A DNA stretch of 64,000 bases, taken from NCBI GenBank assembly GCA_017466445.1, contig JAFTUC010000005.1, forward strand, positions 1 to 64,000, in the 5' to 3' direction. The DNA comes from Clostridia bacterium. Its GTDB lineage: Bacteria > Bacillota > Clostridia > Oscillospirales > CAG-272. How positions within the stretch are numbered: position 1 is the stretch's first letter; each line of letters starts with the position of its first letter. Position numbers and translations under genes: made by a program. This document shows, piece after piece, positions 1-64,000 of the stretch. The notes under the pieces were generated by a model. The model was not told the DNA's origin. It searched no databases and saw only the letters and a program-made list of their open reading frames with translations.

Positions 1-666
1 AGCGTGGAAGATAACAAGGTCATTGCCGGTTCGGTGGATCTTGTCGGTACCGAAACACTGACGTTCAAGGAGTTTGTGTTGTCAAACTGGGATGAGGCAT
101 CCGGTGTTTCCGATGTGGATTGGTACAATGCCGCTCTTGCTGAAATTACGGATGGTAACAATCACTATGATAACTATCCCATTGCCGAGCCTTACCGTTA
201 TGCAGGTGGGTTCCAGGATAGTCTGATGCGTTGGTATGAGTATGAGATCACCTTAGAAGCCGGTGAGCGCATCGTTAACACGTTCACGGCTCCCATCTAT
301 CATTCCATCGATCTTCGTTATGAACCCAACGTTTGTGGATATACCTATCTGTTGTCTCCCGCAAAAACGTGGAAGAGCTTCGGTGAGCTTGAAATTGTGA
401 TCAACACACCGTATTACGTGTCGAGCTGTAGTATCGAGGGTTTTACTAAGACGGAGACCGGCTATACCGTGAAATTAAATGGTCTTCCTGATGGAGAGCT
501 GACCTTCAATCTGTCCACGTCAGAAAATCCCGTGCGTGCGACTCCGCCATATAGCTATATCGGTTGGATTGTTTTGGGCGTGATTGGTGGAGTAGTTGTG
601 CTTACCGGCGGAGTGGTTGCGTTTGTAGTAATCCGTAAAAGGAGGGCTCATCGTGGCAAAACTTAA
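1..666 (+). CDS. C-terminal part of a membrane-anchored surface protein (5' truncated)
   Basis: The reading frame is open from the first base, so the gene probably begins upstream of the window; the GTG at position 4 need not be its start. The visible 220 residues form a Tyr/Glu-rich, probably beta-rich extracytoplasmic region. One transmembrane helix follows near residues 185-210 (Ile/Val/Gly rich) and ends in an RKRR stop-transfer cluster. This topology suggests a protein exposed outside and anchored by its C-terminus. It overlaps the next gene by 14 bases, so it heads or continues a translationally coupled operon of membrane proteins. I do not recognise the family. Confidence 0.6.
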   Translation, partial: SVEDNKVIAGSVDLVGTETLTFKEFVLSNWDEASGVSDVDWYNAALAEITDGNNHYDNYPIAEPYRYAGGFQDSLMRWYEYEITLEAGERIVNTFTAPIYHSIDLRYEPNVCGYTYLLSPAKTWKSFGELEIVINTPYYVSSCSIEGFTKTETGYTVKLNGLPDGELTFNLSTSENPVRATPPYSYIGWIVLGVIGGVVVLTGGVVAFVVIRKRRAHRGKT

Positions 667-1057
667 CATAAAGAAATTTCTGCTTATTATGATGCCTATT
701 GCGGCATTGATTCTTGAGCTTTTACCGAATGGCGTAGTTCTGCGCTTTGCCAATCCTGATGGAGATCCTTGGGTGCGAACATATTCACATTTTGACATGA
801 TGCCTTTCGGATATGCAAACTTCGGCCCGCTGATTGCCGCTGTTCTGACCTGTGTTTTGCTTCTGCTTTCTGTGATCTATTTCTTCAAACCGTGCAAGGG
901 TTTAAACACAGCGATGATGAACGTGTCCGGATTTGCAACCGTTGCCGCTTTTGCCCCTCTGATGTTTGGCACGGACTATTTAACCGTGATCGGCATTATC
1001 GTTGGATTGTTGCTTGCTGCAACATTTGGCATATGCTTTATGAAAGGAAAACAATGA
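653..1057 (+). CDS. Small integral membrane protein
   Basis: A 134-residue protein with about four hydrophobic helices and short loops. The GTG start is preceded by a good AGGAGG at about 640-645 that lies inside the upstream gene, so the two are translationally coupled. No catalytic motif is visible. It sits in a four-gene run (1-2364) with another small membrane protein and a lipoprotein, suggesting a membrane complex of unknown function. Confidence 0.65.
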   Translation: MAKLNIKKFLLIMMPIAALILELLPNGVVLRFANPDGDPWVRTYSHFDMMPFGYANFGPLIAAVLTCVLLLLSVIYFFKPCKGLNTAMMNVSGFATVAAFAPLMFGTDYLTVIGIIVGLLLAATFGICFMKGKQ

Positions 1058-1075
1058 TGTTGGGAGGTGGATTCC

Positions 1076-1459
1076 ATGAAGAAGACGATAACGAAAATAA
1101 TCATAACCGTAGCATCGCTCATCTTATTTATGATGATCTTGCCCTGGCTGGCAATCAAGTTCGCTGACGGTTGGGCCGTAACGGGATTGTGGATGTTCGC
1201 TTTCTTTACCGTGAATCCTGCTCTCGTTATAGGTCTTAGCATTATGGCGGGCACCGAGCTACGGAAACTTTGGTGGATCCCGCTTGCCATATCTGCGCTG
1301 TTCCCGCTGCTCTTTGGTGCGGCCATTGGAGATTTTGTTTGGGATCTGTACGTTTACTCGGCAATTTATCTGCCGATTGGTCTGCTTGCAATGCTCGGAA
1401 CACACTTTGGTATGAAAATCGCTTTGAAAAGAAAGGGTACTGGTAGGGAGGCGTCGTGA
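1076..1459 (+). CDS. Small integral membrane protein
   Basis: A 127-residue protein (MKKTITK start) with about four predicted membrane helices. I chose the ATG at 1076 over a GTG at 1067, because the GGGAGG at 1062-1067 is then correctly spaced. The stop codon overlaps the start of the next gene (TGATG), so they are translationally coupled. It resembles its upstream neighbour in size and topology and may be a distant paralogue. Function unknown. Confidence 0.65.
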   Translation: MKKTITKIIITVASLILFMMILPWLAIKFADGWAVTGLWMFAFFTVNPALVIGLSIMAGTELRKLWWIPLAISALFPLLFGAAIGDFVWDLYVYSAIYLPIGLLAMLGTHFGMKIALKRKGTGREAS

Positions 1460-2364
1460 TGAAACGTATACTTGCTATAACATTAACCCTTGTTATGTTG
1501 CTTGTGGCTCTGACGGGCTGTATGGCACCGCAGATCTCTTCTGGACCTGAGGAGGATCAGAATCCGCCAAGCAAGGAACAGGGCTCGCAGTCCTTGAACC
1601 CACCGGTTCCCGGTGAGATAATTGATCTGAAAATCAATAGCCTTGACGAGCTGAACTATTATGCCGCGCTTCGCACGATTACTTCAACACCAAAAGTAAC
1701 GAAGCAGAGCGTGATTGGTTCGAATTTTGAAATTGTCCTATTGGCAAACGGTTCCGGACAGGACAAGGAGGAAGCACGTCCAACACCGGATACCACCGGT
1801 CCCGATGTGACCGAAGGTCCTTCCGTCACACCGGATAATCCCGGCGACACGGATTCCGACGAGGATGTTTATTATTACGAATTGGATTCTAATGAGCCCT
1901 TCTTTATCAACAAGGTCAGTATGTTCCAGATCGAACTGACCGATGAGAACGGATTCCTGGCTTCTAAGCTTGGTCTTGGTTTGGTAGACGTTGTGATCAC
2001 AGAAGAATGCATTTGGGGTGACAGCCTTATTACCTTCCGTAACGGAGAGAAGTTCTTCTCCTGCCTGTCAAACGGATGGAGCCTGAATGGTGAGACCGGC
2101 GGTTGGCTGTGGGATTTCTCCACCCATAAATACGTGGAGGGCTTCAATATCGTTAAGAACTTCGAACAGGAAAACCATGCTTTTTTCATTGAAATGAATG
2201 CGGAAGGGCAGGCAATTGCGTTTGAGTGCACAGGCACGCAGAACGGTGGCTACCATGCAGATCAGAACGTAAGGATTGCCAGCTCCACCAGCATTTCCGA
2301 TCAGAACAGCAGCTTTACCATTGCCGAGCTGGAGGAATATTTCAACGACGATAGCGTTTTGTGA
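1459..2364 (+). CDS. Secreted lipoprotein of unknown function
   Basis: A 301-residue protein with a classical lipoprotein signal: basic start, hydrophobic stretch, and lipobox L-T-G-C with Cys21 as the predicted lipidation site. A Pro/Glu/Ser-rich tether follows, and a second Thr/Pro/Asp-rich linker lies near residues 105-130. The rest contains acidic and aromatic segments. It is the last gene of the operon starting before the window, and a hairpin at 2389-2412 lies just downstream. It probably works outside the membrane together with the three upstream membrane proteins. No family recognised. Confidence 0.7.
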   Translation: MKRILAITLTLVMLLVALTGCMAPQISSGPEEDQNPPSKEQGSQSLNPPVPGEIIDLKINSLDELNYYAALRTITSTPKVTKQSVIGSNFEIVLLANGSGQDKEEARPTPDTTGPDVTEGPSVTPDNPGDTDSDEDVYYYELDSNEPFFINKVSMFQIELTDENGFLASKLGLGLVDVVITEECIWGDSLITFRNGEKFFSCLSNGWSLNGETGGWLWDFSTHKYVEGFNIVKNFEQENHAFFIEMNAEGQAIAFECTGTQNGGYHADQNVRIASSTSISDQNSSFTIAELEEYFNDDSVL

Positions 2365-2388
2365 TTACACACAGCAAGTGGTATTGAG

Positions 2389-2412
2389 AGGCATCGCATT
2401 GCGGCGATGCCT
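2389..2412 (+). terminator. Probable terminator after lipoprotein operon
   Basis: The arms AGGCATCGC and GCGATGCCT form a 9-bp perfect stem with a short loop. Only a weak T-rich tract follows, so termination may be partial. It lies 25 bases after the lipoprotein stop. Confidence 0.5.
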
Positions 2413-2579
2413 TTCAGTTTGGGAGTCGTTCATAGAAATCCCGATTATACGTGTTATAAATAGAAGTGAAAACTATCTTATTCTCGGTTTGCGAGACTGA
2501 TTTCCGGTATGCGGGCTGTTATTCTCAATACCGTTTTGGTAGAATGAGGTTGTAATAAACTTCATCAGGAGGCTTTGAT

Positions 2580-3848
2580 ATGGCAAAGAATTCGATAGGG
2601 CAATTTATTGCCGCGCTTAGAAAAGCAAAGGGAATGACCCAGCAGGAAGTAGCAGACCGTTTGAATGTATCCAATAAGGCGATCAGCCGTTGGGAGCGTG
2701 ATGAATGCGCTCCGGATCTATCGGCAATCCCTGCCTTGGCCGAAATGTTTGGCATTACCTGTGATGAGCTTCTGCGCGGAGAGCGTAGCAATCCCGAGAG
2801 AGACGCTGATGCGGAAACGGTAAGCAAGCTGAAGGCGAAAAGTGATAAGCAGTTCAGACTGATGCTTCACAGCAGAAAGAAGAAATTCACCAATCTTTCC
2901 CTTATTTCAGTCGGGCTTATCATTGTAGCCTTAATTGCTGCAATGATCTGCAATCTTGGTTTCTCAAAAGGGCTGCTCGGTTTCTGCCTCGCAAGCGTAC
3001 TCCTTGTTGCGGCAGCAATATGTCAGATCTGTTTTACCGTGAGTTGCAGAATACTGATTGACGAGGATGACGATGAGCACGCAAAGGAAATCCAAAGGGC
3101 AAACACGCAAATGGTGTTCAGCTCTGTCAGGATATTCTTTGCAATTCTTTTGATGCTTGCGTTTTGCCTGCCAATAGCAGTTTTAACTGTTGGGTATTTT
3201 AACAGTTATTATGGACTCGAAATCGGTTCTTGGATTTTATATGGCGGTTTGTTTGCAGCATCCGCATTTCTTCTCGCATTCTGTGTGTATAAGATATTCG
3301 TGCTGAAGGCATTGATCAGCAAGGAACTGGTATGGCTTGAAGAGCCGGCAGTTAACAAAGTCAATGCAGAAAGAAAACTTCTTAAAAAGATATGTATCGT
3401 ATTTACGGTCATCTTTGCGATCATTGCGGTTGCAACATACGTTATCACTTCTTCTGTTAGTGAATCTGATTTTAGAGAAAGCGTTACATTTAACGATCCC
3501 GATAAATTCATTGAGTATGTGCAGAATGATTATGATGCGTGGTATAGGGAGGGATACGATCACGAGCCTTCTTCCTCCAACATAACCAATGAGCTTAACC
3601 ATTTGAAAACATGGTCAGAAATTGATGGTAAAGAATACTACTACAATTCCAATTTATATGATACGCTGGCTATCCTGCAACACGAAAACGGAGAATGGGA
3701 AATCGTAGTTATAACCGTGGAAGCGGCTCAGCACGGTCAAGCTATATATTCAATGATAAACGCAGGATTGTTGTCCCTGCACGTAATCAACCTCGCAGTG
3801 TGCGTTATTTGGTATCTTGTTAAATCAAGGAAGTACAGAATAGCTTAA
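2580..3848 (+). CDS. XRE-family regulator fused to a membrane domain
   Basis: 422 residues. The N-terminus (about 8-62) is a Cro/CI-type helix-turn-helix with the usual MTQQEVADRLNVS recognition region, SRWER and PDLSAIPALAEMFGITCDELL ending. A linker leads to a membrane part with roughly five helices (about 105-270), an extracytoplasmic loop (about 310-385) and a last helix near the C-terminus. This architecture is common in Clostridia and suggests a membrane-tethered DNA-binding protein that could sense an envelope signal. It is monocistronic and ends at a strong terminator. An AGGAGG lies just before the ATG. Confidence 0.75.
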   Translation: MAKNSIGQFIAALRKAKGMTQQEVADRLNVSNKAISRWERDECAPDLSAIPALAEMFGITCDELLRGERSNPERDADAETVSKLKAKSDKQFRLMLHSRKKKFTNLSLISVGLIIVALIAAMICNLGFSKGLLGFCLASVLLVAAAICQICFTVSCRILIDEDDDEHAKEIQRANTQMVFSSVRIFFAILLMLAFCLPIAVLTVGYFNSYYGLEIGSWILYGGLFAASAFLLAFCVYKIFVLKALISKELVWLEEPAVNKVNAERKLLKKICIVFTVIFAIIAVATYVITSSVSESDFRESVTFNDPDKFIEYVQNDYDAWYREGYDHEPSSSNITNELNHLKTWSEIDGKEYYYNSNLYDTLAILQHENGEWEIVVITVEAAQHGQAIYSMINAGLLSLHVINLAVCVIWYLVKSRKYRIA

Positions 3849-3866
3849 ATTCAGCCCTCGCTACTC

Positions 3867-3895
3867 AGCCCTCGCTTCACGACGGAGCGAGGGCT
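3867..3895 (+). terminator. Rho-independent terminator
   Basis: AGCCCTCGCT and AGCGAGGGCT form a 10-bp GC-rich stem followed by a T-rich tail. A partial extra copy of AGCCCTCGCT lies just upstream. It terminates the XRE-membrane gene. Confidence 0.8.
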
Positions 3896-3930
3896 TCTTA
3901 TTAATGCGAGAAATATATAATTTAACGCAA

Positions 3931-3974
3931 AACATTAAAAACCCATTGACAAACATTAAGGATTGTGCTATACT
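3931..3974 (+). promoter_or_regulatory. Promoter of DUF2975-yozG pair with direct-repeat operator candidate
   Basis: TTGACA (3946-3951) and TATACT (3969-3974) are separated by 17 bp. The octamer AACATTAA occurs at 3931-3938 and again at 3952-3959, 21 bp apart, which is two helical turns, and flanks the -35 box. This is a plausible site for autoregulation by the downstream YozG-like repressor, but that is inference. Confidence 0.7.
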
Positions 3975-4006
3975 TATGCCAACAAATCACTCAGGAGGTA
4001 TGAGTA

Positions 4007-4564
4007 ATGAAAGGTCTTAATAAACTCGGAAAGGTTATTACCAAGATTTTAGAAGTATTCCATTGGGTAGGTGCAGTTTTAATGACAGCTGCCACCATTT
4101 GTTCTATGGCAGCGCCCGGCTGGGTAAATTACTTTGTCGGCTTTGATGCAAAGGATTGTTGCGGTGCAGAACTGAAGGTGTATGGCTTTGAGGTCAACGC
4201 TCCTGTTACCGATGGCAATGCAGATATGTTGACGTTTATGCTCTTTGGAATCGGCGCGGTCATAATCCTTATAGTTATGGCTATGGTATTCCGTAATTTG
4301 CATCTTATCTTTAAGAAGTCAGAAAATGCTACCCCGTTCCAAAAGGATAACATTCGCATGATGCGTGAGATTGGTATTCTCTCCATTGCCGTCCCTGTAA
4401 TCGGCTTCATTATGAGCGTAATTATTCGTTTGGTAACCGGTGTCGAAACAGCCGAACTCAGCATTGATATGTCGGGCATCTTTATGGGCATTATCGTTCT
4501 CTGTCTGACACAATTCTTTGCTCACGGTGCTGAACTAGAAAAAGACGTAGACGGTTTGCTGTAA
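4007..4564 (+). CDS. DUF2975-family membrane protein
   Basis: 185 residues with four predicted membrane helices (about 18-45, 70-98, 125-147 and 155-175) and a short FKKSENATPFQ-type cytoplasmic loop, which is characteristic of the DUF2975 family. In Bacillus the family member YoaS is paired with the small regulator YozG, and the same pairing is found here with a 10-bp gap. The function of the family is not established. The ATG follows AGGAGG with ideal spacing. Confidence 0.75.
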   Translation: MKGLNKLGKVITKILEVFHWVGAVLMTAATICSMAAPGWVNYFVGFDAKDCCGAELKVYGFEVNAPVTDGNADMLTFMLFGIGAVIILIVMAMVFRNLHLIFKKSENATPFQKDNIRMMREIGILSIAVPVIGFIMSVIIRLVTGVETAELSIDMSGIFMGIIVLCLTQFFAHGAELEKDVDGLL

Positions 4565-4574
4565 GGAGGTCGCT

Positions 4575-4787
4575 ATGGGTAAAATAGTTCTCCGCTTGGA
4601 TCGGATGATGGTTGAGAGAAAAATGTCATTAAACGAGCTTGCAGAGCGTGTAGGTATCTCCAACGTCAACCTTTCCAAAATCAAAAACAATAAAGTAACG
4701 GCTATTCGCTTTGCCACCCTTCCTGCGATCTGCGAGGTGCTCGATTGCAAAGCCGGAGATATTTTGGAATTTCAGAAAGATGAATGA
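4575..4787 (+). CDS. YozG-like small XRE/Cro-type repressor
   Basis: A 70-residue stand-alone helix-turn-helix protein: short N-terminal strand, MVERKMSLNELAERVGISN as HTH, then the NLSKIKNNK and LPAICEVLDCKAGDIL segments typical of the YozG/HTH_26 group. It lies directly after the DUF2975 gene with its own AGGAGG. By analogy with yoaS-yozG it probably regulates its own promoter at 3946-3974. Confidence 0.8.
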   Translation: MGKIVLRLDRMMVERKMSLNELAERVGISNVNLSKIKNNKVTAIRFATLPAICEVLDCKAGDILEFQKDE

Positions 4788-4830
4788 AAAAAAGGCGTCG
4801 CTTAGGCTGATTCTCATAAGGATGTTTACC

Positions 4831-4899
4831 GTAGGGGCGATCATTGATCGCCCGCAAATAACCGCAAAACCAAAACGGGCGACCAATGGTCGCCCCTAC
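4831..4899. repeat. Palindromic MITE-like repeat
   Basis: GTAGGGGCGATCATTGATCG (from 4831) and its near inverse ending CGCCCCTAC (to 4899) make about 24-bp imperfect terminal inverted repeats around a 20-bp AT-rich centre. Similar GTAGGGGCGA palindromes are, to my knowledge, scattered in intergenic DNA of gut Clostridia. No coding content. Confidence 0.6.
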
Positions 4900-4920
4900 A
4901 AACAAATTTTGGCAGAGAAC

Positions 4921-4949
4921 TTGTTTTCTCTGCCGATTTGTGTTATAAT
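4921..4949 (+). promoter_or_regulatory. Candidate promoter of NUDIX gene
   Basis: TTGTTT (4921-4926) and a perfect TATAAT (4944-4949) are 17 bp apart, about 150 bases before the NUDIX start. The leader contains a GC hairpin (CTCCCTC/GAGGGAG, near 4967-4984) and two short hairpins around 5010-5050. Confidence 0.5.
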
Positions 4950-5101
4950 GGAACTAACAAAAAAGCCTCCCTCCCAGAGGGAGCCTATTGAAGCGTTCGT
5001 ACAACTTTAGGGGTATGGGCTTTGCCCAAAGCCTTTGTAATACAAAGGCGAAACTGGTGATAAAACAGAACGATAAATACAGGTTTAGCGAGGAACTTGC
5101 A

Positions 5102-5725
5102 ATGGACAGAAACGAACAATGGTTACAATGGGCGATAGAATTGCAAAGTCTTGCACAGGCTGGTCTTACCTATGGTAAAGATGTTTACGACAAGGAGCGG
5201 TATGAGCGTATTCGCGATATCTCAGCTGAAATACTGTCCCATATGTCAGACATCCCGACAGAAATCGTAAAAGACTTGTTTTGTAATGAAACAGGATATC
5301 AAACCCCAAAGCTGGATACCCGTGCGGCCATTTTTAGGGAAGAGAAAATTCTTCTTGTTCGTGAGAACAACGGAAAATGGTCTCTTCCTGGCGGTTGGTG
5401 TGATGTGAATATCTCTGTCGGCGAAAACACCGTCAAAGAAGTAAAAGAAGAATCTGGGCTGGATGTAACCGCCGATAGTATTATTGCCGTTCAAGATAGG
5501 GCAAAGCACAATCTTCCAGTATATGCCTATGGTATATGCAAAATTTTTGTTCTCTGTTCTCTGGTTGGCGGCAGCTTCCAAGAAAATTTGGAAACCACGG
5601 GTTTTGATTATTTTAACGAGGATAGTCTTCCAGAACTTGCCACAGAAAAGAATACCGCTGAGCAAATCAAAATGTGCTTTGATGCCCACCGTTCAGGTGA
5701 CACATGGAAGACATTGTTTGATTGA
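5102..5725 (+). CDS. NUDIX hydrolase, nucleotide-sugar/ADP-ribose pyrophosphatase type
   Basis: 207 residues. The N-terminal 65 residues match the helical NUDIX_N domain seen in a Firmicutes ADP-ribose pyrophosphatase subfamily (WLQWAIELQSLAQAGLTY). The NUDIX fold follows, with the box near residues 95-120: GGWCDVN, then KEVKEESGL, where the Glu-Glu metal ligands are present. The first Glu of the canonical box is Ile here, a variation common in this subfamily. The ATG at 5102 gives the usual family length; longer upstream extensions run through repeat-like hairpins. Substrate is unproven. Confidence 0.8.
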   Translation: MDRNEQWLQWAIELQSLAQAGLTYGKDVYDKERYERIRDISAEILSHMSDIPTEIVKDLFCNETGYQTPKLDTRAAIFREEKILLVRENNGKWSLPGGWCDVNISVGENTVKEVKEESGLDVTADSIIAVQDRAKHNLPVYAYGICKIFVLCSLVGGSFQENLETTGFDYFNEDSLPELATEKNTAEQIKMCFDAHRSGDTWKTLFD

Positions 5726-5758
5726 CCAATTCCAATTTGTCGGGATGATAATAAGAGC

Positions 5759-5789
5759 GAGGGCTGGCGGAAAACAACTGTCAGCCCTC
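5759..5789 (+). terminator. Rho-independent terminator
   Basis: GAGGGCTG and CAGCCCTC form the stem 30 bases after the NUDIX stop, followed by AAAATTTG. The T-run is short. Confidence 0.6.
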
Positions 5790-5927
5790 AAAATTTGAGT
5801 CGCAGAAAGCAAAGAAAAGGAATTTTCAAAATACTATGAAAAAGCCATGAAAAATCCAATAAAAAGCCGAAAAATCAGGCGAACATGTGGTCAACTGAAA
5901 ACAGCCGATTTTGTGAAAAATATATAG

Positions 5928-5973
5928 AAAAACAGCCGAAAACAAGTCAAAATAGCTTGTTTTCGGCTGTTTT
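5928..5973 (-). terminator. Terminator of tRNA-Pro (bidirectional hairpin)
   Basis: AACAGCCGAAAACAAG pairs with CTTGTTTTCGGCTGTT, leaving a 9-base loop, with T-runs on both strands. It lies directly after the 3' end of tRNA-Pro. Confidence 0.85.
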
Positions 5974-5974
5974 T

Positions 5975-6050
5975 TGGTCGAAGTGACAGGACTCGAACCT
6001 GCGATCTCATCGTCCCGAACGATGCGCGATACCATCTTCGCTACACCTCG
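5975..6050 (-). tRNA. tRNA-Pro (anticodon CGG)
   Basis: All four arms can be drawn on the minus strand. The acceptor CGAGGTG pairs with CACTTCG (one G-U), the D-arm has GGTA, the anticodon arm is CATCG-TTCGGGA-CGATG with anticodon CGG, and the T-arm contains TTCGAGT. The CCA end is encoded (5975-5977). It is 76 nt long, with a strong terminator directly downstream. Confidence 0.9.
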
Positions 6051-6189
6051 AAATGGTAAAATTATTAGATTTTTTGTAAGTGGTCAAACATGTGGTCAGA
6101 CCGAGGAATTGCGGATTTTTCGACATTCGGGAGAGCCGAAAAAGTCAGTGTTTGTGGGGGTTTTCGGCTCTTCTCGAAAATTCTGCGCC

Positions 6190-6244
6190 GAGCGTGGTGA
6201 TTGAGACCCGAACCAAGCGCTCTACCTAGCTGAGCCACACCCCG
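6190..6244 (-). pseudogene. Internally deleted tRNA-Pro-like remnant
   Basis: On the minus strand the first 38 nt look like a normal tRNA-Pro 5' half: acceptor CGGGGTG, D-arm GCTCAGCTAGGTAGAGC, anticodon 5' stem CTTGG and loop TTCGGG. The sequence then jumps to what looks like the T-loop and 3' acceptor (TTCGGGTCTCAATCACCACG), where CACCACG would pair with CGGGGTG with one mismatch. The 3' anticodon strand, variable loop and 5' T-stem are missing. A deletion between two TTCGGG copies explains this. It is unlikely to be functional. Confidence 0.6.
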
Positions 6245-6334
6245 TTTTCGTACCAATAGATTATAGCACAACAAAAACGAATTGTCAACACAAAATCAAA
6301 ATATTTTTACTGTTTTTTATTTTTATAAAAAAGA

Positions 6335-6363
6335 TTGCATTTTTAGCAAATTTATAGTATCAT
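6335..6363 (+). promoter_or_regulatory. Candidate promoter of GH2 gene
   Basis: TTGCAT (6335-6340) and TATCAT (6358-6363) are spaced 17 bp in a very AT-rich stretch, 44 bases before the chosen start. Confidence 0.5.
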
Positions 6364-6406
6364 ATACACGAAAAGCATTTGCAACATGCCAAAGGAGACA
6401 ACATCT

Positions 6407-8113
6407 ATGCTCTTTCCCGAAAACAAGGGATCTACAAACATCCCTTTGTCCGAATATCCACGCCCGCAAATGGTCAGGGACAGCTATTACTCGCTTAACG
6501 GAAAATGGGATATCAGAATAAGTGAAAGCGACGCGATCGTCGATGAATTTGACGACGAAATTATCGTTCCCTTTTCACCCGAGAGCAGACTTTCGGGCGC
6601 AAAGCGTGCTCCGAGACCGAGCGAATTTCTGTTTTACAGAAAGAAATTCTATCTCTCGTCCGATTTTATGAAGGATCGTCTTATTATCAATTTCGGAGCC
6701 GTCGATTTTTCCGCCGATCTTTACGTTAACGGACATTATATCGGATCGCACCGTGGTGGATACACCGCCTTTTCCTTCGACATAACCGAGTGGATATTTA
6801 TCGGAGAAAACGAGATACTCCTTCGCGTATCAGACCCGTCCGACACATCTTATCACTCAAGAGGAAAACAAAAGGAAAAGCGCGGAGGCATCTGGTACAC
6901 ATCGCAAAGCGGAATCTGGCAGAGCGTTTGGCTCGAAAGCCTACCGAGCGACTACATCTCTTCCCTTCTTATCGTGCCGTCTCTTGAAAGATCGTGCGTT
7001 TACATAACGGTAAGATCTGCATCCGACACGGAATGTGAGATCGTATTCAACGGCAAGATCCACAGCGCAAGATCAAACGAGCCATACGCACTTTATCTTG
7101 AAAATTTCATCGCCTGGGCGCCAGAATCCCCGATGCTTTACGAGTTTTCCGCATGTCTCGGAGACGACCGCGCAGACAGCTATTTTGCCATGAGAAGCTT
7201 TGGCGTCGGAAAGGACAGTCGCGGTATTCCCCGTCTCATGCTCAACGGCAAGCCATATTTCCACAACGGGCTTCTCGATCAGGGATATTTCGGATACGGA
7301 CTCTACACCCCCGAAAGCGACGAAATGATGATATCAGACATAACACGCGCCAAGGAAATGGGCTTCAACATGCTCAGAAAGCATATAAAGATCGAGCCCA
7401 TGCGCTGGTATTACCATTGTGACCGTCTCGGAATTCTCGTCTGGCAGGACATGATAAACGGAGGCGGAAAATACAATCCTCTCGTAATATCGTCCCCTCT
7501 GATCACCAAAAAGCATTTCAGGGACGATCGCTACTCCTGGTTCGCAAGAAAGGACAAGGAGGGACGAAATGAATATTACGCAGAGCTTGAGGAGATGATA
7601 AATCAGCTCATAAACGTTCCGTCGATCGCCATGTGGGTTCCCTTTAACGAGGGATGGGGGCAGTTTGACGCCGCAAAAGCGCTCGATCTCATACTCTCGA
7701 TAGACAAAACGCGAACCGTAGACCATGCGAGCGGATGGCACGATCAAGGCATTGGAGACATACAAAGCCTGCACGTTTATTTCACAAAATACAGATTCTC
7801 GCCCGACAAAAAGGGGCGCGTCGTCGTACTCAGCGAATTCGGAGGATACAATCACAAAATCGAGGGACATTCCTTTACGTCGAGAAATTTCGGATACAAG
7901 CATCTGAAGACGCCCGAGGATCTGAAAAAGGCACTCACAAGGCTATACAGTGAAGAGATATTTCCGTCTGTAGAAAAGGGACTTTCGGCAGCGGTATATA
8001 CTCAGCTTGCCGACGTCGAGGACGAGGTCAACGGTCTTATAACTCACGACCGTGCAATGACCAAGCTTCCCACCGACGTAATAAGAAGCATCGTTGAATA
8101 CAAAAACAAATGA
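6407..8113 (+). CDS. Glycoside hydrolase family 2 enzyme (beta-galactosidase/glucuronidase-like)
   Basis: 568 residues. It has the GH2 order: N-terminal jelly-roll sugar-binding domain (about 20-170, with SLNGKWDI and GGYTAFSFDIT), immunoglobulin-like domain (about 170-265), and a TIM barrel. The acid/base Glu lies in FNEGWGQF (about Glu415) and the nucleophile Glu in SEFGG (about Glu477). It lacks the long C-terminal domains of LacZ and has no signal peptide, so it is cytoplasmic. AAAGGAG at 6391-6397 supports the ATG at 6407 rather than the one at 6386. The sugar specificity cannot be read from sequence. Confidence 0.85.
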   Translation: MLFPENKGSTNIPLSEYPRPQMVRDSYYSLNGKWDIRISESDAIVDEFDDEIIVPFSPESRLSGAKRAPRPSEFLFYRKKFYLSSDFMKDRLIINFGAVDFSADLYVNGHYIGSHRGGYTAFSFDITEWIFIGENEILLRVSDPSDTSYHSRGKQKEKRGGIWYTSQSGIWQSVWLESLPSDYISSLLIVPSLERSCVYITVRSASDTECEIVFNGKIHSARSNEPYALYLENFIAWAPESPMLYEFSACLGDDRADSYFAMRSFGVGKDSRGIPRLMLNGKPYFHNGLLDQGYFGYGLYTPESDEMMISDITRAKEMGFNMLRKHIKIEPMRWYYHCDRLGILVWQDMINGGGKYNPLVISSPLITKKHFRDDRYSWFARKDKEGRNEYYAELEEMINQLINVPSIAMWVPFNEGWGQFDAAKALDLILSIDKTRTVDHASGWHDQGIGDIQSLHVYFTKYRFSPDKKGRVVVLSEFGGYNHKIEGHSFTSRNFGYKHLKTPEDLKKALTRLYSEEIFPSVEKGLSAAVYTQLADVEDEVNGLITHDRAMTKLPTDVIRSIVEYKNK

Positions 8114-8118
8114 TCAAA

Positions 8119-8141
8119 GCCGCCGGGAAATTCCCGACGGC
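8119..8141 (+). terminator. Terminator between convergent genes
   Basis: GCCGCCGGGAA and TTCCCGACGGC pair with one mismatch, followed by a T-rich tract. It ends the GH2 transcript and may also serve the converging gene. Confidence 0.7.
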
Positions 8142-8149
8142 TCCGATTT

Positions 8150-9028
8150 TTATTCGCCCTTAAACTTGACTGATTTTGCGTACTCTATGTAGTCTTCGAA
8201 ATTATCATCGAAATCATCCTCCTGAGCGGTGATCTGAACGACCCAGAATGCATCGTCGGTATTATATACGAATGCGACGTATCTGAACATATCACCGTCG
8301 ATATCCACTTCATATATAAGATATGCAAGTCCGTCCTCGAAGGTAGTCTCCTTGAGTAACGCGCTTATATCGTTAGCCAGAACAAAGCTATCGCAGTATT
8401 GACTAAGGGTATAACCCTCAAGTACGGGATACTGTTCAAACGTTTCGCTGAAAATGATTACAGCCGTATCGTACGAGGAATATGCTACGTCGAACTTTTC
8501 CTTTTCATCCTCAGTGAGCTTTTCCTCAGTGAAATCATCGGTAAGAACTATACTGAGATCTCCGTATTCAAAGGTCTTGGGCTCCGTGCTGAACACACTG
8601 GATGCAAAGCCGATAACAAATCCGATAACGAAGCAGACAAGTGTGATTATTACATCCCTTATTATCGCCTTCTTTTTCATCGCCTTTCGATGAGAGGCAA
8701 CCTCTTCGGATTCATTATTGTTAAACAAAAAGGGATTTGAAAAGGAGTAGACGCTCCTTCCGCTGACATTTACGTCATCCTCTCCCGCGGGGATAGGATA
8801 AAAATCGTTATACTGATTTCTCGATCTTTTTGAGTAGCAGGCATATAATCTTGCCGACTCGTCGCTGATATCAAAGCTTTTTTCCTCACCGTTTTTCAAA
8901 TCTCCGAGATGCCTGCAAGGAACACCGTTTATAAAGGTATCCACAGAGCTTGTATCCTGCAGATAAAGATTAACGCGCGAAAGAGATGCAACGTATTTCT
9001 TTTCTCTCTTGACTGTTAATTTTCTCAT
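8150..9028 (-). CDS. Single-pass membrane protein with cytoplasmic beta-domain
   Basis: 292 residues. About 95 N-terminal residues look like a compact beta-rich domain (RVNLYLQDTSS, FINGVPCRHLGDLKNGEE). A basic stretch (RKAMKKKA) and one membrane helix at about residues 122-145 follow, then an acidic extracytoplasmic domain of about 140 residues with many Asp/Glu/Tyr. AGGAGAT upstream of 9028 decides the start. It is monocistronic and I do not recognise the family. The topology would suit a sensor or envelope-associated protein. Confidence 0.6.
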   Translation of the reverse strand: MRKLTVKREKKYVASLSRVNLYLQDTSSVDTFINGVPCRHLGDLKNGEEKSFDISDESARLYACYSKRSRNQYNDFYPIPAGEDDVNVSGRSVYSFSNPFLFNNNESEEVASHRKAMKKKAIIRDVIITLVCFVIGFVIGFASSVFSTEPKTFEYGDLSIVLTDDFTEEKLTEDEKEKFDVAYSSYDTAVIIFSETFEQYPVLEGYTLSQYCDSFVLANDISALLKETTFEDGLAYLIYEVDIDGDMFRYVAFVYNTDDAFWVVQITAQEDDFDDNFEDYIEYAKSVKFKGE

Positions 9029-9052
9029 ATAAAATCTCCTCAAAGAAATACT

Positions 9053-9087
9053 AACAAAGCAGGTCATTTACGGGACCTGCTTTGTTA
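9053..9087 (-). terminator. Terminator of fucO-like gene
   Basis: AACAAAGCAGGTC and GACCTGCTTTGTT form a 13-bp perfect stem. On the minus strand the hairpin is followed by AGTATTTCTTTG. It lies just after the dehydrogenase gene. Confidence 0.7.
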
Positions 9088-9097
9088 TTTATCTTAA

Positions 9098-10243
9098 TTA
9101 CATAAGACTGCGATAGATAGCCTCAATGTCCTCTACGCTGGTTTCCTTCGGGTTGCCGGGACGGCAAGCGTCATTATAAGCGTCAACAGACATCTGATGG
9201 ATATCCTCTTCCTTAGCCACACCCTTAAGCGAGGTAACGATTCCAACGTCCTCAGCAAGCTGACGTACCGCCTCTACTGCTGCGGCACGGTACTCATCCT
9301 GAGTCATACCGTCAACTCCCTTCACGCCCATAGCGCGAGCGATCTCACGGTACTTTTCTCCGGTAGCCTCTGCATTATATGCCATAACTGCGGGGAGAAG
9401 TGTCGCACATGCCTTTCCGTGAGGCATATCGTAATATGCGGAAAGAGTGTGTGCCATAGAGTGGTCAACACCGAGTCCGACGTTAGAGAAGCCCATTCCT
9501 GCGATATACTGACCGAGTGCCATGCCCTCACGTCCGTCTGCGGTATTCTTTACTGAGCCTCTGAGCGAGCGTGCTATGATCTCGATAGCCTTGATATGGA
9601 ACATATCCGAAAGCTCCCAAGCGCCCTTAGTGATATATCCCTCGATAGCGTGGGTAAGAGCATCCATACCGGTAGCCGCGGTAAGGCCGGCGGGCATAGA
9701 CGCCATCATATCGGGGTCAACTACAGCTACGACGGGGATATCGTGCGCATCAACACAAACGAACTTACGCTTCTTCTGTACGTCGGTAATAACGTAGTTG
9801 ATAGTTACCTCAGCAGCCGTTCCTGCGGTTGTGGGAACTGCGATGATCGGTACGCAAGGATTTTTGGTGGGAGCAACGCCTTCGAGAGAACGAACGTCCT
9901 CAAACTCGGGGTTGGTAATGATTATACCGATAGCCTTTGCGGTATCCATAGACGATCCACCGCCGATAGCAACGATACAGTCAGCGCCCGAAGCCTTGAA
10001 CGCTTCTACTCCGCTCTGCACGTTTTCAACAGTAGGATTGGGCTTGATATCCGAGAAAACACTGTAAGCGATTCCTGCCGCCTCAAGCAGATCGGTAACC
10101 TTTGCGGTAATGCCGAACTTTATAAGGTCGGGGTCGGAGGCAACGAATGCCTTCTTGAAGCCTCTGTTTTTGATCTCATCGGGGATTGCTTTGATAGCTC
10201 CTGCGCCGTGATAGGAGGTCTCGTTGAGCATAAATTTGTTCAT
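9098..10243 (-). CDS. fucO: Iron-dependent alcohol dehydrogenase, lactaldehyde reductase (FucO) type
   Basis: 381 residues, the length of FucO. It shows the group III Fe-ADH features: GGGSSMDTAKAIG nucleotide-binding loop (about 95-107), PTTAGTAAEVT, and metal ligands in MDALTHAIEGY and VDHSMAHTLSAYYDMPHGKA. FucO reduces L-lactaldehyde to 1,2-propanediol at the end of fucose or rhamnose breakdown, which would suit the rhamnosidase-type glycosidases elsewhere in the window, although these are over 25 kb away. Related 1,2-propanediol or methanol dehydrogenases are similar, so the exact substrate is inferred. Confidence 0.8.
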   Translation of the reverse strand: MNKFMLNETSYHGAGAIKAIPDEIKNRGFKKAFVASDPDLIKFGITAKVTDLLEAAGIAYSVFSDIKPNPTVENVQSGVEAFKASGADCIVAIGGGSSMDTAKAIGIIITNPEFEDVRSLEGVAPTKNPCVPIIAVPTTAGTAAEVTINYVITDVQKKRKFVCVDAHDIPVVAVVDPDMMASMPAGLTAATGMDALTHAIEGYITKGAWELSDMFHIKAIEIIARSLRGSVKNTADGREGMALGQYIAGMGFSNVGLGVDHSMAHTLSAYYDMPHGKACATLLPAVMAYNAEATGEKYREIARAMGVKGVDGMTQDEYRAAAVEAVRQLAEDVGIVTSLKGVAKEEDIHQMSVDAYNDACRPGNPKETSVEDIEAIYRSLM

Positions 10244-10279
10244 GGGAATACATCCTTTCGTTATTTAATTAACGATTTT

Positions 10280-10308
10280 ATTATACACCCAAAATTTTCC
10301 GATGTCAA
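10280..10308 (-). promoter_or_regulatory. Strong promoter of fucO-like gene
   Basis: Read on the minus strand: TTGACA (10303-10308), 17-bp spacer, TATAAT (10280-10285). An inverted repeat CGTTA-N6-TAACG (10259-10274) lies between the promoter and the start codon and could be a regulator site. Confidence 0.8.
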
Positions 10309-10325
10309 TACCCTACAGGTTAGAC

Positions 10326-10760
10326 TTAAAGAAAATCTCGTATTTCAACAGCAAGTTTTTCCTCTATTGCAATAAGCTTTTTCGCTATATCCTTTGATTC
10401 CTCGCTTGCCCCTTTATACTGATTTAAATACCTGCTGAGAGATTTTACTCCCATATTGCATCCGTCGGTCATAAGATCGGCTACCGAATTATCCGATTCG
10501 CTCATAACGAGCTTCACGTTGGTCTTTGCCGATGACATACCCTTAGCTATGATGCTCGGCTCCTTTCCCTTATCGCAGCATTTGGCAAGCATAACGTCTA
10601 TATCCTCGGACAGTCTTTCATGCTCTCTTTTACAGTCGGAAAGATATTTTCGAAGCTTTTCCTCTCGAACGTAAGATATAACCTCATCTATCGAGGATAT
10701 TCCCATTTTGACTCCCGCATCGCATTCGCGAAGCAGCTTTACCGTATCCTGTTCTATCAT
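10326..10760 (-). CDS. Ferritin-like four-helix protein (DUF2383/DUF3231-like)
   Basis: 144 residues, almost entirely helical, with four amphipathic helices. The pattern of E-x(2)-R/E residues (CDAGVKMGISSIDEV, LSDCKREHERLSEDI) resembles small ferritin-like proteins of Firmicutes. Metal-binding E-x2-H pairs are only partly convincing (REHERL). It has its own RBS and lies between the fucO promoter and the GH32 terminator, so it is probably monocistronic. Role unknown. Confidence 0.55.
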   Translation of the reverse strand: MIEQDTVKLLRECDAGVKMGISSIDEVISYVREEKLRKYLSDCKREHERLSEDIDVMLAKCCDKGKEPSIIAKGMSSAKTNVKLVMSESDNSVADLMTDGCNMGVKSLSRYLNQYKGASEESKDIAKKLIAIEEKLAVEIRDFL

Positions 10761-10823
10761 TTTTATCTCCTTTGTTTTTTTATTAGTATTACCCGCCGAA
10801 TCAAATCTATTACGGACAAAAAC

Positions 10824-10850
10824 AAAAACGGCAGTTTTCTGCCGTTTTTT
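10824..10850 (-). terminator. Terminator of GH32 operon
   Basis: AAAAACGGCAG/CTGCCGTTTTTT forms a perfect stem with a 4-base loop and T-runs on both strands, placed just past the GH32 stop. Confidence 0.8.
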
Positions 10851-10871
10851 GCATTATTTTACTGAAATTTA

Positions 10872-11972
10872 TTAAAGAAGCACCGAAAAGATCTCTTCTC
10901 CTCCGTTTACGAATATTTCAAGGATAAACTCATCCCTAAGGAGCTTGATATCCCTTATCTCGCCCTTATAAACGAGGGCTTCTCTTCCGACACGCTCTAC
11001 CGTAAAGCCATCCTCGGTACGCTTCACAGCAGGATCCTCATCCTTTAAAAGGTATCTTATCTCTTCTATCGGATATCCGCATATCTTCGAATCCCTTATA
11101 AAGATCTCGCGAGGAAGTGACATACATCCGACGTCCTTTTCGGCATATCCCGCATATGGCCACCCCGGTATCCATGAGATAAGTATATTTCTTCCCTTAT
11201 GATCTCTGAACACCTGCCCCGCGTACTGATCGGGTCCCTTATCTATAGCTCCCACAAGATCGGGAGTGAATTTCCCGTCTTCAAAGCTTCCGTACATAAG
11301 CGAAAAATAATGATATTTTTCAAGGCAGACCGACGCGGTAAGAAGATATCTGTCATACGCGTGCATAAACGAAGGGCATTCGGCATATCTACCGTTTTCC
11401 CACTCGGACATAACACCAACGTATTTCCAGTTGAAAAGATCCTCGCTTTCATAAAGAAGAAGTCTCGCAAGCTTTTTTTGCGGATATCCGCTTGCCATAA
11501 CGCAGTAATATTTTCCGTCTGCCTCTATAATTGCGGGATCTCTGAAATCACGGCTTCCGTCCTCGGGAAAATGTGGGATGACAGGATTGTTTTCGTATTT
11601 TTCAAAATTTATTCCGTCTCTTGAATATGCGACGCTCACCGACTGCGTATTATGCGTATCCCCTTCAAACGTATGAATAGAGGCATAGAAAAGATAGAGC
11701 ACGCCGTCCTTTACTATAGCGGTACCCGACCAGCATCCGCCGTCATCGTAATCTGTATCGGGAGAAAGCGCGATCGGAAGCTCCTCCCACTCTACAAAGT
11801 TCTTTGTTCTGGCGTGACCCCAGTGCATCGGTTCTTTCCACGGTCTTTCAAAATGTGGCGCGTGCTGATAAAACACGTGATAATATCCGTCGAAATAAAC
11901 GAGTCCGTTCGGATCGTTCACCCAACCCTTTTCCGGCTTAAAATGATATTTCAATTTTGCGGTATAGTCCAT
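10872..11972 (-). CDS. GH32 beta-fructofuranosidase / sucrose-type hydrolase
   Basis: 366 residues. The three GH32 acidic residues are visible: nucleophile Asp20 in WVNDPNG, Asp in RDPA (about 144-146) and acid/base Glu198 in ECPSF. The five-bladed propeller is complete, but only a short tail follows, so the usual C-terminal beta-sandwich is mostly missing; the family is typically 450-500 residues. There is no signal peptide. It lies 22 bases after an AraC regulator gene on the same strand, so this regulator and enzyme are probably co-transcribed. The substrate may be sucrose, sucrose-6-P or short fructans. Confidence 0.85.
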   Translation of the reverse strand: MDYTAKLKYHFKPEKGWVNDPNGLVYFDGYYHVFYQHAPHFERPWKEPMHWGHARTKNFVEWEELPIALSPDTDYDDGGCWSGTAIVKDGVLYLFYASIHTFEGDTHNTQSVSVAYSRDGINFEKYENNPVIPHFPEDGSRDFRDPAIIEADGKYYCVMASGYPQKKLARLLLYESEDLFNWKYVGVMSEWENGRYAECPSFMHAYDRYLLTASVCLEKYHYFSLMYGSFEDGKFTPDLVGAIDKGPDQYAGQVFRDHKGRNILISWIPGWPYAGYAEKDVGCMSLPREIFIRDSKICGYPIEEIRYLLKDEDPAVKRTEDGFTVERVGREALVYKGEIRDIKLLRDEFILEIFVNGGEEIFSVLL

Positions 11973-11993
11973 GATCTCTTCTCCTATATGGTT

Positions 11994-12797
11994 TTATTTG
12001 AAAACTTTTTCCTTCGACGGAGGGTATCCGAAAAACTCAACGTAGCTTCTGTAAAACGAGGTATAGTCCCCAAATCCGCATTTTTCCGAAACCTTTGTCG
12101 CCATCTCGCCCATTGATATCATATTCTGAGCGGCAAGAAGACGCTTACTGCTTATATATTTCTTAGGTGTACTGTGCATCTCTTTTTTAAAGCATCTGTA
12201 AAGATAGCTTTCGGTAACGAAAAGCTCCTTTGCAAGATCTGATACACTTCCGAGCGTGAACAAATTATCTCCTATCATCTTAAGCGCATCCGAAACGAGC
12301 GGACTCACTCTCAAGTAGGAAACGTCATGCGCTCCATTATCAGAGATGCTCAGTACGAAAAAGAGCTCGGAAACGCTTATCTGTATGATCTTTGCAAAAT
12401 CCTCGCTTCTGAGCTTTCCGTAATAAAAATCGAGCTTTGAAAATATATCGGATACTACGGTATTGCCGTACAGACCGAGAACGTCCCTTTCCTTCGGAAG
12501 TGGCGGAAGATCCTTTATCGGAAGAGTTCTTATATCGAAAAAAACGTCGTATCTTTCGTAATCCTTTTCCGAATCAATGCGAACAAAATGATATTTCGCA
12601 GGCTCGGTTATGATAAGATCACCCTTTTTGAGCTTATATATCCTATCCTCGATAGTATAAGAAACGTCACCGCTCACTATATATATCAATTCATAGAAAT
12701 TATGCGCTTCTTCCGAAAAGGATCCCTTTGACGGATTTTTGTGTATCACGTGATTATAAACAAGCTCAGTGCTCTTGTACTCGGATATTACATCCAT
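11994..12797 (-). CDS. AraC-family regulator of the GH32 operon
   Basis: 267 residues. There is an N-terminal cupin-like sensing domain (HNFYELIYIVSGDVSYTIEDRIYKLKKGDLIITEP) and a C-terminal double HTH (about 175-265) with VSDLAKELFVTESYLYRCFKKEMHSTPKKYI and KCGFGDYTSFYRSYVEFFGYPPS. A GGGAG before 12797 fixes the start. Its gene leads into GH32 and is divergent from the Gfo/Idh oxidoreductase, so it may control both. Autoregulation is likely but unproven. Confidence 0.85.
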   Translation of the reverse strand: MDVISEYKSTELVYNHVIHKNPSKGSFSEEAHNFYELIYIVSGDVSYTIEDRIYKLKKGDLIITEPAKYHFVRIDSEKDYERYDVFFDIRTLPIKDLPPLPKERDVLGLYGNTVVSDIFSKLDFYYGKLRSEDFAKIIQISVSELFFVLSISDNGAHDVSYLRVSPLVSDALKMIGDNLFTLGSVSDLAKELFVTESYLYRCFKKEMHSTPKKYISSKRLLAAQNMISMGEMATKVSEKCGFGDYTSFYRSYVEFFGYPPSKEKVFK

Positions 12798-12887
12798 AAA
12801 ATATCTCCCGAAATCAATTATCTGAGCAAAGAATATCACAAAAGTTCATTTTTGTCAATATATTTGTACAGTTTTCACCATTTATTT

Positions 12888-12905
12888 TGCAAAAAATATA
12901 TTGCA
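12888..12905. promoter_or_regulatory. Inverted repeat in divergent control region
   Basis: TGCAA-N8-TTGCA lies between the divergently transcribed AraC gene and the oxidoreductase gene in strongly AT-rich DNA. It is a candidate operator. The arms are short, so chance cannot be excluded. Confidence 0.35.
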
Positions 12906-12957
12906 TAATAATAGTGGAGTAAGGATCTCCGAAAATAACATACAAAGGAAGATGTTT

Positions 12958-14028
12958 ATGAAAAAATTAAATTTAGCAATCATCGGTCAGGGACGAAGCG
13001 GAAAAAACATACACGGAGCATTTTTGCGCGGAAGCAGCAATACCTTTTTTAACGTAAGATACGTTGTTGAAACAGACGAGGAAAGGCGCAAGGTGTCCGA
13101 GAGCATCTATCCGAACGCCGAGGTAATAAGCGATTACAGAGATCTGTTTGAGAAAACGGATATCGACCTCGTAGTAAACGCAACTCCCTCCGACACTCAT
13201 TTTTCTATAACCAAGGAGCTTCTTGAAAACAAAAAGAACGTGCTCGTTGAAAAGCCCTTCTCGAGAAGCCGTTACGAATGCGACACTCTGATACGACTGG
13301 CCAAGGAAAACGGAGTCCATCTTGCGGTCTTCCAGCAGTCATTTATGGCGCCCTATTACAAAAAGACGCTTGAGGTCATAGATTCGGGAATACTCGGAGA
13401 GATAAAGCAGATAAACGTCAGATTCAACGGATTTTCGAGACGTTGGGACTGGCAAACTCTTCAGAAGAAGTGCGCAGGCGGAATATACAACACAGGTCCT
13501 CACCCGATCGGTCTCGGTCTCGGATATCTCGGATTTGACAAAAACGCGCGAGTCGAATATTCCTCACTCGGATGTGCACTCACAAGCGGTGACAGTGACG
13601 ACTACGCAAAGATCATACTCAGCGCTCCCGAAAAGCCTACCGTCGATATTGAGGTAAGCTCGATAGATCCCTTCTCCGATTACACGGTCAAGATCCTCGG
13701 AAGCCGCGGATGCTTCAAGACAACTATTACAAATTACAAGTGCGTATATATCGTGGACGGAGAAAATCCCGAGCGCGACGTTATAGAATCATCGCTTAAG
13801 GATGAGTCGGGAGAGCCTATCTACTGCTCCGAGAGGCTTATAAAGCACGAAGAGTCGGATAGCTATAGCGGAAGCGCGTTCGACGTTGGCACGCACGATC
13901 TGTACGAGGAGCTCTACTATCTCATATCAGAGGGACGTCCGATGAGTGTAACGCCCGAAATGGCGGCATCCATAATCTCGGTCATCGAAACGGTCCACGC
14001 ACAGAATCCGCTTCCCGTTAAATTCTAA
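12958..14028 (+). CDS. Gfo/Idh/MocA-family sugar oxidoreductase
   Basis: 356 residues. The N-terminal Rossmann fold begins MKKLNLAIIGQGRSGKNIHG; the glycine loop is GQGRSG rather than the commoner GxGxxG. The conserved EKP motif (VEKPF, about 98-101) is present with the catalytic Lys, and a GIYNTGPHPIGLGLGY segment occupies the place of the family's D/N-x3-H region. Such enzymes oxidise or epimerise sugars or inositols with NAD(P). AAAGGAAG favours the ATG at 12958 over 12952. The divergent AraC-GH32 operon suggests linked sugar metabolism. Confidence 0.85.
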   Translation: MKKLNLAIIGQGRSGKNIHGAFLRGSSNTFFNVRYVVETDEERRKVSESIYPNAEVISDYRDLFEKTDIDLVVNATPSDTHFSITKELLENKKNVLVEKPFSRSRYECDTLIRLAKENGVHLAVFQQSFMAPYYKKTLEVIDSGILGEIKQINVRFNGFSRRWDWQTLQKKCAGGIYNTGPHPIGLGLGYLGFDKNARVEYSSLGCALTSGDSDDYAKIILSAPEKPTVDIEVSSIDPFSDYTVKILGSRGCFKTTITNYKCVYIVDGENPERDVIESSLKDESGEPIYCSERLIKHEESDSYSGSAFDVGTHDLYEELYYLISEGRPMSVTPEMAASIISVIETVHAQNPLPVKF

Positions 14029-14033
14029 AGCAT

Positions 14034-14063
14034 ACGGTTCGGTCATTTTTCAGACCGAACCGT
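14034..14063 (+). terminator. Rho-independent terminator
   Basis: ACGGTTCGGTC and GACCGAACCGT form an 11-bp perfect stem, followed by ATTACTTT. It ends the oxidoreductase transcript. Confidence 0.75.
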
Positions 14064-14159
14064 ATTACTTTATGCCGAAATATTTCTGTCCGAAACGAAT
14101 ATTTTTGCCATCTATGAAATTTTTTTTTGAAAATAAGCAAAATTTTTTCAAAAAAACTA

Positions 14160-14188
14160 TTGACAAACGGTTTTCGTAGTGCTATAAT
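14160..14188 (+). promoter_or_regulatory. Promoter of T-box operon
   Basis: Perfect TTGACA (14160-14165) and TATAAT (14183-14188) with 17-bp spacing; transcription should start at about 14195. Confidence 0.9.
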
Positions 14189-14194
14189 GTGATC

Positions 14195-14495
14195 ACTTTA
14201 GCGAGCAAAAGTGATGATCGGAAAGAAGTAATCCTCCGAAAAACTTTCAGAGAGCCGCTGTTTGGTGCGAAGCGGTAGCGAGTAGGTCGATGAAATACAT
14301 TCCGGGAGCTGCGGGTTGAAATCTCTTGACAGGATCGAGATGATGTGTAGGCCTCGCCGGGTGCGACCGTAATATCGCAGGGACATTATCTGTGCCCCGT
14401 GAGGCTCCTGCCGTAAGACAGAAGTGAAGCAGAGTGGTAACACGTATTTTTTACGTCTCTGCGTCGATATTTATCGACGCAGAGACTTTTTTTGT
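14195..14495 (+). ncRNA. T-box riboswitch, tyrosine-type (specifier UAC)
   Basis: Stem I features appear in order: GAAAGAAGTA (14221-14230) with the loop-E AGTA, AGAGAG bulge (14249-14254), GGTG apical motif (14264-14267), and the specifier-loop 3' side. CGGAA (14219-14223) pairs with TTCCG (14300-14304), which places the specifier triplet at 14296-14298 = UAC, followed by the usual A. The layout matches the well-studied glyQS leader. The T-box AGAGTGGTAACACG is at 14431-14444; its TGGT would pair with a tRNA ending ACCA, as tRNA-Tyr does. A 14-bp terminator (14455-14486) with T7 competes with the antiterminator. Uncharged tRNA should switch the ABC operon on. Confidence 0.85.
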
Positions 14496-14556
14496 TGTAA
14501 ATAGCAGACATTCCAGCCTGTTAAAATAAATTTATTATCAAAAGGAGATTTCCATT

Positions 14557-15534
14557 ATGAAAATCAAACGTTTACTCAGCGCAGTGCTTATTACGGCACT
14601 TGTACTCACGACCATGACCCTTGTTTCCTGTAGCAGCAAAAAAGACAAGTACACCGTAGGTGTTATTCAGCTCATCACCCACGATGCTCTTGATGCCGCT
14701 ACCGAAGGCTTTATCAAGGCTCTTGAAGACAAGCTCGGCAAGGACAATGTCGAGATCGACGTTCAGAACGCCGCAGGCTCGCCTGACACCTGTGCTACCA
14801 TAGCAAAATCCTTCGTAACAAAGAAGGTCGATCTGATCATGGCAAACGCGACCTCCGCTCTCCAGGCGGCTTACAACGCTACCGCTACCATTCCGATACT
14901 CGGAACCTCCGTAACCGAATACGGTGTTGCTCTCGGAATTGAAAACTTCAGCGGAACCGTCGGAGAAAATGTATCCGGAACCTCTGACCTTGCAGATCTT
15001 GCCAAGCAGGCGCAGATGATAATCGACCTTGTACCCAACGCTCAAAAGGTCGGCATGCTCTACTGCTCTGCAGAGGCAAATTCCGATTACCAGGTAAAGA
15101 AGGTAAGCGAGTACCTCAAAAAGAAGGGACTCACATGTGTCAACTACGAGTTCTCCGATTCTAACGACGTTACGTCCGTAACTCAGAAGGCTGCATCCGA
15201 ATGCGACGCTATCTACATTCCCACCGACAACACCGCCGCATCCTGTGCCGAAACGATCTACGGTGCTATGGGAGAAAACAAAAAGCCTATTATTGCGGGC
15301 GAAAGCGGAATCTGCGCCGGCTGCGGAATAGCTACCCTTTCCATCAGCTACTACGATCTCGGATACAAGACCGGTGAAATGGCTGCTTCCATACTCAAAA
15401 AGGAAGCCGAGATAGAAAAAATGCCTATCGCATACGCTCCTCAGGAGACAAAGAAATACAACAAGGCGATCTGCAACGACCTCGGAATCGACACCAAGGC
15501 TCTTGAGGATGCAGGATACACCGCTCTTGACTAA
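14557..15534 (+). CDS. ABC transporter substrate-binding lipoprotein, TrpX/PF04392 type
   Basis: 325 residues. A lipoprotein signal has the lipobox LVSC with Cys25. The mature part matches the ABC_sub_bind (PF04392) family: VGVIQLITHDALDAATEGF, NAAGSPDTCATIAKSFV, ATIPILGTSVTEYG and the C-terminal SYYDLGYKTGEMAA. This family includes TrpX of tryptophan transporters and resembles periplasmic-binding fold type I. It is the first gene behind the tyrosine-type T-box, so tyrosine or another aromatic compound is the inferred ligand. AAAGGAG precedes the ATG. Confidence 0.85.
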   Translation: MKIKRLLSAVLITALVLTTMTLVSCSSKKDKYTVGVIQLITHDALDAATEGFIKALEDKLGKDNVEIDVQNAAGSPDTCATIAKSFVTKKVDLIMANATSALQAAYNATATIPILGTSVTEYGVALGIENFSGTVGENVSGTSDLADLAKQAQMIIDLVPNAQKVGMLYCSAEANSDYQVKKVSEYLKKKGLTCVNYEFSDSNDVTSVTQKAASECDAIYIPTDNTAASCAETIYGAMGENKKPIIAGESGICAGCGIATLSISYYDLGYKTGEMAASILKKEAEIEKMPIAYAPQETKKYNKAICNDLGIDTKALEDAGYTALD

Positions 15535-15621
15535 AAAAGCTTTTACATTCCTTTATATTCCGAGGCGCGGTCTTAGCATACCGCGTCTCGGATAAGCCAT
15601 TTAAACAAATAGGAGGATTTT

Positions 15622-16590
15622 ATGGAAACGTTGCTTAATTATTTTTCATCTCTGCCCGCAGCAATTGCTCAGGGTATGATCTGGGGAATTATGGCGATCG
15701 GCGTTTACATCACCTACAAGGTCCTCGACATTGCGGATCTGACCGTTGACGGAAGCATCTGCACGGGAGCCGCGGTGTGTGCCGCCATGATGACTATGGG
15801 ATATTCTCTCCCGATCGCCATGATCTGCTCGTTTATAGCAGGTATGCTTGCCGGACTGCTCACGGGAATCTTTCACACGTTTATGGGGATACCCGCGATC
15901 CTTGCAGGTATCCTTACACAGCTTATGCTTTGGTCGATAAATCTCAAGATAATGGGACTTGCGCTTGAGAAGCAAAGTGCCGCAAACCTCCCGCTCTCCG
16001 CGAGAAATTTTGACACTCTGATATCTATGCTCGACATAAACCGCACACTTATAGTAATTTCTATTGCCTGCGTACTGCTTATTGCCATTCTATACTGGTT
16101 TTTCGGCACCGAATACGGCTCGGCACTCCGTGCGACCGGTGCAAATCTCGGAATGAGCCGCGCTCAAGGTATAAACACAAACGCTACCAAGATAGTCGGT
16201 CTTGTTCTCTCGAACGGCATAGTAGCGCTCTCGGGAGCTCTTCTGGCACAGTATCAGGGAAACGCCGATATAAACATGGGCCGCGGAGCGATCGTTATCG
16301 GTCTTGCGGCAGTAATAATCGGAGAGGCACTTTTCGGATGGTTCGCCAAAACAAATTTTGCTCTGAAGCTCACGACCGTAGTTCTCGGCGGAATAGTTTA
16401 CTTTATTGTATACTCTACCGTAATCTACTTGGGTCTCGATTCCAACTACCTGAAGATGCTCTCCGCTATCGTGGTTGCAGTATTTCTTGCAGTTCCCTAC
16501 TGGAAAAACAAATATTTTTCGGGAAAACGGATCAAAAATCACACGCAAAAAAGCAAGTCGGATAAGGAGGTAAAGAACAATGATGCTTGA
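15622..16590 (+). CDS. ABC transporter permease, TrpY/BPD_transp_2 type
   Basis: 322 residues with about nine membrane helices, in the branched-chain-type permease family (PF02653). It shows the family's GTEYGSALRATGANLGMSRAQGIN cytoplasmic loop (about 165-190), which contacts the ATPase, and GLVLSNGIVALSGALLAQYQG. A basic C-terminal tail follows. It forms the membrane channel of the PF04392-type importer. Its end overlaps the ATPase gene by 11 bases, so stoichiometric expression is likely. Confidence 0.85.
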   Translation: METLLNYFSSLPAAIAQGMIWGIMAIGVYITYKVLDIADLTVDGSICTGAAVCAAMMTMGYSLPIAMICSFIAGMLAGLLTGIFHTFMGIPAILAGILTQLMLWSINLKIMGLALEKQSAANLPLSARNFDTLISMLDINRTLIVISIACVLLIAILYWFFGTEYGSALRATGANLGMSRAQGINTNATKIVGLVLSNGIVALSGALLAQYQGNADINMGRGAIVIGLAAVIIGEALFGWFAKTNFALKLTTVVLGGIVYFIVYSTVIYLGLDSNYLKMLSAIVVAVFLAVPYWKNKYFSGKRIKNHTQKSKSDKEVKNNDA

Positions 16591-17377
16591 ATTAAATGAC
16601 GTACGAAAGACCTTCAATCCGGGCACGGTAAACGAAAAGCACGCTCTTAACGGAGTGGATCTTCACTTAAATGCGGGAGATTTCGTTACCATAATAGGTG
16701 GAAACGGTGCGGGAAAATCAACTACGCTTAATGCGGTAGCCGGTGTTTGGCCGATAGATTCGGGAGACATAATCATCGACGGTATGAACGTAAATCGGCT
16801 CTGCGAGCACAAGCGGGCAAAATATCTCGGACGTGTTTTTCAGGATCCGATGAACGGTACCGCCGCTACGATGGAGATACAGGAAAATCTTGCTATTGCG
16901 GCAAGGCGCGGCGACAGAAGAACGCTCAGTTGGGGCATAACAAAGAAGGAAAAGGAGCAATACAAGGAGCTTCTCAAGATACTTGACCTCGGACTTGAAG
17001 AAAGAATGAGCGCAAAGGTGGGACTTTTATCGGGCGGACAGCGTCAGGCACTCACCCTTCTTATGGCGTCGATAAAGAAGCCGAAGATCCTCCTTCTTGA
17101 CGAGCACACCGCGGCACTCGATCCCAAGACCGCCGCCAAGGTGCTTGAGATAACGCAAAAGCTGATAAACGAAAACGAGCTTACCGCAATGATGGTAACT
17201 CACAACATGAAGGACGCTATCACCTATGGAAACCGTCTTATCATGATGCACGAGGGACGCATCATCTTCGAAGCCTGCGGCGAGGAAAAGAAAAAGCTCA
17301 CAATAGATGATCTTATGAAAAAATTCTCGCAGACGAGCGGTCAGGAATTTTCAAACGACCGTACTCTTCTAAGCTGA
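16580..17377 (+). CDS. ABC transporter ATP-binding protein, TrpZ type
   Basis: 265 residues. Walker A GGNGAGKST (about 40-48), signature LSGGQRQ (about 150-156), Walker B LLLLDEHTA (about 170-178) and the switch His in MMVTHNM are all present. It energises the importer encoded by the two upstream genes. AAGGAGG at 16564-16570 inside the permease gene gives the ATG at 16580. The operon ends at a strong terminator 4 bases after the stop. Confidence 0.9.
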   Translation: MMLELNDVRKTFNPGTVNEKHALNGVDLHLNAGDFVTIIGGNGAGKSTTLNAVAGVWPIDSGDIIIDGMNVNRLCEHKRAKYLGRVFQDPMNGTAATMEIQENLAIAARRGDRRTLSWGITKKEKEQYKELLKILDLGLEERMSAKVGLLSGGQRQALTLLMASIKKPKILLLDEHTAALDPKTAAKVLEITQKLINENELTAMMVTHNMKDAITYGNRLIMMHEGRIIFEACGEEKKKLTIDDLMKKFSQTSGQEFSNDRTLLS

Positions 17378-17380
17378 CAA

Positions 17381-17411
17381 AAAACAGACGGAAATTTCCG
17401 TCTGTTTTTTT
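17381..17411. terminator. Bidirectional terminator
   Basis: AAAACAGACGGAAATTTCCG and its continuation TCTGTTTTTTT form a perfect palindromic stem with T-runs on both strands, between the convergent ABC operon and glycan operon. Confidence 0.9.
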
Positions 17412-17413
17412 AC

Positions 17414-18484
17414 TCAGTTTGAAGTTCTCTTATCCTCAAGCTCGCGCGTACCCTCAAGCGCTTCCACGTTTTCTATAACAACGTCCCTCATATCTCCGGC
17501 AAGCGAGATCGCAGCATACATAGCTCTTGAGTGAACGTTACGAACCGAAATATTATAGGTCTCGTCCGACGTAGCGTGACGCGATCCGTAAAGATGCGTA
17601 TCTCCTATCCTTACACCGTATATTCCCTTTTCCATATACGGACAGTCCTTTGACATATCCGTCACATTATCGATCTCTATATCATGAAGCCTTACACCAC
17701 CCTGATTAAGAAGTCGAACGTTGGTACAGAACGCGGACGTAGCGATATTTCTGATCCTTACGTTATATATATCTGACGAAAGTCCCTCAACCGCAAACTC
17801 TTTTTCAAGTCTTCCGAAAAGACCTGTAAGCGCTACCGAATCGTCCTCGGTAAAGCCGCTTATATTTTCTATCAAAATATCGTGACATCCCCGGCGCAGG
17901 TCGATACCGTCGGCATTTTTGACGAGTATATCAGCATATTTCTCGTGCTTAAGTCCGTGAGTCTCGACTCCGTTTTCGTCCACCATTATATCACACGCCT
18001 TGAAATCGATATCAAAGATCTTTCCGTTTGCGCAGTAAACAAAATTCAGTGCCCACCAGCGCTGATTATGGCAGGACAAACCCGATACCTCAAAGCCGTC
18101 GACGTTAGTAAACAGGATCAGATTATTCTTCCAGATAGGCGGAAGTCCGTTTTTGAGCTGAGTCTTTTCGGAAAGCATATTATACTTTCCGCCGTCGAGA
18201 AGCGCTCCGTTTTTACCGATTATCCTGATATTACGGTCTCTTCCTTCGACGGTCCTTCCGATATCGGTACTGTGATTTTCATTCACAAACATATTAGAAT
18301 AGCATCCGTCTGCCATTTTAAGATGGCAAGAATCAAGAATGAGCGTAAAATCGCTCGGGATACGGACCTCCCTGTCTATTATAAGGTCCTTATCTACCGT
18401 TACGCGATCAAGACCGCGGCATCTTGCGTCCTCAATAAGAGCGCTTATATACTCATATCCGTTTGATAAAAAAGCTTTTTCCAT
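17414..18484 (-). CDS. Cytoplasmic beta-helix protein, GH28-like
   Basis: 356 residues with repeated short beta-helix turns (NIRIIGKNGALLDGG, GFEVSGLSCHNQRWWAL, DILIENISGFTEDDSVALTG, NVRIRNIATS). The pair NADGIDL and EDDSVAL sits where GH28 polygalacturonases have NTDGID and GDDCIA, so the acidic pair may be kept, while the GHG histidine motif is not seen. There is no signal peptide. It is the last gene of the six-gene operon and starts 23 bases after the preceding stop. A pectin-like or deoxy-sugar oligosaccharide substrate is possible but unproven. Confidence 0.65.
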   Translation of the reverse strand: MEKAFLSNGYEYISALIEDARCRGLDRVTVDKDLIIDREVRIPSDFTLILDSCHLKMADGCYSNMFVNENHSTDIGRTVEGRDRNIRIIGKNGALLDGGKYNMLSEKTQLKNGLPPIWKNNLILFTNVDGFEVSGLSCHNQRWWALNFVYCANGKIFDIDFKACDIMVDENGVETHGLKHEKYADILVKNADGIDLRRGCHDILIENISGFTEDDSVALTGLFGRLEKEFAVEGLSSDIYNVRIRNIATSAFCTNVRLLNQGGVRLHDIEIDNVTDMSKDCPYMEKGIYGVRIGDTHLYGSRHATSDETYNISVRNVHSRAMYAAISLAGDMRDVVIENVEALEGTRELEDKRTSN

Positions 18485-18507
18485 AGTAAAATCTTCCTTT
18501 ACAGCAG

Positions 18508-19893
18508 TTACATTCCGAGCTCGAAGCAATAGAGATTTCCGTAGCTCCAATTATAATCGCTCCCGTTATGCCGATCAAACGTGAGCCAAAAATATCTCGT
18601 TCTGCTTCCGAGCCTTACGGGGATCACGCTTCCCCAGCCTCTGAAGCCCCCATCGGGGTAATCGAATTTCGCGTTTTTCATACCGTCTTTACTGTATATG
18701 CGGTAATTTGAGGTCGATTTGAAATCATTGCCGCAAACGAAGAACAGCTCCCCATCTACTTTTACAAACGATCCCCCCGTTTCGGCACCGGGATATCCTT
18801 TGCCGATATATTTATACCGTGCAAACGGGTCATCCGACTCAAAAAAGGTATACACATACTGCTTTTGTTCAGGATCGATACGGCAGATCGCCATAAGCCA
18901 TCTGTTATTTTCCGCATCGTATAGGATATCGGGATCCTCGTCACCCTCAAATCCCGCAAAGAGCGAAATATCGGAAGTATCCGGCGCTTTATCCACAATA
19001 CTCACGTCCACTACGTTAATTCCGAATCTCGGATCCCCATCAAAGGCACCGTGTGCAAGGATATGTCCGTGACCGAACGAGCTCAGCCATGTCAGGTACT
19101 GCTTTTTATTTCTGTCATAAACTATGACCGAGGCAAGGAAGTTACACCATCTGCCGTCACCGACGTCGTAAAAGAGCGCTCCTGTCATACCGATCTCTGA
19201 GGTTCCGGGAATCCACGAGAACACGCCCTGAAACGCACCCTCCTGCATGCGGACAGATGCAGAAAACCATATCCTTCCCTGCTCGTATATAACGTCACCG
19301 TTTTCATATTTTATAGGTCGCATATCCGCAAGCGAGATGCCGTTATCAACATAGGAAAGCACCTCCTTTACCACAAGCTTACCGCTTGCAACAAGGCAGA
19401 CGTGTGAGCTTGAAAACAGGGCGTACCGATTGGAATCGGCAAATTTTTCATCGTAGAAGGTGGTTATATATTCGGCTTTTCCATTTATTTTAAAATAAAT
19501 GTCAAACGCTCTCGGACGGCAGGACACCACAAGAGTATGAGCATTTTCTAAGCCTTCAGGTACATCAATAGTCTCAAGGTGGTCATCGCAGGAGTAAACT
19601 ATCTTATTTCCGTTCACCGTTACGGCAGCCTCCGTATTCGGAAGCTTAAAGGAGAATCCGACCTCTCCGTCTGTAAGATCAAAGGAGGTCTCATAGCTCG
19701 CAAAGGGAAAAAACTGACAAAAAAGGCGCTTTACCATCCCTTTATCTATTTTGTAAAGATTTCGGTCAACGCTCTCCTTAAGATCCTCGCTTTTTTCAAG
19801 CACGGGATAAAGATCTCCTCTTTTATCATTTACAAAATCCTTAAAAAAGGTCATTTCTCCAAGTCCTATCCTCATATTTTTATAAGTGGACAT
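18508..19893 (-). CDS. Five-bladed beta-propeller glycosidase-like protein
   Basis: 461 residues. The first 180 residues look like a beta-sandwich (EVGFSFKLPNTEAAVTVNGNK, FDIYFKINGKAEYITTFYDE). After that come propeller-type blades with GH43/GH32-like phrases (FAGFEGDEDPDILYDAENNRWLMAICR, YIGKGYPGAETGGSFVKVDGELFFVCGND, GWGSVIPVRLGSRTRYFWLTFDR). Acidic residues in DEDPD could be catalytic. The order sandwich-then-propeller is unlike GH32, where the sandwich is C-terminal. There is no signal peptide. AGAGGAA fixes the start at 19893. Confidence 0.6.
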   Translation of the reverse strand: MSTYKNMRIGLGEMTFFKDFVNDKRGDLYPVLEKSEDLKESVDRNLYKIDKGMVKRLFCQFFPFASYETSFDLTDGEVGFSFKLPNTEAAVTVNGNKIVYSCDDHLETIDVPEGLENAHTLVVSCRPRAFDIYFKINGKAEYITTFYDEKFADSNRYALFSSSHVCLVASGKLVVKEVLSYVDNGISLADMRPIKYENGDVIYEQGRIWFSASVRMQEGAFQGVFSWIPGTSEIGMTGALFYDVGDGRWCNFLASVIVYDRNKKQYLTWLSSFGHGHILAHGAFDGDPRFGINVVDVSIVDKAPDTSDISLFAGFEGDEDPDILYDAENNRWLMAICRIDPEQKQYVYTFFESDDPFARYKYIGKGYPGAETGGSFVKVDGELFFVCGNDFKSTSNYRIYSKDGMKNAKFDYPDGGFRGWGSVIPVRLGSRTRYFWLTFDRHNGSDYNWSYGNLYCFELGM

Positions 19894-19941
19894 TGAAAAT
19901 TTCCTCTTGAACTGAAAGTACAAGCAACTCATATATACCTC

Positions 19942-21027
19942 TCAAAAACGTTTTATTTCAAAGCAGTCGCCGCAAAGTGTCGGAAATTCCTGTTTTCCCC
20001 ATGGCTTATGCCATGTAAGCGAGCCGTGAAGACGCTTATCGGGATCGTAAACTCCGTATTTAAGTGCCGAAACAGATGGCTTAAGTCCTGTGCCGCATTC
20101 AAAATTAAGCGAGCCGATCTGAAGAAAGCACGGTCCCTTTTCCATACCGAAAAGGTCATCTGACGTCGTTGAAAGAATCACGGTATTATGCTGCGCGACT
20201 ATATGACCTATTACCGAAAGATGCGAGCAATCGTGGAACGTAATACCCTCCTCGCAGTTATGGATATACAGATAATCGGCAACGACGTGCTCACCGCAGA
20301 CAAGTCCGTAACGAAATCCCTGGACCGCAACGTTTCTGAGAACGTTATCGTCATTCTGATCTCCAGAGGTAACAAGTCCGGCTGTATGGCACGGATTTTT
20401 CTGCAGTTCTTTTCCGAGCAGAGTATCGCCCACCTGGTCATTAAGGCAAAACTGCGAATCGGTAATATTTACGCGCGATACGTTCTGAAGATTGACGGCA
20501 GACTGAGTGGGGTACATTTTTCCGTGATCAAGATGAACGCGGAATTCAAGATTTGTAATCGAGAAATTAGAGACACTGAAATGTCCCTTGCACGAATTAC
20601 CCTCGGGCGCGGCAAGTATTGAATAGGGGCGTTCGTTCGGATCATGCACCTCGGGTGCCTCCCAATCGGAAAAGATCCTCGTATTGTCATTATGAAGGGT
20701 TTTGAAGGTAGTGGGAAGAAAATTATTTTTTACCGCCTCCACGGGACGCACCTGATACGAGTTCAAAAGGCGACAAGGCATCTCTCCCTCAAGCTGCACG
20801 TTAGCATCTCCCTCAGGGATCACAAGCTGTGCGCGGACTGCTTTTCCGTCTATCTCCTCCACGGCGGGCGATGCAACGCGGTATCCGCCCTTTGTATACG
20901 GAAAAAGTATTTTTCCGCCTCCGCGTCCTGCGGCAAAATCGATCGCCGCCTGAATTGCGGCAGTATCGTCGGTAATTCCGTCGCCCTTCGCGCCGAAATC
21001 AAAAACATTTATACCAAAACACGCCAT
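19942..21027 (-). CDS. Pectate-lyase superfamily (PL-3-type) beta-helix protein
   Basis: 361 residues. The N-terminus NVFDFGAKGDGITDDTAAIQAAIDFAAGRGGGKILFP is the hallmark of the Pectate_lyase_3 (PF12708) fold shared by phage tailspikes, GH28/GH55 enzymes and epimerases. Helix turns follow (FSVSNFSITNLEFRV, VNITDSQFCLNDQVGDTLLGK). It lacks a signal peptide and so differs from secreted pectinases. AAAGGAGC lies before the ATG at 21027. It sits 15 bases after the ComB-like gene in the operon. Confidence 0.7.
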   Translation of the reverse strand: MACFGINVFDFGAKGDGITDDTAAIQAAIDFAAGRGGGKILFPYTKGGYRVASPAVEEIDGKAVRAQLVIPEGDANVQLEGEMPCRLLNSYQVRPVEAVKNNFLPTTFKTLHNDNTRIFSDWEAPEVHDPNERPYSILAAPEGNSCKGHFSVSNFSITNLEFRVHLDHGKMYPTQSAVNLQNVSRVNITDSQFCLNDQVGDTLLGKELQKNPCHTAGLVTSGDQNDDNVLRNVAVQGFRYGLVCGEHVVADYLYIHNCEEGITFHDCSHLSVIGHIVAQHNTVILSTTSDDLFGMEKGPCFLQIGSLNFECGTGLKPSVSALKYGVYDPDKRLHGSLTWHKPWGKQEFPTLCGDCFEIKRF

Positions 21028-21042
21028 AGTGAAGCTCCTTTA

Positions 21043-21744
21043 TTATAAAACCGTTTCTTTAACGATATATGGAAGCGTATCATCCCGTTTTACAAGCTTT
21101 AATACGAAATCAAATCGGTCAACGTCTGTACACATCGCAAAATCTTCTTTCGGGAAGACGTCGCTCTGATACGGATCAAAGAATTTTGCTCCGGAGGTAT
21201 ATCTTAATTTATCGACCTCTGAAAGGATATCGATATCGGTATCGGTATTTTCTAAGATGCTTTTGATGTAGAGGGCGCACAGAGTATCCTCCTCGGTAGG
21301 TGCGAGCGCATCAAGACCCATACAGACAAGCGACACCTCATCTGCGCCGCTTTTTCTTATATAGTCTGCGGTAGCTCTCGCGTTTACAAGAGAGGCTCCA
21401 AGGATCTCCTCGGCATTTTTCGCTCCCGCAATTCCCTGCGTACCCGCGCTGGTCGTGTGCACAACCGTCTTATTTTTGACGTCAAGAGACAAAAACTGAG
21501 AGGGAGAATTTCCCATATCAAATCCGGGAAGTATCCTTCCGTGTCTCTCGCCTGCAAGGATATAGTCGGGATTTTCCCTTTTGAGCCGGTAAGCGGTATC
21601 AGCATCGCCTATGGGAATTATCCTTTCCACGCCCCTTGAAAGCAGGTAAGCCTCTACTGAAAAAGCTCTGAACACATCGATTATAACCGTAAGTCCGCGT
21701 GCCGCTCTTGCACCTTCAACCAGGTGCAGTATCTTTACGTTCAT
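21043..21744 (-). CDS. ComB-like 2-phosphosulfolactate phosphatase family protein
   Basis: 233 residues matching the ComB family (PF04029): TVIIDVFRAFSVEAYLLSRGVERIIPIGD near the start, then ILAGERHGRILPGFDMGNSPSQF and VHTTSAGTQGI, with the conserved D-V-F-R, G-E-R and T-T-S-A-G-T elements. Family members remove phosphate from 2-phosphosulfolactate in coenzyme M synthesis, but many bacterial members have no known substrate. Between an isomerase and beta-helix enzymes, a phosphorylated sugar acid is a more natural guess. AAAAGGGAA supports the ATG at 21744. Confidence 0.8.
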   Translation of the reverse strand: MNVKILHLVEGARAARGLTVIIDVFRAFSVEAYLLSRGVERIIPIGDADTAYRLKRENPDYILAGERHGRILPGFDMGNSPSQFLSLDVKNKTVVHTTSAGTQGIAGAKNAEEILGASLVNARATADYIRKSGADEVSLVCMGLDALAPTEEDTLCALYIKSILENTDTDIDILSEVDKLRYTSGAKFFDPYQSDVFPKEDFAMCTDVDRFDFVLKLVKRDDTLPYIVKETVL

Positions 21745-21761
21745 ATTATTCCCTTTTATTC

Positions 21762-22673
21762 TTATTTTTCGAGCAGTCCATATGCGGACAGAATATATTC
21801 GGACGTTTCGTACATCATTTTTTCGATATGTCTCTGCATAAAGAGCTGCGGTTCGGAAAGCAGAGCTTTTGAAAACCTTCTTCTCGGACGTATCCACGAA
21901 TTATAAGAAACGAGCGAAGAATCGCATTCAAGCGTGAAATATCCCTTATATCCGACGTCAACAAGCGCATTTATGACCTCATCGTGATTCATCGTTCCGA
22001 GAAAAGGAGCGATATGCTCATCCCCGTTTGCGTGATTATCGTTATAATGGATCGCAAAAAGCTCATCGCCGAGCGCCATGATATCGTCATACTGCGATCC
22101 CTCGCAGTTTGCGTGTCCCGTATCCCAGCATCCGTGGAAGAGCGGATGGTCAACATATTTGATAAACTCGCGCATATCCTTGCCCGAATTTACAAAATAC
22201 AGATCACCCACATTTAGCTTTGTCGAGTTTTCACAAAGGACGTTTACTCCGCAGCGCTCCATCACGGGAAACAGCTTTTCATAGAATTTTTTATTAAGCT
22301 CAAACCACTCATCCTTACAAAGATCGGGGCGCGTACCGCTATGTACGACCGTATTTTTGATACCGAGGATCTCGCATATCTCGATCGAGCGCTCTGTTGC
22401 CGCAAGGATAAAATCAGTATCGTCCTTATTTTGGGAAAGCGGATTTCCACCCTGAGAATGTGCCTGAACGAAGGTCACACCGAGTCCGTCGGCAAACTCC
22501 TTAAGCTTTTCGACCTCATCGCGCCATGAACTCTGCATATACGCGCATTCGGGGGTGAAGCTATACATACTAAGATCGATATACTTAAATCCGGCATCAG
22601 CTATCTCACGCACGCGATCGGCATCACTTGTACAAAATCTTTTGAAATCGCCGGTAGTTGTCGCTATTTTCAT
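21762..22673 (-). CDS. Sugar phosphate isomerase/epimerase (AP-endonuclease-2-like TIM barrel)
   Basis: 303 residues. Xylose-isomerase-like TIM barrel with metal-site segments VVHSGTRPD, VNVLCENSTK (Glu), GCWDTGHANCEG (Asp/His), AIHYNDN (His) and YFTLECDSS (Glu), spaced as in IolE/IolI-type isomerases. It begins MKIATTTGDFKRF, nearly the same as the gene at 25427-26326, a paralogue. It probably interconverts a keto-sugar or inositol derivative. Second gene of the operon, with 22 bases between it and the HAD gene. Confidence 0.8.
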   Translation of the reverse strand: MKIATTTGDFKRFCTSDADRVREIADAGFKYIDLSMYSFTPECAYMQSSWRDEVEKLKEFADGLGVTFVQAHSQGGNPLSQNKDDTDFILAATERSIEICEILGIKNTVVHSGTRPDLCKDEWFELNKKFYEKLFPVMERCGVNVLCENSTKLNVGDLYFVNSGKDMREFIKYVDHPLFHGCWDTGHANCEGSQYDDIMALGDELFAIHYNDNHANGDEHIAPFLGTMNHDEVINALVDVGYKGYFTLECDSSLVSYNSWIRPRRRFSKALLSEPQLFMQRHIEKMMYETSEYILSAYGLLEK

Positions 22674-22695
22674 TTTTACACCTTTCCTTTCAAAG

Positions 22696-23370
22696 CTATG
22701 ATCTTTCTATTTTTTCATTGAGAATAGCAAGAGATTGACCCTCGCCAACATATATATCTGATGCCTTACGGAGTCTTCCCTGCTCGAAATTATATTTATC
22801 GAAGATACCGACAGTTTTAAATCCGACCCCTTTAGCGGTCTCGAGCGCCACAAAGGAATCCTCAAAAACGCATATCTCTTCCTTTTCAAATCCGAGCGCG
22901 TTCATTGCGTTAATATAGATGTCCGGCTTATCCTTACCGACTCCTATGTCGGCGCAGGACATCACGAAATCGAAATACTGCTTCAGGTCATGATGCTCAA
23001 GCGCAACAAGTATCGTCTTCATCTCGGTTCCTGACGCAAGGCAGAGCTTTATCCCATTATTCTTAAGATACTGCAAGAGCTCAACTGCTCCCTTCTTTAC
23101 CTTGACGACATTTTTATAAAAATCGTCGATACCCGAGCAGGCGAAATCAAAAAACTCGTCGCCGTCCTCCAAAATGCCGTAGCGCTCTCTGAAATACGCC
23201 ATTCCATCGACAAACACCATCGTCCTGAGCTCTTTATCGATGTCCTCGCTCGGCTTGAACTCGGGATCGTTCATATATTTTTCTCCGATACGGCGCCAGA
23301 GATAGTTCCAAAACATAAGTGAATCGACGATGGTTCCGTCCATATCGAATATTGCACCCTTTATTTTCAT
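22696..23370 (-). CDS. HAD-superfamily sugar phosphatase / beta-phosphoglucomutase-like
   Basis: 224 residues. HAD motif I is IFDMDGTIVDS (Asp9/Asp11), motif II LCLASGT, motif III Lys in GVGKDKPD, and motif IV ICVFEDSFVALETAKGVGFKTVGI. The helical cap between about 16 and 80 is the C1 type found in beta-PGM and sugar phosphatases. It is the first gene of a six-gene operon whose promoter lies at 23419-23447. Probable role: dephosphorylating or isomerising a sugar phosphate made in the same pathway. Confidence 0.85.
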   Translation of the reverse strand: MKIKGAIFDMDGTIVDSLMFWNYLWRRIGEKYMNDPEFKPSEDIDKELRTMVFVDGMAYFRERYGILEDGDEFFDFACSGIDDFYKNVVKVKKGAVELLQYLKNNGIKLCLASGTEMKTILVALEHHDLKQYFDFVMSCADIGVGKDKPDIYINAMNALGFEKEEICVFEDSFVALETAKGVGFKTVGIFDKYNFEQGRLRKASDIYVGEGQSLAILNEKIERS

Positions 23371-23418
23371 ATTTCCTCCGATTTTTCATAATTTTCGGTA
23401 AAAGCCTTCTTTTTCATA

Positions 23419-23447
23419 AGTATATCACATTAGATAGTGGTTTTCAA
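23419..23447 (-). promoter_or_regulatory. Promoter of six-gene glycan operon
   Basis: On the minus strand: TTGAAA (23442-23447), 17-bp spacer, TATACT (23419-23424), about 50 bases before the HAD start. Genes from 23370 to 17414 follow with short gaps and no internal terminator. Confidence 0.75.
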
Positions 23448-23496
23448 GTCGTATGCTATAAAAAATCCATTTAGATTATCCGAAAAATCATATAAC

Positions 23497-23526
23497 AAAA
23501 GTGACCTTTAAAATAAAGGTCACTTT
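23497..23526 (-). terminator. Terminator of DMT transporter gene
   Basis: AAAGTGACCTTTA and TAAAGGTCACTTT form a 13-bp perfect stem with a 4-base loop, followed on the minus strand by TTGTTATA. Confidence 0.75.
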
Positions 23527-23540
23527 GATCACAGCACATA

Positions 23541-24431
23541 TTAAAGCTGAAGAAAGAAGAGAGTTCCGACAAAGGCAAGCGCAACGCTTATTATCATATT
23601 TTTAGTAGCCTTTTCCTTAAAGAATATCCATCCTGCCAGCGAGGATAGTACTATACTTCCTCCGGTTATGAATGGGTAAAGGAGCGAAGCATCTATATAT
23701 TTCGCGCCCTCAAGCTGCAAAACGGAGGAGACTCCACCGACTATTGAGGATAACAAAGCAAGCGTTACGAGTACTGGAATCGGATTTTTACTTTTTGTCA
23801 GTTCCTCATCAGTATGATCGGTAGGATCCTTTACGGTGTACAGGAAAATGATATTTATAACGAAATTTATAAGTCCCGAAAGCACGACAAACTCCTGCGG
23901 ATCCGCCGCGATATCAACGTTTATACCGTGTATCTTATTGACTATACTTACAAATCCGTTCAGGACAAATACTATACTGCAGAGAATGACAGTAAGCTTA
24001 TCCGGCTTTCCTTTGCCGAGAACGCTGAAAAACACACCTGCGATGATGAGCGCAAGACCTATAAGTCTGAATATTGAAAAGCTCTCCTTCAGAAAAACAA
24101 GTCCGAAAAGGTACGGAAGTGTCATTCCACCCGTCATAAGGAACAGTGTATAAAGTGACATTCCCCGTCTTTTCATGATCCGAAAACCTATTAAGGTATA
24201 TGCGGTACAGAGAACAGAGCCGATCACGGCTATTACAAAAGAAAACCACGTAAGTCCGAATTTAAATCCGTTATATACCCAGAATATAAGCGCGGTAAAA
24301 AGTGACGACAGAGCCGAGAAGATAAATCCCGCCCTGAAGCTCGTCCCTGCACTTTTCTGATATATTTTACTTATTGTAAATCCGACAGCCAGCATCAGAT
24401 CGGCAATCAGAAGCAGCAAATAATCCTTCAT
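23541..24431 (-). CDS. DMT/EamA-family transporter
   Basis: 296 residues with ten predicted membrane helices in two EamA-like halves. The repeated signature near the end of each half is present (FLKESFSIFRLIGLALIIAGVFF and FFKEKATKNMIISVALAFVGTLFF). Such proteins export or import metabolites, sometimes sugars. It lies upstream of the six-gene operon, separated by a terminator, and is divergent from an AraC gene. It is the only obvious transporter inside the glycosidase region. Confidence 0.85.
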   Translation of the reverse strand: MKDYLLLLIADLMLAVGFTISKIYQKSAGTSFRAGFIFSALSSLFTALIFWVYNGFKFGLTWFSFVIAVIGSVLCTAYTLIGFRIMKRRGMSLYTLFLMTGGMTLPYLFGLVFLKESFSIFRLIGLALIIAGVFFSVLGKGKPDKLTVILCSIVFVLNGFVSIVNKIHGINVDIAADPQEFVVLSGLINFVINIIFLYTVKDPTDHTDEELTKSKNPIPVLVTLALLSSIVGGVSSVLQLEGAKYIDASLLYPFITGGSIVLSSLAGWIFFKEKATKNMIISVALAFVGTLFFLQL

Positions 24432-24510
24432 TATATTTCCCCCTGTTTTCAGGCATCCTACGCCATATTTTATTTTTTTTAATTATAACACACTAAATGA
24501 TAAATTTATA

Positions 24511-24540
24511 TTGACTTTTCGTCGTAAAATATGCTAAAAT
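24511..24540 (+). promoter_or_regulatory. Promoter of AraC regulator gene
   Basis: TTGACT (24511-24516) and TAAAAT (24535-24540) with an 18-bp spacer. A 10-bp palindrome ATAAATTTAT (24500-24509) touches the -35 box in the region shared with the divergent DMT gene. Confidence 0.6.
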
Positions 24541-24578
24541 CGTCACATAAAGAACATAAAGAAAAGGAAGGAAATAAG

Positions 24579-25403
24579 ATGAAGTTCAGGCACCGTGATA
24601 TTAATTTTCCGGGACTCAGTGATTTTAATATGTCACTGCGATATATAGAAAGCGAGATAACCACCACCGTATCCCCGATAGGGCAGCATATACACGACGA
24701 CTGCGAGATATACATTCACCTTGAGGGTGACGTATCATTTATGGTCGAGGACAAAATATATCCCATACGGCACGGTGATATTTTGATAACCCGTCCTTAC
24801 GAATATCATCACTGTCTGTATCATTCAAAAAGCGATCACAAGCATTTCTGGATACTTTTCAGTGCAAAAGGCAACGAAAAAATCTTCAAAAGATTTTTCG
24901 AGCGTGAAAAGGGCGTTGGCAATCTGCTTTCACTTGACAGTGAGAAAAGGCAGGAGCTAATCGACATATGCTTCAGCCTATGCGAGCGTTCAGAGAGTGA
25001 TCCGGTGCCTTACTACCGATTTTTCAAACTTATGAATCTTATCGAGGAGGCGGGAGACGGAGAAACGGGAGAAAATGAAACCGATGCAATGTCGCGGGTC
25101 CTGAAAAGCATCCACCAAAATTATACCGACAAGCTGCTCATCAGCAGGCTTGCCGAGGAATCCTACGTGAGCGTAAGCACGCTTGAGCGAAAATTCGAGC
25201 AGCACTTTAATATAACTCCGCACGAATACATAAAAAACGTAAGACTCACTAACGTCGCAAGGATGCTTGACGAGGGAAGATCGGTAACGGAAAGTGCCGA
25301 AGCGTGCGGCTTTTCGGACGCATCGGCCATGATAACCTTTTTTAAAAAGCACTTCGGAATGACTCCACTGCAGTATAAAAAAAGAGCTTCCGCTCATTTG
25401 TAA
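24579..25403 (+). CDS. AraC-family regulator
   Basis: 274 residues. Cupin-type ligand domain (HDDCEIYIHLEGDVSFMVEDKIYPIRHGDILITRPYEYHH, about 35-85) and C-terminal double HTH (about 170-270) with ISRLAEESYVSVSTLERKFEQHFNITPHEYIKN and SAEACGFSDASAMITFFKKHFGMTPLQYKK. AAGGAAGGAA favours the ATG at 24579. It is divergent from the DMT transporter and converges on a sugar isomerase gene, so it may control both or the nearby six-gene operon. Confidence 0.85.
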   Translation: MKFRHRDINFPGLSDFNMSLRYIESEITTTVSPIGQHIHDDCEIYIHLEGDVSFMVEDKIYPIRHGDILITRPYEYHHCLYHSKSDHKHFWILFSAKGNEKIFKRFFEREKGVGNLLSLDSEKRQELIDICFSLCERSESDPVPYYRFFKLMNLIEEAGDGETGENETDAMSRVLKSIHQNYTDKLLISRLAEESYVSVSTLERKFEQHFNITPHEYIKNVRLTNVARMLDEGRSVTESAEACGFSDASAMITFFKKHFGMTPLQYKKRASAHL

Positions 25404-25419
25404 GGGCGGAAGCCTTTTT
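25386..25419. terminator. Terminator between convergent AraC and isomerase genes
   Basis: GCTTCCGC and GCGGAAGC pair with a 12-base loop, followed by a T-run. The stem begins within the last codons of the AraC gene. Confidence 0.7.
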
Positions 25420-25426
25420 ATACGCT

Positions 25427-26326
25427 TTACTCTTCAAAGCAATTATATTTTTGGAGCACGCATTTTCCAAGCTCGTAAAGATATCTTTCAAAGGCGTCTC
25501 TTAGCTCGATCGGTGCCGAGGCGAGGCGATCATCGCGGTCACACTTACGCCTGATATGTGCGGGAGTGAAGAAGGATCCGACCTCGAACGTGAAATATCC
25601 CTTGTAACCGATATCCAAAAGTCCGTTTATGACAGAATCAAGATTCAGCGTTCCGAGAAATGGCACAAGGTGAGAATCGTCATCTCCCATATTATCCTGA
25701 ATATGAAGTGCACGAATATGACTTCCGAGTATAGAAAGTGCCTCATCCTGCGGCATTTCCTGCATATTTGCGTGTCCGACGTCCCATACTGCGTGGAAAA
25801 GAGGGTGATCTACGCATTCTATCATACGAAGCAGGTCGGGTGCGTTATCGATCCAGTAAAGATCATCAACGCACATTTTATTGAAATTTTCGACAAGGAT
25901 ATTTACGCCGTATTTTTCAGCACATTCAAGAAGGGGCGGAAAAAACTCCCTGTTTTTCTCAAAGGTCTCCTCGGGCGATAGTCCGTGGATATATCCGGAG
26001 TGGACTACGAGATTATCTATTCCCCACATGCCGCAGGCGTCTACGCAGCGCAGCGTATCCTTCAAAAAGCTTTTATCCTCATCCTTAAGCGGAGTTCCCA
26101 TAGGCGAATGTGCCTGAACGAGCTTTATACCGATTTTGTCGGTAAAATCTGACAAGCTGCTTATATATTTTTCAAAGTCGGAGGAATATACCCCGTTTCT
26201 CATTCGGAAATCGATACCGAAATTATAATCAGCATATTTGAATCCCGCATCACGGATATGCGAAAGGGCAAATTCCTGCGAATCCGTGTACGCAAAGTAA
26301 TCTCCCGTAGTAGTGGCAAGCTTCAT
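25427..26326 (-). CDS. Sugar phosphate isomerase/epimerase, paralogue of 21762-22673
   Basis: 299 residues, with the same TIM-barrel family and overall plan as the operon isomerase: MKLATTTGDYFAY start, VVHSGYIHG, VNILVENFNK (Glu), AVWDVGHANMQE (Asp/His), ALHIQDNMGDDDSH and YFTFEVGSF (Glu). The metal ligands are conserved in both, but the C-terminal substrate-lid region differs. It is monocistronic. The pair suggests two related but non-identical sugar substrates or two successive steps. Confidence 0.8.
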   Translation of the reverse strand: MKLATTTGDYFAYTDSQEFALSHIRDAGFKYADYNFGIDFRMRNGVYSSDFEKYISSLSDFTDKIGIKLVQAHSPMGTPLKDEDKSFLKDTLRCVDACGMWGIDNLVVHSGYIHGLSPEETFEKNREFFPPLLECAEKYGVNILVENFNKMCVDDLYWIDNAPDLLRMIECVDHPLFHAVWDVGHANMQEMPQDEALSILGSHIRALHIQDNMGDDDSHLVPFLGTLNLDSVINGLLDIGYKGYFTFEVGSFFTPAHIRRKCDRDDRLASAPIELRDAFERYLYELGKCVLQKYNCFEE

Positions 26327-26446
26327 AACAAACCTCCGATATTATTAAAAGACAACCGTTAAAATCAAAATATCAACGTTTATATTATAAAATATCAAAT
26401 ACAAAAAGTCAAGTGGGCGCGGCAAAGCTTTATCGAAGCTTTCATA

Positions 26447-28072
26447 TCAAGTGGTGCGCAATTTCCTTTTCTCTTCGTTTTTGCGCTCCACGGAGCATCC
26501 CTCCGCATCAACGCTTCCGCAGTTAGTCAAGGTCAGGGTCATAGGTTTTCCCATGGAATTTCTGTTTCCCTTAAATACGATTTTATCTGCATATCCGCCC
26601 AGCAGAGGAGAATCGGTTTCAAACTCGTTATTAATAATTTTTAAGTTTCGATGGTAATACGGCTCTCTTTCACTTGGGAAGATCTCACTTACAATATTGA
26701 TCTTCGCATATTCACCAATAAAGCGGCAGTTTTCAACTGTCAGATCGGTCATAGGACCCGATTCAAACCAATAGGATGCGTCACCCGAAAGAAGGACAGG
26801 CAATTCGCTCTCACAATTTCGCATGATAACTTTGCCGCGAGATTGAAGCCTCAGATGAGAATTAGCCTTTCCGAAGATACAGTTTTCTATCAGCACGTCA
26901 CAATTCGCGGTTATATTTTCGATCAGATCTCCCGCCTGATGCTCCTCCACCCTTCGGTCGACCGTGAATTTTTGGACAGTATTGCTTACCTTCTCGATTT
27001 TTTCAACGGTATATCGCGCAAGCTCTTCCATCGTTTTTCCGCGATATACGGCGATCTCGTCTCCCACCCGATAAAGGTCGGCCGCCTGTTTTTCACAGGA
27101 AGCAAGATCCGTATAGATCACGTTTCCACAAACGTGATCTACCGTACGAAAATTGGAGTGAATATTGATAGCATCATCGATCATTCCTTCAAAAACGCTG
27201 TTCTTGATCTCAAGTCTTCCGCTAGTACCGAAGGTATGGAGCGCATCCGCAGCGTTTGTGATCAAACATGGCGACTCCTCGTCATATGTCAAGCAAAAGC
27301 CATCCAGCGTAATGTTTTGGGTCCGATAAGCATAGAAGCCCATTCCCCACCCCGACATGATACGGTAATTTTCGACAGCCAAGTTCTTGGAATCGATCGC
27401 AAAGATCCCGGAGAGGGAGCGCGTTTCGTGAGCGATCACCAATATGCGATCCTCCTTATAATATTCGGGGATCTCACCTTTAAGGAGAATATCCTCGCCG
27501 TCCGCCTCTGCCGTATAGGTATGCGGAAAAAAGCCCCAATTAGGATCGAGCACAAGTGTATTACCCATAACGCCCAAGCCGATCCCCGCGCCCTTCCGTG
27601 TCTCACGTTCAAAAACCTGATAAAAGCATCCTTTATGATTAAGCTTGCGGTTTTCCCACGTAGAGGAATACGGGATCAGACGTCCGTCCTCAATACGGCA
27701 CGGGCAGTTCTCGTTCAAGCGAAGCCTTGCGTATTCAGAAGTCGCTTCTAAAATAAGCGCCTCGGTATATGGCGGACGGTCGTAGACCACTTTGCAGTTT
27801 TTGACCGTGATGTTTTCAGAGGAATCGATCAAAAACGGCTGAATTTTCCCGTGCATAACGAGAGTCGCTCCGCAGAAATCAAAGGTGATATTCTTTTTCC
27901 CCTTGATGAGAAGAAAAACATCAAACTCATCCGTATCGTGCGCGCGGAGTGCCACGTATCTCCCATCACATACCTCGGAGGTATCCTTTTTGTAAACGTG
28001 ATATTCTTTCTTCGTTGCAACGTATTCGGTATCGCTTTCCAAAACGATACCGATTTGAAATTCCTTGGTCAT
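26447..28072 (-). CDS. GH110-like beta-helix glycosidase
   Basis: 541 residues with many beta-helix turns (NITFDFCGATLVMHG, NITVKNCKVVYDRPP, NLAVENYRIMSGWGMGFYAY, NCDVLIENCIFGKANSHLRLQSRG). The segment GMIDDAINIHSNFRT resembles the conserved Asp-Asp...Asn-x-His element of GH110 alpha-1,3-galactosidases, but the assignment rests on this and the fold only. It has no signal peptide. A GGAGGT before 28072 sets the start. It lies 25 bases after a GH-A-type glycosidase, so the two are co-transcribed and probably attack one oligosaccharide. Confidence 0.6.
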   Translation of the reverse strand: MTKEFQIGIVLESDTEYVATKKEYHVYKKDTSEVCDGRYVALRAHDTDEFDVFLLIKGKKNITFDFCGATLVMHGKIQPFLIDSSENITVKNCKVVYDRPPYTEALILEATSEYARLRLNENCPCRIEDGRLIPYSSTWENRKLNHKGCFYQVFERETRKGAGIGLGVMGNTLVLDPNWGFFPHTYTAEADGEDILLKGEIPEYYKEDRILVIAHETRSLSGIFAIDSKNLAVENYRIMSGWGMGFYAYRTQNITLDGFCLTYDEESPCLITNAADALHTFGTSGRLEIKNSVFEGMIDDAINIHSNFRTVDHVCGNVIYTDLASCEKQAADLYRVGDEIAVYRGKTMEELARYTVEKIEKVSNTVQKFTVDRRVEEHQAGDLIENITANCDVLIENCIFGKANSHLRLQSRGKVIMRNCESELPVLLSGDASYWFESGPMTDLTVENCRFIGEYAKINIVSEIFPSEREPYYHRNLKIINNEFETDSPLLGGYADKIVFKGNRNSMGKPMTLTLTNCGSVDAEGCSVERKNEEKRKLRTT

Positions 28073-28097
28073 ATATACCTCCATTATCTCCATCTCA

Positions 28098-29504
28098 TTA
28101 TAAGAAATCGCCAATTGCAATGATCAGCGGATAGTCCCTTAGCGGAAGGTGTTCAAAGTAGTACAGTCCGTTTCCCATATCCCTCATAATATCATCACCG
28201 ATCTGATAGACCGAGCCGTCCATGGGATCGATCAGCCGAGCTTTTCCCGTAATGGCACCAAGCTCAAAGCTTACAGTACCCTCATATCCCTGCACCGAGG
28301 TGAGTTCGGTTGATTTCCAATAGACAAATGCCCACGAGCCGTTTGCCTTATGAAGTGATCCGTAGATCAAGTCATCGGGAGAAGTGTCAAAGCCCTCGAT
28401 CAGTTGTGATCTTTGCACCTTGAAAATCACAGGCGCGTCTGCGGGGTTCACGTTTTCATCCAGCACGGAGCAAAGATTACGAAAAGCATAGTAAGAAGGC
28501 TTTTCTGTATAATCGCCCACGAGACTTCCCGTATTCGGATCAAACTCCGCGCCAAGCAGACCAAAGTAACCGCAGACGGTGATCGGCTTTCCTGCCTCGG
28601 CATCAAGGTTCTCCGCCATATCAACTGCCGAGAAAACCGACGTGAATTTTACCCCCGCAAGGATCTCGGCTATCATATGGCGAAGAATATATTTTGTTTG
28701 CATCATTGGGCAGGTCCGAACGTGAGAAAAAGCACCGCCACCACCGTTTTCGGACTGTGATCCGGTCTCACCCTGAATGATCTCAATATTACTGCCATAT
28801 GATCTTAAAAGTGCTTTGATGGCTCGAATCCGACGAATTGAATTACGTTCGTCATAATGGTAAGAATGGAAGGAGACCGCATCGGCAATATCCAAAATAC
28901 CGTTTGCAAATTCCTCGTTAAAGAACTCGATGGAGTCCTGATAATGCGATCCGACAATCACCTTGGCACAGGGATCGCACTCCTTGATGACCCGTCCTGT
29001 CCTCAAACAGAACTCGGTATATTCAACGGGATCCGGTCTTGTTCTCCACGTCCAATTCCCTTCCGGCTCATTCCAGATCTCATAATATTCAATCCTGCCC
29101 GCAAAATGCTTTACCGTCGCCTCGACGTAGTGAAGCCATGCGGAATACGTCCGTTCGCTTCGGATAGGGGGACAGCCCACCGCTCCGTAATATTTCTTTG
29201 CAAGATCATCATAGATCGAGTTACCGTAGCAAAGACAGAGCCAGGGCTTAAGTCCACGGCTTATCAGCTCGTCAACCTGCTCGTCCAGCCATGCAAAGTC
29301 ATAAACACCCTCCACGCGTTCGGTCTTCTGCCACCCTGATTGCAGGCGGATCCATTTAACGCCCAACGCGGCGACCTTATCATACACCATCCGAGGGTCA
29401 AAGGCATCTCTGTCCAGCTTTTCCATTCCGAGTCCCAAACGAGATCCCTTGATCTCGTGGGAAGAGCGAGGCTTGATCTCGCCCACCTTTACAAGTCGGT
29501 TCAT
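28098..29504 (-). CDS. Clan GH-A glycosidase (GH39-like)
   Basis: 468 residues. TIM barrel with acid/base Glu in YYEIWNEPEGN and a likely nucleophile Glu in IIQGETGSQ, the standard clan GH-A positions on strands 4 and 7. Early GVKWIRLQSGWQKTERVEGVYDFAWLDEQVD is typical of GH39/GH5-like enzymes. A C-terminal beta-sandwich (about 360-468) follows. There is no signal peptide. GGAGGAAAG precedes the ATG. It leads an operon with the GH110-like gene and is divergent from an AraC gene. Confidence 0.75.
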   Translation of the reverse strand: MNRLVKVGEIKPRSSHEIKGSRLGLGMEKLDRDAFDPRMVYDKVAALGVKWIRLQSGWQKTERVEGVYDFAWLDEQVDELISRGLKPWLCLCYGNSIYDDLAKKYYGAVGCPPIRSERTYSAWLHYVEATVKHFAGRIEYYEIWNEPEGNWTWRTRPDPVEYTEFCLRTGRVIKECDPCAKVIVGSHYQDSIEFFNEEFANGILDIADAVSFHSYHYDERNSIRRIRAIKALLRSYGSNIEIIQGETGSQSENGGGGAFSHVRTCPMMQTKYILRHMIAEILAGVKFTSVFSAVDMAENLDAEAGKPITVCGYFGLLGAEFDPNTGSLVGDYTEKPSYYAFRNLCSVLDENVNPADAPVIFKVQRSQLIEGFDTSPDDLIYGSLHKANGSWAFVYWKSTELTSVQGYEGTVSFELGAITGKARLIDPMDGSVYQIGDDIMRDMGNGLYYFEHLPLRDYPLIIAIGDFL

Positions 29505-29618
29505 TATTACTTTCCTCCGTTAAAATTCTTCCGCTAAAGACCGTACGGATCACGGCTCTGCCCGTTTTTTCAGTTAATAACATCAGCAACCGTTTTTCAG
29601 CGGAATTATCTCAATATC

Positions 29619-29657
29619 TTGACATTCAGAAAGAGTTTTGATATACTAAATATATCA
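29619..29657 (+). promoter_or_regulatory. Divergent promoters with perfect inverted repeat
   Basis: Plus-strand promoter: TTGACA (29619-29624), 17 bp, TATACT (29642-29647). A perfect inverted repeat TGATATA-CTAAA-TATATCA (29639-29657) covers this -10 box. On the minus strand it also covers a TATATT with a weak TTGTTC 17 bp upstream, which would serve the glycosidase operon. It is a strong candidate operator for the AraC protein. Confidence 0.65.
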
Positions 29658-29730
29658 TATTTTTCTTTGACGAACAATACAAAAACATACGAACTTTTTA
29701 TAAAATCTTACGCTATTGGAATTTAAAAGA

Positions 29731-30525
29731 ATGAAAAACGAATTGTTATTACCAACCGGTCTTATGTGCGGATATTTTGATTGCAGTGCCTTTGGATCTC
29801 TCAAGGTATCCCCCGAGCGTACTTGTGCGACGTTTGAAATCGAATTTTTTTTGGAGGACGGGAGAAATACATTTTCGGACGGAAACGTATATCCCATCCG
29901 CCGCAATTTCGCCTTGATCTGCACTCCGGGTGAAAAACGACACAGTGATCTTCCCTTCAAAACCAAGTACTTACATTTTTATGCAGAAGGAAAGCTTGCC
30001 GAAATTCTGAAAAAAGCCCCTCGTTATTTTCACGTTTCTCAAAGCCTTGAAGCAAACGCACTGCTTGATGAGATCATCACTATCCACACCGTGCAGGGAT
30101 GTGATGACATTCTTTTAAGCAGCAAATTTCTTTCATATATTTCATTGATCCTTGAAAACGCCAAATGCTCCGAGCAAGTTAACTCTGCTCAAAACGAAAC
30201 CGTAGTGCGATCTCAAGAATTTATCAAAGAGCATTATGCAGACCCAATCAAGCTTTCCGATATTGCCAAGGCAGTAAATTTAAGCCCGAATTATTTTCAC
30301 GCAGTTTTTTCGGAGGTCTGTGGGATCACGCCCCGTGAATATTTGGAGGAGTACCGCGTCAAGATCGCGCAATCGCTTTTGCTCACCACGCAGCTCACGA
30401 TTGGTGAGATCGCCGAGCAATGCGGATTTAAGAGTCAGCAATATCTGAGCGCGGTATTCAGGACAAGACTCGGATGCTCCCCCACAAGGTTCAAGCGTCA
30501 GCATCAGGATTTGTACCTAATTTAA
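29731..30525 (+). CDS. AraC-family regulator of the GH39-like/GH110-like operon
   Basis: 264 residues. The N-terminal sensing domain includes a FFLEDGRNTFSDGNVYPIRRNFALICTPGEKRH cupin-like strand set. The C-terminal double HTH (about 165-262) has LSDIAKAVNLSPNYFHAVFSEVCGITPREYLEE and IGEIAEQCGFKSQQYLSAVFRTRLGCSPTRFK. The RBS before the ATG is weak, and a TTG at 29716 is an alternative start. It is divergent from the glycosidase pair it probably controls. Confidence 0.85.
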   Translation: MKNELLLPTGLMCGYFDCSAFGSLKVSPERTCATFEIEFFLEDGRNTFSDGNVYPIRRNFALICTPGEKRHSDLPFKTKYLHFYAEGKLAEILKKAPRYFHVSQSLEANALLDEIITIHTVQGCDDILLSSKFLSYISLILENAKCSEQVNSAQNETVVRSQEFIKEHYADPIKLSDIAKAVNLSPNYFHAVFSEVCGITPREYLEEYRVKIAQSLLLTTQLTIGEIAEQCGFKSQQYLSAVFRTRLGCSPTRFKRQHQDLYLI

Positions 30526-30629
30526 CCCTAATTTGATGCTTCAACGGCAATAACGCCGGCAAAGGAGTCAAATTTAGCGAAGCTTTCCGTCATAAATTCA
30601 CTGTGTGCGCTTGCAGGCACAAATAAAAA

Positions 30630-30686
30630 GCAGAGCAATTTGAAGTGAAACCCGAATATTTCACTTCAAATATGCTCTGCCTTTTT
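30630..30686. terminator. Strong bidirectional terminator
   Basis: GCAGAGCA and TGCTCTGC plus an inner ATTTGAAGTGAAA/TTTCACTTCAAAT make a stem of about 21 bp followed by CTTTTTC, between convergent AraC and epimerase genes. Confidence 0.85.
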
Positions 30687-30699
30687 CAACGCAAGGACC

Positions 30700-31659
30700 T
30701 TATATCCTTCTTTTGATATTCGAAAGCTCGGTTTTTATTCCATACTCAACAGAATCAAAATCCTTTTCGGTAAGTCCGGTAACGCGAAGCACCTTTGACG
30801 CGTCCACGTCGCGGTTATAGCGCCTGTCATGCTTCCACGCCCATCCGCGTGCCTTGTTTGCTTGAATATCTGGATTGAACGCCAGAAACTCATCCTCACC
30901 GCACCAGCGAATATGTACACCCGTCAGCTTTTCATAGCTCTCGGAGACCTCACCCCAGGTAAGCCCGTGACCGGAATAGATCGAAAAGGCTTCTCCGATA
31001 GCATCCTTCTTGAAAAGCAGATTTGCGATCAGCTTACCCGAATTTCCTGCCCAATCAAGTCCCGCCACGTAATTTTTCGCAAGTGACGGCATAAGGAGTT
31101 CCTCGCCCTTCTCTGCCGCGCGAAGGATCCGATCGCCCGAATACATAAGAAGGTCGAGTCTAAGCTTTGAAAACGAGATAACCGGGCGAACGATAGTCCA
31201 AGGCTCGCCCGAGTGCTTACTTCTCAGGTAATCCTCGCATCTTGCCTTTGAAACGGCATATTTTTCATTTTCGAGGAAATCCCGATCGGTGATAACATCA
31301 AGAAGTCTGGGTGCCTCTTCCGTTATCGGATGCTGCATATCCGCATAAACTCTGTAGGACGAGAGAAAGATCAGATGATCGGTGTTTTTAATAAGAAGCG
31401 GATGGATTTTATCGTAATCCTCGACCTCATTATAGTGAATGAAATTAACGATGCCGTCGTAACGTGTCTTGGAAAACAGATCGCTTAAAAACTCACCTGT
31501 TGCCATACTGCGGTGAAAGGTAAGACGCTCATTATCGGACACCTTCTCCTCGGGGCAAATAACGTCTACGCTCGCTCCGAGACGGAGAAGCTCTTTGGAA
31601 ACGTACGTACCGAGAGTGCCTCCGCCCGCGATAAGCAAAACTTTTTTATCGGTATACAT
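30700..31659 (-). CDS. NAD-dependent epimerase/dehydratase (extended SDR-like)
   Basis: 319 residues. The Rossmann glycine loop is IAGGGTLGTYV at 10-20. FLSSYRVYAD and KYAVSKARCEDYL give Ser, Tyr and Lys near the catalytic positions; the usual YxxxK appears as YAVSK. Later segments (WGEVSESYEKLTGV, WKHDRRYNRDVDASKVLRVTG) resemble nucleotide-sugar epimerases and SDR proteins that act on reduced sugars. It is divergent from an AraC gene that likely controls it. Confidence 0.75.
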   Translation of the reverse strand: MYTDKKVLLIAGGGTLGTYVSKELLRLGASVDVICPEEKVSDNERLTFHRSMATGEFLSDLFSKTRYDGIVNFIHYNEVEDYDKIHPLLIKNTDHLIFLSSYRVYADMQHPITEEAPRLLDVITDRDFLENEKYAVSKARCEDYLRSKHSGEPWTIVRPVISFSKLRLDLLMYSGDRILRAAEKGEELLMPSLAKNYVAGLDWAGNSGKLIANLLFKKDAIGEAFSIYSGHGLTWGEVSESYEKLTGVHIRWCGEDEFLAFNPDIQANKARGWAWKHDRRYNRDVDASKVLRVTGLTEKDFDSVEYGIKTELSNIKRRI

Positions 31660-31684
31660 AATAAAACCTCCTTTTTTATTATTT

Positions 31685-31720
31685 TAACATATTGACAAGC
31701 TGTTAAAAATATGTTATTCT
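31685..31720 (+). promoter_or_regulatory. AraC promoter with overlapping inverted repeat
   Basis: TTGACA (31692-31697), 17 bp, TATTCT (31715-31720). The 9-bp arms TAACATATT (31685-31693) and AATATGTTA (31708-31716) form a perfect inverted repeat with a 14-bp spacer that overlaps both boxes. Candidate operator shared with the divergent epimerase gene. Confidence 0.6.
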
Positions 31721-31765
31721 CTCCTCGCAGTATATTATTCTACACACAAAAGCGAGGATTTCAAC

Positions 31766-32521
31766 ATGAACGACGCAGTATTCTGCAAAAATTTCCGTTT
31801 TAATGAATTTTCCTTCTCAGAAACCGCTCACAGAGACAACAGTCGCGGAATAGATTTTCATTTTATAGGATTCATAAAGCACGGAAAAGGACGTATAGTA
31901 TCTGAAGGAAAGATCCTTGAGATAAACGAAAACGAGATGTTTTACATCCCCAAGGGGTGCAAGTATCACTCGTGGTGGATCGCGGACGGTTACGTATGCT
32001 TTGATTCTATCGGATTTTTGTATTTCCCCTCCTACGCCTCCAACGGATATGCTCTCCAAAAGATAGATTATGACGACGCTTTATTCAATGCATTTTTACC
32101 TTTATCTAAAAGCAAGGCGGTAAATACCACGTCGATCGGAGATCTTTATCATTTTCTCGGAATGGCAGAATCGGTGCTTACCTTATCGCCTACGAGCAGA
32201 GACGTAGAGATCTACGAAAAGCTGCTTCTTCACATGCACAGAGATCCTAAGCTTACGATCCCCGAATACGCTACTTTCTGTGAGGTTAGCGAATCTCTTC
32301 TCTACCGTTACGTGAAAAAGGTCTCGGGAAAATCACCAAACAATCTGCGTCAGGAGATATTATGTCAAAAAGCGGCCGAGCTTTTGTTGACTACAAACCA
32401 CACAATAGAAGAAATATGCGACAAGCTCGGATTCAGCTCTGCCGCATATTTCAGAAAGGTCTTTGAAAGTATTTACAAAAAAGCGCCGTCTCAAATGCGC
32501 AAGGAAATATACACGGTATAG
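31766..32521 (+). CDS. AraC-family regulator
   Basis: 251 residues. The sensing domain contains DFHFIGFIKHGKGRIVSEGKILEINENEMFYIPKGCKYHSWW. The C-terminal double HTH (about 155-250) has IPEYATFCEVSESLLYRYVKKVSGKSPNNLRQ and IEEICDKLGFSSAAYFRKVFESIYKKAPSQMRK. It is divergent from the epimerase gene, with a perfect inverted repeat between them. Nothing downstream on the same strand is obviously co-transcribed. Confidence 0.85.
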   Translation: MNDAVFCKNFRFNEFSFSETAHRDNSRGIDFHFIGFIKHGKGRIVSEGKILEINENEMFYIPKGCKYHSWWIADGYVCFDSIGFLYFPSYASNGYALQKIDYDDALFNAFLPLSKSKAVNTTSIGDLYHFLGMAESVLTLSPTSRDVEIYEKLLLHMHRDPKLTIPEYATFCEVSESLLYRYVKKVSGKSPNNLRQEILCQKAAELLLTTNHTIEEICDKLGFSSAAYFRKVFESIYKKAPSQMRKEIYTV

Positions 32522-32934
32522 CTACGGTTGATGCCAAACAAGGCATTTAACAAGCATCTGTTTCCCTTGCGTCTCCCTTATATATTAAAAGAGCAAGAAT
32601 CACCGCACAGATACTTGGTATTATCTTCCCGATCATACGACAGCAATCAGAAAGTCATACCGTTGATACCTTTTCACTGTTCACTATTGCTTCCAAAAAA
32701 AATTTCTCTGCGCAACTCTCAAACGGTTCAATAAAGAATACACATTCATCATAAGTTTTTGTACCCTCTAAAATTACACTACTCTCAAACTGACCACAAT
32801 TATATCATTGCTATAGATAGCAATAATCAACCTAAGTCAATAAGGATTAGCTGAAACACATAAATATCCGTTTTTGAAGATAAAATAGAAATAACCTAAG
32901 CAATGTGTGAATTGATAAACGACTATATACCATA
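32522..32934. other. Intergenic stretch without recognised gene
   Basis: About 410 AT-rich bases. Short open frames on both strands lack Shine-Dalgarno sites and family resemblance; the most coding-like is a 29-codon hydrophobic frame on the minus strand near 32550-32640. No RNA element or repeat recognised. Confidence 0.5.
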
Positions 32935-32963
32935 TTGACTTTTATACACATACGTGATATAAT
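32935..32963 (+). promoter_or_regulatory. Promoter of GH38 gene
   Basis: TTGACT (32935-32940), 17-bp spacer, TATAAT (32958-32963), 35 bases before the start codon. Confidence 0.8.
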
Positions 32964-32998
32964 AACTACAAACCACTATATTAACGGAGAATGCTGAA

Positions 32999-35428
32999 AT
33001 GGAAGTGAAAAACACAAAAAGACATTTGATATGCAATGCGCATATTGACCCTATTTGGCAGTGGGACTGGCCGGAGGGAGTAAGTGCAACTCTTTCTACT
33101 TTTTACAGTGCGGTAAAACTTTGCAATGAGTTCGACTACATCTTTTGCCACAACGAGGTAACTGTATATAAATACGTTGAGGAATACGCCCCCGAGCTTT
33201 TTGCCAAAATACAAGAGCTCGTTAAGCTTGGCAAATGGCACATAATGGGCGGATGGTATCTTCAGCCTGATTGTAATATGCCGTCGGGCGAAAGCTTTGT
33301 ACGCCAAATACGAGAGGGGCAGAGATATTTTAAAGAAAAATTCGGTGTGACACCTACGACTGCAATAAACCTCGACCCCTTCGGACATACAGTAGGACTT
33401 GTACAAATAGTAAAAAAATGCGGACAGGACAGTTATATGTTTATGCGCCCATCCCCGCACGAGCTTAATTTGCCTTCCGAACAGTTTATTTGGAGAGGGC
33501 TTGATGGAAGTGAGATAAAGGGCGCGAGAACGATAGGGGGATATAACACTGCATTAGGCCAGAGCGTTGATTCCATTCGCCAGCGATCAGAGTGGCAAAA
33601 ATTCCCCGTTGGAGCGGTGCTTTGGGGCGTTGGAAATCACGGAGGCGGTCCCTCTCACAAGGATCTCTCGGATATAGAAAAGGAGCTTCTTCCCTCCACA
33701 CATATAGAATATATTCATTCTACTCCCGAAAATTTCTTCGCCGATATTGCCCCCGACGAGGTCTTCGACCGTTCGCTCCATATTTCTCATCCCGGTTGCT
33801 ACAGCTCAATGTACAGTATAAAAAAACTTCACGCATTGCTTGAGGCAGAGATATATATGGCAGAGAAAATATCCTCTGCGGCGTATATAAGCGGAGCCCT
33901 TAAAGAATATCCCGAGGCTGAACTGACCACCGCTGTTCAGGATCTTCTTATCGCCGAGTTCCACGACGTTCTTCCGGGAACCTCAGTTCAGTGCGGTGAA
34001 AACGCGGGAATAAGATATCTTAACCACGGTATGTTTGAGGCGGAAAGAATAAAAATAAAGGCTTATTTTGCGCTTGCGGCTTCGCAAAAGCCCGCTGATG
34101 AAGGAGAATACCCCATAGTAGTATTTAATCCTCATCCATACGAAATACTTGAGAATGTAGAATGCGAATTTATGCTTGCAGATCAAAATTGGAGTGAAAG
34201 CATCTCATCTGATATACGAATAGTTGACAGCGACGGGAAAAGTGTCCCATATCAAATTATCAAGGAGGAGAGCAACCTCAATCTTGATTGGAGAAAGAGA
34301 ATTGTTTTTGAAGCGATCCTTCCTCCGATGAAGCTTGCAAGATATTCGGTATACGTTGATTTCGTCGATGCCACAAAAAAATCGATAAAATCTGAATTTA
34401 CATTCGATAACGGCAGAAAGCACGTTGAAATAGATGAAAAAACAGGCTGTCTTCGTTCGTATAGAATAGATGGAGTCGAGTATATTGGAGATGGCTTCGG
34501 ACTTTGCTCATTTAACGACAATCCTGATCCGTGGGGAATGGGATCAGATCAGCTCCTTCGTTTGGGAACGTGCGAAAAAAGCTTCTCTCTCTCAAGTTCT
34601 CCCAATGGTCCCTTTAAGGGAATGAAAAGCATCAACGTTGTAGAGAATGGAGACATATATCTCGGTATAGAAGCATTTTTTGAGAATGATAACAGCATGG
34701 CAAGAGTCTTTTATAAGATATACAAAAACAACGACGACGTGGATATCGAAATTACGCTCTATATGGGTGATATAAACAAGATAATTAAACTCAAAGTGCC
34801 GGTAGCATCTTCAGGAGAGCTTATCGGTCAAACCGCATTCGGTACAGATAAGCTTTATACGGATGCGAGAGAGAATGTCGCACACCGTTTTGTTGCTATT
34901 GATTCGGGCGATAAATGCCTTGCTCTTCTCAACAATGGAGTATACGGAAGCCACTATGAAAATGGAAGTATATATATGTCACTGGTTCGCGGAGCTACAT
35001 ATTGCGCCCATCCCATAGCCAAGAGAGAGCTTATCCCTTCAGATAAATTCACCAAAAAGATAGATCAGGGAGAAAATAGCTATTCTTTCAGACTCACGGC
35101 TTGCAATAGAGAAAGCATTGAACGAAAGACTATGCAATTCATCCAAAAGCCCTATGCGCTCAACATATTTCCTATACCTACAAACAACGAGGAAATAAAA
35201 GAGCTTGAGCTTGAAATAGGTGGGGACGTTGTCGCAATGTCGGCGTTTAAGAAGGCATACGGAAACGAGGCAATGATATTCAGACTTTTAAATAATACCC
35301 CTGATAACGTGGAATCCCACATAAAGCTGAACGGACATATCTTGCCGCTTTCCTTCGGTAAGTATGAGGTAAAAACAATAGTTTACGAAAACGGAAAGCT
35401 AACAGAATCTTACGAAATGATTATATAA
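32999..35428 (+). CDS. GH38 alpha-mannosidase
   Basis: 809 residues. The zinc-site motif HIDPIWQW at 15-22 and the nucleophile region NLDPFGH (Asp about 126) are standard for GH38, as is the EFHDVLPGTSV segment near 320-330. The C-terminal beta domains are complete. There is no signal peptide, so it acts on imported mannosides in the cytoplasm. It is monocistronic, with a good promoter and a hairpin terminator downstream. Linkage preference (alpha-1,2/1,3/1,6) is not readable. Confidence 0.9.
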   Translation: MEVKNTKRHLICNAHIDPIWQWDWPEGVSATLSTFYSAVKLCNEFDYIFCHNEVTVYKYVEEYAPELFAKIQELVKLGKWHIMGGWYLQPDCNMPSGESFVRQIREGQRYFKEKFGVTPTTAINLDPFGHTVGLVQIVKKCGQDSYMFMRPSPHELNLPSEQFIWRGLDGSEIKGARTIGGYNTALGQSVDSIRQRSEWQKFPVGAVLWGVGNHGGGPSHKDLSDIEKELLPSTHIEYIHSTPENFFADIAPDEVFDRSLHISHPGCYSSMYSIKKLHALLEAEIYMAEKISSAAYISGALKEYPEAELTTAVQDLLIAEFHDVLPGTSVQCGENAGIRYLNHGMFEAERIKIKAYFALAASQKPADEGEYPIVVFNPHPYEILENVECEFMLADQNWSESISSDIRIVDSDGKSVPYQIIKEESNLNLDWRKRIVFEAILPPMKLARYSVYVDFVDATKKSIKSEFTFDNGRKHVEIDEKTGCLRSYRIDGVEYIGDGFGLCSFNDNPDPWGMGSDQLLRLGTCEKSFSLSSSPNGPFKGMKSINVVENGDIYLGIEAFFENDNSMARVFYKIYKNNDDVDIEITLYMGDINKIIKLKVPVASSGELIGQTAFGTDKLYTDARENVAHRFVAIDSGDKCLALLNNGVYGSHYENGSIYMSLVRGATYCAHPIAKRELIPSDKFTKKIDQGENSYSFRLTACNRESIERKTMQFIQKPYALNIFPIPTNNEEIKELELEIGGDVVAMSAFKKAYGNEAMIFRLLNNTPDNVESHIKLNGHILPLSFGKYEVKTIVYENGKLTESYEMII

Positions 35429-35483
35429 TCGCATTTTTCGATATAAAACAATTTATTTGTAAATTTATTCCTTGAACGATACA

Positions 35484-35527
35484 AAATCCGCCGCTTCAGT
35501 CCCCACGGGGCAGAGAGTGGCGGATTT
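35484..35527 (+). terminator. Terminator after GH38
   Basis: AAATCCGCC and GGCGGATTT form the outer stem with an inner CCCC/GGGG. Two more hairpins follow: CATGAATAC/GTATTCATG (about 35539-35559) and a GCCCT...AGGGC nested stem (about 35570-35605). Confidence 0.65.
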
Positions 35528-35636
35528 ATCTGTTTATACATGAATACGATGTATTCATGCGAAAAAACGCCCTCAAAACCGCTGAAATGAGCGGTAAAAG
35601 GGCAAAAATAGGGCATTTTCCGTATAGAAAGCAAAA

Positions 35637-35676
35637 TTCCATAGCCGAAATTGTATCGACCATGGAATCTTTTTTG
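35637..35676 (+). terminator. Hairpin with T-run at edge of repeat site
   Basis: ATTCCAT (35637-35643) and ATGGAAT (35662-35668) with a T6 tail, directly followed by the repeat site at 35676. A decayed relative (AAAATTCCATATCCGAAA, then T6) precedes the site at 46041, so this hairpin belongs to the repeat unit. Confidence 0.5.
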
Positions 35677-36140
35677 TGTTATCTTGACAGAATAGATGCC
35701 AAGTCGAACAGTATTAAAAATAATACTGTTCAAAATCATTCGTATAGGCATAAGCCAAGGATGCTGCGCCATGAGTTTCCGGGTATGAGTCAGCGCGGGA
35801 TCCATGGAAGAAAACTATGTATCGATAGCCAAAAGCGTTCCCCGGACTGCAAAAATTCTTCGCGTTATCCTTTTCTGTGATAAGTATCGGCGTGGAAAAG
35901 GTCTTTAGATCTGAAGAAACGGAATGAGCGACGTAATTATACATGTATCAGTTTTCTTTTTCCGAAACGGTAAAGAAGAGATGATACTCATCGTTGTAAT
36001 AATAGCACCCAGGATCGCGATAAGCAATCTTTTCGTTTCCGTTAAAAATAATCGGCATAACTTTTACCGTCCTTCACTTTATTTCATCAATTATACTCTT
36101 GCTTGGTTTTCTTTTTGTGTCGTGCTTCCTAAATAGATGC
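35676..36140 (+). repeat. Paired repeat sites flanking a glycosidase remnant
   Basis: Left site 35676-35700 (GTGTTATC...AATAGATGCC) and right site 36122-36140 (GTGCTTCCTAAATAGATGC) are in the same orientation. The left belongs to the type also found at 39078, 46041 and 48358. The right belongs to the type found at 39157 and 46120. The DNA between them is mostly a broken glycosidase gene. Confidence 0.6.
35714..36058 (-). pseudogene. Decaying propeller glycosidase (GH43/GH32-like) fragment
   Basis: From an ATG at 36058 with an upstream AAGGACGG, the frame reads MPIIFNGNEKIAYRDPGCYY and continues as a propeller blade. It meets an in-frame TGA after 36 residues, then goes on in the same frame through YVAHSVSSDLKTFSTPILIT, FCSPGN and SYPETHGAASLAYAYTNDFE. 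It stops at 35714, only 13 bases from a repeat site. The intact family is about 300 residues or longer, so the gene has an internal stop and has lost its 3' two-thirds. TGA is used as a normal stop elsewhere here (for example at 2364), so recoding is unlikely. Confidence 0.7.
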
Positions 36141-36192
36141 TCTGATGAATAACCAATAAATTTATTTGATAATCACAAATAATGTTTCAGTG

Positions 36193-38769
36193 TTAATCGT
36201 GTTTAACTTTATACTTCAATTTCACATCGCCGAGAAGACCTGAGGGAGAAAGCTGAAGATATTTTGAAAAATAGTCGCGAACCTTCTGTCCGAGGGTATT
36301 AGAAGCCACTACGGTTACAGAATTTTCTCCAACTACAAGTGCTTTTGTAATATCAAAAAGGTATGGCTGAGATATTCTGATGCCGCAATACTCACCGTTT
36401 ACCCAAAGCTCAGCATTCTGTCCGACTCGCCCAAGGTCAAGGTAAACCTCTCTATCGATATTCTTCACGTTAACGGTAAATTCGTACTTCATCTTTCCCG
36501 AGAAATCGGGGCGAAAATCCGGAGAATTGATATTAAACCAACGATCGAAGTGACCTACACACTCGAAACGTTTAAGATCATCGCATTCCGCTAAAGAAAG
36601 CGTATAATCCACTCTCACAGTCTCTGTGTCTCCAAGCTCGAACTCGTCGGGAAGTCCGGCGCGGTCGCCGAACACTATTATCTGAGACTGATGAGGAAGC
36701 AGATTGAGTTGAAGACTACCGTCGGCACTCTCGCCTGACGTACAGATATCGGTAAGCAGATCGAGGCGAGCGTATTCACCGTTGCAGGGTAGCTTTACCG
36801 TAAGGGCGGCGGTCTTGGAATAATCCTCGTTTACAAACATAAATATATCGGATTTCTTTCGTGTGCAATGATAAAAACGCAGCTTAGGAAAACCGTCGGG
36901 AATGATAATGTCCACCATTCCGAGAGCCTTCATTTTTGGGATGAGCTCATCTCTCTTGACTACTACGCCCTCACGATAAGCGTTTTCGGGGAGCGCCTCC
37001 ATATACCACACCGGAACGCCTCCGTCTTCAAGAGAACAGAGAATATCAAGCTGAGTCTTTATCATATGGTCTGCATACGGAACTATGAGGCAATCAAAGT
37101 ATTCCTTGTTGATCTTAAGTCTTCCCCCCACCACCATTGCATCCTCGCGCAGCATATCCAGAGAAACTATATCGTAATCGATATGACCGTCAAGAAGTGC
37201 GGTTGCAACGGGCTCCATATTGGATGCGTTACCGTATCGACTTGCCCATTCTCCATCAACGTGATAAAGAATTGCCGCATTTGCCTTATGTTCAGTATCG
37301 CCAAGCAGATGCGCCACCTTGTTTGAGTAGCGCATAAGAGCGCTGAATGCCTCGAAGCTAGGATCTTTACCCTCGGCACCGAAATGAGGCGGACAGTCTC
37401 CGTCGGGAAATTTAGAGCTGAACGCATGAGGAACAAACCAATTGATACCGCGGACAAAAAGGTGATCAATCAAAAACTTCATCAGCACAGAATCCTCACC
37501 GTATCCGTACGCGCCAAACACCTCGCACATCGCGCGTCCTTGCATATGTGGAGTAAGATGCGCCAAAGACGAACAGAGTTTTGCAAGGATATATTCATAA
37601 AAGGATCCCGCTCCTGTTCCCGTGGCGCAGGTAACGGTGTGAATGTAGTCAGCCATCCCGGGCATTACCTGATGAAGCACGATATCCATTCCGCTCATAT
37701 CCTGATGACGCAAGGCACGGAAATAGTGACCGACTCCGCTTCGCATATGGCAATTCATATCTTCGATCACGTGTCCTACGTACATAACGCCGTGTTCACG
37801 GCACCAATCACCTAACTGCTTATTGAAGCACTCGCTGTAAAGCGCAGTTACAGAGTCCATATAAGCGTGGCGAATATCGCCCTGGAGATCTCCGTTCCGA
37901 TCATCCTCGTACCAAAGCAAATTGAGATGCGGTATCGGATCATACCCCAGCTTTTTCGTCATTTGCTCAAGCAGAGTATCATTCCACGGGAGCGCAAGTG
38001 AATGCTTCCCGATGCGTGCCTCGTAAAATCCGAAGTCAAAACGTTCTTTGCCAAACACCTGGTTTCCAAACTCCGGTTCGTCAGAGAAGAACCCCGCGAA
38101 AGTATTGCCAAAATATTTTGCGTAATGATCGTAATGCGTTTCGTACACAGCGTCGATCAGCACCCTGACAGAATCGGGGTTAATCATATCTATATATTCT
38201 TTTCTGCCACCCTTTCGAGATTGGTAATAAAAAAATACTCTCCAAACTCCCTCGGGGATATCCCAATAAAGATAGTTGCCCTTTATTTTGTCGGTAACGC
38301 ATATGCCATCATACGCGCAGGTCTCCAAGAAATCCGCATTTCGCTTATATGCGTATGCTCCGATAAAGAGATTCTCGTCGTCTTCCCCGTCAAAAATTAT
38401 AGAAACGTCACTCGCAGGTCCGACCACATCAACATGACGCTCAATAAGCTCCCACTGACGAAGCTCGGGATACTTTTTTGCTATCATTCCGGCTGCGTGT
38501 CCCGTAGGAAATTTATCATCGTCAAGAAGCCACACCTTCATATTTCTCTTTTGCGCTTCAGCGAGAATTATATCCATATCTCGCCACCAGGTCTCGCCTA
38601 CAAAATCAGGATGAGGACGTGATTCCACACAAAAAGCACGGCAACCGCTGTCGTATATTCTCTGTATCTGCTCAGGGATTAGTTTAGTGTGATCTCCCCT
38701 CTGCCAAAAGAACGGAAAAAGATAGTTTTCCTCTTTGTTATTCAATATTTCAAAAAGTTTTTTATCCAT
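36193..38769 (-). CDS. Large GH106-like glycosidase (rhamnosidase type)
   Basis: 858 residues. The N-terminal part begins with LFPFFWQRGDHTKLIPEQIQRIYDSGCRAFCVESRPHPDFVG and continues with WLLDDDKFPTGHAAG and FFSDEPEFG. The central part has VGHVIEDMNCHMRSG and GMDIVLHQVMPG. The C-terminal 160 residues form a GH2-like sugar-binding jelly roll (FNINSPDFRPDFSGKMKYEFT, VYLDLGRVGQNAELWVNGEYCG). This arrangement fits the GH106 alpha-L-rhamnosidase group, though the family call is by resemblance. No signal peptide. A minus-strand TTGACT-17-TAACAT (38842-38847, 38819-38824) may be its promoter. Confidence 0.65.
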   Translation of the reverse strand: MDKKLFEILNNKEENYLFPFFWQRGDHTKLIPEQIQRIYDSGCRAFCVESRPHPDFVGETWWRDMDIILAEAQKRNMKVWLLDDDKFPTGHAAGMIAKKYPELRQWELIERHVDVVGPASDVSIIFDGEDDENLFIGAYAYKRNADFLETCAYDGICVTDKIKGNYLYWDIPEGVWRVFFYYQSRKGGRKEYIDMINPDSVRVLIDAVYETHYDHYAKYFGNTFAGFFSDEPEFGNQVFGKERFDFGFYEARIGKHSLALPWNDTLLEQMTKKLGYDPIPHLNLLWYEDDRNGDLQGDIRHAYMDSVTALYSECFNKQLGDWCREHGVMYVGHVIEDMNCHMRSGVGHYFRALRHQDMSGMDIVLHQVMPGMADYIHTVTCATGTGAGSFYEYILAKLCSSLAHLTPHMQGRAMCEVFGAYGYGEDSVLMKFLIDHLFVRGINWFVPHAFSSKFPDGDCPPHFGAEGKDPSFEAFSALMRYSNKVAHLLGDTEHKANAAILYHVDGEWASRYGNASNMEPVATALLDGHIDYDIVSLDMLREDAMVVGGRLKINKEYFDCLIVPYADHMIKTQLDILCSLEDGGVPVWYMEALPENAYREGVVVKRDELIPKMKALGMVDIIIPDGFPKLRFYHCTRKKSDIFMFVNEDYSKTAALTVKLPCNGEYARLDLLTDICTSGESADGSLQLNLLPHQSQIIVFGDRAGLPDEFELGDTETVRVDYTLSLAECDDLKRFECVGHFDRWFNINSPDFRPDFSGKMKYEFTVNVKNIDREVYLDLGRVGQNAELWVNGEYCGIRISQPYLFDITKALVVGENSVTVVASNTLGQKVRDYFSKYLQLSPSGLLGDVKLKYKVKHD

Positions 38770-38900
38770 TTCTATTACCTTTCCATTACATTGTGTTACA
38801 ACAATATATCTTACGCGTATGTTATCATAAAACTTTCGAGAAGTCAACACTGCAACAGAAAATATTTTTTGCAGCAAACAAAAAAGAGGGGTCCGAAACT

Positions 38901-39078
38901 GAAAAATCGCAAAATCTCCCCGAAAAGTCGATTATTTAAGTTCAAATCCCATCCACACGTCGTTTTTGGCTTTTGGCATCTACCAAATTTGCACTGTGAA
39001 AAATGGGTATAAAAAAGCCCAGAAGCCTTACGACATCTGGTTTTTTTGGGTTGGCATCCAAATTGGATGCATAACATG
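38901..39078 (+). repeat. Repeat element R2, copy a (about 178 nt)
   Basis: Copies lie at 38901-39078, 43129-43304 and 50881-51058, each over 75% similar by eye. Shared parts: AAAATCGCAAAATCTCCCC, TTATTTAAGTTCAAATCCCA, CACACGTCGTTTTTGGC, an inverted AGATGC site, a CCCAGAAGCC/TCTGG hairpin, and a near-palindrome GCATCCAAATTGGATGC (39054-39070). TTCAAATCC resembles a tRNA T-loop but no full tRNA can be folded. It is non-coding. Confidence 0.7.
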
Positions 39079-39177
39079 TGTTATCTTGACAAAATAGATG
39101 CCACCCTGAAAAAGTCAATAAAATCAAGGGATTTGGAGCTTTGGAGACGGTTTTATGTGCAACCTAAATAGATGCTC
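39078..39177 (+). repeat. Paired repeat sites flanking a 55-nt module, copy a
   Basis: Sites at 39078-39102 and 39157-39175 bracket a module containing AAGTCAATAAAATCAAGGG and CGGTTTTAT. A second copy of the whole arrangement is at 46041-46139, and a decayed third at 48358-48444. It follows R2 copy a without a gap. Confidence 0.7.
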
Positions 39178-39183
39178 TTCAAG

Positions 39184-40047
39184 TCAAATGCCCCAAATCT
39201 CTATCATTTCTTTGGATGGCTCGGAAATATCATTGCAAATATACTTTCTGTCCAGTAATTCATATTTGTATGAACCAATCCTGTGATACGGCATAATCTG
39301 AATTCCCTGACAAAATTCCATAGATTCACGAATCGTTTTCAATGACTTGAAATGAGACTCGCGATCATTTAATGTTGGAATAATCGGTGCGCGAATGATA
39401 AACGGAATTTTCTTGTCATTGACGAGCTTTAAGTTTCGCAGAATAGTTGTCAAGGATACTCCCGTATACTGCTTATGCCTTTCTTCGTCTGTTTCCTTGA
39501 TATCAAACAATACGAGATCGCAATGCTCAAGCACCGTAAACAACGCTTTTTCGTTAGCAAATCCGCTTGTTTCTATCGCGGTGTGAATTCCATTCTCACG
39601 GCATTTCCGAAGCAGCTCGGCAGTAAATTCAGGTTGAAAGAGCGGATCACCACCGGAAACGGTAACACCACCTCCCGAGGTTTCGTAAAACGCCTTATCC
39701 CTTTTGACCTCATTATAAACCTCGTCCACCGTGATGCTTTTTCCGTAAAGTTCCAACGCTCCGGTAGGACAAACCTCGGCGCAAGCACCGCAGCCGATGC
39801 ACATCTTTCGTTCGAATTTATGCATTGCTTCAAGTGAGTGGCAATTTTTGTGGCACACGACCGCACAACGTCCGCAAGCAACACATTTTTTTGAATTGTA
39901 CATAATCTCGTGTCGTTTTGCCTGTGATTCGGGATTATGGCACCAAATACAATGTAATGGGCATCCCTTCAAAAAGACCGTTGTTCTGATTCCCGGTCCA
40001 TCGTCGGTGCAAAAACGCTGAATTTTTAGGATCGTTCCCGTTATCAT
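39184..40047 (-). CDS. Glycyl radical enzyme activase (radical SAM)
   Basis: 287 residues. The radical-SAM cluster CxxxCxxC is Cys29-Cys33-Cys36 (GCPLHCIWC). Two ferredoxin-type 4Fe-4S motifs follow (CVACGRCAVVCHKNC and CIGCGACAEVCPTGA, about 50-95), as in activases of dehydratase-type glycyl radical enzymes, and then GGGVTVSGGDPLFQP for SAM binding. It installs the glycyl radical on the enzyme encoded just upstream, with which it overlaps by 4 bases (ATGA type). Oxygen-sensitive; implies strictly anaerobic expression. Confidence 0.9.
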   Translation of the reverse strand: MITGTILKIQRFCTDDGPGIRTTVFLKGCPLHCIWCHNPESQAKRHEIMYNSKKCVACGRCAVVCHKNCHSLEAMHKFERKMCIGCGACAEVCPTGALELYGKSITVDEVYNEVKRDKAFYETSGGGVTVSGGDPLFQPEFTAELLRKCRENGIHTAIETSGFANEKALFTVLEHCDLVLFDIKETDEERHKQYTGVSLTTILRNLKLVNDKKIPFIIRAPIIPTLNDRESHFKSLKTIRESMEFCQGIQIMPYHRIGSYKYELLDRKYICNDISEPSKEMIEIWGI

Positions 40048-42134
40048 ATGTGATGCTCCGTTCGTAAGATGACCTCTTGTTGCATTTCGGGTGAAAGCCT
40101 TGTAAAGTAATCGCTGTAGCCTCCGATCCTTACAACAAGATCACGATACTCTTCGGGCTTTTGCCGCGCTTTTTCAAGCAATTCCTTATCGGTTACGTTG
40201 ATCTGTATTTCAAAGCCGCCTCGGAGCATATATGCTTTAATTAAGCTCTGCATAATGTTTAGGGAGTCTTTTCCTAAGGTGCTTTTTGAGAATTTCATAT
40301 TGACCGCAACGCCGCCGATAAGCTCATGATGCTCCCACTTGGTAGAGGAAAGTATCGATGCTGTCGGGCCGTTTGCTTCTCTGCCTTGGCAGGGACCCGA
40401 GCCGTCACCGAGAGGAAAACCTGCGAGTCTGCCATCGGGTGTTGCCCCTGTTTTGCGCCCAAAGCGTTCGTGCATTACCCAACAAAATACGCTTGGTATC
40501 AGATTTTCCGATGGTAATTCGCCCATATATTTTTTGCATTCGGAAACGATGTGGCTTGTAAACATACCGAAATATTGATCGATTTCATCAATATCGTTTC
40601 CGTATTTTGGCAAAGCCGTAAGTAATCTTTGGCGTAAAGCTTCGTTGCCTTCAAAATTATTATCCAATATCTCCTTCAGCTCACAAACCGTATATTCTTT
40701 GTTCTCATAAACTATTTTTTTCAGCACATAGATCGAATCCACGAGATTCGCCATTCCAACAAAGCTCGGCATGATCCAATTATATCTCGCTCCTCCTCTT
40801 TCGATATCGATCCCCAAGGATAGGCAATCGTTCACAAAGCAGGAAAGAAGTGGATTCATTGAATGTTCTGTGCGTTGTTTTCTCAAACGGTTTTGCTCCA
40901 AATAATTGTTTTTAATGCTGTTGTCGAGTTTTTCAAGCAATGCCGAAATATGCGCTTCAAGGCTATCGTATTCCCGAGTCATCGTATCAAGCAGTAGCTG
41001 AGCCATATTCGTATAAGGACTTGCCACCCAAACGTTCGACGAAGATACGGGCGTGATCTCAACACAGGTACTGTGAATATAGCTATGAGCTTCTTTTTCG
41101 GGAACTCCATAGCCGATAAGACCTTGGGTGATCACATCATCGTTAAATATGGCGGGATGAGATCTTCCGTGTGATAGGATGTCGCAAGCCTTTTGCAAAA
41201 AAGATTCGGGTGTATCTTTAGTATAGCACAAACCGACAGAGGGGTAAACCAATTTAATGTCATCAACGACCTGCATCAGCATTTCGGTCAGCTCATTCGC
41301 TACAATATCTCCTTTTTCGTCTCTGCCGCCAACCATATAGCCGCTTGAAAGCCCTGACGGTACGCGCATATTGATCTGAATACCGAGGCAGTCGAGTAGC
41401 TCTTGCGCTGCTTCTTTCGTTATGATTCCTTTTTGAATATCGTTTTTGTAATAAGGATAAAGATACCGATCGGGATGACCAAGCTGAAATTGCTGATGGC
41501 AGTATCGAAACGGATTCAGAGAAAGACAATACGTCACAAAATGAACCGATTGCACCGCCTCATAAAAGCTCTGCGCCGGCTCGGCAGGTACTTTTTTGCA
41601 AATTTCGGCGATCCGCAAAAGCTCTTTTTTTCGCTGCTCATCACATTCCTCTTTTGCTAATTGAACCGCAAGCGCAGAATAGTTTTCCGAATGTTGAATG
41701 ACAGCCAACAAACAGGTCTTGGCGGCAGAATAAAAATCACCTTGCTCGTGAGAGCAGGTCTTTTCATATTTCTCAATGCGTGCAATAATGCCTTTTAATC
41801 CGCAAGACAGTAAGAGCTCGTAATCGATCGCCATATGGGAATCCTGTCCACCCCCTGCTACCCTGCATCTTTCTTTAGCAATTTCCTTATATATATTCTC
41901 CCACTCCTTCTTTTCAGACTCAGTGAGAGCGTTTTTGATTTCTCCTACGACTAATTCACCATCCGATATATTGGGGGTTAACTGCGAAAAAGCGTAATAA
42001 AATGCATCGGCATACCTTAAGTAGTCCGAACCATTTTTATTCTCAATATATCGTTTGTAAAAATTATAAAAGAATTCATCATTGATATGTGAATGACAAA
42101 GAGCATTCATGCGTAATTTTTCAATCCTACTCAT
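40044..42134 (-). CDS. Glycyl radical enzyme of unknown substrate (PFL/dehydratase superfamily)
   Basis: 696 residues. The C-terminal radical loop is VRIGGYSDYF, with the radical Gly at about 672. The active-site thiyl Cys is about Cys357 in HSTCVEITP, with Glu359, the C-x-E arrangement of dehydratase/lyase-type enzymes rather than the Cys-Cys pair of pyruvate formate-lyase. Characterised dehydratases are mostly around 780-850 residues, so this one is shorter. An activase follows it, and a divergent AraC gene precedes it. Rhamnosidase-type genes nearby make 1,2-propanediol or a sugar-derived diol possible, but sequence does not prove this. Confidence 0.85.
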   Translation of the reverse strand: MSRIEKLRMNALCHSHINDEFFYNFYKRYIENKNGSDYLRYADAFYYAFSQLTPNISDGELVVGEIKNALTESEKKEWENIYKEIAKERCRVAGGGQDSHMAIDYELLLSCGLKGIIARIEKYEKTCSHEQGDFYSAAKTCLLAVIQHSENYSALAVQLAKEECDEQRKKELLRIAEICKKVPAEPAQSFYEAVQSVHFVTYCLSLNPFRYCHQQFQLGHPDRYLYPYYKNDIQKGIITKEAAQELLDCLGIQINMRVPSGLSSGYMVGGRDEKGDIVANELTEMLMQVVDDIKLVYPSVGLCYTKDTPESFLQKACDILSHGRSHPAIFNDDVITQGLIGYGVPEKEAHSYIHSTCVEITPVSSSNVWVASPYTNMAQLLLDTMTREYDSLEAHISALLEKLDNSIKNNYLEQNRLRKQRTEHSMNPLLSCFVNDCLSLGIDIERGGARYNWIMPSFVGMANLVDSIYVLKKIVYENKEYTVCELKEILDNNFEGNEALRQRLLTALPKYGNDIDEIDQYFGMFTSHIVSECKKYMGELPSENLIPSVFCWVMHERFGRKTGATPDGRLAGFPLGDGSGPCQGREANGPTASILSSTKWEHHELIGGVAVNMKFSKSTLGKDSLNIMQSLIKAYMLRGGFEIQINVTDKELLEKARQKPEEYRDLVVRIGGYSDYFTRLSPEMQQEVILRTEHHI

Positions 42135-42161
42135 ATTTACCTCCGAAATATAAACTTATAC

Positions 42162-42190
42162 TTGCATTATATCATAATAGATGATATAAT
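42162..42190. promoter_or_regulatory. Divergent promoter with perfect inverted repeat
   Basis: Plus strand: TTGCAT (42162-42167), 17 bp, TATAAT (42185-42190), for the AraC gene. The inverted repeat ATTATATCAT-AATAG-ATGATATAAT (42166-42190) supplies a TATAAT on each strand, so one protein bound here could block both the AraC and the glycyl radical enzyme promoters. Confidence 0.65.
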
Positions 42191-42247
42191 AATAGTAAAT
42201 ATGAGCTATAATTATGTAAAATCATTTCAATATATGGGGGAGATAAT

Positions 42248-43102
42248 ATGAATATAAAATTTCATTGCAGTGAAGAATCAAACTTCAAAAGGCAGAATAG
42301 CTTTGTACGCGCATTTACGTATACCGAGTATTCAATTGAGCCGCACAATCACGATTTTTATGAAATGAATATCGTTATGGGCGGAACGGGGTGTCATCAA
42401 ATTGAAACGGCAAAATTTTCCGTAAAAACGGGGGATGTTTTTGTTATTCCCCCTATGACTGTTCACGCTTATTACAACACTGATCACTTGGAAGTCTACC
42501 ATATCCTTCTAAAAAAGGATTTCGTAAGGAGAAATCAAGACGAAGCAATGACCATGCCGGGATTTTTGCAGCTTATGGAAATCGAGCCGTTTCTGCGTCA
42601 GAATTGTTCGGAATCCATGTTTTTGCACTTAAGTCCCGCAGAGCTATCTGAAATAAAAGCTGAATTTAAGTTTATTGAGAAAAACGGAGCTTTTGATCAA
42701 GAAGCATTTTCATCACTTCACCGTCATACAACTTGGAAAATTCTTTATTATCTCTCGTATCTTCTTCACAAACAGAACGACGGTGAAAAAAAGCCAATAC
42801 AGACCAAATACCGACAGGAGATCTTAGATACACTTGAATATTTGCATCAAAATTTTTCAGATAAGATTACCATCGATGGGCTGGCTGAGCGTGTCTATCT
42901 TTCGCGCTCCACATTTATCCGAAGTTTTCAAGTATTCTGCGGTTGCTCTCCAATTCAGTATCTGACAAAATACCGTACGAAAAAAGTAATGGAATTATTG
43001 GAAAATTCTACAATGTCCAAAACCGAAATTGCGCATTCATGCGGATTTTATGATCTATCACATATGGAACGGAGCATCAAAACATATGGACTGCCACATT
43101 AA
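42248..43102 (+). CDS. AraC-family regulator of the glycyl radical operon
   Basis: 284 residues. Cupin domain with EPHNHDFYEMNIVMGGTGCHQIETAKFSVKTGDVFVIPPMTVHAY (about 31-75). The double HTH (about 190-284) has IDGLAERVYLSRSTFIRSFQVFCGCSPIQYL and EIAHSCGFYDLSHMERSIKTYG. The protein ends LPH, lacking the usual final P-x-x-Y-R segment, and repeat R2 copy b begins 26 bases later, so its tail may have been clipped. GGGGGAGA precedes the ATG. It is divergent from the glycyl radical enzyme. Confidence 0.85.
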   Translation: MNIKFHCSEESNFKRQNSFVRAFTYTEYSIEPHNHDFYEMNIVMGGTGCHQIETAKFSVKTGDVFVIPPMTVHAYYNTDHLEVYHILLKKDFVRRNQDEAMTMPGFLQLMEIEPFLRQNCSESMFLHLSPAELSEIKAEFKFIEKNGAFDQEAFSSLHRHTTWKILYYLSYLLHKQNDGEKKPIQTKYRQEILDTLEYLHQNFSDKITIDGLAERVYLSRSTFIRSFQVFCGCSPIQYLTKYRTKKVMELLENSTMSKTEIAHSCGFYDLSHMERSIKTYGLPH

Positions 43103-43128
43103 AACAAAAAAGAGAAGATCTTGCGAAG

Positions 43129-43304
43129 AAAATCGCAAAATCTCCCCGAAAAGTCAATTATTTAAGTTCGAATCCCATCCACACGTCGTTTTTGGCTTTT
43201 GGAATCTATTAAAATCGCACTATGAAAAATGGGCACAAAAAAGCCCAGAAGCCTTGCGACATCTGGGATTTTTGGGTTGGCATCCAAATCGGATGCATAA
43301 CATG
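43129..43304 (+). repeat. Repeat element R2, copy b
   Basis: Second copy of the 178-nt element at 38901. It includes an inverted site (43201-43220), the hairpin CCCAGAAGCC/TCTGGG, and a near-palindrome GCATCCAAATCGGATGC (43280-43296). It begins just after the AraC gene. Confidence 0.7.
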
Positions 43305-43532
43305 AGTAGAGGTGCCGAAAAAGATGCACACGATTTTATAATAAAAATGCTTTTCGACCAAGGGGAGAAAAGCTACCTTTTCTTTTCTCTCTTCTCTCTT
43401 ATCTCTTCTCTGGAAAAGTCGCGCGGCGGTTAGAGAAAAGTGAAGAGTGAATAGAGAAAAGTGAATAGAACAAAAAGAAAAAGCCGCTTGCGCGACTTTT
43501 CTTTTTTGAGTAGAGGTGCCAAAAAAGATGTC
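43304..43532 (+). repeat. Paired sites flanking repeat R1, copy a
   Basis: GAGTAGAGGTGCCGAAAAAG (from 43304) and GAGTAGAGGTGCCAAAAAAG (from 43508), both continuing into ATG, are 24-bp direct repeats on either side of R1 copy a. A third copy of the site lies at 51058 before R1 copy c. Confidence 0.65.
43346..43508 (+). repeat. Repeat element R1, copy a (about 160 nt)
   Basis: Copies: 43346-43508, 48201-48357 and 51119-51278. Structure: small hairpin GCTTTTCG...GAAAAGC, a polypyrimidine tract (CTTTTCTTTTCTCTCTTCTC), the arm GAAAAGTCGCG, a purine-rich tract (AGAGAAAAGTGAAGAGTGAA), and the closing arm CGCGACTTTTC. The pyrimidine and purine tracts are complementary, so the transcript could fold into one long hairpin. 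The T-run makes a terminator role possible. Non-coding. Confidence 0.7.
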
Positions 43533-43534
43533 TA

Positions 43535-43921
43535 TCATTGTTTACTTTCAAGATCGATATTTTTCCTTGCTTCGTCCAATACAGCGATAATCATACCTAA
43601 ACAAGCGGTTAGCGTCGGGGAAAGTCCGTTTGGAAATCCTGTTATGAAATACACAACATCCATAACTACAGAAAATGCACCCATGATCAGAAAGAAGCAA
43701 ACACCGAATTTTATAAATTTCAAAGAACCGTTAATTCTAACAACCTTGAACATTAGCCTTACAAATCCATATATTACAAACGGCAAGACCAAGGATAAGA
43801 CAAGAACCATTATTTTATCCTCTCTGTTGCCAAAAATCAACGTCATTATCCAAAGTATAAGTAAAATCGCAACGCATATGATTAAAATATATTTTTTCTT
43901 TTGAACTAATTTGTTAAGCAT
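43535..43921 (-). CDS. Small membrane protein
   Basis: 128 residues with four predicted helices (about 11-31, 38-58, 68-95 and 100-117) and an acidic/basic tail. Family not recognised. A Shine-Dalgarno AAGGGAG is found before the ATG. It lies between repeat DNA and a 63-residue protein gene, and could be a late acquisition. Confidence 0.55.
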   Translation of the reverse strand: MLNKLVQKKKYILIICVAILLILWIMTLIFGNREDKIMVLVLSLVLPFVIYGFVRLMFKVVRINGSLKFIKFGVCFFLIMGAFSVVMDVVYFITGFPNGLSPTLTACLGMIIAVLDEARKNIDLESKQ

Positions 43922-43974
43922 ATATTTTTCTCCCTTGAGTTTATTGTTCTATATCGTATCGAAATTGTATCATA

Positions 43975-44166
43975 TTATTCTTCATCGATCCGCTTTACTT
44001 TTTCACCTTTATCATTTACATACCAATCATCAATAATTGTTCGGAAGCCGCCGCCAAACGTCCAGCCGTTATTTTCTACAAAATCAATAAATTTATCTAT
44101 TACAAAATCCGTCTCAACATCAGCGGGTATTTCGATACAACCGCCTATTTCAACTAACTTATTCAT
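43975..44166 (-). CDS. Small conserved-looking protein, 63 residues
   Basis: Short acidic protein with VETDFVIDKFIDFVENNGWTFGGGFRTIIDDWYVND. The pattern helix then W-x-F-G-G-G-F and a beta-hairpin resembles small alpha/beta proteins found in Firmicutes genomes, but I cannot name the family. AAGGAGAG is correctly spaced from the ATG, which supports it being real. Probably monocistronic. Confidence 0.6.
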   Translation of the reverse strand: MNKLVEIGGCIEIPADVETDFVIDKFIDFVENNGWTFGGGFRTIIDDWYVNDKGEKVKRIDEE

Positions 44167-44315
44167 TTCATTCTCTCCTTAGTTGTATTTCGCTCATTCA
44201 TTATATCAAAATTGCACTCTGTCTGCAATAGTTTTAGTTCAAGTCCTCCCCAATGGTCCTTTTGGGGAAATGATATCTTTTGATTCCATTTACATCAGAG
44301 TAACCGGATAGCAGA

Positions 44316-44525
44316 TCAAGTATGTATTTTCCCTGGAGTGAGCAAAGCATGGTCAACAGCGGTGAAATCAAGTGGAGCAAGAATGTTGCCTGTACCGCCC
44401 TCGCTGATGCCCGCCACCGTCAGCCTTCCGATGGAAATGCCATCCCGGGTGCTCATGATTACGGCAATTTGGCCGGATTCTTCGGTTTGACTTTTGTTAG
44501 CAGACCTTTTTTGTATAAACTTCAA
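44316..44525 (-). pseudogene. Possible glycosidase C-terminal fragment
   Basis: A 69-codon frame beginning at a TTG that overlaps the stop of the GH28-like gene. The phrase TEESGQIAVIMSTRDGISIG resembles the C-terminal beta-sandwich of GH2 enzymes. There is no proper start site and no rest of the gene, so I read it as a remnant. The neighbouring stretch 44200-44315 shows only a small CCCCAATGGTCC-type hairpin. Confidence 0.35.
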
Positions 44526-45748
44526 TTTATTGCAGTATCTGTGCTATCATATACGTTTACTAACTTCTGCATATCATCAGCTTTAGAACCGATAACATTC
44601 AGCCGATCAATTGATACATGGGCGGTATTCCGCAATTCAAAAACCGGCTCGTTCTCGCCATAAGTATCCGGAAGCCTGACCGTAACGTCTGAAAGCCGGA
44701 CGTTTTCGAGAATGTTGTCCGAAATTCCCCTCAAAAAGCTGTTATGCAGCTGATACAGCATAAGGCTTGACATTTTTATGTTCCGGACATAACAGGGATT
44801 CGGCAGCGAAGCTTCCGCTCCGGCTGTAAAAATGTGAATCGCCTGACCGCCGCGGACATTGATATTGGAGAACATGATATCCTCGATTGTAGTAGCGTAT
44901 TTCGATTCCGGACTCCAGTATCCCATAATGCCGATTCCGGCAGTATTCATGCCCTCAACATCCAGATTTGAAAACACACAGTTTCGTATAATTCCCGAGC
45001 CTACGCCAACGCGAATACCATAATCCCTATCGGCACGGAGAACACAATTTGTCACAACAACATTCTCGCAAATACCGTCGCTGTGCAGAAGCGGAGCCTT
45101 GTGCGCACGTACGGTCAGCGCATCGTCACCGACGTCTACTATACAATTGCTGACGCATACCCGCTTGCAACAGTCGATGTCAATGCCGTCGTTTGTCCAG
45201 CGCGGGCGGTCGCCGCGTATTGTAAGTCCGCACACAAGCACATCCTCACAGCCATGCAAGAACAGATGCCAGTACGGTCCGTTGACAAGATTCACATCTG
45301 TGACATGGACATTTTTACATTCGCAGATAAATATCATCTGACCGGGACGTTCGGGATTCGGAGCATATTCCCTCGAATCGTAAGGACTCGGGCGAGATTC
45401 GTTCATCCAATAATGCCCCTCCCCGTCAATCGTTCCGCGTCCTTCGATAGTTATGTTTTCCTGCCCGACTGCGACAATCAGGTGCGCACCGGTGACATAT
45501 TCCGCCGTGAACACGTCATTCTGCGGACAAAAATCGTCGGCGTTGTAGTCCGCTCTGTCATGACTTCCTTTCAATACCGCACCGGCTGCGAGATGCAGAC
45601 CACCGTTGCTCTTTAGGTAAATCGTTCCGATACGATATACTCCGGCGGGAATATAGACCATACCTCCGTCGTCAATTGCTCTCTGAATAGCAGCGGTATC
45701 AAGCGCGATACCGTCGCCTACTGCTCCGTAATCCTTAATGTTGCGCAT
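44522..45748 (-). CDS. GH28-like polygalacturonase-type enzyme
   Basis: 408 residues. The N-terminus IKDYGAVGDGIALDTAAIQRAIDDGGMVYIPAGVYRIGTIYL is the GH28/pectate-lyase-3 hallmark. Two of the three catalytic elements are seen: WTNDGIDID (for NTD) and VGDDALTVR (for GDD). The G-H-G histidine element reads DYGIRVG, so the His is absent. No signal peptide. AAAGGTG supports the ATG at 45748. It probably attacks galacturonate-, rhamnose- or xylose-type oligosaccharides, as intracellular GH28-like proteins do. Confidence 0.8.
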   Translation of the reverse strand: MRNIKDYGAVGDGIALDTAAIQRAIDDGGMVYIPAGVYRIGTIYLKSNGGLHLAAGAVLKGSHDRADYNADDFCPQNDVFTAEYVTGAHLIVAVGQENITIEGRGTIDGEGHYWMNESRPSPYDSREYAPNPERPGQMIFICECKNVHVTDVNLVNGPYWHLFLHGCEDVLVCGLTIRGDRPRWTNDGIDIDCCKRVCVSNCIVDVGDDALTVRAHKAPLLHSDGICENVVVTNCVLRADRDYGIRVGVGSGIIRNCVFSNLDVEGMNTAGIGIMGYWSPESKYATTIEDIMFSNINVRGGQAIHIFTAGAEASLPNPCYVRNIKMSSLMLYQLHNSFLRGISDNILENVRLSDVTVRLPDTYGENEPVFELRNTAHVSIDRLNVIGSKADDMQKLVNVYDSTDTAIN

Positions 45749-45922
45749 ATTCACATCACCTTTCAAAAATATTATAAATAGAATTTGCTCAAATTAGCAG
45801 TGTACCTTTCTTTAACACAACTGCTACTAAGGAAGCTTTGTCGCAGTGCTTGCATTTAAAAGGTTACTGCCCGAAACGCTTTGATCTTACTGTCAGATCT
45901 GTGCTATCTGTAACTATTTCAT

Positions 45923-45960
45923 AAAACGGAAAAAGGTATCAAGTTACCCACTTCCGTTTT
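45923..45960. terminator. Hairpin terminator in repeat-rich gap
   Basis: AAAACGGAA and TTCCGTTTT with a T-run on both sides. The rest of 45749-46040 shows no gene; it holds AT-rich DNA and a decayed copy of the hairpin that precedes the repeat site at 35676. Confidence 0.5.
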
Positions 45961-46040
45961 TGTTGTTTAATTTCAGTTATCAAAATCGAACCAAAGATTG
46001 CAAAAGCAAAATTCCATATCCGAAACCCGAAATCTTTTTT

Positions 46041-46139
46041 GTGTTGTACAGCCTAAATAGATGCCACGGTGGGGAAGTCAATAAAATCAAGGGGTTTGCA
46101 AATTTTGAAGCGGTTTTATGTGCATCCTTAATAGATGTC
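46041..46139 (+). repeat. Paired repeat sites flanking a 55-nt module, copy b
   Basis: Left site 46041-46065 (ends CCTAAATAGATGCC) and right site 46120-46137 (GTGCATCCTTAATAGATG) enclose AAGTCAATAAAATCAAGGG and CGGTTTTAT, matching 39078-39177. It ends 5 bases from the next gene's stop. Confidence 0.7.
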
Positions 46140-46143
46140 AGCA

Positions 46144-47502
46144 TCAATTATTTATTGGATAATACCGATTTATATACTCGGAGATATCATAATTGCTATC
46201 ATATCGGCATTCCTCAATAATATCGCGAGTTAACCAACGATGCTTCGCCAATGCTCTAACTGCATATTCACGACAGCAAGAGCAGAGAGTTGTTTCATAA
46301 ATGTAGACGAAAAATTCTTTTGACAATTTGATTCCTTGATCACAAACGTTCAATATTTTTGAGCCAACAGAGTGCCAATCGGATTCGTTATTATAATTGA
46401 CCTTGATTTTGCCAAGCTCCGACAAAAACAATGCTTTGTCGGCAGACGTATAATTGCATAGCAACATTTGAATTGCTTGTGCCTTGTATTTGCCTGTTGC
46501 TAAAAGTTTTAAGGCATACTCCCGAACCTCGTGGCTTTGGCAACCCGTCAAAACATCAAATGATACCTCACGGAGTCTTTCGTGTGAGGACTTAGAATAT
46601 TCAATAATAGTTTCGTGCGAAAGCGGAAAGTTCTCATCAAGGAAAGCAAACGTGGAAAGCATCTCGGCTTTTTTATCAAGATTCTGCTCAGCAATAACTT
46701 CTTGTGCAAGCTTTACCTTTTCGTCTTCATTTGCCCGACGTGAAAATCTTACTCTTGAAGATGGCTTCAATGCTCCTGTAATGTCAACTTCGTTTTTTAT
46801 GTCTTCCGCGCAGAGAATTTCTATCGGCGACCTGACAATGTTCTTTGTTTCTTCGATTGCCTTTAAATAATTATCGTAGAAGCAAGCAACATTTTCTGAT
46901 TTTTTTGCTTCTCGTTTCAATAGATTATGAAGCCCCTTTTTCCCAATTCCATCATCCATACTTGAGCAGAACCAATCAAAATCACTTCCGCTATAATGAG
47001 GATTCTTCTTGAATAACATTCCCATATCAGCAGCGATTTTCAATAAAGTATCGGTACCGCCCAGAGAACTGAGAGTAATACAAATGCGCTCAAAATTATC
47101 ACGTTCAAAGTCATAACTGCAAAATCTTCTTTTGTTCAACAACACATACAACAGATAATCATATTTTTGTTTCAAGGCAAGCTCTGCACGTTTGTTTCCG
47201 TTTTCTGCAAATCTGCGTAAAAGCTCTGTAAAATGAGAGAACAACCAATCCGACCTGCGAGGGATTTTTTCAAAAGCTTCGATACAAGGCAAGAGAAAAT
47301 AATCTTCGTCGTTAAAATAAGTTGTCAGCTCATAAATATAAGACGCGCGGGTGCCTTCGCATTGTGTGTCATATGACAAATTGTGCAAACATCCCCATAA
47401 CACGATTTCTTTATATTTTTCGATATTTTCGGAGGACTGCAACACAAGGATACAGCGCCCGAGCCCTTGTTGCATATACTTTTTGAAATCTTTTTTATTC
47501 AT
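46144..47502 (-). CDS. Helical-repeat protein of unknown function
   Basis: 452 residues, almost all helical. Pairs of amphipathic helices toward the C-terminus (HERLREVSFDVLTGCQSHEVREYALKLLATGKYKAQAIQML) look like HEAT/ARM-type repeats, as does CCREYAVRALAKHRWLTRDIIEECR. No catalytic motif or signal peptide. AAAGGAG precedes the ATG. HEAT-type proteins often serve as scaffolds; its place in a repeat-rich island beside small ORFs might suggest a defence or accessory role, but nothing proves it. Confidence 0.55.
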   Translation of the reverse strand: MNKKDFKKYMQQGLGRCILVLQSSENIEKYKEIVLWGCLHNLSYDTQCEGTRASYIYELTTYFNDEDYFLLPCIEAFEKIPRRSDWLFSHFTELLRRFAENGNKRAELALKQKYDYLLYVLLNKRRFCSYDFERDNFERICITLSSLGGTDTLLKIAADMGMLFKKNPHYSGSDFDWFCSSMDDGIGKKGLHNLLKREAKKSENVACFYDNYLKAIEETKNIVRSPIEILCAEDIKNEVDITGALKPSSRVRFSRRANEDEKVKLAQEVIAEQNLDKKAEMLSTFAFLDENFPLSHETIIEYSKSSHERLREVSFDVLTGCQSHEVREYALKLLATGKYKAQAIQMLLCNYTSADKALFLSELGKIKVNYNNESDWHSVGSKILNVCDQGIKLSKEFFVYIYETTLCSCCREYAVRALAKHRWLTRDIIEECRYDSNYDISEYINRYYPINN

Positions 47503-47584
47503 AGATCTCCTTTGAATTTATTATAATATGCCTTGATCAAATTTTTGTTTTTCTCAAAATCAAGCATATCAATCTTTTTTTCGT

Positions 47585-47716
47585 TTATCCAATACGCTTT
47601 TTGATAATGTCATAAGCATATTTCTCGTCCTCGGTTTTCGGGGAATTGCTCGAAAAAGATGCTTTGTATACAAGTAGGTGTAATTTCACTTGGTAATATG
47701 GCTTTAAGTCTATCAT
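47585..47716 (-). CDS. Small ORF, 43 residues
   Basis: Frame MIDLKPYYQVKLHLLVYKAS to KKRIG, with AAAGGAGC placed 7 bases before the ATG. The C-terminal half is charged and helical (KTEDEKYAYDIIKKR). No family recognised. The gap between the HEAT-like and four-helix genes otherwise holds nothing visible. Part of it, read on the plus strand, resembles the repeat site (GCTCGAAAAAGATGC). Confidence 0.45.
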   Translation of the reverse strand: MIDLKPYYQVKLHLLVYKASFSSNSPKTEDEKYAYDIIKKRIG

Positions 47717-47790
47717 TTCTCGCTCCTTTCGGTTGGTAACATTCATTATACCGAAAGAATGCGGAAAGTCCAGAGGTTTGGGAAAATTAT

Positions 47791-48144
47791 TTATTTTTCA
47801 ACGGAAGATTTTGCAGTGTTGAGGGAAGCAATCAACATACGCTTGATTTCTTCTGCTAACGAGAGCAACTTATCAAAATCGTAAACAATTAAATTTGTGC
47901 GCTTCAACAAGGTGAGCCAATAAATACTTTCCCCCGTTTCTTTGAGAGAAATATGCAATTTGGAGATAAAATCTGCTTTGCTGTTTCCGTAAATAGCTTC
48001 ATTTATGTTTGCACCTACACTTGTAGCAGAACGCAATAATTGCTTTGCAATCGTCGTATCCTTTTTACTCTTTGAAAATTCCTCGTAGAAAAGTACAATT
48101 TGCGTTGCAAAATCCATTGATTTTTCAAGTAATGGGCTATTCAT
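47791..48144 (-). CDS. Four-helix bundle protein (S23/IVS family)
   Basis: 117 residues with the family pattern: LLEKSMDFATQIVLFYEEF, then QLLRSATSVGANINEAIYGNSKADFISKLHISLKETGESIYWLTLL and a last helix EEIKRMLIASL. The R-S-x-x-S-x-G-x-N-x-x-E core is the signature of the 23S-rRNA intervening-sequence/bAvd fold. GAGGTG supports the ATG at 48144. Its function in chromosomes is unclear; relatives serve in diversity-generating retroelements, but no reverse transcriptase is here. Confidence 0.8.
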   Translation of the reverse strand: MNSPLLEKSMDFATQIVLFYEEFSKSKKDTTIAKQLLRSATSVGANINEAIYGNSKADFISKLHISLKETGESIYWLTLLKRTNLIVYDFDKLLSLAEEIKRMLIASLNTAKSSVEK

Positions 48145-48200
48145 TGTCTTCACCTCACTTTGCAATATGATTATATCACATTTTTAACTAAAAATCAATA

Positions 48201-48357
48201 CTTTTCGACCAAGGGGAGAAAAGCTACCTTTTCTTTTCTCTCTTCTCTCTTATCTCTTCTCTGGAAAAGTCGCGTGGCGGTTAGAGAAAAGTGAAGAGTG
48301 AAAAGAGAATAGTGAAAAGTACAAAAAGAAAAAGCCGCATACGCGACTTTTCTTTTT
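48201..48357 (+). repeat. Repeat element R1, copy b
   Basis: About 90% like copy a at 43346, with the same GCTACC-polypyrimidine-GAAAAGTCGCG-purine-CGCGACTTTTC plan. It ends directly against a site of the AGATGC family at 48358. Confidence 0.7.
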
Positions 48358-48444
48358 GTGTTGTACCGCCTTAATAGATGCCGCCCTCAAAAAGTCAATA
48401 AAATCCGGATCTGTGTGTGATTTTCAATGCCGATAAAAAGATGC
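48358..48444 (+). repeat. Paired repeat sites, decayed copy c
   Basis: Left site 48358-48382 (ends CCTTAATAGATGCC), a shortened module with AAGTCAATAAAATC, and a degenerate right site TGCCGATAAAAAGATGCC (48428-48445). Confidence 0.5.
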
Positions 48445-48487
48445 CATGATTCTTGACAAGGGTGACATTCACGCTTTTTGTGATGCG

Positions 48488-50701
48488 TTACTGCTCCGAG
48501 ACGAAAAATTCGTTTTTACCTGCACTAAGCTCTTGAATATGTGAAAGAGCACAAAAACTTGCCTTGCAGCCTGCCGGAATCGAAATATTGAAATTCACTC
48601 CCTCGCTCGTTCTTTCGTAGCTTACTGAAACGGTACCTTTTGGAGTAGCCATACTTCCCGACATTCTGTTAAATTTAGATACTGCTTGGGGATTTATGAC
48701 CAATTCGGAATATCCGCAGGACGCTTCTGTTTGCTTGATACCTAAGAGATATTCAAAAAAATATGCCACGGGTGCACCAAACATCGGGTGACAGTGAGAA
48801 CGGCTTCTGTTACTGTCCCAATACTCATGGAAGGTGGTCGCGCCATTCTGTCTCCAATGCTCATAGCCTTGACTTCCGTTGCTTTTAAGAATGTCCACTG
48901 CAAGCTCCGCATCACCATTCTCAAACAACGTACGGATCAGCACGTCGGTAGCAAAGATACCCGTGTCGAAATACCCAAGCTTCTTATAGTAATTTACCAT
49001 GTTTTCATAGGTGGTCGCATTGCCCAGACAAAGGTCGATTGCGAAGGAGTTAGCGCCTTGAACGTTCATAATAAAGTTGCCGTCAAAGGCGTTGAAATAA
49101 GCGGCTTGAATCGCGCTCTTGCGTAACTTGATCTTTTCATCATATTCCGTTATGTCTTCCTCGCGTCCTACTATCATTGCGATCTTTCGCATAGTTTCAA
49201 GCGACTTTACCATAAAGTAGGTATTCACATAAGGTGCGGGAATAATAACCTGCTGATTATGTGACGTTACATCTTTTTCAGGGTAGAGGATATTGGGACT
49301 GCACCAATCTCCAAGACACCATTCTCCCTTTTTATCGCTTGTAACAAGACCAAACTCGGAATGTGCTTCAAGATAGTCGATGTAACGGCGCATATTGCCG
49401 TAATATTTTAAGAGTATTTCTTTATCGCCATAATGCTTATAGAGCTGATAAGGCACCTCAACGATCGCGCACCCCCATCCTCCGGGACCACCGCCGCTTC
49501 TGATATAAGGAGCTGTATACTGTACGTGACCGCTTAATTGATCCTGACCGTCGGCAATATCTTGAAGCCATTTTTCATAAAAGCGTTTTGCGTCAAGTAC
49601 GGAAAGCGCCGCGTGGCAAGTGAGCTGACCGTCTCCTGTATAGCCGCGGCGCTCAAGGTGCGGACAATCGGAAGGGTGACCGGTGTGCATGTTGCAGAGC
49701 ATCGTGTGTTTAAAGGTATTGTACGTCCAATTGAGCGTTTCATTATCACATTCAAAGGTAGACGATGGCGCAACATCGGCGTGTATCACCTTTACGCATT
49801 TCGGAACAGCGTTTCCCGTAACCTCGAAATATCTGAAACAGTACCATGTAAATTCAGGTTGAACCCTACGATCCTTCCCGTCCGAGGTTATCGAATAGCT
49901 CTGTTTTTGAATCTGTCTCGGGTCAAGATTTCCGTCCGGAAGAAGCTCTTCCGAAAAACGAACTCTTACCGTTTCGCCCTGCTTGGCTTGTAACCCAAGA
50001 ACAGGATATCCGGTGGTGTTTTCGCCGCAATCGTATACGATGCCGTGTTCAGTCCTTCCCACCACCTTTACGGGGAGCTCGCATATAAGTTTATCCGTCG
50101 GGCAATCGGAGGAACAATAATCGGTATCAAGACCTTCGGTGAGTGAGGCGTTTTCCCAACCGCCGTCATCGAAATCTACATCAAAGCAATCGCTTGAAAA
50201 ATTGTAATCATGGCTTTCGTACGATACAAAATCATAGTCTGAAACATAGCCGTCACCTATGCGGCAACTTTGATCCGAAACAAAATGGCTCACTTTCCCA
50301 TAATAATCTTCTGCAAAAATACAATAGATTACCTTCGGGAGACCGAAAACACGATTCCTGTGCGTGTACCATCCGCCGCCAAAGTGAATGGCAATCACAT
50401 TCTCGCCGGGCGTTACATAAGGAGTGATATCGAAGCTTGGAACGTATATTCTGTGACCTGACAGTACCTCGCCTGTCGGATCGCAGGTAGCTTCAAAATC
50501 CGATGAAAGCGGCAAAAAAGTGTCGGGATTGATGCATTTACCATTGATATAACACTTAAAAAAGCCAAGCCCCAAGACATTCAAAGTAACCCTTTTGATT
50601 GAGCAGACATGAAAGCGTCCCCGAAGCACCGAAAAGGTCTTTTCCGTTCTTTCCGCTTTTCCGACCCACGCGGCATTTTTGAAATAATAAGGTTGGTCCA
50701 T
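48488..50701 (-). CDS. GH78 alpha-L-rhamnosidase
   Basis: 737 residues. It has N-terminal sugar-binding beta-sandwich domains (VTLNVLGLGFFKCYINGKCI, VYDCGENTTGYPVL) and an (alpha/alpha)6 barrel (about 320-650) with the GH78 hallmark DCPHLERRGYTGDGQ, including the acidic residues used in catalysis. The usual C-terminal sandwich with GTVSVSYER follows. No signal peptide, so intracellular. GAGGAG precedes the ATG. It is shorter than the multi-domain GH78 enzymes (900-1000 residues), lacking extra N-terminal domains. Confidence 0.9.
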   Translation of the reverse strand: MDQPYYFKNAAWVGKAERTEKTFSVLRGRFHVCSIKRVTLNVLGLGFFKCYINGKCINPDTFLPLSSDFEATCDPTGEVLSGHRIYVPSFDITPYVTPGENVIAIHFGGGWYTHRNRVFGLPKVIYCIFAEDYYGKVSHFVSDQSCRIGDGYVSDYDFVSYESHDYNFSSDCFDVDFDDGGWENASLTEGLDTDYCSSDCPTDKLICELPVKVVGRTEHGIVYDCGENTTGYPVLGLQAKQGETVRVRFSEELLPDGNLDPRQIQKQSYSITSDGKDRRVQPEFTWYCFRYFEVTGNAVPKCVKVIHADVAPSSTFECDNETLNWTYNTFKHTMLCNMHTGHPSDCPHLERRGYTGDGQLTCHAALSVLDAKRFYEKWLQDIADGQDQLSGHVQYTAPYIRSGGGPGGWGCAIVEVPYQLYKHYGDKEILLKYYGNMRRYIDYLEAHSEFGLVTSDKKGEWCLGDWCSPNILYPEKDVTSHNQQVIIPAPYVNTYFMVKSLETMRKIAMIVGREEDITEYDEKIKLRKSAIQAAYFNAFDGNFIMNVQGANSFAIDLCLGNATTYENMVNYYKKLGYFDTGIFATDVLIRTLFENGDAELAVDILKSNGSQGYEHWRQNGATTFHEYWDSNRSRSHCHPMFGAPVAYFFEYLLGIKQTEASCGYSELVINPQAVSKFNRMSGSMATPKGTVSVSYERTSEGVNFNISIPAGCKASFCALSHIQELSAGKNEFFVSEQ

Positions 50702-50880
50702 GTCGTTATTCTCCTCACTGCCTATTTCTGTTGTTTCTTCTTCAAAAGGATAAAAACTGATGCTTTTCCCATATTATAAACACCGTCCCTTCTTTCGAAT
50801 TCAGTATAACATGATTTTTACGAATTGTCAATAATGAAGGTGAATGATTGCAAATACTACAGAAGGAAAAAACTATGGCT

Positions 50881-51058
50881 TAAAAATCGAAAAATATCCC
50901 CTGAAAAGTTGATTATTTAAGTTCAAATCCCACCCACACGGCGTTTTTGGCATTTGGCATCTATTAAAATTGCACTTCGAAAATAGGCACAAAAAATCCC
51001 AGAAGCCTTATGGTATCTGGGATTTCTGCTGTAGCATCTATTTAGGATGCACAATATG
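50881..51058 (+). repeat. Repeat element R2, copy c
   Basis: Third copy of the element at 38901, with inverted sites at 50956-50975 and 51034-51052 (GCATCTATTTAGGATGC, a near-palindrome with arms GCATC/GATGC) and the CCCAGAAGCC/TCTGGG hairpin. The GH78 promoter region (50702-50880) upstream shows nothing else recognised. Confidence 0.7.
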
Positions 51059-51278
51059 AGTAGAGGTGCCGAAAAAGATGCAGGACTTAAAACCTTTTTC
51101 ACCCGATTATAATAAAAAATGCTTTTCGCCACAGCGAAAAGCTACCTTTTCTTTTCTCTCTTCTCTCTTATCTCTTCTCTGGAAAAGTCGCGTGGGAGAT
51201 TTAGATAAAAGTGAAGAGTGAAAAGAGAATAGTGAAAAGTACAAAAAGAAAAAGCCGCATACGCGACTTTTCTTTTTG
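51058..51278 (+). repeat. Repeat site plus element R1, copy c
   Basis: GAGTAGAGGTGCCGAAAAAG site (from 51058) and R1 copy c (51119-51278). R1 ends 2 bases from the 3' end of tRNA-fMet, so its T-rich arm may act as the tRNA terminator. Confidence 0.65.
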
Positions 51279-51279
51279 A

Positions 51280-51352
<73 letters not shown>

Positions 51353-51388
51353 ATATATGGTCCGCTTCTGCGGAACAATGGTATTATA

Positions 51389-52186
51389 TCACAAAAGTTT
51401 ATCCTTGTCAAGTCTTTTTTTCAAAAAATAAGATTTTTTATTCCCCGATTTTCGACTCCTTTTGACCTTTCGTCTTTTTACCGTTTTGGCAAACGAGACT
51501 CCGTACACCTTATGCGCGCCCGCCTTCAGAAGAAGCTCCGCACAAACGCTTAGTGATGCGCCTGTCGTAACAACGTCATCACACAAAAGAAAAATCTTTC
51601 CCTTAACGTCCGCTTCCCTACCTTTTATTATTTGGTACGAGCTTCTTGCGTTATCGGCACGGGCATGCTTATCGAGCTTTTTCTGCTGCTTCTCGCCCCT
51701 TTTCTGAAATATCTTATCAAATTTAACGCTGAGCTTATCTGCAATTGCTCTCGATATCATCTCAGACTGATCGTGCCCTGTCTCGCGCTTACGCTTTGCC
51801 GATCGCGGAACGAAGGTGACCGTCAGATCTCCGATGGCGGGAAGCGATGCGTAAAGAGACGCGATCATCTTATCCGCCATAAAATCAAACAGCTTCTTAT
51901 TCTTAAAATCCTTTGCGAAAAGCACGATCTTATCTGTTTTACTTCCCGACGAGGTATATCTTGAAACGCTGACCAGTGACTCAAGCGAGGGTCTTAATAT
52001 ATCGGGCATACACCGACATTCGCTTACGGTCTTCCCACAGTTATCGCATTTTTGTGAAAGCTCCTCATCAAGCGCATCATAGCAATCATCACAGAAAAGG
52101 CTATCGCTGTAATACGGAAGCAATTCGTTACAGGTAACACACCGCGGAGGGAAGAAAATATTTACAAGAACATCAAAAGCCTTCAT
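51389..52186 (-). CDS. comF: ComF-family phosphoribosyltransferase-like protein
   Basis: 265 residues. The N-terminal double zinc ribbon has CVTC, CDDC, CDNC and CRC pairs (about 16-60). A type I phosphoribosyltransferase domain follows, with VPRSAKRKRETGHDQSE and the PRPP loop LLCDDVVTTGAS. ComF takes part in DNA uptake in competent bacteria. A Lys-rich tail (about 235-265) is present. The start overlaps the recD2 stop region, so the two are coupled. GTG at 52192 is an alternative start. Confidence 0.85.
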   Translation of the reverse strand: MKAFDVLVNIFFPPRCVTCNELLPYYSDSLFCDDCYDALDEELSQKCDNCGKTVSECRCMPDILRPSLESLVSVSRYTSSGSKTDKIVLFAKDFKNKKLFDFMADKMIASLYASLPAIGDLTVTFVPRSAKRKRETGHDQSEMISRAIADKLSVKFDKIFQKRGEKQQKKLDKHARADNARSSYQIIKGREADVKGKIFLLCDDVVTTGASLSVCAELLLKAGAHKVYGVSFAKTVKRRKVKRSRKSGNKKSYFLKKRLDKDKLL

Positions 52187-52188
52187 AC

Positions 52189-54411
52189 TCACAGATCTTC
52201 AAAAGCCTCAAGCATATACTTAAGACCGGTATAGCGCTTAGTCAGGCGTTTGTTTTCGACCATCATCTGAACGATATCCGATCTTCCGACAATTATTACC
52301 ATTTTCTGCGCTCGTGTGACCGCAGTATAGAGCAGATTTCTTGTAAGAAGTCTCATTGAATACATATAAGCGGGTATTATTACCACGGGATATTCACTTC
52401 CCTGACTTTTATGAACGGTTATTGCGTACGCGTGCTCGATATCGTCAAGCTCATCGTATGAATATTCGGTAAGTTTACCGTCGAAATCAACGTACATTTT
52501 TTCATTTACGTTATCGATAGTCTTTATAAAGCCGATATCCCCGTTGAAAACGCCCTCTCCCTCTTCGGGACCGCGTTCCCACGTTATGGAGTAATTATTT
52601 CTTATCTGCATGACCTTATCTCCCTCTCGGAAGATTATATCGCGCACCTTTTTCTCCTTTTTATCGGGTGACGGAGGATTCTGAACGTTACGAAGGATCG
52701 CATTAAGGACCTCCGTTCCCGCGACTCCCTTCCGCGACGGAGTGATTATCTGTATATCCGATATTATATCATTTCCGTATGTCTTCGGAAGTCTGTTCAT
52801 ACACAGATCGGATATAGTTACCGCGATCTTACTCTCGTCTTCTCGTGAAAGGAAGAAAAAATCACCCTTTTTATCGTCGAGAACGGGCAATTCTCCGTCA
52901 TTTATGGCGTGAGCGTTAGTGACTATACGGCTTTCCTGTGCCTGACGGTATATTTCGGTAAGTCTAACCGACGGAAACATATCGCAGGCAAGAAGATCAC
53001 AAAGCACGTTACCCGCTCCGACCGAGGGAAGCTGATCGGCATCTCCGATAAGTATCACTCTCGCACCCGGCTTTACCGCCTTTAAGAGCGACGACATAAG
53101 AAGAGTATCGACCATTGACGCCTCGTCGATTATTATAACACTTTCGTCAAGAAGATTATGCTCGTCCCTTCTGAATCTCGGACGTTCATCGGAAGAAAAT
53201 TCCATTTCGAGAAGTCTATGTATCGTCTTTGCTTCCTTTTGGGTAGCCTCCGACATTCTTTTTGCCGCACGTCCCGTAGGAGCGGCGAGTGCGACCTTTA
53301 TGCCTATTTTATCAAATATTCTTATTACCGCGCGGATTATCGTGGTCTTTCCCGTTCCGGGACCTCCGGTAAGAAGCATTACTCCGCTTGAAACAGCCTC
53401 GGATATCGCCTTTTTCTGAAGCGCCTCATACTCGATATCCTCTTCCTCCTCCACCATTTTTATAAGGGAATAGGAATCGTCTATATGTGCTGCACCGCTG
53501 ACCTTATATAGAAGCGCCAGCTTTTTTACTATATAAGATTCTGCTTCATAATAATCTTTAAGATAGACACACTCCTGATCAAAATACTTAACTATTACAG
53601 TCTTATTTTCGCGTGTGAGTGAATCTATTGCGTAAAGTGCCGACTCGGGCGTACATTCGATCATAGACGCGACGTGCTCGGCGAGTCGTTTTTTGGGTAT
53701 AAAAACGTGACCGTTACCGATCGCATTTGAAGAGAGCGCATAAATCACGCACGATCTTATACGTGCAGGAGACGCCTTATCTATACCGAGAGAGAGTGCA
53801 AAATTATCAGCGCGTTCAAATCCGATACCGTATATCTCGTCGCAAAGAAGATAGGGATTCTTTTTTATTATATCCACCGATGCGGATCCCCATTTTTTGA
53901 ATATCTTCATTATCGTGGACGGACCGAAATAATCTCTGCAGAAGAGCATCACGTTTCTCATTCCGAACTGATTTTTAAACGCCTCGCTTATCTCCTGCGC
54001 CTTTTTAGGCTTTATTCCGGGAATATCGCAAAGAAGCTGGGGTGAATTTTCGATCACCTCAAGCGTCTCGTCTCCGAACATAGCGACTATCTTCTGCGCG
54101 GTCTTTTTTCCAATTCCCTTCACTACGCCCGATGAAAGATATCTTATCATCGCAGTTCCGGTTGCGGGAAGCTCTTTTTCGTAATATATAACTCTGAACT
54201 GCTTTCCGTAACTTGGATGTGTCTCCCACTTTCCTTGCGCGCGTATCATCTCGCCCTCTTGCGTACATGGCATTATTCCAACCGCGGTCACAAGCTCGTC
54301 ATCGGTCTCAAGCATGCAAACGGTATATCCGGTCTCGCTGCTTTCAAACATGACAGTATCAACAGTTCCCTCTATTACGATAAGATCCTTTTCCTCAAAC
54401 GTTCCTTCCAC
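52189..54411 (-). CDS. recD2: RecD2-type ATP-dependent DNA helicase
   Basis: About 740 residues. The N-terminal OB-like domain is followed by HhH segments (SSGVVKGIGKKTAQKIVAMFG, LLCDIPGIKPKKAQEI). The SF1B motor has Walker A LLTGGPGTGKTT (about 345-355), IIIDEASMVD, IGDADQLPSVGAG, and the C-terminal AYAITVHKSQGSEYPVV with the arginine-finger LLYTAVTRAQ. It unwinds DNA 5'-3' in recombination repair without RecBC. The start is uncertain: GTG 54411 has AAAGGCGG at good spacing, GTG 54420 is close. It sits 17 bases after a 43-residue membrane protein gene. Confidence 0.85.
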   Translation of the reverse strand: MEGTFEEKDLIVIEGTVDTVMFESSETGYTVCMLETDDELVTAVGIMPCTQEGEMIRAQGKWETHPSYGKQFRVIYYEKELPATGTAMIRYLSSGVVKGIGKKTAQKIVAMFGDETLEVIENSPQLLCDIPGIKPKKAQEISEAFKNQFGMRNVMLFCRDYFGPSTIMKIFKKWGSASVDIIKKNPYLLCDEIYGIGFERADNFALSLGIDKASPARIRSCVIYALSSNAIGNGHVFIPKKRLAEHVASMIECTPESALYAIDSLTRENKTVIVKYFDQECVYLKDYYEAESYIVKKLALLYKVSGAAHIDDSYSLIKMVEEEEDIEYEALQKKAISEAVSSGVMLLTGGPGTGKTTIIRAVIRIFDKIGIKVALAAPTGRAAKRMSEATQKEAKTIHRLLEMEFSSDERPRFRRDEHNLLDESVIIIDEASMVDTLLMSSLLKAVKPGARVILIGDADQLPSVGAGNVLCDLLACDMFPSVRLTEIYRQAQESRIVTNAHAINDGELPVLDDKKGDFFFLSREDESKIAVTISDLCMNRLPKTYGNDIISDIQIITPSRKGVAGTEVLNAILRNVQNPPSPDKKEKKVRDIIFREGDKVMQIRNNYSITWERGPEEGEGVFNGDIGFIKTIDNVNEKMYVDFDGKLTEYSYDELDDIEHAYAITVHKSQGSEYPVVIIPAYMYSMRLLTRNLLYTAVTRAQKMVIIVGRSDIVQMMVENKRLTKRYTGLKYMLEAFEDL

Positions 54412-54427
54412 ACCGTTCACCGCCTTT

Positions 54428-54559
54428 CTACTTATTTTTGTTTTTTGGTCCTTTTCGGGAAGATCCCAAGTTAAAAAGTCTTCTTTTAAGCAAATACAGC
54501 AAATAAACAAACAAAAGTGCCGAAAATATCTCCAAAATCAGACTTATAAGTTGCAGCAT
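54428..54559 (-). CDS. Small single-pass membrane protein, 43 residues
   Basis: Frame MLQLISLILEIFSALLFVYL, then LYLLKRR and a Lys-rich tail: one membrane helix followed by a positive cytoplasmic tail. GCGAGGTG is placed 7 bases before the ATG. It lies between metK and recD2, reading into recD2. Shadow ORFs do not usually pair a good RBS with a clean helix, so it is likely real. Role unknown. Confidence 0.5.
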   Translation of the reverse strand: MLQLISLILEIFSALLFVYLLYLLKRRLFNLGSSRKGPKNKNK

Positions 54560-54589
54560 AGAATTCACCTCGCAGTTCATTCTATGCTG
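54554..54589 (-). promoter_or_regulatory. Hairpin enclosing the start of the small membrane gene
   Basis: CAGCATAGAA (54554-54563) and TTCTATGCTG (54580-54589) form a 10-bp stem. The Shine-Dalgarno of the small gene lies in the 16-base loop and the ATG in one arm. There is no T-run, so this looks like translational control or an RNA stability structure rather than a terminator. Confidence 0.5.
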
Positions 54590-54605
54590 TAACAGTGATC
54601 TTTGA

Positions 54606-55784
54606 TTATTTAGCGAGCGCCTTCTTGATATCGCTTGCGATATCGGTCTTTTCCCACGCGACTCCGAGATCCTCGCGTCCCATATGTCCGTACGCTGCAA
54701 GCTGCGCATAGATCGGCTTTCTGAGATCAAAGCGCTCGATTATTGCGGCAGGTCTGAGATCGACGAGATCCACGATAGCATCCGCGATCGTTTCGTTTGA
54801 ATATACGGACGTACCGAAGGTATCGACCATTACGGAGACCGGTCTTGCGACTCCGATAGCGTAAGCAAGCTGAACCTCACACTTCTTAGCGATTCCCGAT
54901 GCTACCACGTTCTTTGCGATATATCTCGCCGCATAAGCCGCAGTTCTATCCACCTTTGTGGGATCCTTACCTGAGAACGCTCCGCCCCCGTGTCTTCCGT
55001 ATCCGCCGTAGGTATCGACGATTATCTTTCTACCGGTAAGTCCGCTGTCACCCTGAGGTCCTCCGATAACGAAGCGACCGGTGGGATTTACGTAGATCTT
55101 GGTGTTTTCATCAAGAAGCTTTTCATCGACTGTGGTCTCTATAACATTTGCGATTATATCTTTCCTTATCTTATCCTGAGTCACCTCGGGATCGTGCTGA
55201 GAAGAAATCACTATGGTATCGACTCTTACGGGCGTATCGCCGTCATATTCTATCGAGACCTGAGTCTTTCCGTCCGCGCGGAGATATGGGAGCGTACCGT
55301 TCTTTCTCACCTCGGTAAGCTTTTTAGCGAGCTTATGTGCAAGCGAGATAGGAAGCGGCATGAGTTCGGGAGTCTCATCGCAGGCAAAGCCGAACATCAT
55401 TCCCTGATCTCCCGCACCCGTATCGTACTTATCCCCGTCTCCGTTTTTTGCCTCGAGCGATCTGTCAACGCCCATTGCGATATCGGGAGACTGACTGTGT
55501 ATCGAGCTGATTACTGCGCAGGTATCGCAGTCAAAACCGTATTTTGCTCTATCGTAGCCGATCTCACGGAGGGTCTCTCTGATTATATCGTCATATTTTA
55601 CGACCGCGTCGGTGGTTATTTCGCCCATTACGGAAATGATTCCGGTGGTTGCTGTAGTTTCGCACGCAACTCTCGACATAGGATCCTGAGCAAGGATCGC
55701 ATCAAGTATTGAATCCGAGATCTTATCGCAGATCTTGTCGGGATGTCCCTCGGTTACAGATTCTGACGTAAAAAGTTTTTTCAT
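54606..55784 (-). CDS. metK: S-adenosylmethionine synthetase
   Basis: 392 residues, the family's length. Motifs: [20 protein letters not shown] at the start (ATP/Mg site), [86 protein letters not shown] (P-loop-like and K+ site), and [18 protein letters not shown] near the end. It makes SAM from methionine and ATP. It is controlled by the SAM-I riboswitch directly upstream. Confidence 0.97.
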
Positions 55785-55813
55785 AATTTATACCTTTCCT
55801 TTTTCTTAAACGT

Positions 55814-55848
55814 AAAAAAGCGTCTGACAGTTTCCCGCAGACGCTCGC
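55814..55848 (-). terminator. SAM-I riboswitch terminator
   Basis: GCGTCTG (55820-55826) and CAGACGC (55838-55844) form the stem; on the minus strand it is followed by a T6 run. It is the expression platform of the riboswitch. Confidence 0.85.
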
Positions 55849-55948
55849 ATTTATATTGCTCTCATCTTTTAGGAATTGGCACCTTCCCGAATATCGGCAG
55901 GTTGCCGTAGGATCAGCGGGCCTATCCCTCCCCTACTCTTGATGATCT
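55849..55948 (-). ncRNA. SAM-I (S-box) riboswitch
   Basis: On the minus strand the S-box core is clear: ATCAAGAGTAGGGGAGGGAT, GGCCCGCTGAT, CGGCAACCTGCC, GGTGCCAATTCCT and closing GATGAGAG. The P1-P4 junction elements are in the right order and a terminator follows. SAM binding should stop metK transcription. Confidence 0.92.
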
Positions 55949-55963
55949 ATTTTGTTCGGTCTC

Positions 55964-55992
55964 ATTATAGCACACAGATCTCTTCGTGTCAA
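55964..55992 (-). promoter_or_regulatory. metK promoter
   Basis: On the minus strand: TTGACA (55987-55992), 17-bp spacer, TATAAT (55964-55969), a perfect sigma-A promoter placed just upstream of the riboswitch. Confidence 0.9.
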
Positions 55993-56025
55993 GAACTTTA
56001 TTACAGTTCAAATATAATTTACTTT

Positions 56026-56529
56026 TTAGGAAAAGATCTGAAAAGCGGAGACAACTCCGTAAGAGGCGAGTGACATAAGCACACCCGCTATCAAAACTCC
56101 TATAAAGCAGGAAAGAAGCGCCTTCCAGAATTTCATATCGATAACGGCAGCAACGAGGGATCCTGTCCAAGCTCCCGTCATTGGAAGTGGGAGCGCAACG
56201 AATATACAAACTCCCCAGAAGGAAAATCTTTCGATCCTCGTACGGTTTTTATCTGCCTTATCGGTAAGTATGGTTCCTATTTTATTAAAAAACGCTATTT
56301 TTGACGATGTCATCCACTTAAGCACCTTTTTTATAAAAAGGAGGATGAAGGGCACCGGCAAAATATTCCCCAAAACGGCAAGAATATAGTTGAGCCACCA
56401 CGGAACCCCGAGAACCGCACCAAGCGGTATCGCGCCTCTGAGCTCTATTATCGGAAGCATCGAGCAAAAGAAAACGCAAAGCTCCTTCCCGACCGTTTCG
56501 AGAAAGAAATTTTGTATAATATCTATCAT
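56026..56529 (-). CDS. Small multidrug export (PF06695) family membrane protein
   Basis: 167 residues with about four membrane helices. The marker segments MLPIIELRGAIPLGAVLGVPWW, GNILPVPFILLFIKKVLKWM and FWGVCIFVALPLPMTGAWTGSLVAAV belong to the COG2426/PF06695 family, whose substrate is unknown in spite of the name. GGAGC precedes the ATG. It follows ribU by 25 bases, so both probably share the FMN riboswitch transcript. Confidence 0.85.
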   Translation of the reverse strand: MIDIIQNFFLETVGKELCVFFCSMLPIIELRGAIPLGAVLGVPWWLNYILAVLGNILPVPFILLFIKKVLKWMTSSKIAFFNKIGTILTDKADKNRTRIERFSFWGVCIFVALPLPMTGAWTGSLVAAVIDMKFWKALLSCFIGVLIAGVLMSLASYGVVSAFQIFS

Positions 56530-56554
56530 AAAAGCTCCGTAAGATCAAAAGCTA

Positions 56555-57142
56555 TCAGCGGTGAAGCAGTCGCGAAAGCCGTTTATAAAGTATCAGCGAT
56601 ATCAGCGAACACAGTATACCTTTTATAAAATTGAACGGCACCACCGCAAAAAGAACGAAGGTGAACTTATCGTTTATTATTCCCGTTATCGATTTTCCTG
56701 CCGCGATTATCTGCTCGAGAGGCATAAACGCCGAATACATCGGCAGCATTACGAAATAGTTTATAAGTCCTCCCGCGATTCCTATCGAAACGATTCCGAC
56801 GAGCATTCCGACAAGTGCGCCCTTTATATTTTTGTGATATTTATATATAAGAGCCGCCGGCACGGTCAGGCAGCATCCGGTGACAAAGTTAGCAAGCTCT
56901 CCGACAAAACCAGTCGTCGTTCCGTTAATAAGTAGGTTGAGGACATTTTTAACGAGTTCCATTATCGCAGCGGCTATCGGTCCGAGCGCAAATCCACCCA
57001 TAAGTATGACTGATTCGCTGAGATCGAGCTCATAGAAACCGGGCGCGACAAAAAGAAGCGGAAATTCAAAAAGCATTATAACGACCGCAAGTGCAGAAAG
57101 AATTGCGATCTTCACTGAATATTTAAGTTTGGAATTTTTCAT
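56555..57142 (-). CDS. ribU: Riboflavin ECF transporter S component
   Basis: 195 residues with six membrane helices. The signature LFVAPGFYELDLSESVILMGGFALGPIAAAIMELVKNVLNLL matches RibU, with the E-L-D region that binds riboflavin. It forms a complex with the shared ECF ATPases and EcfT, not encoded in this window. The ATG at 57142 has a GGAG at good spacing. The FMN riboswitch just upstream confirms the flavin link. Confidence 0.92.
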   Translation of the reverse strand: MKNSKLKYSVKIAILSALAVVIMLFEFPLLFVAPGFYELDLSESVILMGGFALGPIAAAIMELVKNVLNLLINGTTTGFVGELANFVTGCCLTVPAALIYKYHKNIKGALVGMLVGIVSIGIAGGLINYFVMLPMYSAFMPLEQIIAAGKSITGIINDKFTFVLFAVVPFNFIKGILCSLISLILYKRLSRLLHR

Positions 57143-57213
57143 TTTTTTCTCCACATATTAAAAATATCGGAGAAAAGACAGTATAAAATGCCGTACACAC
57201 GGGAAATATTCTA

Positions 57214-57321
57214 TCTTTTCTCATCCGGACTTTACCGTCGGTGCAGGAATCTCACCTGCTCGGCGCCATATCTGGCGTTTGCGGACTTTACCGCCGGTGT
57301 GGAATTTCACCAAGCTCTCAA
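57214..57321 (-). ncRNA. FMN riboswitch (RFN element)
   Basis: On the minus strand: GAGAGCTTGGTGAAATTCC, CACCGGCGGTAAAGTCCGC, GCAGGTGAGATTCCTGCACC, and GACGGTAAAGTCCGGATGAG. These are the conserved blocks of the six-stem RFN element in order. It should switch off the ribU transcript when FMN is plentiful. Confidence 0.95.
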
Positions 57322-57341
57322 AGTATAGTATATAAAAATCA

Positions 57342-57365
57342 CGGCGGGCGGTTACCCGCCCGCCG
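57342..57365 (-). terminator. Terminator of the str operon
   Basis: CGGCGGGCGG and CCGCCCGCCG form a GC-only 10-bp stem with a 4-base loop, followed on the minus strand by TGATTTTTA. It ends the rpsL-rpsG-fusA-tuf transcript 25 bases after tuf. Confidence 0.9.
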
Positions 57366-57390
57366 TATGCGTTCAAGTTATTTTATAAAC

Positions 57391-58596
57391 TTACGCGATG
57401 ATCTCAGCAACGACACCCGATCCTACGGTTCTACCACCCTCACGGATAGCGAAACGGAGTCCCTTTTCAATAGCGATAGGAGTGATAAGCTCAACTGTCA
57501 TATCAACGTTATCGCCGGGGCGGCACATTTCGACGCCATCGGGAAGAGTGATGGTTCCGGTAACGTCGGTAGTTCTGAAGTAGAACTGAGGTCTGTATCC
57601 TGCGAAGAAGGGCTTCTGACGTCCGCCTTCCTTCTCGGTAAGAACGTAAACCTGTCCAACGAACTTAGTGTGAGGCTGAACCGAGCCGGGCTTACAGAGA
57701 ACCTGTCCACGCTCGATCTCATTCTTAGCGATACCACGGAGAAGTGCACCGATGTTATCACCAGCCTGAGCCTCATCAACGATCTTATGGAACATCTCAA
57801 CACCGGTAACGGTGGTGGACTTCTTCTCATCGGAGAGACCAACGATTTCGCATACGTCACCGATCTTAACGGTTCCGCGCTCTACTCTACCGGTAGCAAC
57901 CGTTCCACGTCCCGAAATCGAGAAAACGTCCTCGACGGGCATAAGGAAAGGAAGATCGGACATACGGTCGGGAGTAGGAATAAAGCTATCAACTTCGTCC
58001 ATAAGCTCAAGGATAGGAGCATACTCGGGAGAGCTGAGATCGTTAGAAGCGGACTCAAGTGCATCACGAGCAGATCCACGAACGATAGGAGTATCGTCGC
58101 CGGGGAAATCGTACTGCGAGAGAAGGTCACGGATCTCCATGTCAACGAGATCGAGAAGCTCGTCGTCGTCAACGAGGTCGGTCTTGTTCATGAATACAAC
58201 GATTGCGGGAACGCCTACCTGACGAGCAAGAAGAACGTGCTCGCGAGTCTGCTGGAGAGGACCGTCGGTACCTGCAACAACGAGGATAGCGCCGTCCATC
58301 TGAGCTGCACCGGTGATCATGTTCTTAACGTAGTCAGCGTGTCCGGGGCAGTCAACGTGCGCGTAGTGACGAGCATCGGTCTCGTACTCAACGTGACGGG
58401 TATTGATTGTGATTCCTCTTGCTCTCTCTTCGGGAGCGTTGTCGATCTGGTCATATGCCATAAACTCGACGGTTCCGGTCTTAAGACCGAGGGTTTTGGT
58501 GATAGCCGCAGTAAGGGTGGTCTTACCGTGGTCAACGTGACCGATGGTACCAATGTTAACGTGCGGTTTGGTGCGTTCAAACTTAGCTTTTGCCAT
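57391..58596 (-). CDS. tuf: Elongation factor Tu
   Basis: 401 residues. G-domain motifs: GHVDHGKTT (19-27), the [11 protein letters not shown] switch I, DCPGHADY (G3), NKTD (G4) and the SAR region (G5: GSARDA). Domains II and III end with the conserved [13 protein letters not shown]. It delivers aminoacyl-tRNA to the ribosome. Last gene of the str operon, 43 bases after fusA. AGGAGG precedes the ATG. Confidence 0.98.
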
Positions 58597-58639
58597 TGTA
58601 ATTATTCCTCCTGAACAATTATTTATTTTTATTTTTTAT

Positions 58640-60712
58640 TTATGCTTTTTTCTTTATGATCTCTTCCATGATGCTCTTAGGCACTTCTGCGAAGTGGCTG
58701 GGCTCCATAGAATAGTTTCCGCGTCCCTGAGTAGAGGAACGAAGGTCGGTAGCATATCCGAACATCGTCGAAAGCGGAACTTCTGCGATTATCTCAGCGG
58801 TTCCCTTATTGTCTTCCATAGAAGTTACGTTTCCACGGCGAGACGAGAAGCCACCGATTACGTTACCCATGTATTCCGAAGGAACAACGGTAACTACCTT
58901 CATGATCGGCTCGGTAAGAACAGGGTCTGCCTTTCTCATTGCTTCCTTGAACGCCATAGATCCGGCGATCTTGAATGCCATTTCCGAAGAGTCGACCTCG
59001 TGATACGATCCGTCATAGAGGGTGATCTTGATATCAACTGTATTATATCCTGCTACGACACCGGTGAGCATTGCATCTCTGATACCTGCGTCAACTGCGG
59101 GAATATATTCCTTAGGTACTACGCCACCGACGATAGCGTCGATAAACTCGTATCCCTTACCGGGCTCGTTAGGCTCGAGCTTGATCTTAACGTGTCCGTA
59201 CTGACCCTTACCACCCGACTGTCTGACGAACTTACCTTCTGCCTCAACTGCCTTACGTGCAGTCTCCTTATAGGATACCTGAGGCTTACCGATGTTAGCT
59301 TCTACCTTGAATTCTCTGAGAAGTCTGTCAACGATAATTTCGAGGTGGAGCTCGCCCATTCCGGCGATGATGGTCTGACCGGTCTCCTCATCCGTATAGG
59401 TTCTGAAGGTCGGGTCTTCCTCTGCAAGCTTTGCAAGAGCAATGCCGATCTTTTCCTGTCCGGACTTGGTCTTAGGCTCAATAGCGACCTTGATAACGGG
59501 TTCCGGGAACTCCATCGACTCAAGGATAACCTCATCTGCACCTTCAAGGCAGAGAGTATCACCGGTCGAGGTGTTCTTAAGACCTACTACTGCAGCGATA
59601 TCTCCTGCGTAGCAGATGTCTATATCCTTTCTGTCGTTGGCGTGCATCTGGAGAATTCTTCCCATACGCTCGCGCTGCTTCTTAGAGGAGTTATATACGG
59701 TCGTTCCTACCGGGATCGTACCCGAATATACACGGAAGAAGCAAAGCTTTCCGACATAAGGGTCTGTCATGATCTTGAATGCGAGAGCCGAGAAGGGTGC
59801 GTTATCGTCGGAAGGACGTTCAACCTCTTCGCCGTCCTCGTTAGTTCCGCGGATTGCGGGAACGTCTACGGGCGAGGGCATGAAGTCAACGATAGCGTCA
59901 AGAAGCTTCTGTACTCCCTTGTTCTTATAAGAGGTTCCGCAAACTACGGGAACGAGCTTGTTCGCTATCGTAGCCTTACGGAGAGCAGCCTTAAGCTCAT
60001 CGACCGTGATCTCTTCGTCCATAAGGAACTTTTCCATCAGGTCGTCATCGGTTGCCGCGATGGCCTCTACCATCTTCTGTCTGTATTCTTCTGCGATTTC
60101 TACCATATCGGCGGGAATCGGCTCAACTCTCATGTCTTTTCCGAGGTCATCGTAATAAACGTCTGCCTCCATGTTCATAAGGTCAACGATTCCTTTGAAG
60201 TTTTCTTCTGCTCCGATAGGAAGCTGGATCGGTACCGGATTCGTCTTGAGTCTGTCGACGAGCATTCCTACCACGCGGTAGAAATCGGCACCCATTATAT
60301 CCATTTTGTTAATGTAACACATTCTCGGAACCTGATACTTATCAGCCTGTCTCCAAACGGTTTCAGACTGAGGCTCAACACCGCCCTTTGCGCAAAGAAC
60401 GGTAACTGCGCCATCCAGGACTCTGAGCGAACGCTCAACCTCTACGGTAAAGTCAACGTGTCCGGGGGTATCGATGATATTGACACGGCGACCCTTCCAG
60501 AAGCAGGTAGTAGCGGCGGAGGTAATAGTGATACCTCTTTCCTTCTCCTGCTCCATCCAGTCCATAGTTGCCGTTCCCTCATGGGTATCTCCGAGCTTAT
60601 GGTTTATACCGGTATAGTAGAGTATTCTCTCTGTTGTTGTGGTCTTTCCGGCGTCTATATGCGCCATGATTCCGATGTTACGAGTATTCTCAAGTGAATA
60701 TTCTCTAGGCAT
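58640..60712 (-). CDS. fusA: Elongation factor G
   Basis: 690 residues. GTPase motifs: AHIDAGKTT (17-25), [18 protein letters not shown] and NKMD. Domains II-V are complete, with the conserved [11 protein letters not shown] and [12 protein letters not shown]. Translocates tRNA and mRNA in the ribosome. It sits between rpsG and tuf in the usual Firmicutes order. AAAGGAGAAAAAAAG precedes the ATG. Confidence 0.98.
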
Positions 60713-60801
60713 AGACTTTTTTTCTCCTTTTTAATCAAAGCGTAACATTTTCAGATAATTTTAATGTTCAGGCTGCCCTTCGAAAAACACAGCCGTTACG
60801 A

Positions 60802-61272
60802 TCAATATCTGTAATGTGCAAACGCCTTGTTAGCCTCTGCCATTCTGTGAGTTTCGTCCTTTTTCTTGATTGCGCCGCCCATATTGTTGGCAGCGTCCAT
60901 GATCTCGCCCGCAAGACGCTCAGCCATCGTCTTCTCGCTACGAGTTCTGGCAAAATTTCTGATCCAACGAAGTCCAAGGGTCTGTCTTCTCTCGGGTCTG
61001 ACTTCCATAGGAACCTGGTAAGTCGATCCGCCAAGACGGCGAGCCTTTACTTCGAGAACCGGCATTACGTTTTCGAGAGCTTCGGTGAAGACCTCAAGTC
61101 CGCTCTTACCCGTCTTTTCTTCTACGGTCTTGAACGCATCGTATACGATCTTCTGAGCCACGCCTCTCTTACCGTCATACATGATGTTGTTTATAAGCTT
61201 GGTTACGAGCTTAGAGTTATACATCGGATCCGGTAATACGTCTCTTTTGGAAATTTGTCCTCTTCTCGGCAC
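60802..61272 (-). CDS. rpsG: 30S ribosomal protein S7
   Basis: 156 residues, the usual uS7 length. It begins [36 protein letters not shown] and contains [17 protein letters not shown] and [13 protein letters not shown] at the end. Assembly protein of the 30S head. GTG start with GGAGGGAAG 6 bases upstream; longer starts lack an RBS. Confidence 0.97.
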
Positions 61273-61451
61273 TGTACTTCCCTCCTTCATAATAATGATA
61301 TCATAGGTACTCGAAAGATTTCCTCCGTAAATGCAAAGTCGATAATGTGATATAACAATAAACGTTATTTAAAATCAACAGTTTCGGTACTCTGCTTTAA
61401 ACGATAAAGAATTAAATACCTTTTTTCGGATTTCTCCGAACTTAAGAAAGC

Positions 61452-61868
61452 TTATTTCTTCTTAGCTCTCTTTGCGCCGTACTTGGAACGGCTCTGCTTA
61501 CGGTTGTCAACGCCCTGTGTATCAAGCGTACCACGAATGATGTGATAACGTACACCGGGAAGGTCACGGACTCTTCCTCCGCGGATAAGCACTACCGAGT
61601 GCTCCTGAAGATTGTGTCCGATTCCGGGGATATAGGTCGTAGCTTCAAGTCCGTTGGTAAGTCTTACTCTGGCGATCTTACGAAGAGCCGAGTTAGGCTT
61701 CTTAGGGCTGGTGGTCGAAACCTTTGTGCAGACGCCTCTCTTCTGAGGTGAGCTCTGATTGGTAGGCTCATTCTTCAAAGTGTTGAAGCCCTTCTGCAAT
61801 GCTGCAGCCTTGGACAGATAAATCTTATCGTGTCTTCCCTGTCTGACAAGCTGGTTAAATGTTGGCAT
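61452..61868 (-). CDS. rpsL: 30S ribosomal protein S12
   Basis: 138 residues. [15 protein letters not shown] start and the core sequences [18 protein letters not shown] and [36 protein letters not shown], the streptomycin-relevant loop regions. Lys42/Lys87 equivalents appear unaltered (TTSPKKPNS). First gene of the str operon; AAGGAGG precedes the ATG. The gap to rpsG is 179 bases, longer than usual, and shows no clear separate promoter. Confidence 0.97.
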
Positions 61869-61918
61869 ATGGCACCTCCTTACCTGCTGATTTTAAAGTT
61901 TAATATTATATCCAAGCA

Positions 61919-61950
61919 GTGTAAACTTATGGGCTGACATAAGTCTACAC
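61919..61950 (-). promoter_or_regulatory. Leader hairpin of str operon mRNA
   Basis: GTGTAAACTTATG (61919-61931) and CATAAGTCTACAC (61938-61950) make a 13-bp stem with one mismatch in the 5' leader, between promoter and rpsL. It could be a ribosomal-protein control site. Rest of the gap to 62120 is AT-rich and holds nothing recognised. Confidence 0.45.
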
Positions 61951-61964
61951 CGTAAGACCTTAAG

Positions 61965-61993
61965 ATTATATCATTTTATCGTCAAATTGTCAA
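61965..61993 (-). promoter_or_regulatory. str operon promoter
   Basis: On the minus strand: TTGACA (61988-61993), 17-bp spacer, TATAAT (61965-61970), an ideal sigma-A promoter 97 bases upstream of the rpsL start. Confidence 0.92.
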
Positions 61994-62123
61994 GTCAACT
62001 TTCAAACCCGGCAAATTTTCTACTATTTGCACAACTTTTACTCATTTCCATTTACTAACTTGCACATTTTTTTCATCTTTTATACAAAAAGATCTTTTTT
62101 ATCCTTATATTATTAATCAAACA

Positions 62124-62155
62124 AGCAGCGAAGACCAAAACGGTCTCCGCTGCTT
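62124..62155 (-). terminator. Terminator of the binding-lipoprotein gene
   Basis: AGCAGCGAAGACC and GGTCTCCGCTGCT form a stem with one mismatch, followed on the minus strand by TGTTTGATT. Confidence 0.65.
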
Positions 62156-62177
62156 TCTGTCCGTGTTTATAAGCATA

Positions 62178-63863
62178 TCATTCTTCTACGGGCGGTACGA
62201 CGTATGTAGTAAACCAGTTCTTATACTGCGTGATATAAGAATTGGAAGAATTCTCGTCGCTGCTTGTAGCCGCTGCGAAATAAGGATCAGTCTTGAGCCA
62301 GTTCTTAAGCGACAGGTAGAACGCATCAAAGGTCATCTTAACTCCGGTAGTTTCATCCACCATATCGGAATATCCCGCCATCTTGATCCAAAGCTCATCG
62401 TAGAGCATTTCGAGATGCTCATCAATGACCTCAAGTGTAATACCGTTTTCAGGTTTTCCGGTATAATCGAGTTCAAATCCGACAAAGGGAGTGAGAAGCA
62501 TATCCTCTGCAGCCTGCTTTGCGTATGCCCAATCATTTAAGGAAAGGATTCTTTCTTCCTTCGTCATATCCGCGCTGGGCTCGGTGAGGAAGAGATTTCC
62601 TACGTTATATCTGTTAAGAGCGTATCCACTATCAGCGATTCTGGTTATAAGATTGTCATTATCGCGAGTATAATGGACCTCCTCGACTCCGTAAAGGAGA
62701 GTGTTGATGAACTCCGCGTTCGTATAGAGGAGAGACATTACCTTAAAGGTTCTATCGGTCGCAGACGTAAAGTAGGACATTGCGAACATGGAGTTGTATA
62801 TGTTTTCGGTAGTTCCGAGAGGCATAGCCACGGGAATAACGTGATATTCGTCGGAATACTTATCAACCACCGAAGCATTTCCCGAAAGGAAGCATGCACC
62901 GAAATCCTTTGTGAAATCAACATCGCCGGTAACGAGAGGCATCTCCGCGCCCGCATCGGTAAGTGCTCCGACAACTGCAAGCTGAGACTTGACAGAAGAT
63001 ATATCAAGTATGCTCGATGGAGGATTTTCGGTAGTAAGAACTGCCGCCTGATCGTTCTTTGAAACGCCCTTACCTACAACAGACTTATCTCCGTTAAGCG
63101 TATGAACGCCGAGATTATTTACGTTGTAGAGAGGAATAACGTCCTTCTCGTTCTCAGCCAGAGCAACGAGATATTCGGTTATCGAGGAAAGATCGGTTAT
63201 CGACTTAGACTCAAGAGTTCCATATTTGGTATAAAGATCCTTGTTAACAAGAAGATACTCATAGTTTCCGTAATAGGAGTTAGCGGGGAGACCGAAGGTC
63301 ATCTTCTGATATACGCCGAACTGACGGATCTTTTGGGGAGTAAACTTCTGAACGAGCGATCCCTCGATCTCAGAAGAACCGAGCGCATCGGGACCGTTAA
63401 GAGGGCTTATCCAGCCTTCGTTTGCAAAATCCTGAAGCATATCCTGATCGGTGATCATAAGTATATCGACCTGATTTTCATAAGGCGTGGGATATTTTAC
63501 CTTTTTTCTGCCGAATTCATTTATGGTATAAGAATAACCGTCGGCAATAGACGAGGGAAGCTCGCCCTCCTCTTCAAGAGCCATAAGAGCCGTCAGCTTC
63601 TTTTCCATGGCCTTTCTGTAGGTCTCGGGAGTATAGAACTCGAGCTGAACAGCAATATTATATTTACTGCTTGTGATCTCAGTAAGAGCTTGTTCAACGA
63701 GAGTGGTATCCTTCTCGCTGGGTATATCATCTGTAACAAGCGCAAGGACTACGGTCATAGCCTCGGTCGTGTCTCCGCCCGAAACGTACTTTCCACCGCA
63801 TCCGGCGAAGGTCAGAACGACCATTACTATACAAAGAAGCGCTGCAACATATCTTCTTTTCAT
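62178..63863 (-). CDS. Extracellular solute-binding lipoprotein (sugar ABC transporter type)
   Basis: 561 residues. Lipoprotein signal with lipobox TFAGC (Cys22). The mature part looks like a type 1/8 solute-binding protein of the large Clostridial kind: VDILMITDQDMLQDFANEGWISPLNG, TFGLPANSYYGNYEYLLVNKDLYTKYG, ESKSITDLSS, YFTSATDRTFKVMSLLYTNAEFINTLLYG. Its ABC partners are not in the window; upstream DNA leaves it. CCAAGGAGG supports the ATG at 63863. Substrate probably an oligosaccharide or lipo-oligosaccharide, by family analogy. Confidence 0.8.
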   Translation of the reverse strand: MKRRYVAALLCIVMVVLTFAGCGGKYVSGGDTTEAMTVVLALVTDDIPSEKDTTLVEQALTEITSSKYNIAVQLEFYTPETYRKAMEKKLTALMALEEEGELPSSIADGYSYTINEFGRKKVKYPTPYENQVDILMITDQDMLQDFANEGWISPLNGPDALGSSEIEGSLVQKFTPQKIRQFGVYQKMTFGLPANSYYGNYEYLLVNKDLYTKYGTLESKSITDLSSITEYLVALAENEKDVIPLYNVNNLGVHTLNGDKSVVGKGVSKNDQAAVLTTENPPSSILDISSVKSQLAVVGALTDAGAEMPLVTGDVDFTKDFGACFLSGNASVVDKYSDEYHVIPVAMPLGTTENIYNSMFAMSYFTSATDRTFKVMSLLYTNAEFINTLLYGVEEVHYTRDNDNLITRIADSGYALNRYNVGNLFLTEPSADMTKEERILSLNDWAYAKQAAEDMLLTPFVGFELDYTGKPENGITLEVIDEHLEMLYDELWIKMAGYSDMVDETTGVKMTFDAFYLSLKNWLKTDPYFAAATSSDENSSNSYITQYKNWFTTYVVPPVEE

Positions 63864-64000
63864 TTTGGGATTTCCTCCTTGGTAACACCGCTTTCGCGGC
63901 ACGCGTATTTATAACATTACTATTTTACACTATTGTCTCGATTCTGTCAAGATGCTTGCAAAATTATCGTCGGTCGCCTTTTTTCAGGTTTTTACCGCAG

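What the first reader, a model, noticed from the sequence alone, without database searches (positions are those of the whole stretch)
14195..17377. Tyrosine T-box controlling a TrpXYZ-like ABC transporter
Seen: promoter, Stem I with AGTA, AGAGAG and GGTG, bottom helix CGGAA/TTCCG fixing the specifier at 14296-14298 as UAC, T-box with TGGT, then a 14-bp terminator. Known: PF04392-type TrpXYZ transporters are linked with tryptophan T-boxes; bacterial tRNA-Trp has discriminator G73, tRNA-Tyr has A73. The TGGT agrees with A73, so both the codon and the discriminator point to tyrosine. Inference: this transporter family also imports tyrosine or its precursor.
Basis: partly seen in the sequence, partly recalled or inferred. 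Interest (0 to 1): 0.75.

Follow-up and report, generated by a model that had tools for sequence, protein, structure and literature searches.

The report
Tyrosine-sensing switch on amino-acid importer
A bacterium carries an RNA switch that appears to read whether its tyrosine tRNA is charged and sits in front of a three-gene importer whose nearest solved relative binds tyrosine; the switch type and the importer type are each known, and the fresh part is a pattern in relatives where the switch codon separates tryptophan-type from tyrosine/phenylalanine-type importers.

Summary
Rfam finds a full-length T-box leader at 14205-14463 (RF00230, 100.5 bits, cut-off 93), behind a 12-of-12 sigma-70-type promoter and with a 14-bp terminator. 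The specifier is UAC at 14296-14298. The Rfam alignment, column-locked alignment with related leaders and covariation of the helix below the bulge fix it (51 double-changed cells, 0 of 500 shuffles). The genome's own tRNA-Tyr has anticodon GUA and A73, which fits UGGU.

The leader very probably senses tRNA-Tyr, and tyrosine import is likely. But tyrosine binding in this family is already published: the closest solved relative, C. difficile CD0873, binds tyrosine.

Among 71 deduplicated T-box-led PF04392 operons examined, the distant TrpX-like proteins have UGG (28 of 28). The window's side of the tree has UAC (25, one ambiguous) or UUC (18), no UGG. Five genomes hold both kinds. UAC and UUC interchange at least six times on the tree. 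The CD0873 tyrosine-pocket residues are present here but also in UGG- and UUC-led proteins, so they are not diagnostic. Ordinary parts, with a modestly new and testable pattern.

The parts
14160..14188 (+). sigma-70-type promoter TTGACA-17-TATAAT
   Evidence: 12 of 12 matches; 5 promoter-like sites found in 14020-14620, shuffles gave 1.5 on average
14205..14463 (+). T-box leader, Stem I to antiterminator
   Evidence: RF00230, 100.5 bits against cut-off 93, full length; also the own-genome search
14218..14223 (+). 5' arm of the helix below the specifier bulge
   Evidence: pairs with 14300-14305; this helix is 91.7% paired and each of its 6 pairs has a change on both sides in 34 leaders
14296..14298 (+). 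specifier codon UAC (tyrosine)
   Evidence: Rfam alignment; column lock; bases 2-4 rule
14300..14305 (+). 3' arm of the helix below the specifier bulge
14435..14438 (+). T-box bulge UGGU, complementary to the end ACCA of uncharged tRNA-Tyr
   Evidence: sequence; own tRNA-Tyr has A73
14429..14462 (+). antiterminator, GCAGAG with CTCTGC
   Evidence: Rfam alignment; sequence
14455..14493 (+). intrinsic terminator, 14-bp stem and T run
14557..15534 (+). substrate-binding protein (325 aa), CD0873-like, probably binds tyrosine; likely a lipoprotein
   Evidence: PF04392 197 bits; best PDB match 6HNI, E 5.7e-53; residues E249 and Y265 match CD0873 E263 and Y279; lipobox LVSC read by eye from the sequence
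15622..16590 (+). ABC permease (322 aa)
   Evidence: PF02653 93.4 bits
16580..17377 (+). ABC ATPase (265 aa)
   Evidence: PF00005 95.2 bits

Best explanation
A transcription-terminating T-box riboswitch senses the charging of tRNA-Tyr. When tyrosine is short, uncharged tRNA-Tyr pairs its GUA anticodon with the UAC specifier and its ACCA end with the UGGU bulge. This holds the antiterminator, and RNA polymerase reads through into a three-gene ABC importer. When tRNA-Tyr is charged, the 14-bp terminator forms. The importer is a CD0873-type aromatic amino acid system whose main ligand is probably tyrosine. Shown: RNA anatomy, codon register, matching own tRNA, gene families, and UAC in the nearest T-box-led relatives. 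Inferred: actual tRNA binding, read-through, and the ligand.
For:: complete T-box with promoter and terminator; covarying helix fixes the register; own tRNA-Tyr GUA with A73, own tRNA-Trp CCA with G73; the same genome's T-box before a trpB-like gene reads UGG with TGGC, an internal contrast; the window sits in a starred 5-row group, all UAC; UGG lies on the other side of one branch (28 of 28 rows, support 94); the nearest solved relative, CD0873, binds tyrosine (KD 94 uM in the paper). E/Y pocket pair in 25 of 25 UAC-led proteins; five genomes carry one UGG-led TrpX-like operon and one UAC- or UUC-led window-type operon.
Against: No experiment. The pocket pair is not diagnostic: it is also in 15 of 28 UGG-led and 14 of 18 UUC-led proteins. 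UAC and UUC interchange between relatives (6 changes), so ligand and regulator need not match, or the importer takes both. T-box control is patchy: 24 of 51 window-type proteins in the own family with enough upstream DNA, and L080 (77% identical) has none. The genome has prephenate dehydrogenase- and dehydratase-type genes, so it may not depend on import. The tree warns that the CD0873 row has a long branch and an unsure place.
Confidence: 0.8

Rival explanations
1. The leader senses tRNA-Tyr, but the importer is a general aromatic amino acid importer (Tyr and Phe, perhaps Trp); the codon only sets which shortage turns it on.
For: UAC and UUC leaders interchange at least six times among proteins that mostly keep the same two pocket residues. 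VC_1101 was solved with Phe and SP1069 with Trp in the same fold.
Against: CD0873 was reported to bind tyrosine specifically in a screen of 20 amino acids. No UGG was found on the window's side of the tree.
Confidence: 0.3
2. It is a tryptophan importer of the TrpXYZ kind under a misread T-box.
For: TrpX is the only NCBIfam model that matches the binding protein. UGGU can also face G73.
Against: The score is below the TrpX cut-off (227.1 against 390). Trp-type leaders have UGG in the same columns where the window has UAC, and their proteins fall in another part of the tree. The tyrosine at the Y265 position is said to keep Trp out in CD0873, although many UGG-led proteins have it too.
Confidence: 0.04
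3. The ligand is a tyrosine precursor or derivative (for example a hydroxyphenyl keto acid or a small peptide) rather than tyrosine itself.
For: T-boxes are reported to control uptake of precursors in L. plantarum methionine supply (PMC2494555, passage).
Against: The same mode of binding the amino and acid groups is reported for the three solved relatives.
Confidence: 0.08

Closest known systems
Clostridioides difficile CD0873 (6HNI, 6HNJ, 6HNK), tyrosine-binding lipoprotein of an ABC importer
   Same: Best solved match by sequence (E 5.7e-53), 39% identity, E and Y at the two specificity positions, on the window's side of the tree (support 91, long branch)
   Different: The amino acid transporter rows of the C. 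difficile T-box table that I saw list CD0750, CD1716, CD1774-1776 and CD1988, and the paper's main text does not hold the name CD0873 (PMC11477304, passages); here the operon has a Tyr T-box
Streptococcus suis trpXYZ with Trp T-box (PMC9382623, passages)
   Same: TrpX-type binding protein, permease and ATPase behind a terminating T-box
   Different: Specifier for tryptophan, and growth data there point to tryptophan; here UAC and a different clade of binding protein. S. suis TrpX itself was not put in the tree; S. pneumoniae SP1069 was
Tyr T-boxes of tyrS and of NhaC transporters (Wels 2008, PMC2494555, passages)
   Same: Tyr T-box controlling tyrosine charging or supply
   Different: In the flattened text of Table 1 that I saw (14 genomes), ABC stands in the Trp row but not in the Tyr or Phe rows

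Membership tests
T-box leader (RF00230) | Covariance-model match over the gathering score, full length | tested here: met
   100.5 bits, cut-off 93, 1-219 of 219
T-box leader (RF00230) | Mutually exclusive antiterminator and terminator | tested here: met
   14429-14462 and 14455-14486 share 14457-14462; by sequence, not by experiment
T-box leader (RF00230) | Binds tRNA and responds to charging | not testable with these tools
   needs the bench
Tyrosine-specific T-box | Specifier UAC or UAU at bases 2-4 from the bulge end | tested here: met
   UAC 14296-14298
Tyrosine-specific T-box | UGGN complementary to the discriminator base of the genome's tRNA-Tyr | tested here: met
   UGGU and A73; weakly diagnostic
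PF04392 ABC_sub_bind | Pfam gathering score | tested here: met
   197 bits, cut-off 25.9
TrpX (NCBIfam NF041285) | Curated cut-off of the equivalog model | tested here: not met
   227.1 bits, cut-off 390
CD0873-like tyrosine-binding protein | Equivalents of Glu-263 and Tyr-279 | tested here: met
   E249 and Y265; not diagnostic, also in UGG- and UUC-led proteins
CD0873-like tyrosine-binding protein | Tyrosine binding | not testable with these tools
   needs purified protein

The most novel reading that the evidence does not exclude
T-box codons are natural labels of ligand preference in PF04392 importers. The family split into tryptophan branches and a tyrosine/phenylalanine branch, and within the latter the leader codon has switched between UAC and UUC at least six times, either with a matching change of the binding protein's ligand or without one (regulatory rewiring of a dual Tyr/Phe importer). 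The 43 such operons found here would form a ready test set.
Probability: 0.55. Interest if true: 0.5.

Novelty: new member of a known kind. Interest (0 to 1): 0.35.

Why it matters
It gives a regulatory handle on ligand annotation for an importer family whose members carry names such as tryptophan (NCBIfam) or sugar-family transport (the PDB name of CD0873). Tyrosine uptake is linked in the literature to p-cresol production by C. difficile. The repeated UAC/UUC interchange makes it testable whether a one-base change in a leader follows, precedes or ignores a change in the transported amino acid.

Tried and rejected
Pocket residues as proof of tyrosine: rejected, because the E/Y pair also occurs with UGG and UUC leaders. 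Residues that track UAC against UUC: a column scan gave candidates such as window residue M95 (M in 22 of 25 UAC and 3 of 18 UUC rows), but there are only 5 independent pairs on starred branches, too few to reach significance (its output was cut and I saw only part). UGGU as proof of A73: weak. Stem I by energy folding: no signal; one antiterminator fold was cut too short, at 14459, to be informative. Structure prediction never started. Plasmid search: no match.

Limits of the survey. The UGG leaders that were counted all come from the window's own GTDB family. From the family search (whose match list is itself cut) I took 90 loci besides the window's own; the rest are samples of order and class (95 sources, some of them family loci again), 16 phylum loci and 80 of at least 598 named-genome stretches. 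The Stem I model was trained on 40 of these same leaders, so leaders of another make-up could be missed. Codons were read from aligned columns and entered by hand. Leader L107 is ambiguous: the model and I read UAC, but alignment A6 puts ACC in the specifier columns; it was counted UAC. Of 85 protein rows with a leader, L081, L239 and L263 were dropped as weak, leaving 82, and near-duplicates were then removed, leaving 71. In one search leader L034 was paired with a weak second hit; its codon and TGGC are taken. 'Own family' goes by my list of loci, so named loci of that family may be counted as outside. In one search one measure, further pair types, is lower than in shuffles (11 against 13.9), as strict pairing would give.

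Full report
The leader. Rfam places a full-length T-box at 14205-14463 (100.5 bits, E 5.5e-21, gathering score 93). It begins 16 bases after the end of a perfect TTGACA-17-TATAAT promoter (14160-14188) and is followed by a 14-bp terminator with a seven-T tail (14455-14486; -25.5 kcal/mol, z -8.97). The antiterminator's 3' arm lies in the terminator's 5' arm. Stem I folded on its own gave no excess stability (z 0.56).

The codon. In the Rfam alignment UAC (14296-14298) lies on the specifier columns. In an unconstrained MAFFT alignment of 40 Stem I sequences from PF04392 operons, the columns holding the window's UAC hold UGG, UAC or UUC in the others; the covariance-model alignments agree apart from a few weak or ambiguous hits. 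In 34 leaders of the window's type the two helices at the base of Stem I covary: 93.8% of cells paired, 51 cells changed on both sides against a shuffled mean of 18.1 (0 of 500), 7 pairs with a change on both sides against 4.2 (2 of 500), and sliding by 1 to 3 columns drops pairing to 28-45%. UAC also obeys TBDB's bases 2-4 rule (PMC7778990, passage).

The tRNA. The window's genome (2.09 Mb, 86.6% complete, 6.3% contamination) has tRNA-Tyr with GUA and A73 and tRNA-Trp with CCA and G73. Its T-box before a trpB-like gene has UGG and TGGC (gene named by eye), the expected contrast within one genome. The own-genome Rfam search gave four T-box matches, two of them over the cut-off, the window's among these.

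The importer. The binding protein is PF04392 (197 bits), with a PF02653 permease and an ABC ATPase. It does not reach the TrpX equivalog cut-off. It is the only PF04392 match in the genome as held. Its best solved match is 6HNI, CD0873 of C. difficile. Bradshaw and others report that CD0873 binds tyrosine, with Glu-263 bonding the ring hydroxyl and Tyr-279 excluding tryptophan, while VC_1101 (Phe) has Ala/Tyr and SP1069 (Trp) Ala/Gln at these places (PMC6816091, passages). The window protein has E249 and Y265. However, the same E/Y pair is found in 15 of 28 UGG-led and 14 of 18 UUC-led proteins as well as in 25 of 25 UAC-led ones, so it supports an aromatic pocket, not tyrosine in particular.

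The survey. PF04392 was found in 101 of 196 genomes of the window's family. The Stem I model was run on 91 family sources, 95 order and class sources, 80 named loci and 16 phylum loci. Of 85 protein rows with a leader, three weak ones were dropped and near-duplicates removed, leaving 71: 28 UGG, all in proteins far from the window's; 24 UAC (L107 ambiguous) and 10 UUC in proteins that score like the window's; 1 UAC and 8 UUC in proteins of middle score, one of which (L283) the tree puts among the window's type. On a maximum-likelihood tree (quick method, midpoint root) UGG needs one change (support 94) and UAC and UUC six each; CD0873 lies on the UAC/UUC side (support 91), but the tree flags its branch as long and its place as unsure. 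Rfam, run on 14 of these loci, found a T-box in each; 13 reach the gathering score and L047 has 92.7 against 93. The bulge is TGGC in 14, TGGT in 12 and not found in 2 of the 28 UGG leaders; among the 43 others it is TGGT in 40 and not found in 3. Five genomes (G039, G064, G088, G101, G162) carry one UGG-led and one UAC- or UUC-led operon, each time with the protein of the matching clade.

Patchiness. Among deduplicated proteins with at least 300 bases upstream (13 of 267 had less), 24 of 51 window-type proteins in the own family and 9 of 150 elsewhere have such a leader; 27 of 33 TrpX-like ones in the family do; of the middle-score proteins 0 of 5 in the family and 9 of 14 elsewhere. L080, 77% identical to the window's protein, has none.

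Print. No held paper contains pheXYZ or tyrXYZ. Three hold a Tyr or Phe T-box phrase: in Wels 2008, as far as the flattened table text shows, ABC stands for Trp but not for Tyr or Phe; TBDB is the second; the third I saw only in the listing. A search pairing T-box riboswitch with CD0873, PF04392 or COG2984 gave four papers, three listed; in two of these CD0873 appears only as a cited title, and the third (PMC12753941) I saw only in the listing. Steglich 2018 does not hold the word T-box. Vitreschak 2008 is not held and TBDB's tables were not seen, so an earlier record is possible.

Mechanism and verdict. The evidence fits a tyrosine T-box that opens a CD0873-type importer when tRNA-Tyr is uncharged. 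The tyrosine-sensing step is nearly certain on sequence grounds. The ligand is likely tyrosine, but a Tyr/Phe importer is not excluded. Each part is of a known kind. The codon split between clades and the repeated UAC/UUC interchange are the parts worth following.

Noticed in passing
L001 1501-1726 (window's genome, contig C32 95803-96028, minus strand; outside the window): T-box before an aspS-like gene (named by eye) whose codon, by position, reads AAC (asparagine); no asnS (TIGR00457) match reaches its cut-off in this incomplete genome, which would fit an AspRS that also charges tRNA-Asn.
   Followed up: partly
window 55859-55948 and 57209-57328, minus strand: SAM riboswitch before a SAM synthetase gene (54606-55784) and FMN riboswitch before an ECF transporter substrate-specific component (56555-57154); both look ordinary.
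   Followed up: yes
L275, L276, L278-L282, L284 (phylum-level relatives, 41-45% identical): A clade of PF04392 proteins with mostly UUC leaders and one sister pair that differs in codon (L281 UUC, L284 UAC).
   Followed up: partly
L209 2096-2222 and 3482-3608: Two UUC Stem I elements on one contig, one before and one after the binding protein gene.
   Followed up: no
L250 5649-5773 and L237 5481-5604: UGG Stem I elements a few kilobases downstream of window-type binding protein genes that have no T-box of their own; what they control was not looked at.
   Followed up: no
L195 5235-5356 and 5422-5546: Two further weak Stem I hits in tandem downstream, with other codons.
   Followed up: no
window 17414-21027, minus strand: Reading frames beside the operon that look, by eye, like carbohydrate-active proteins; not searched.
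   Followed up: no
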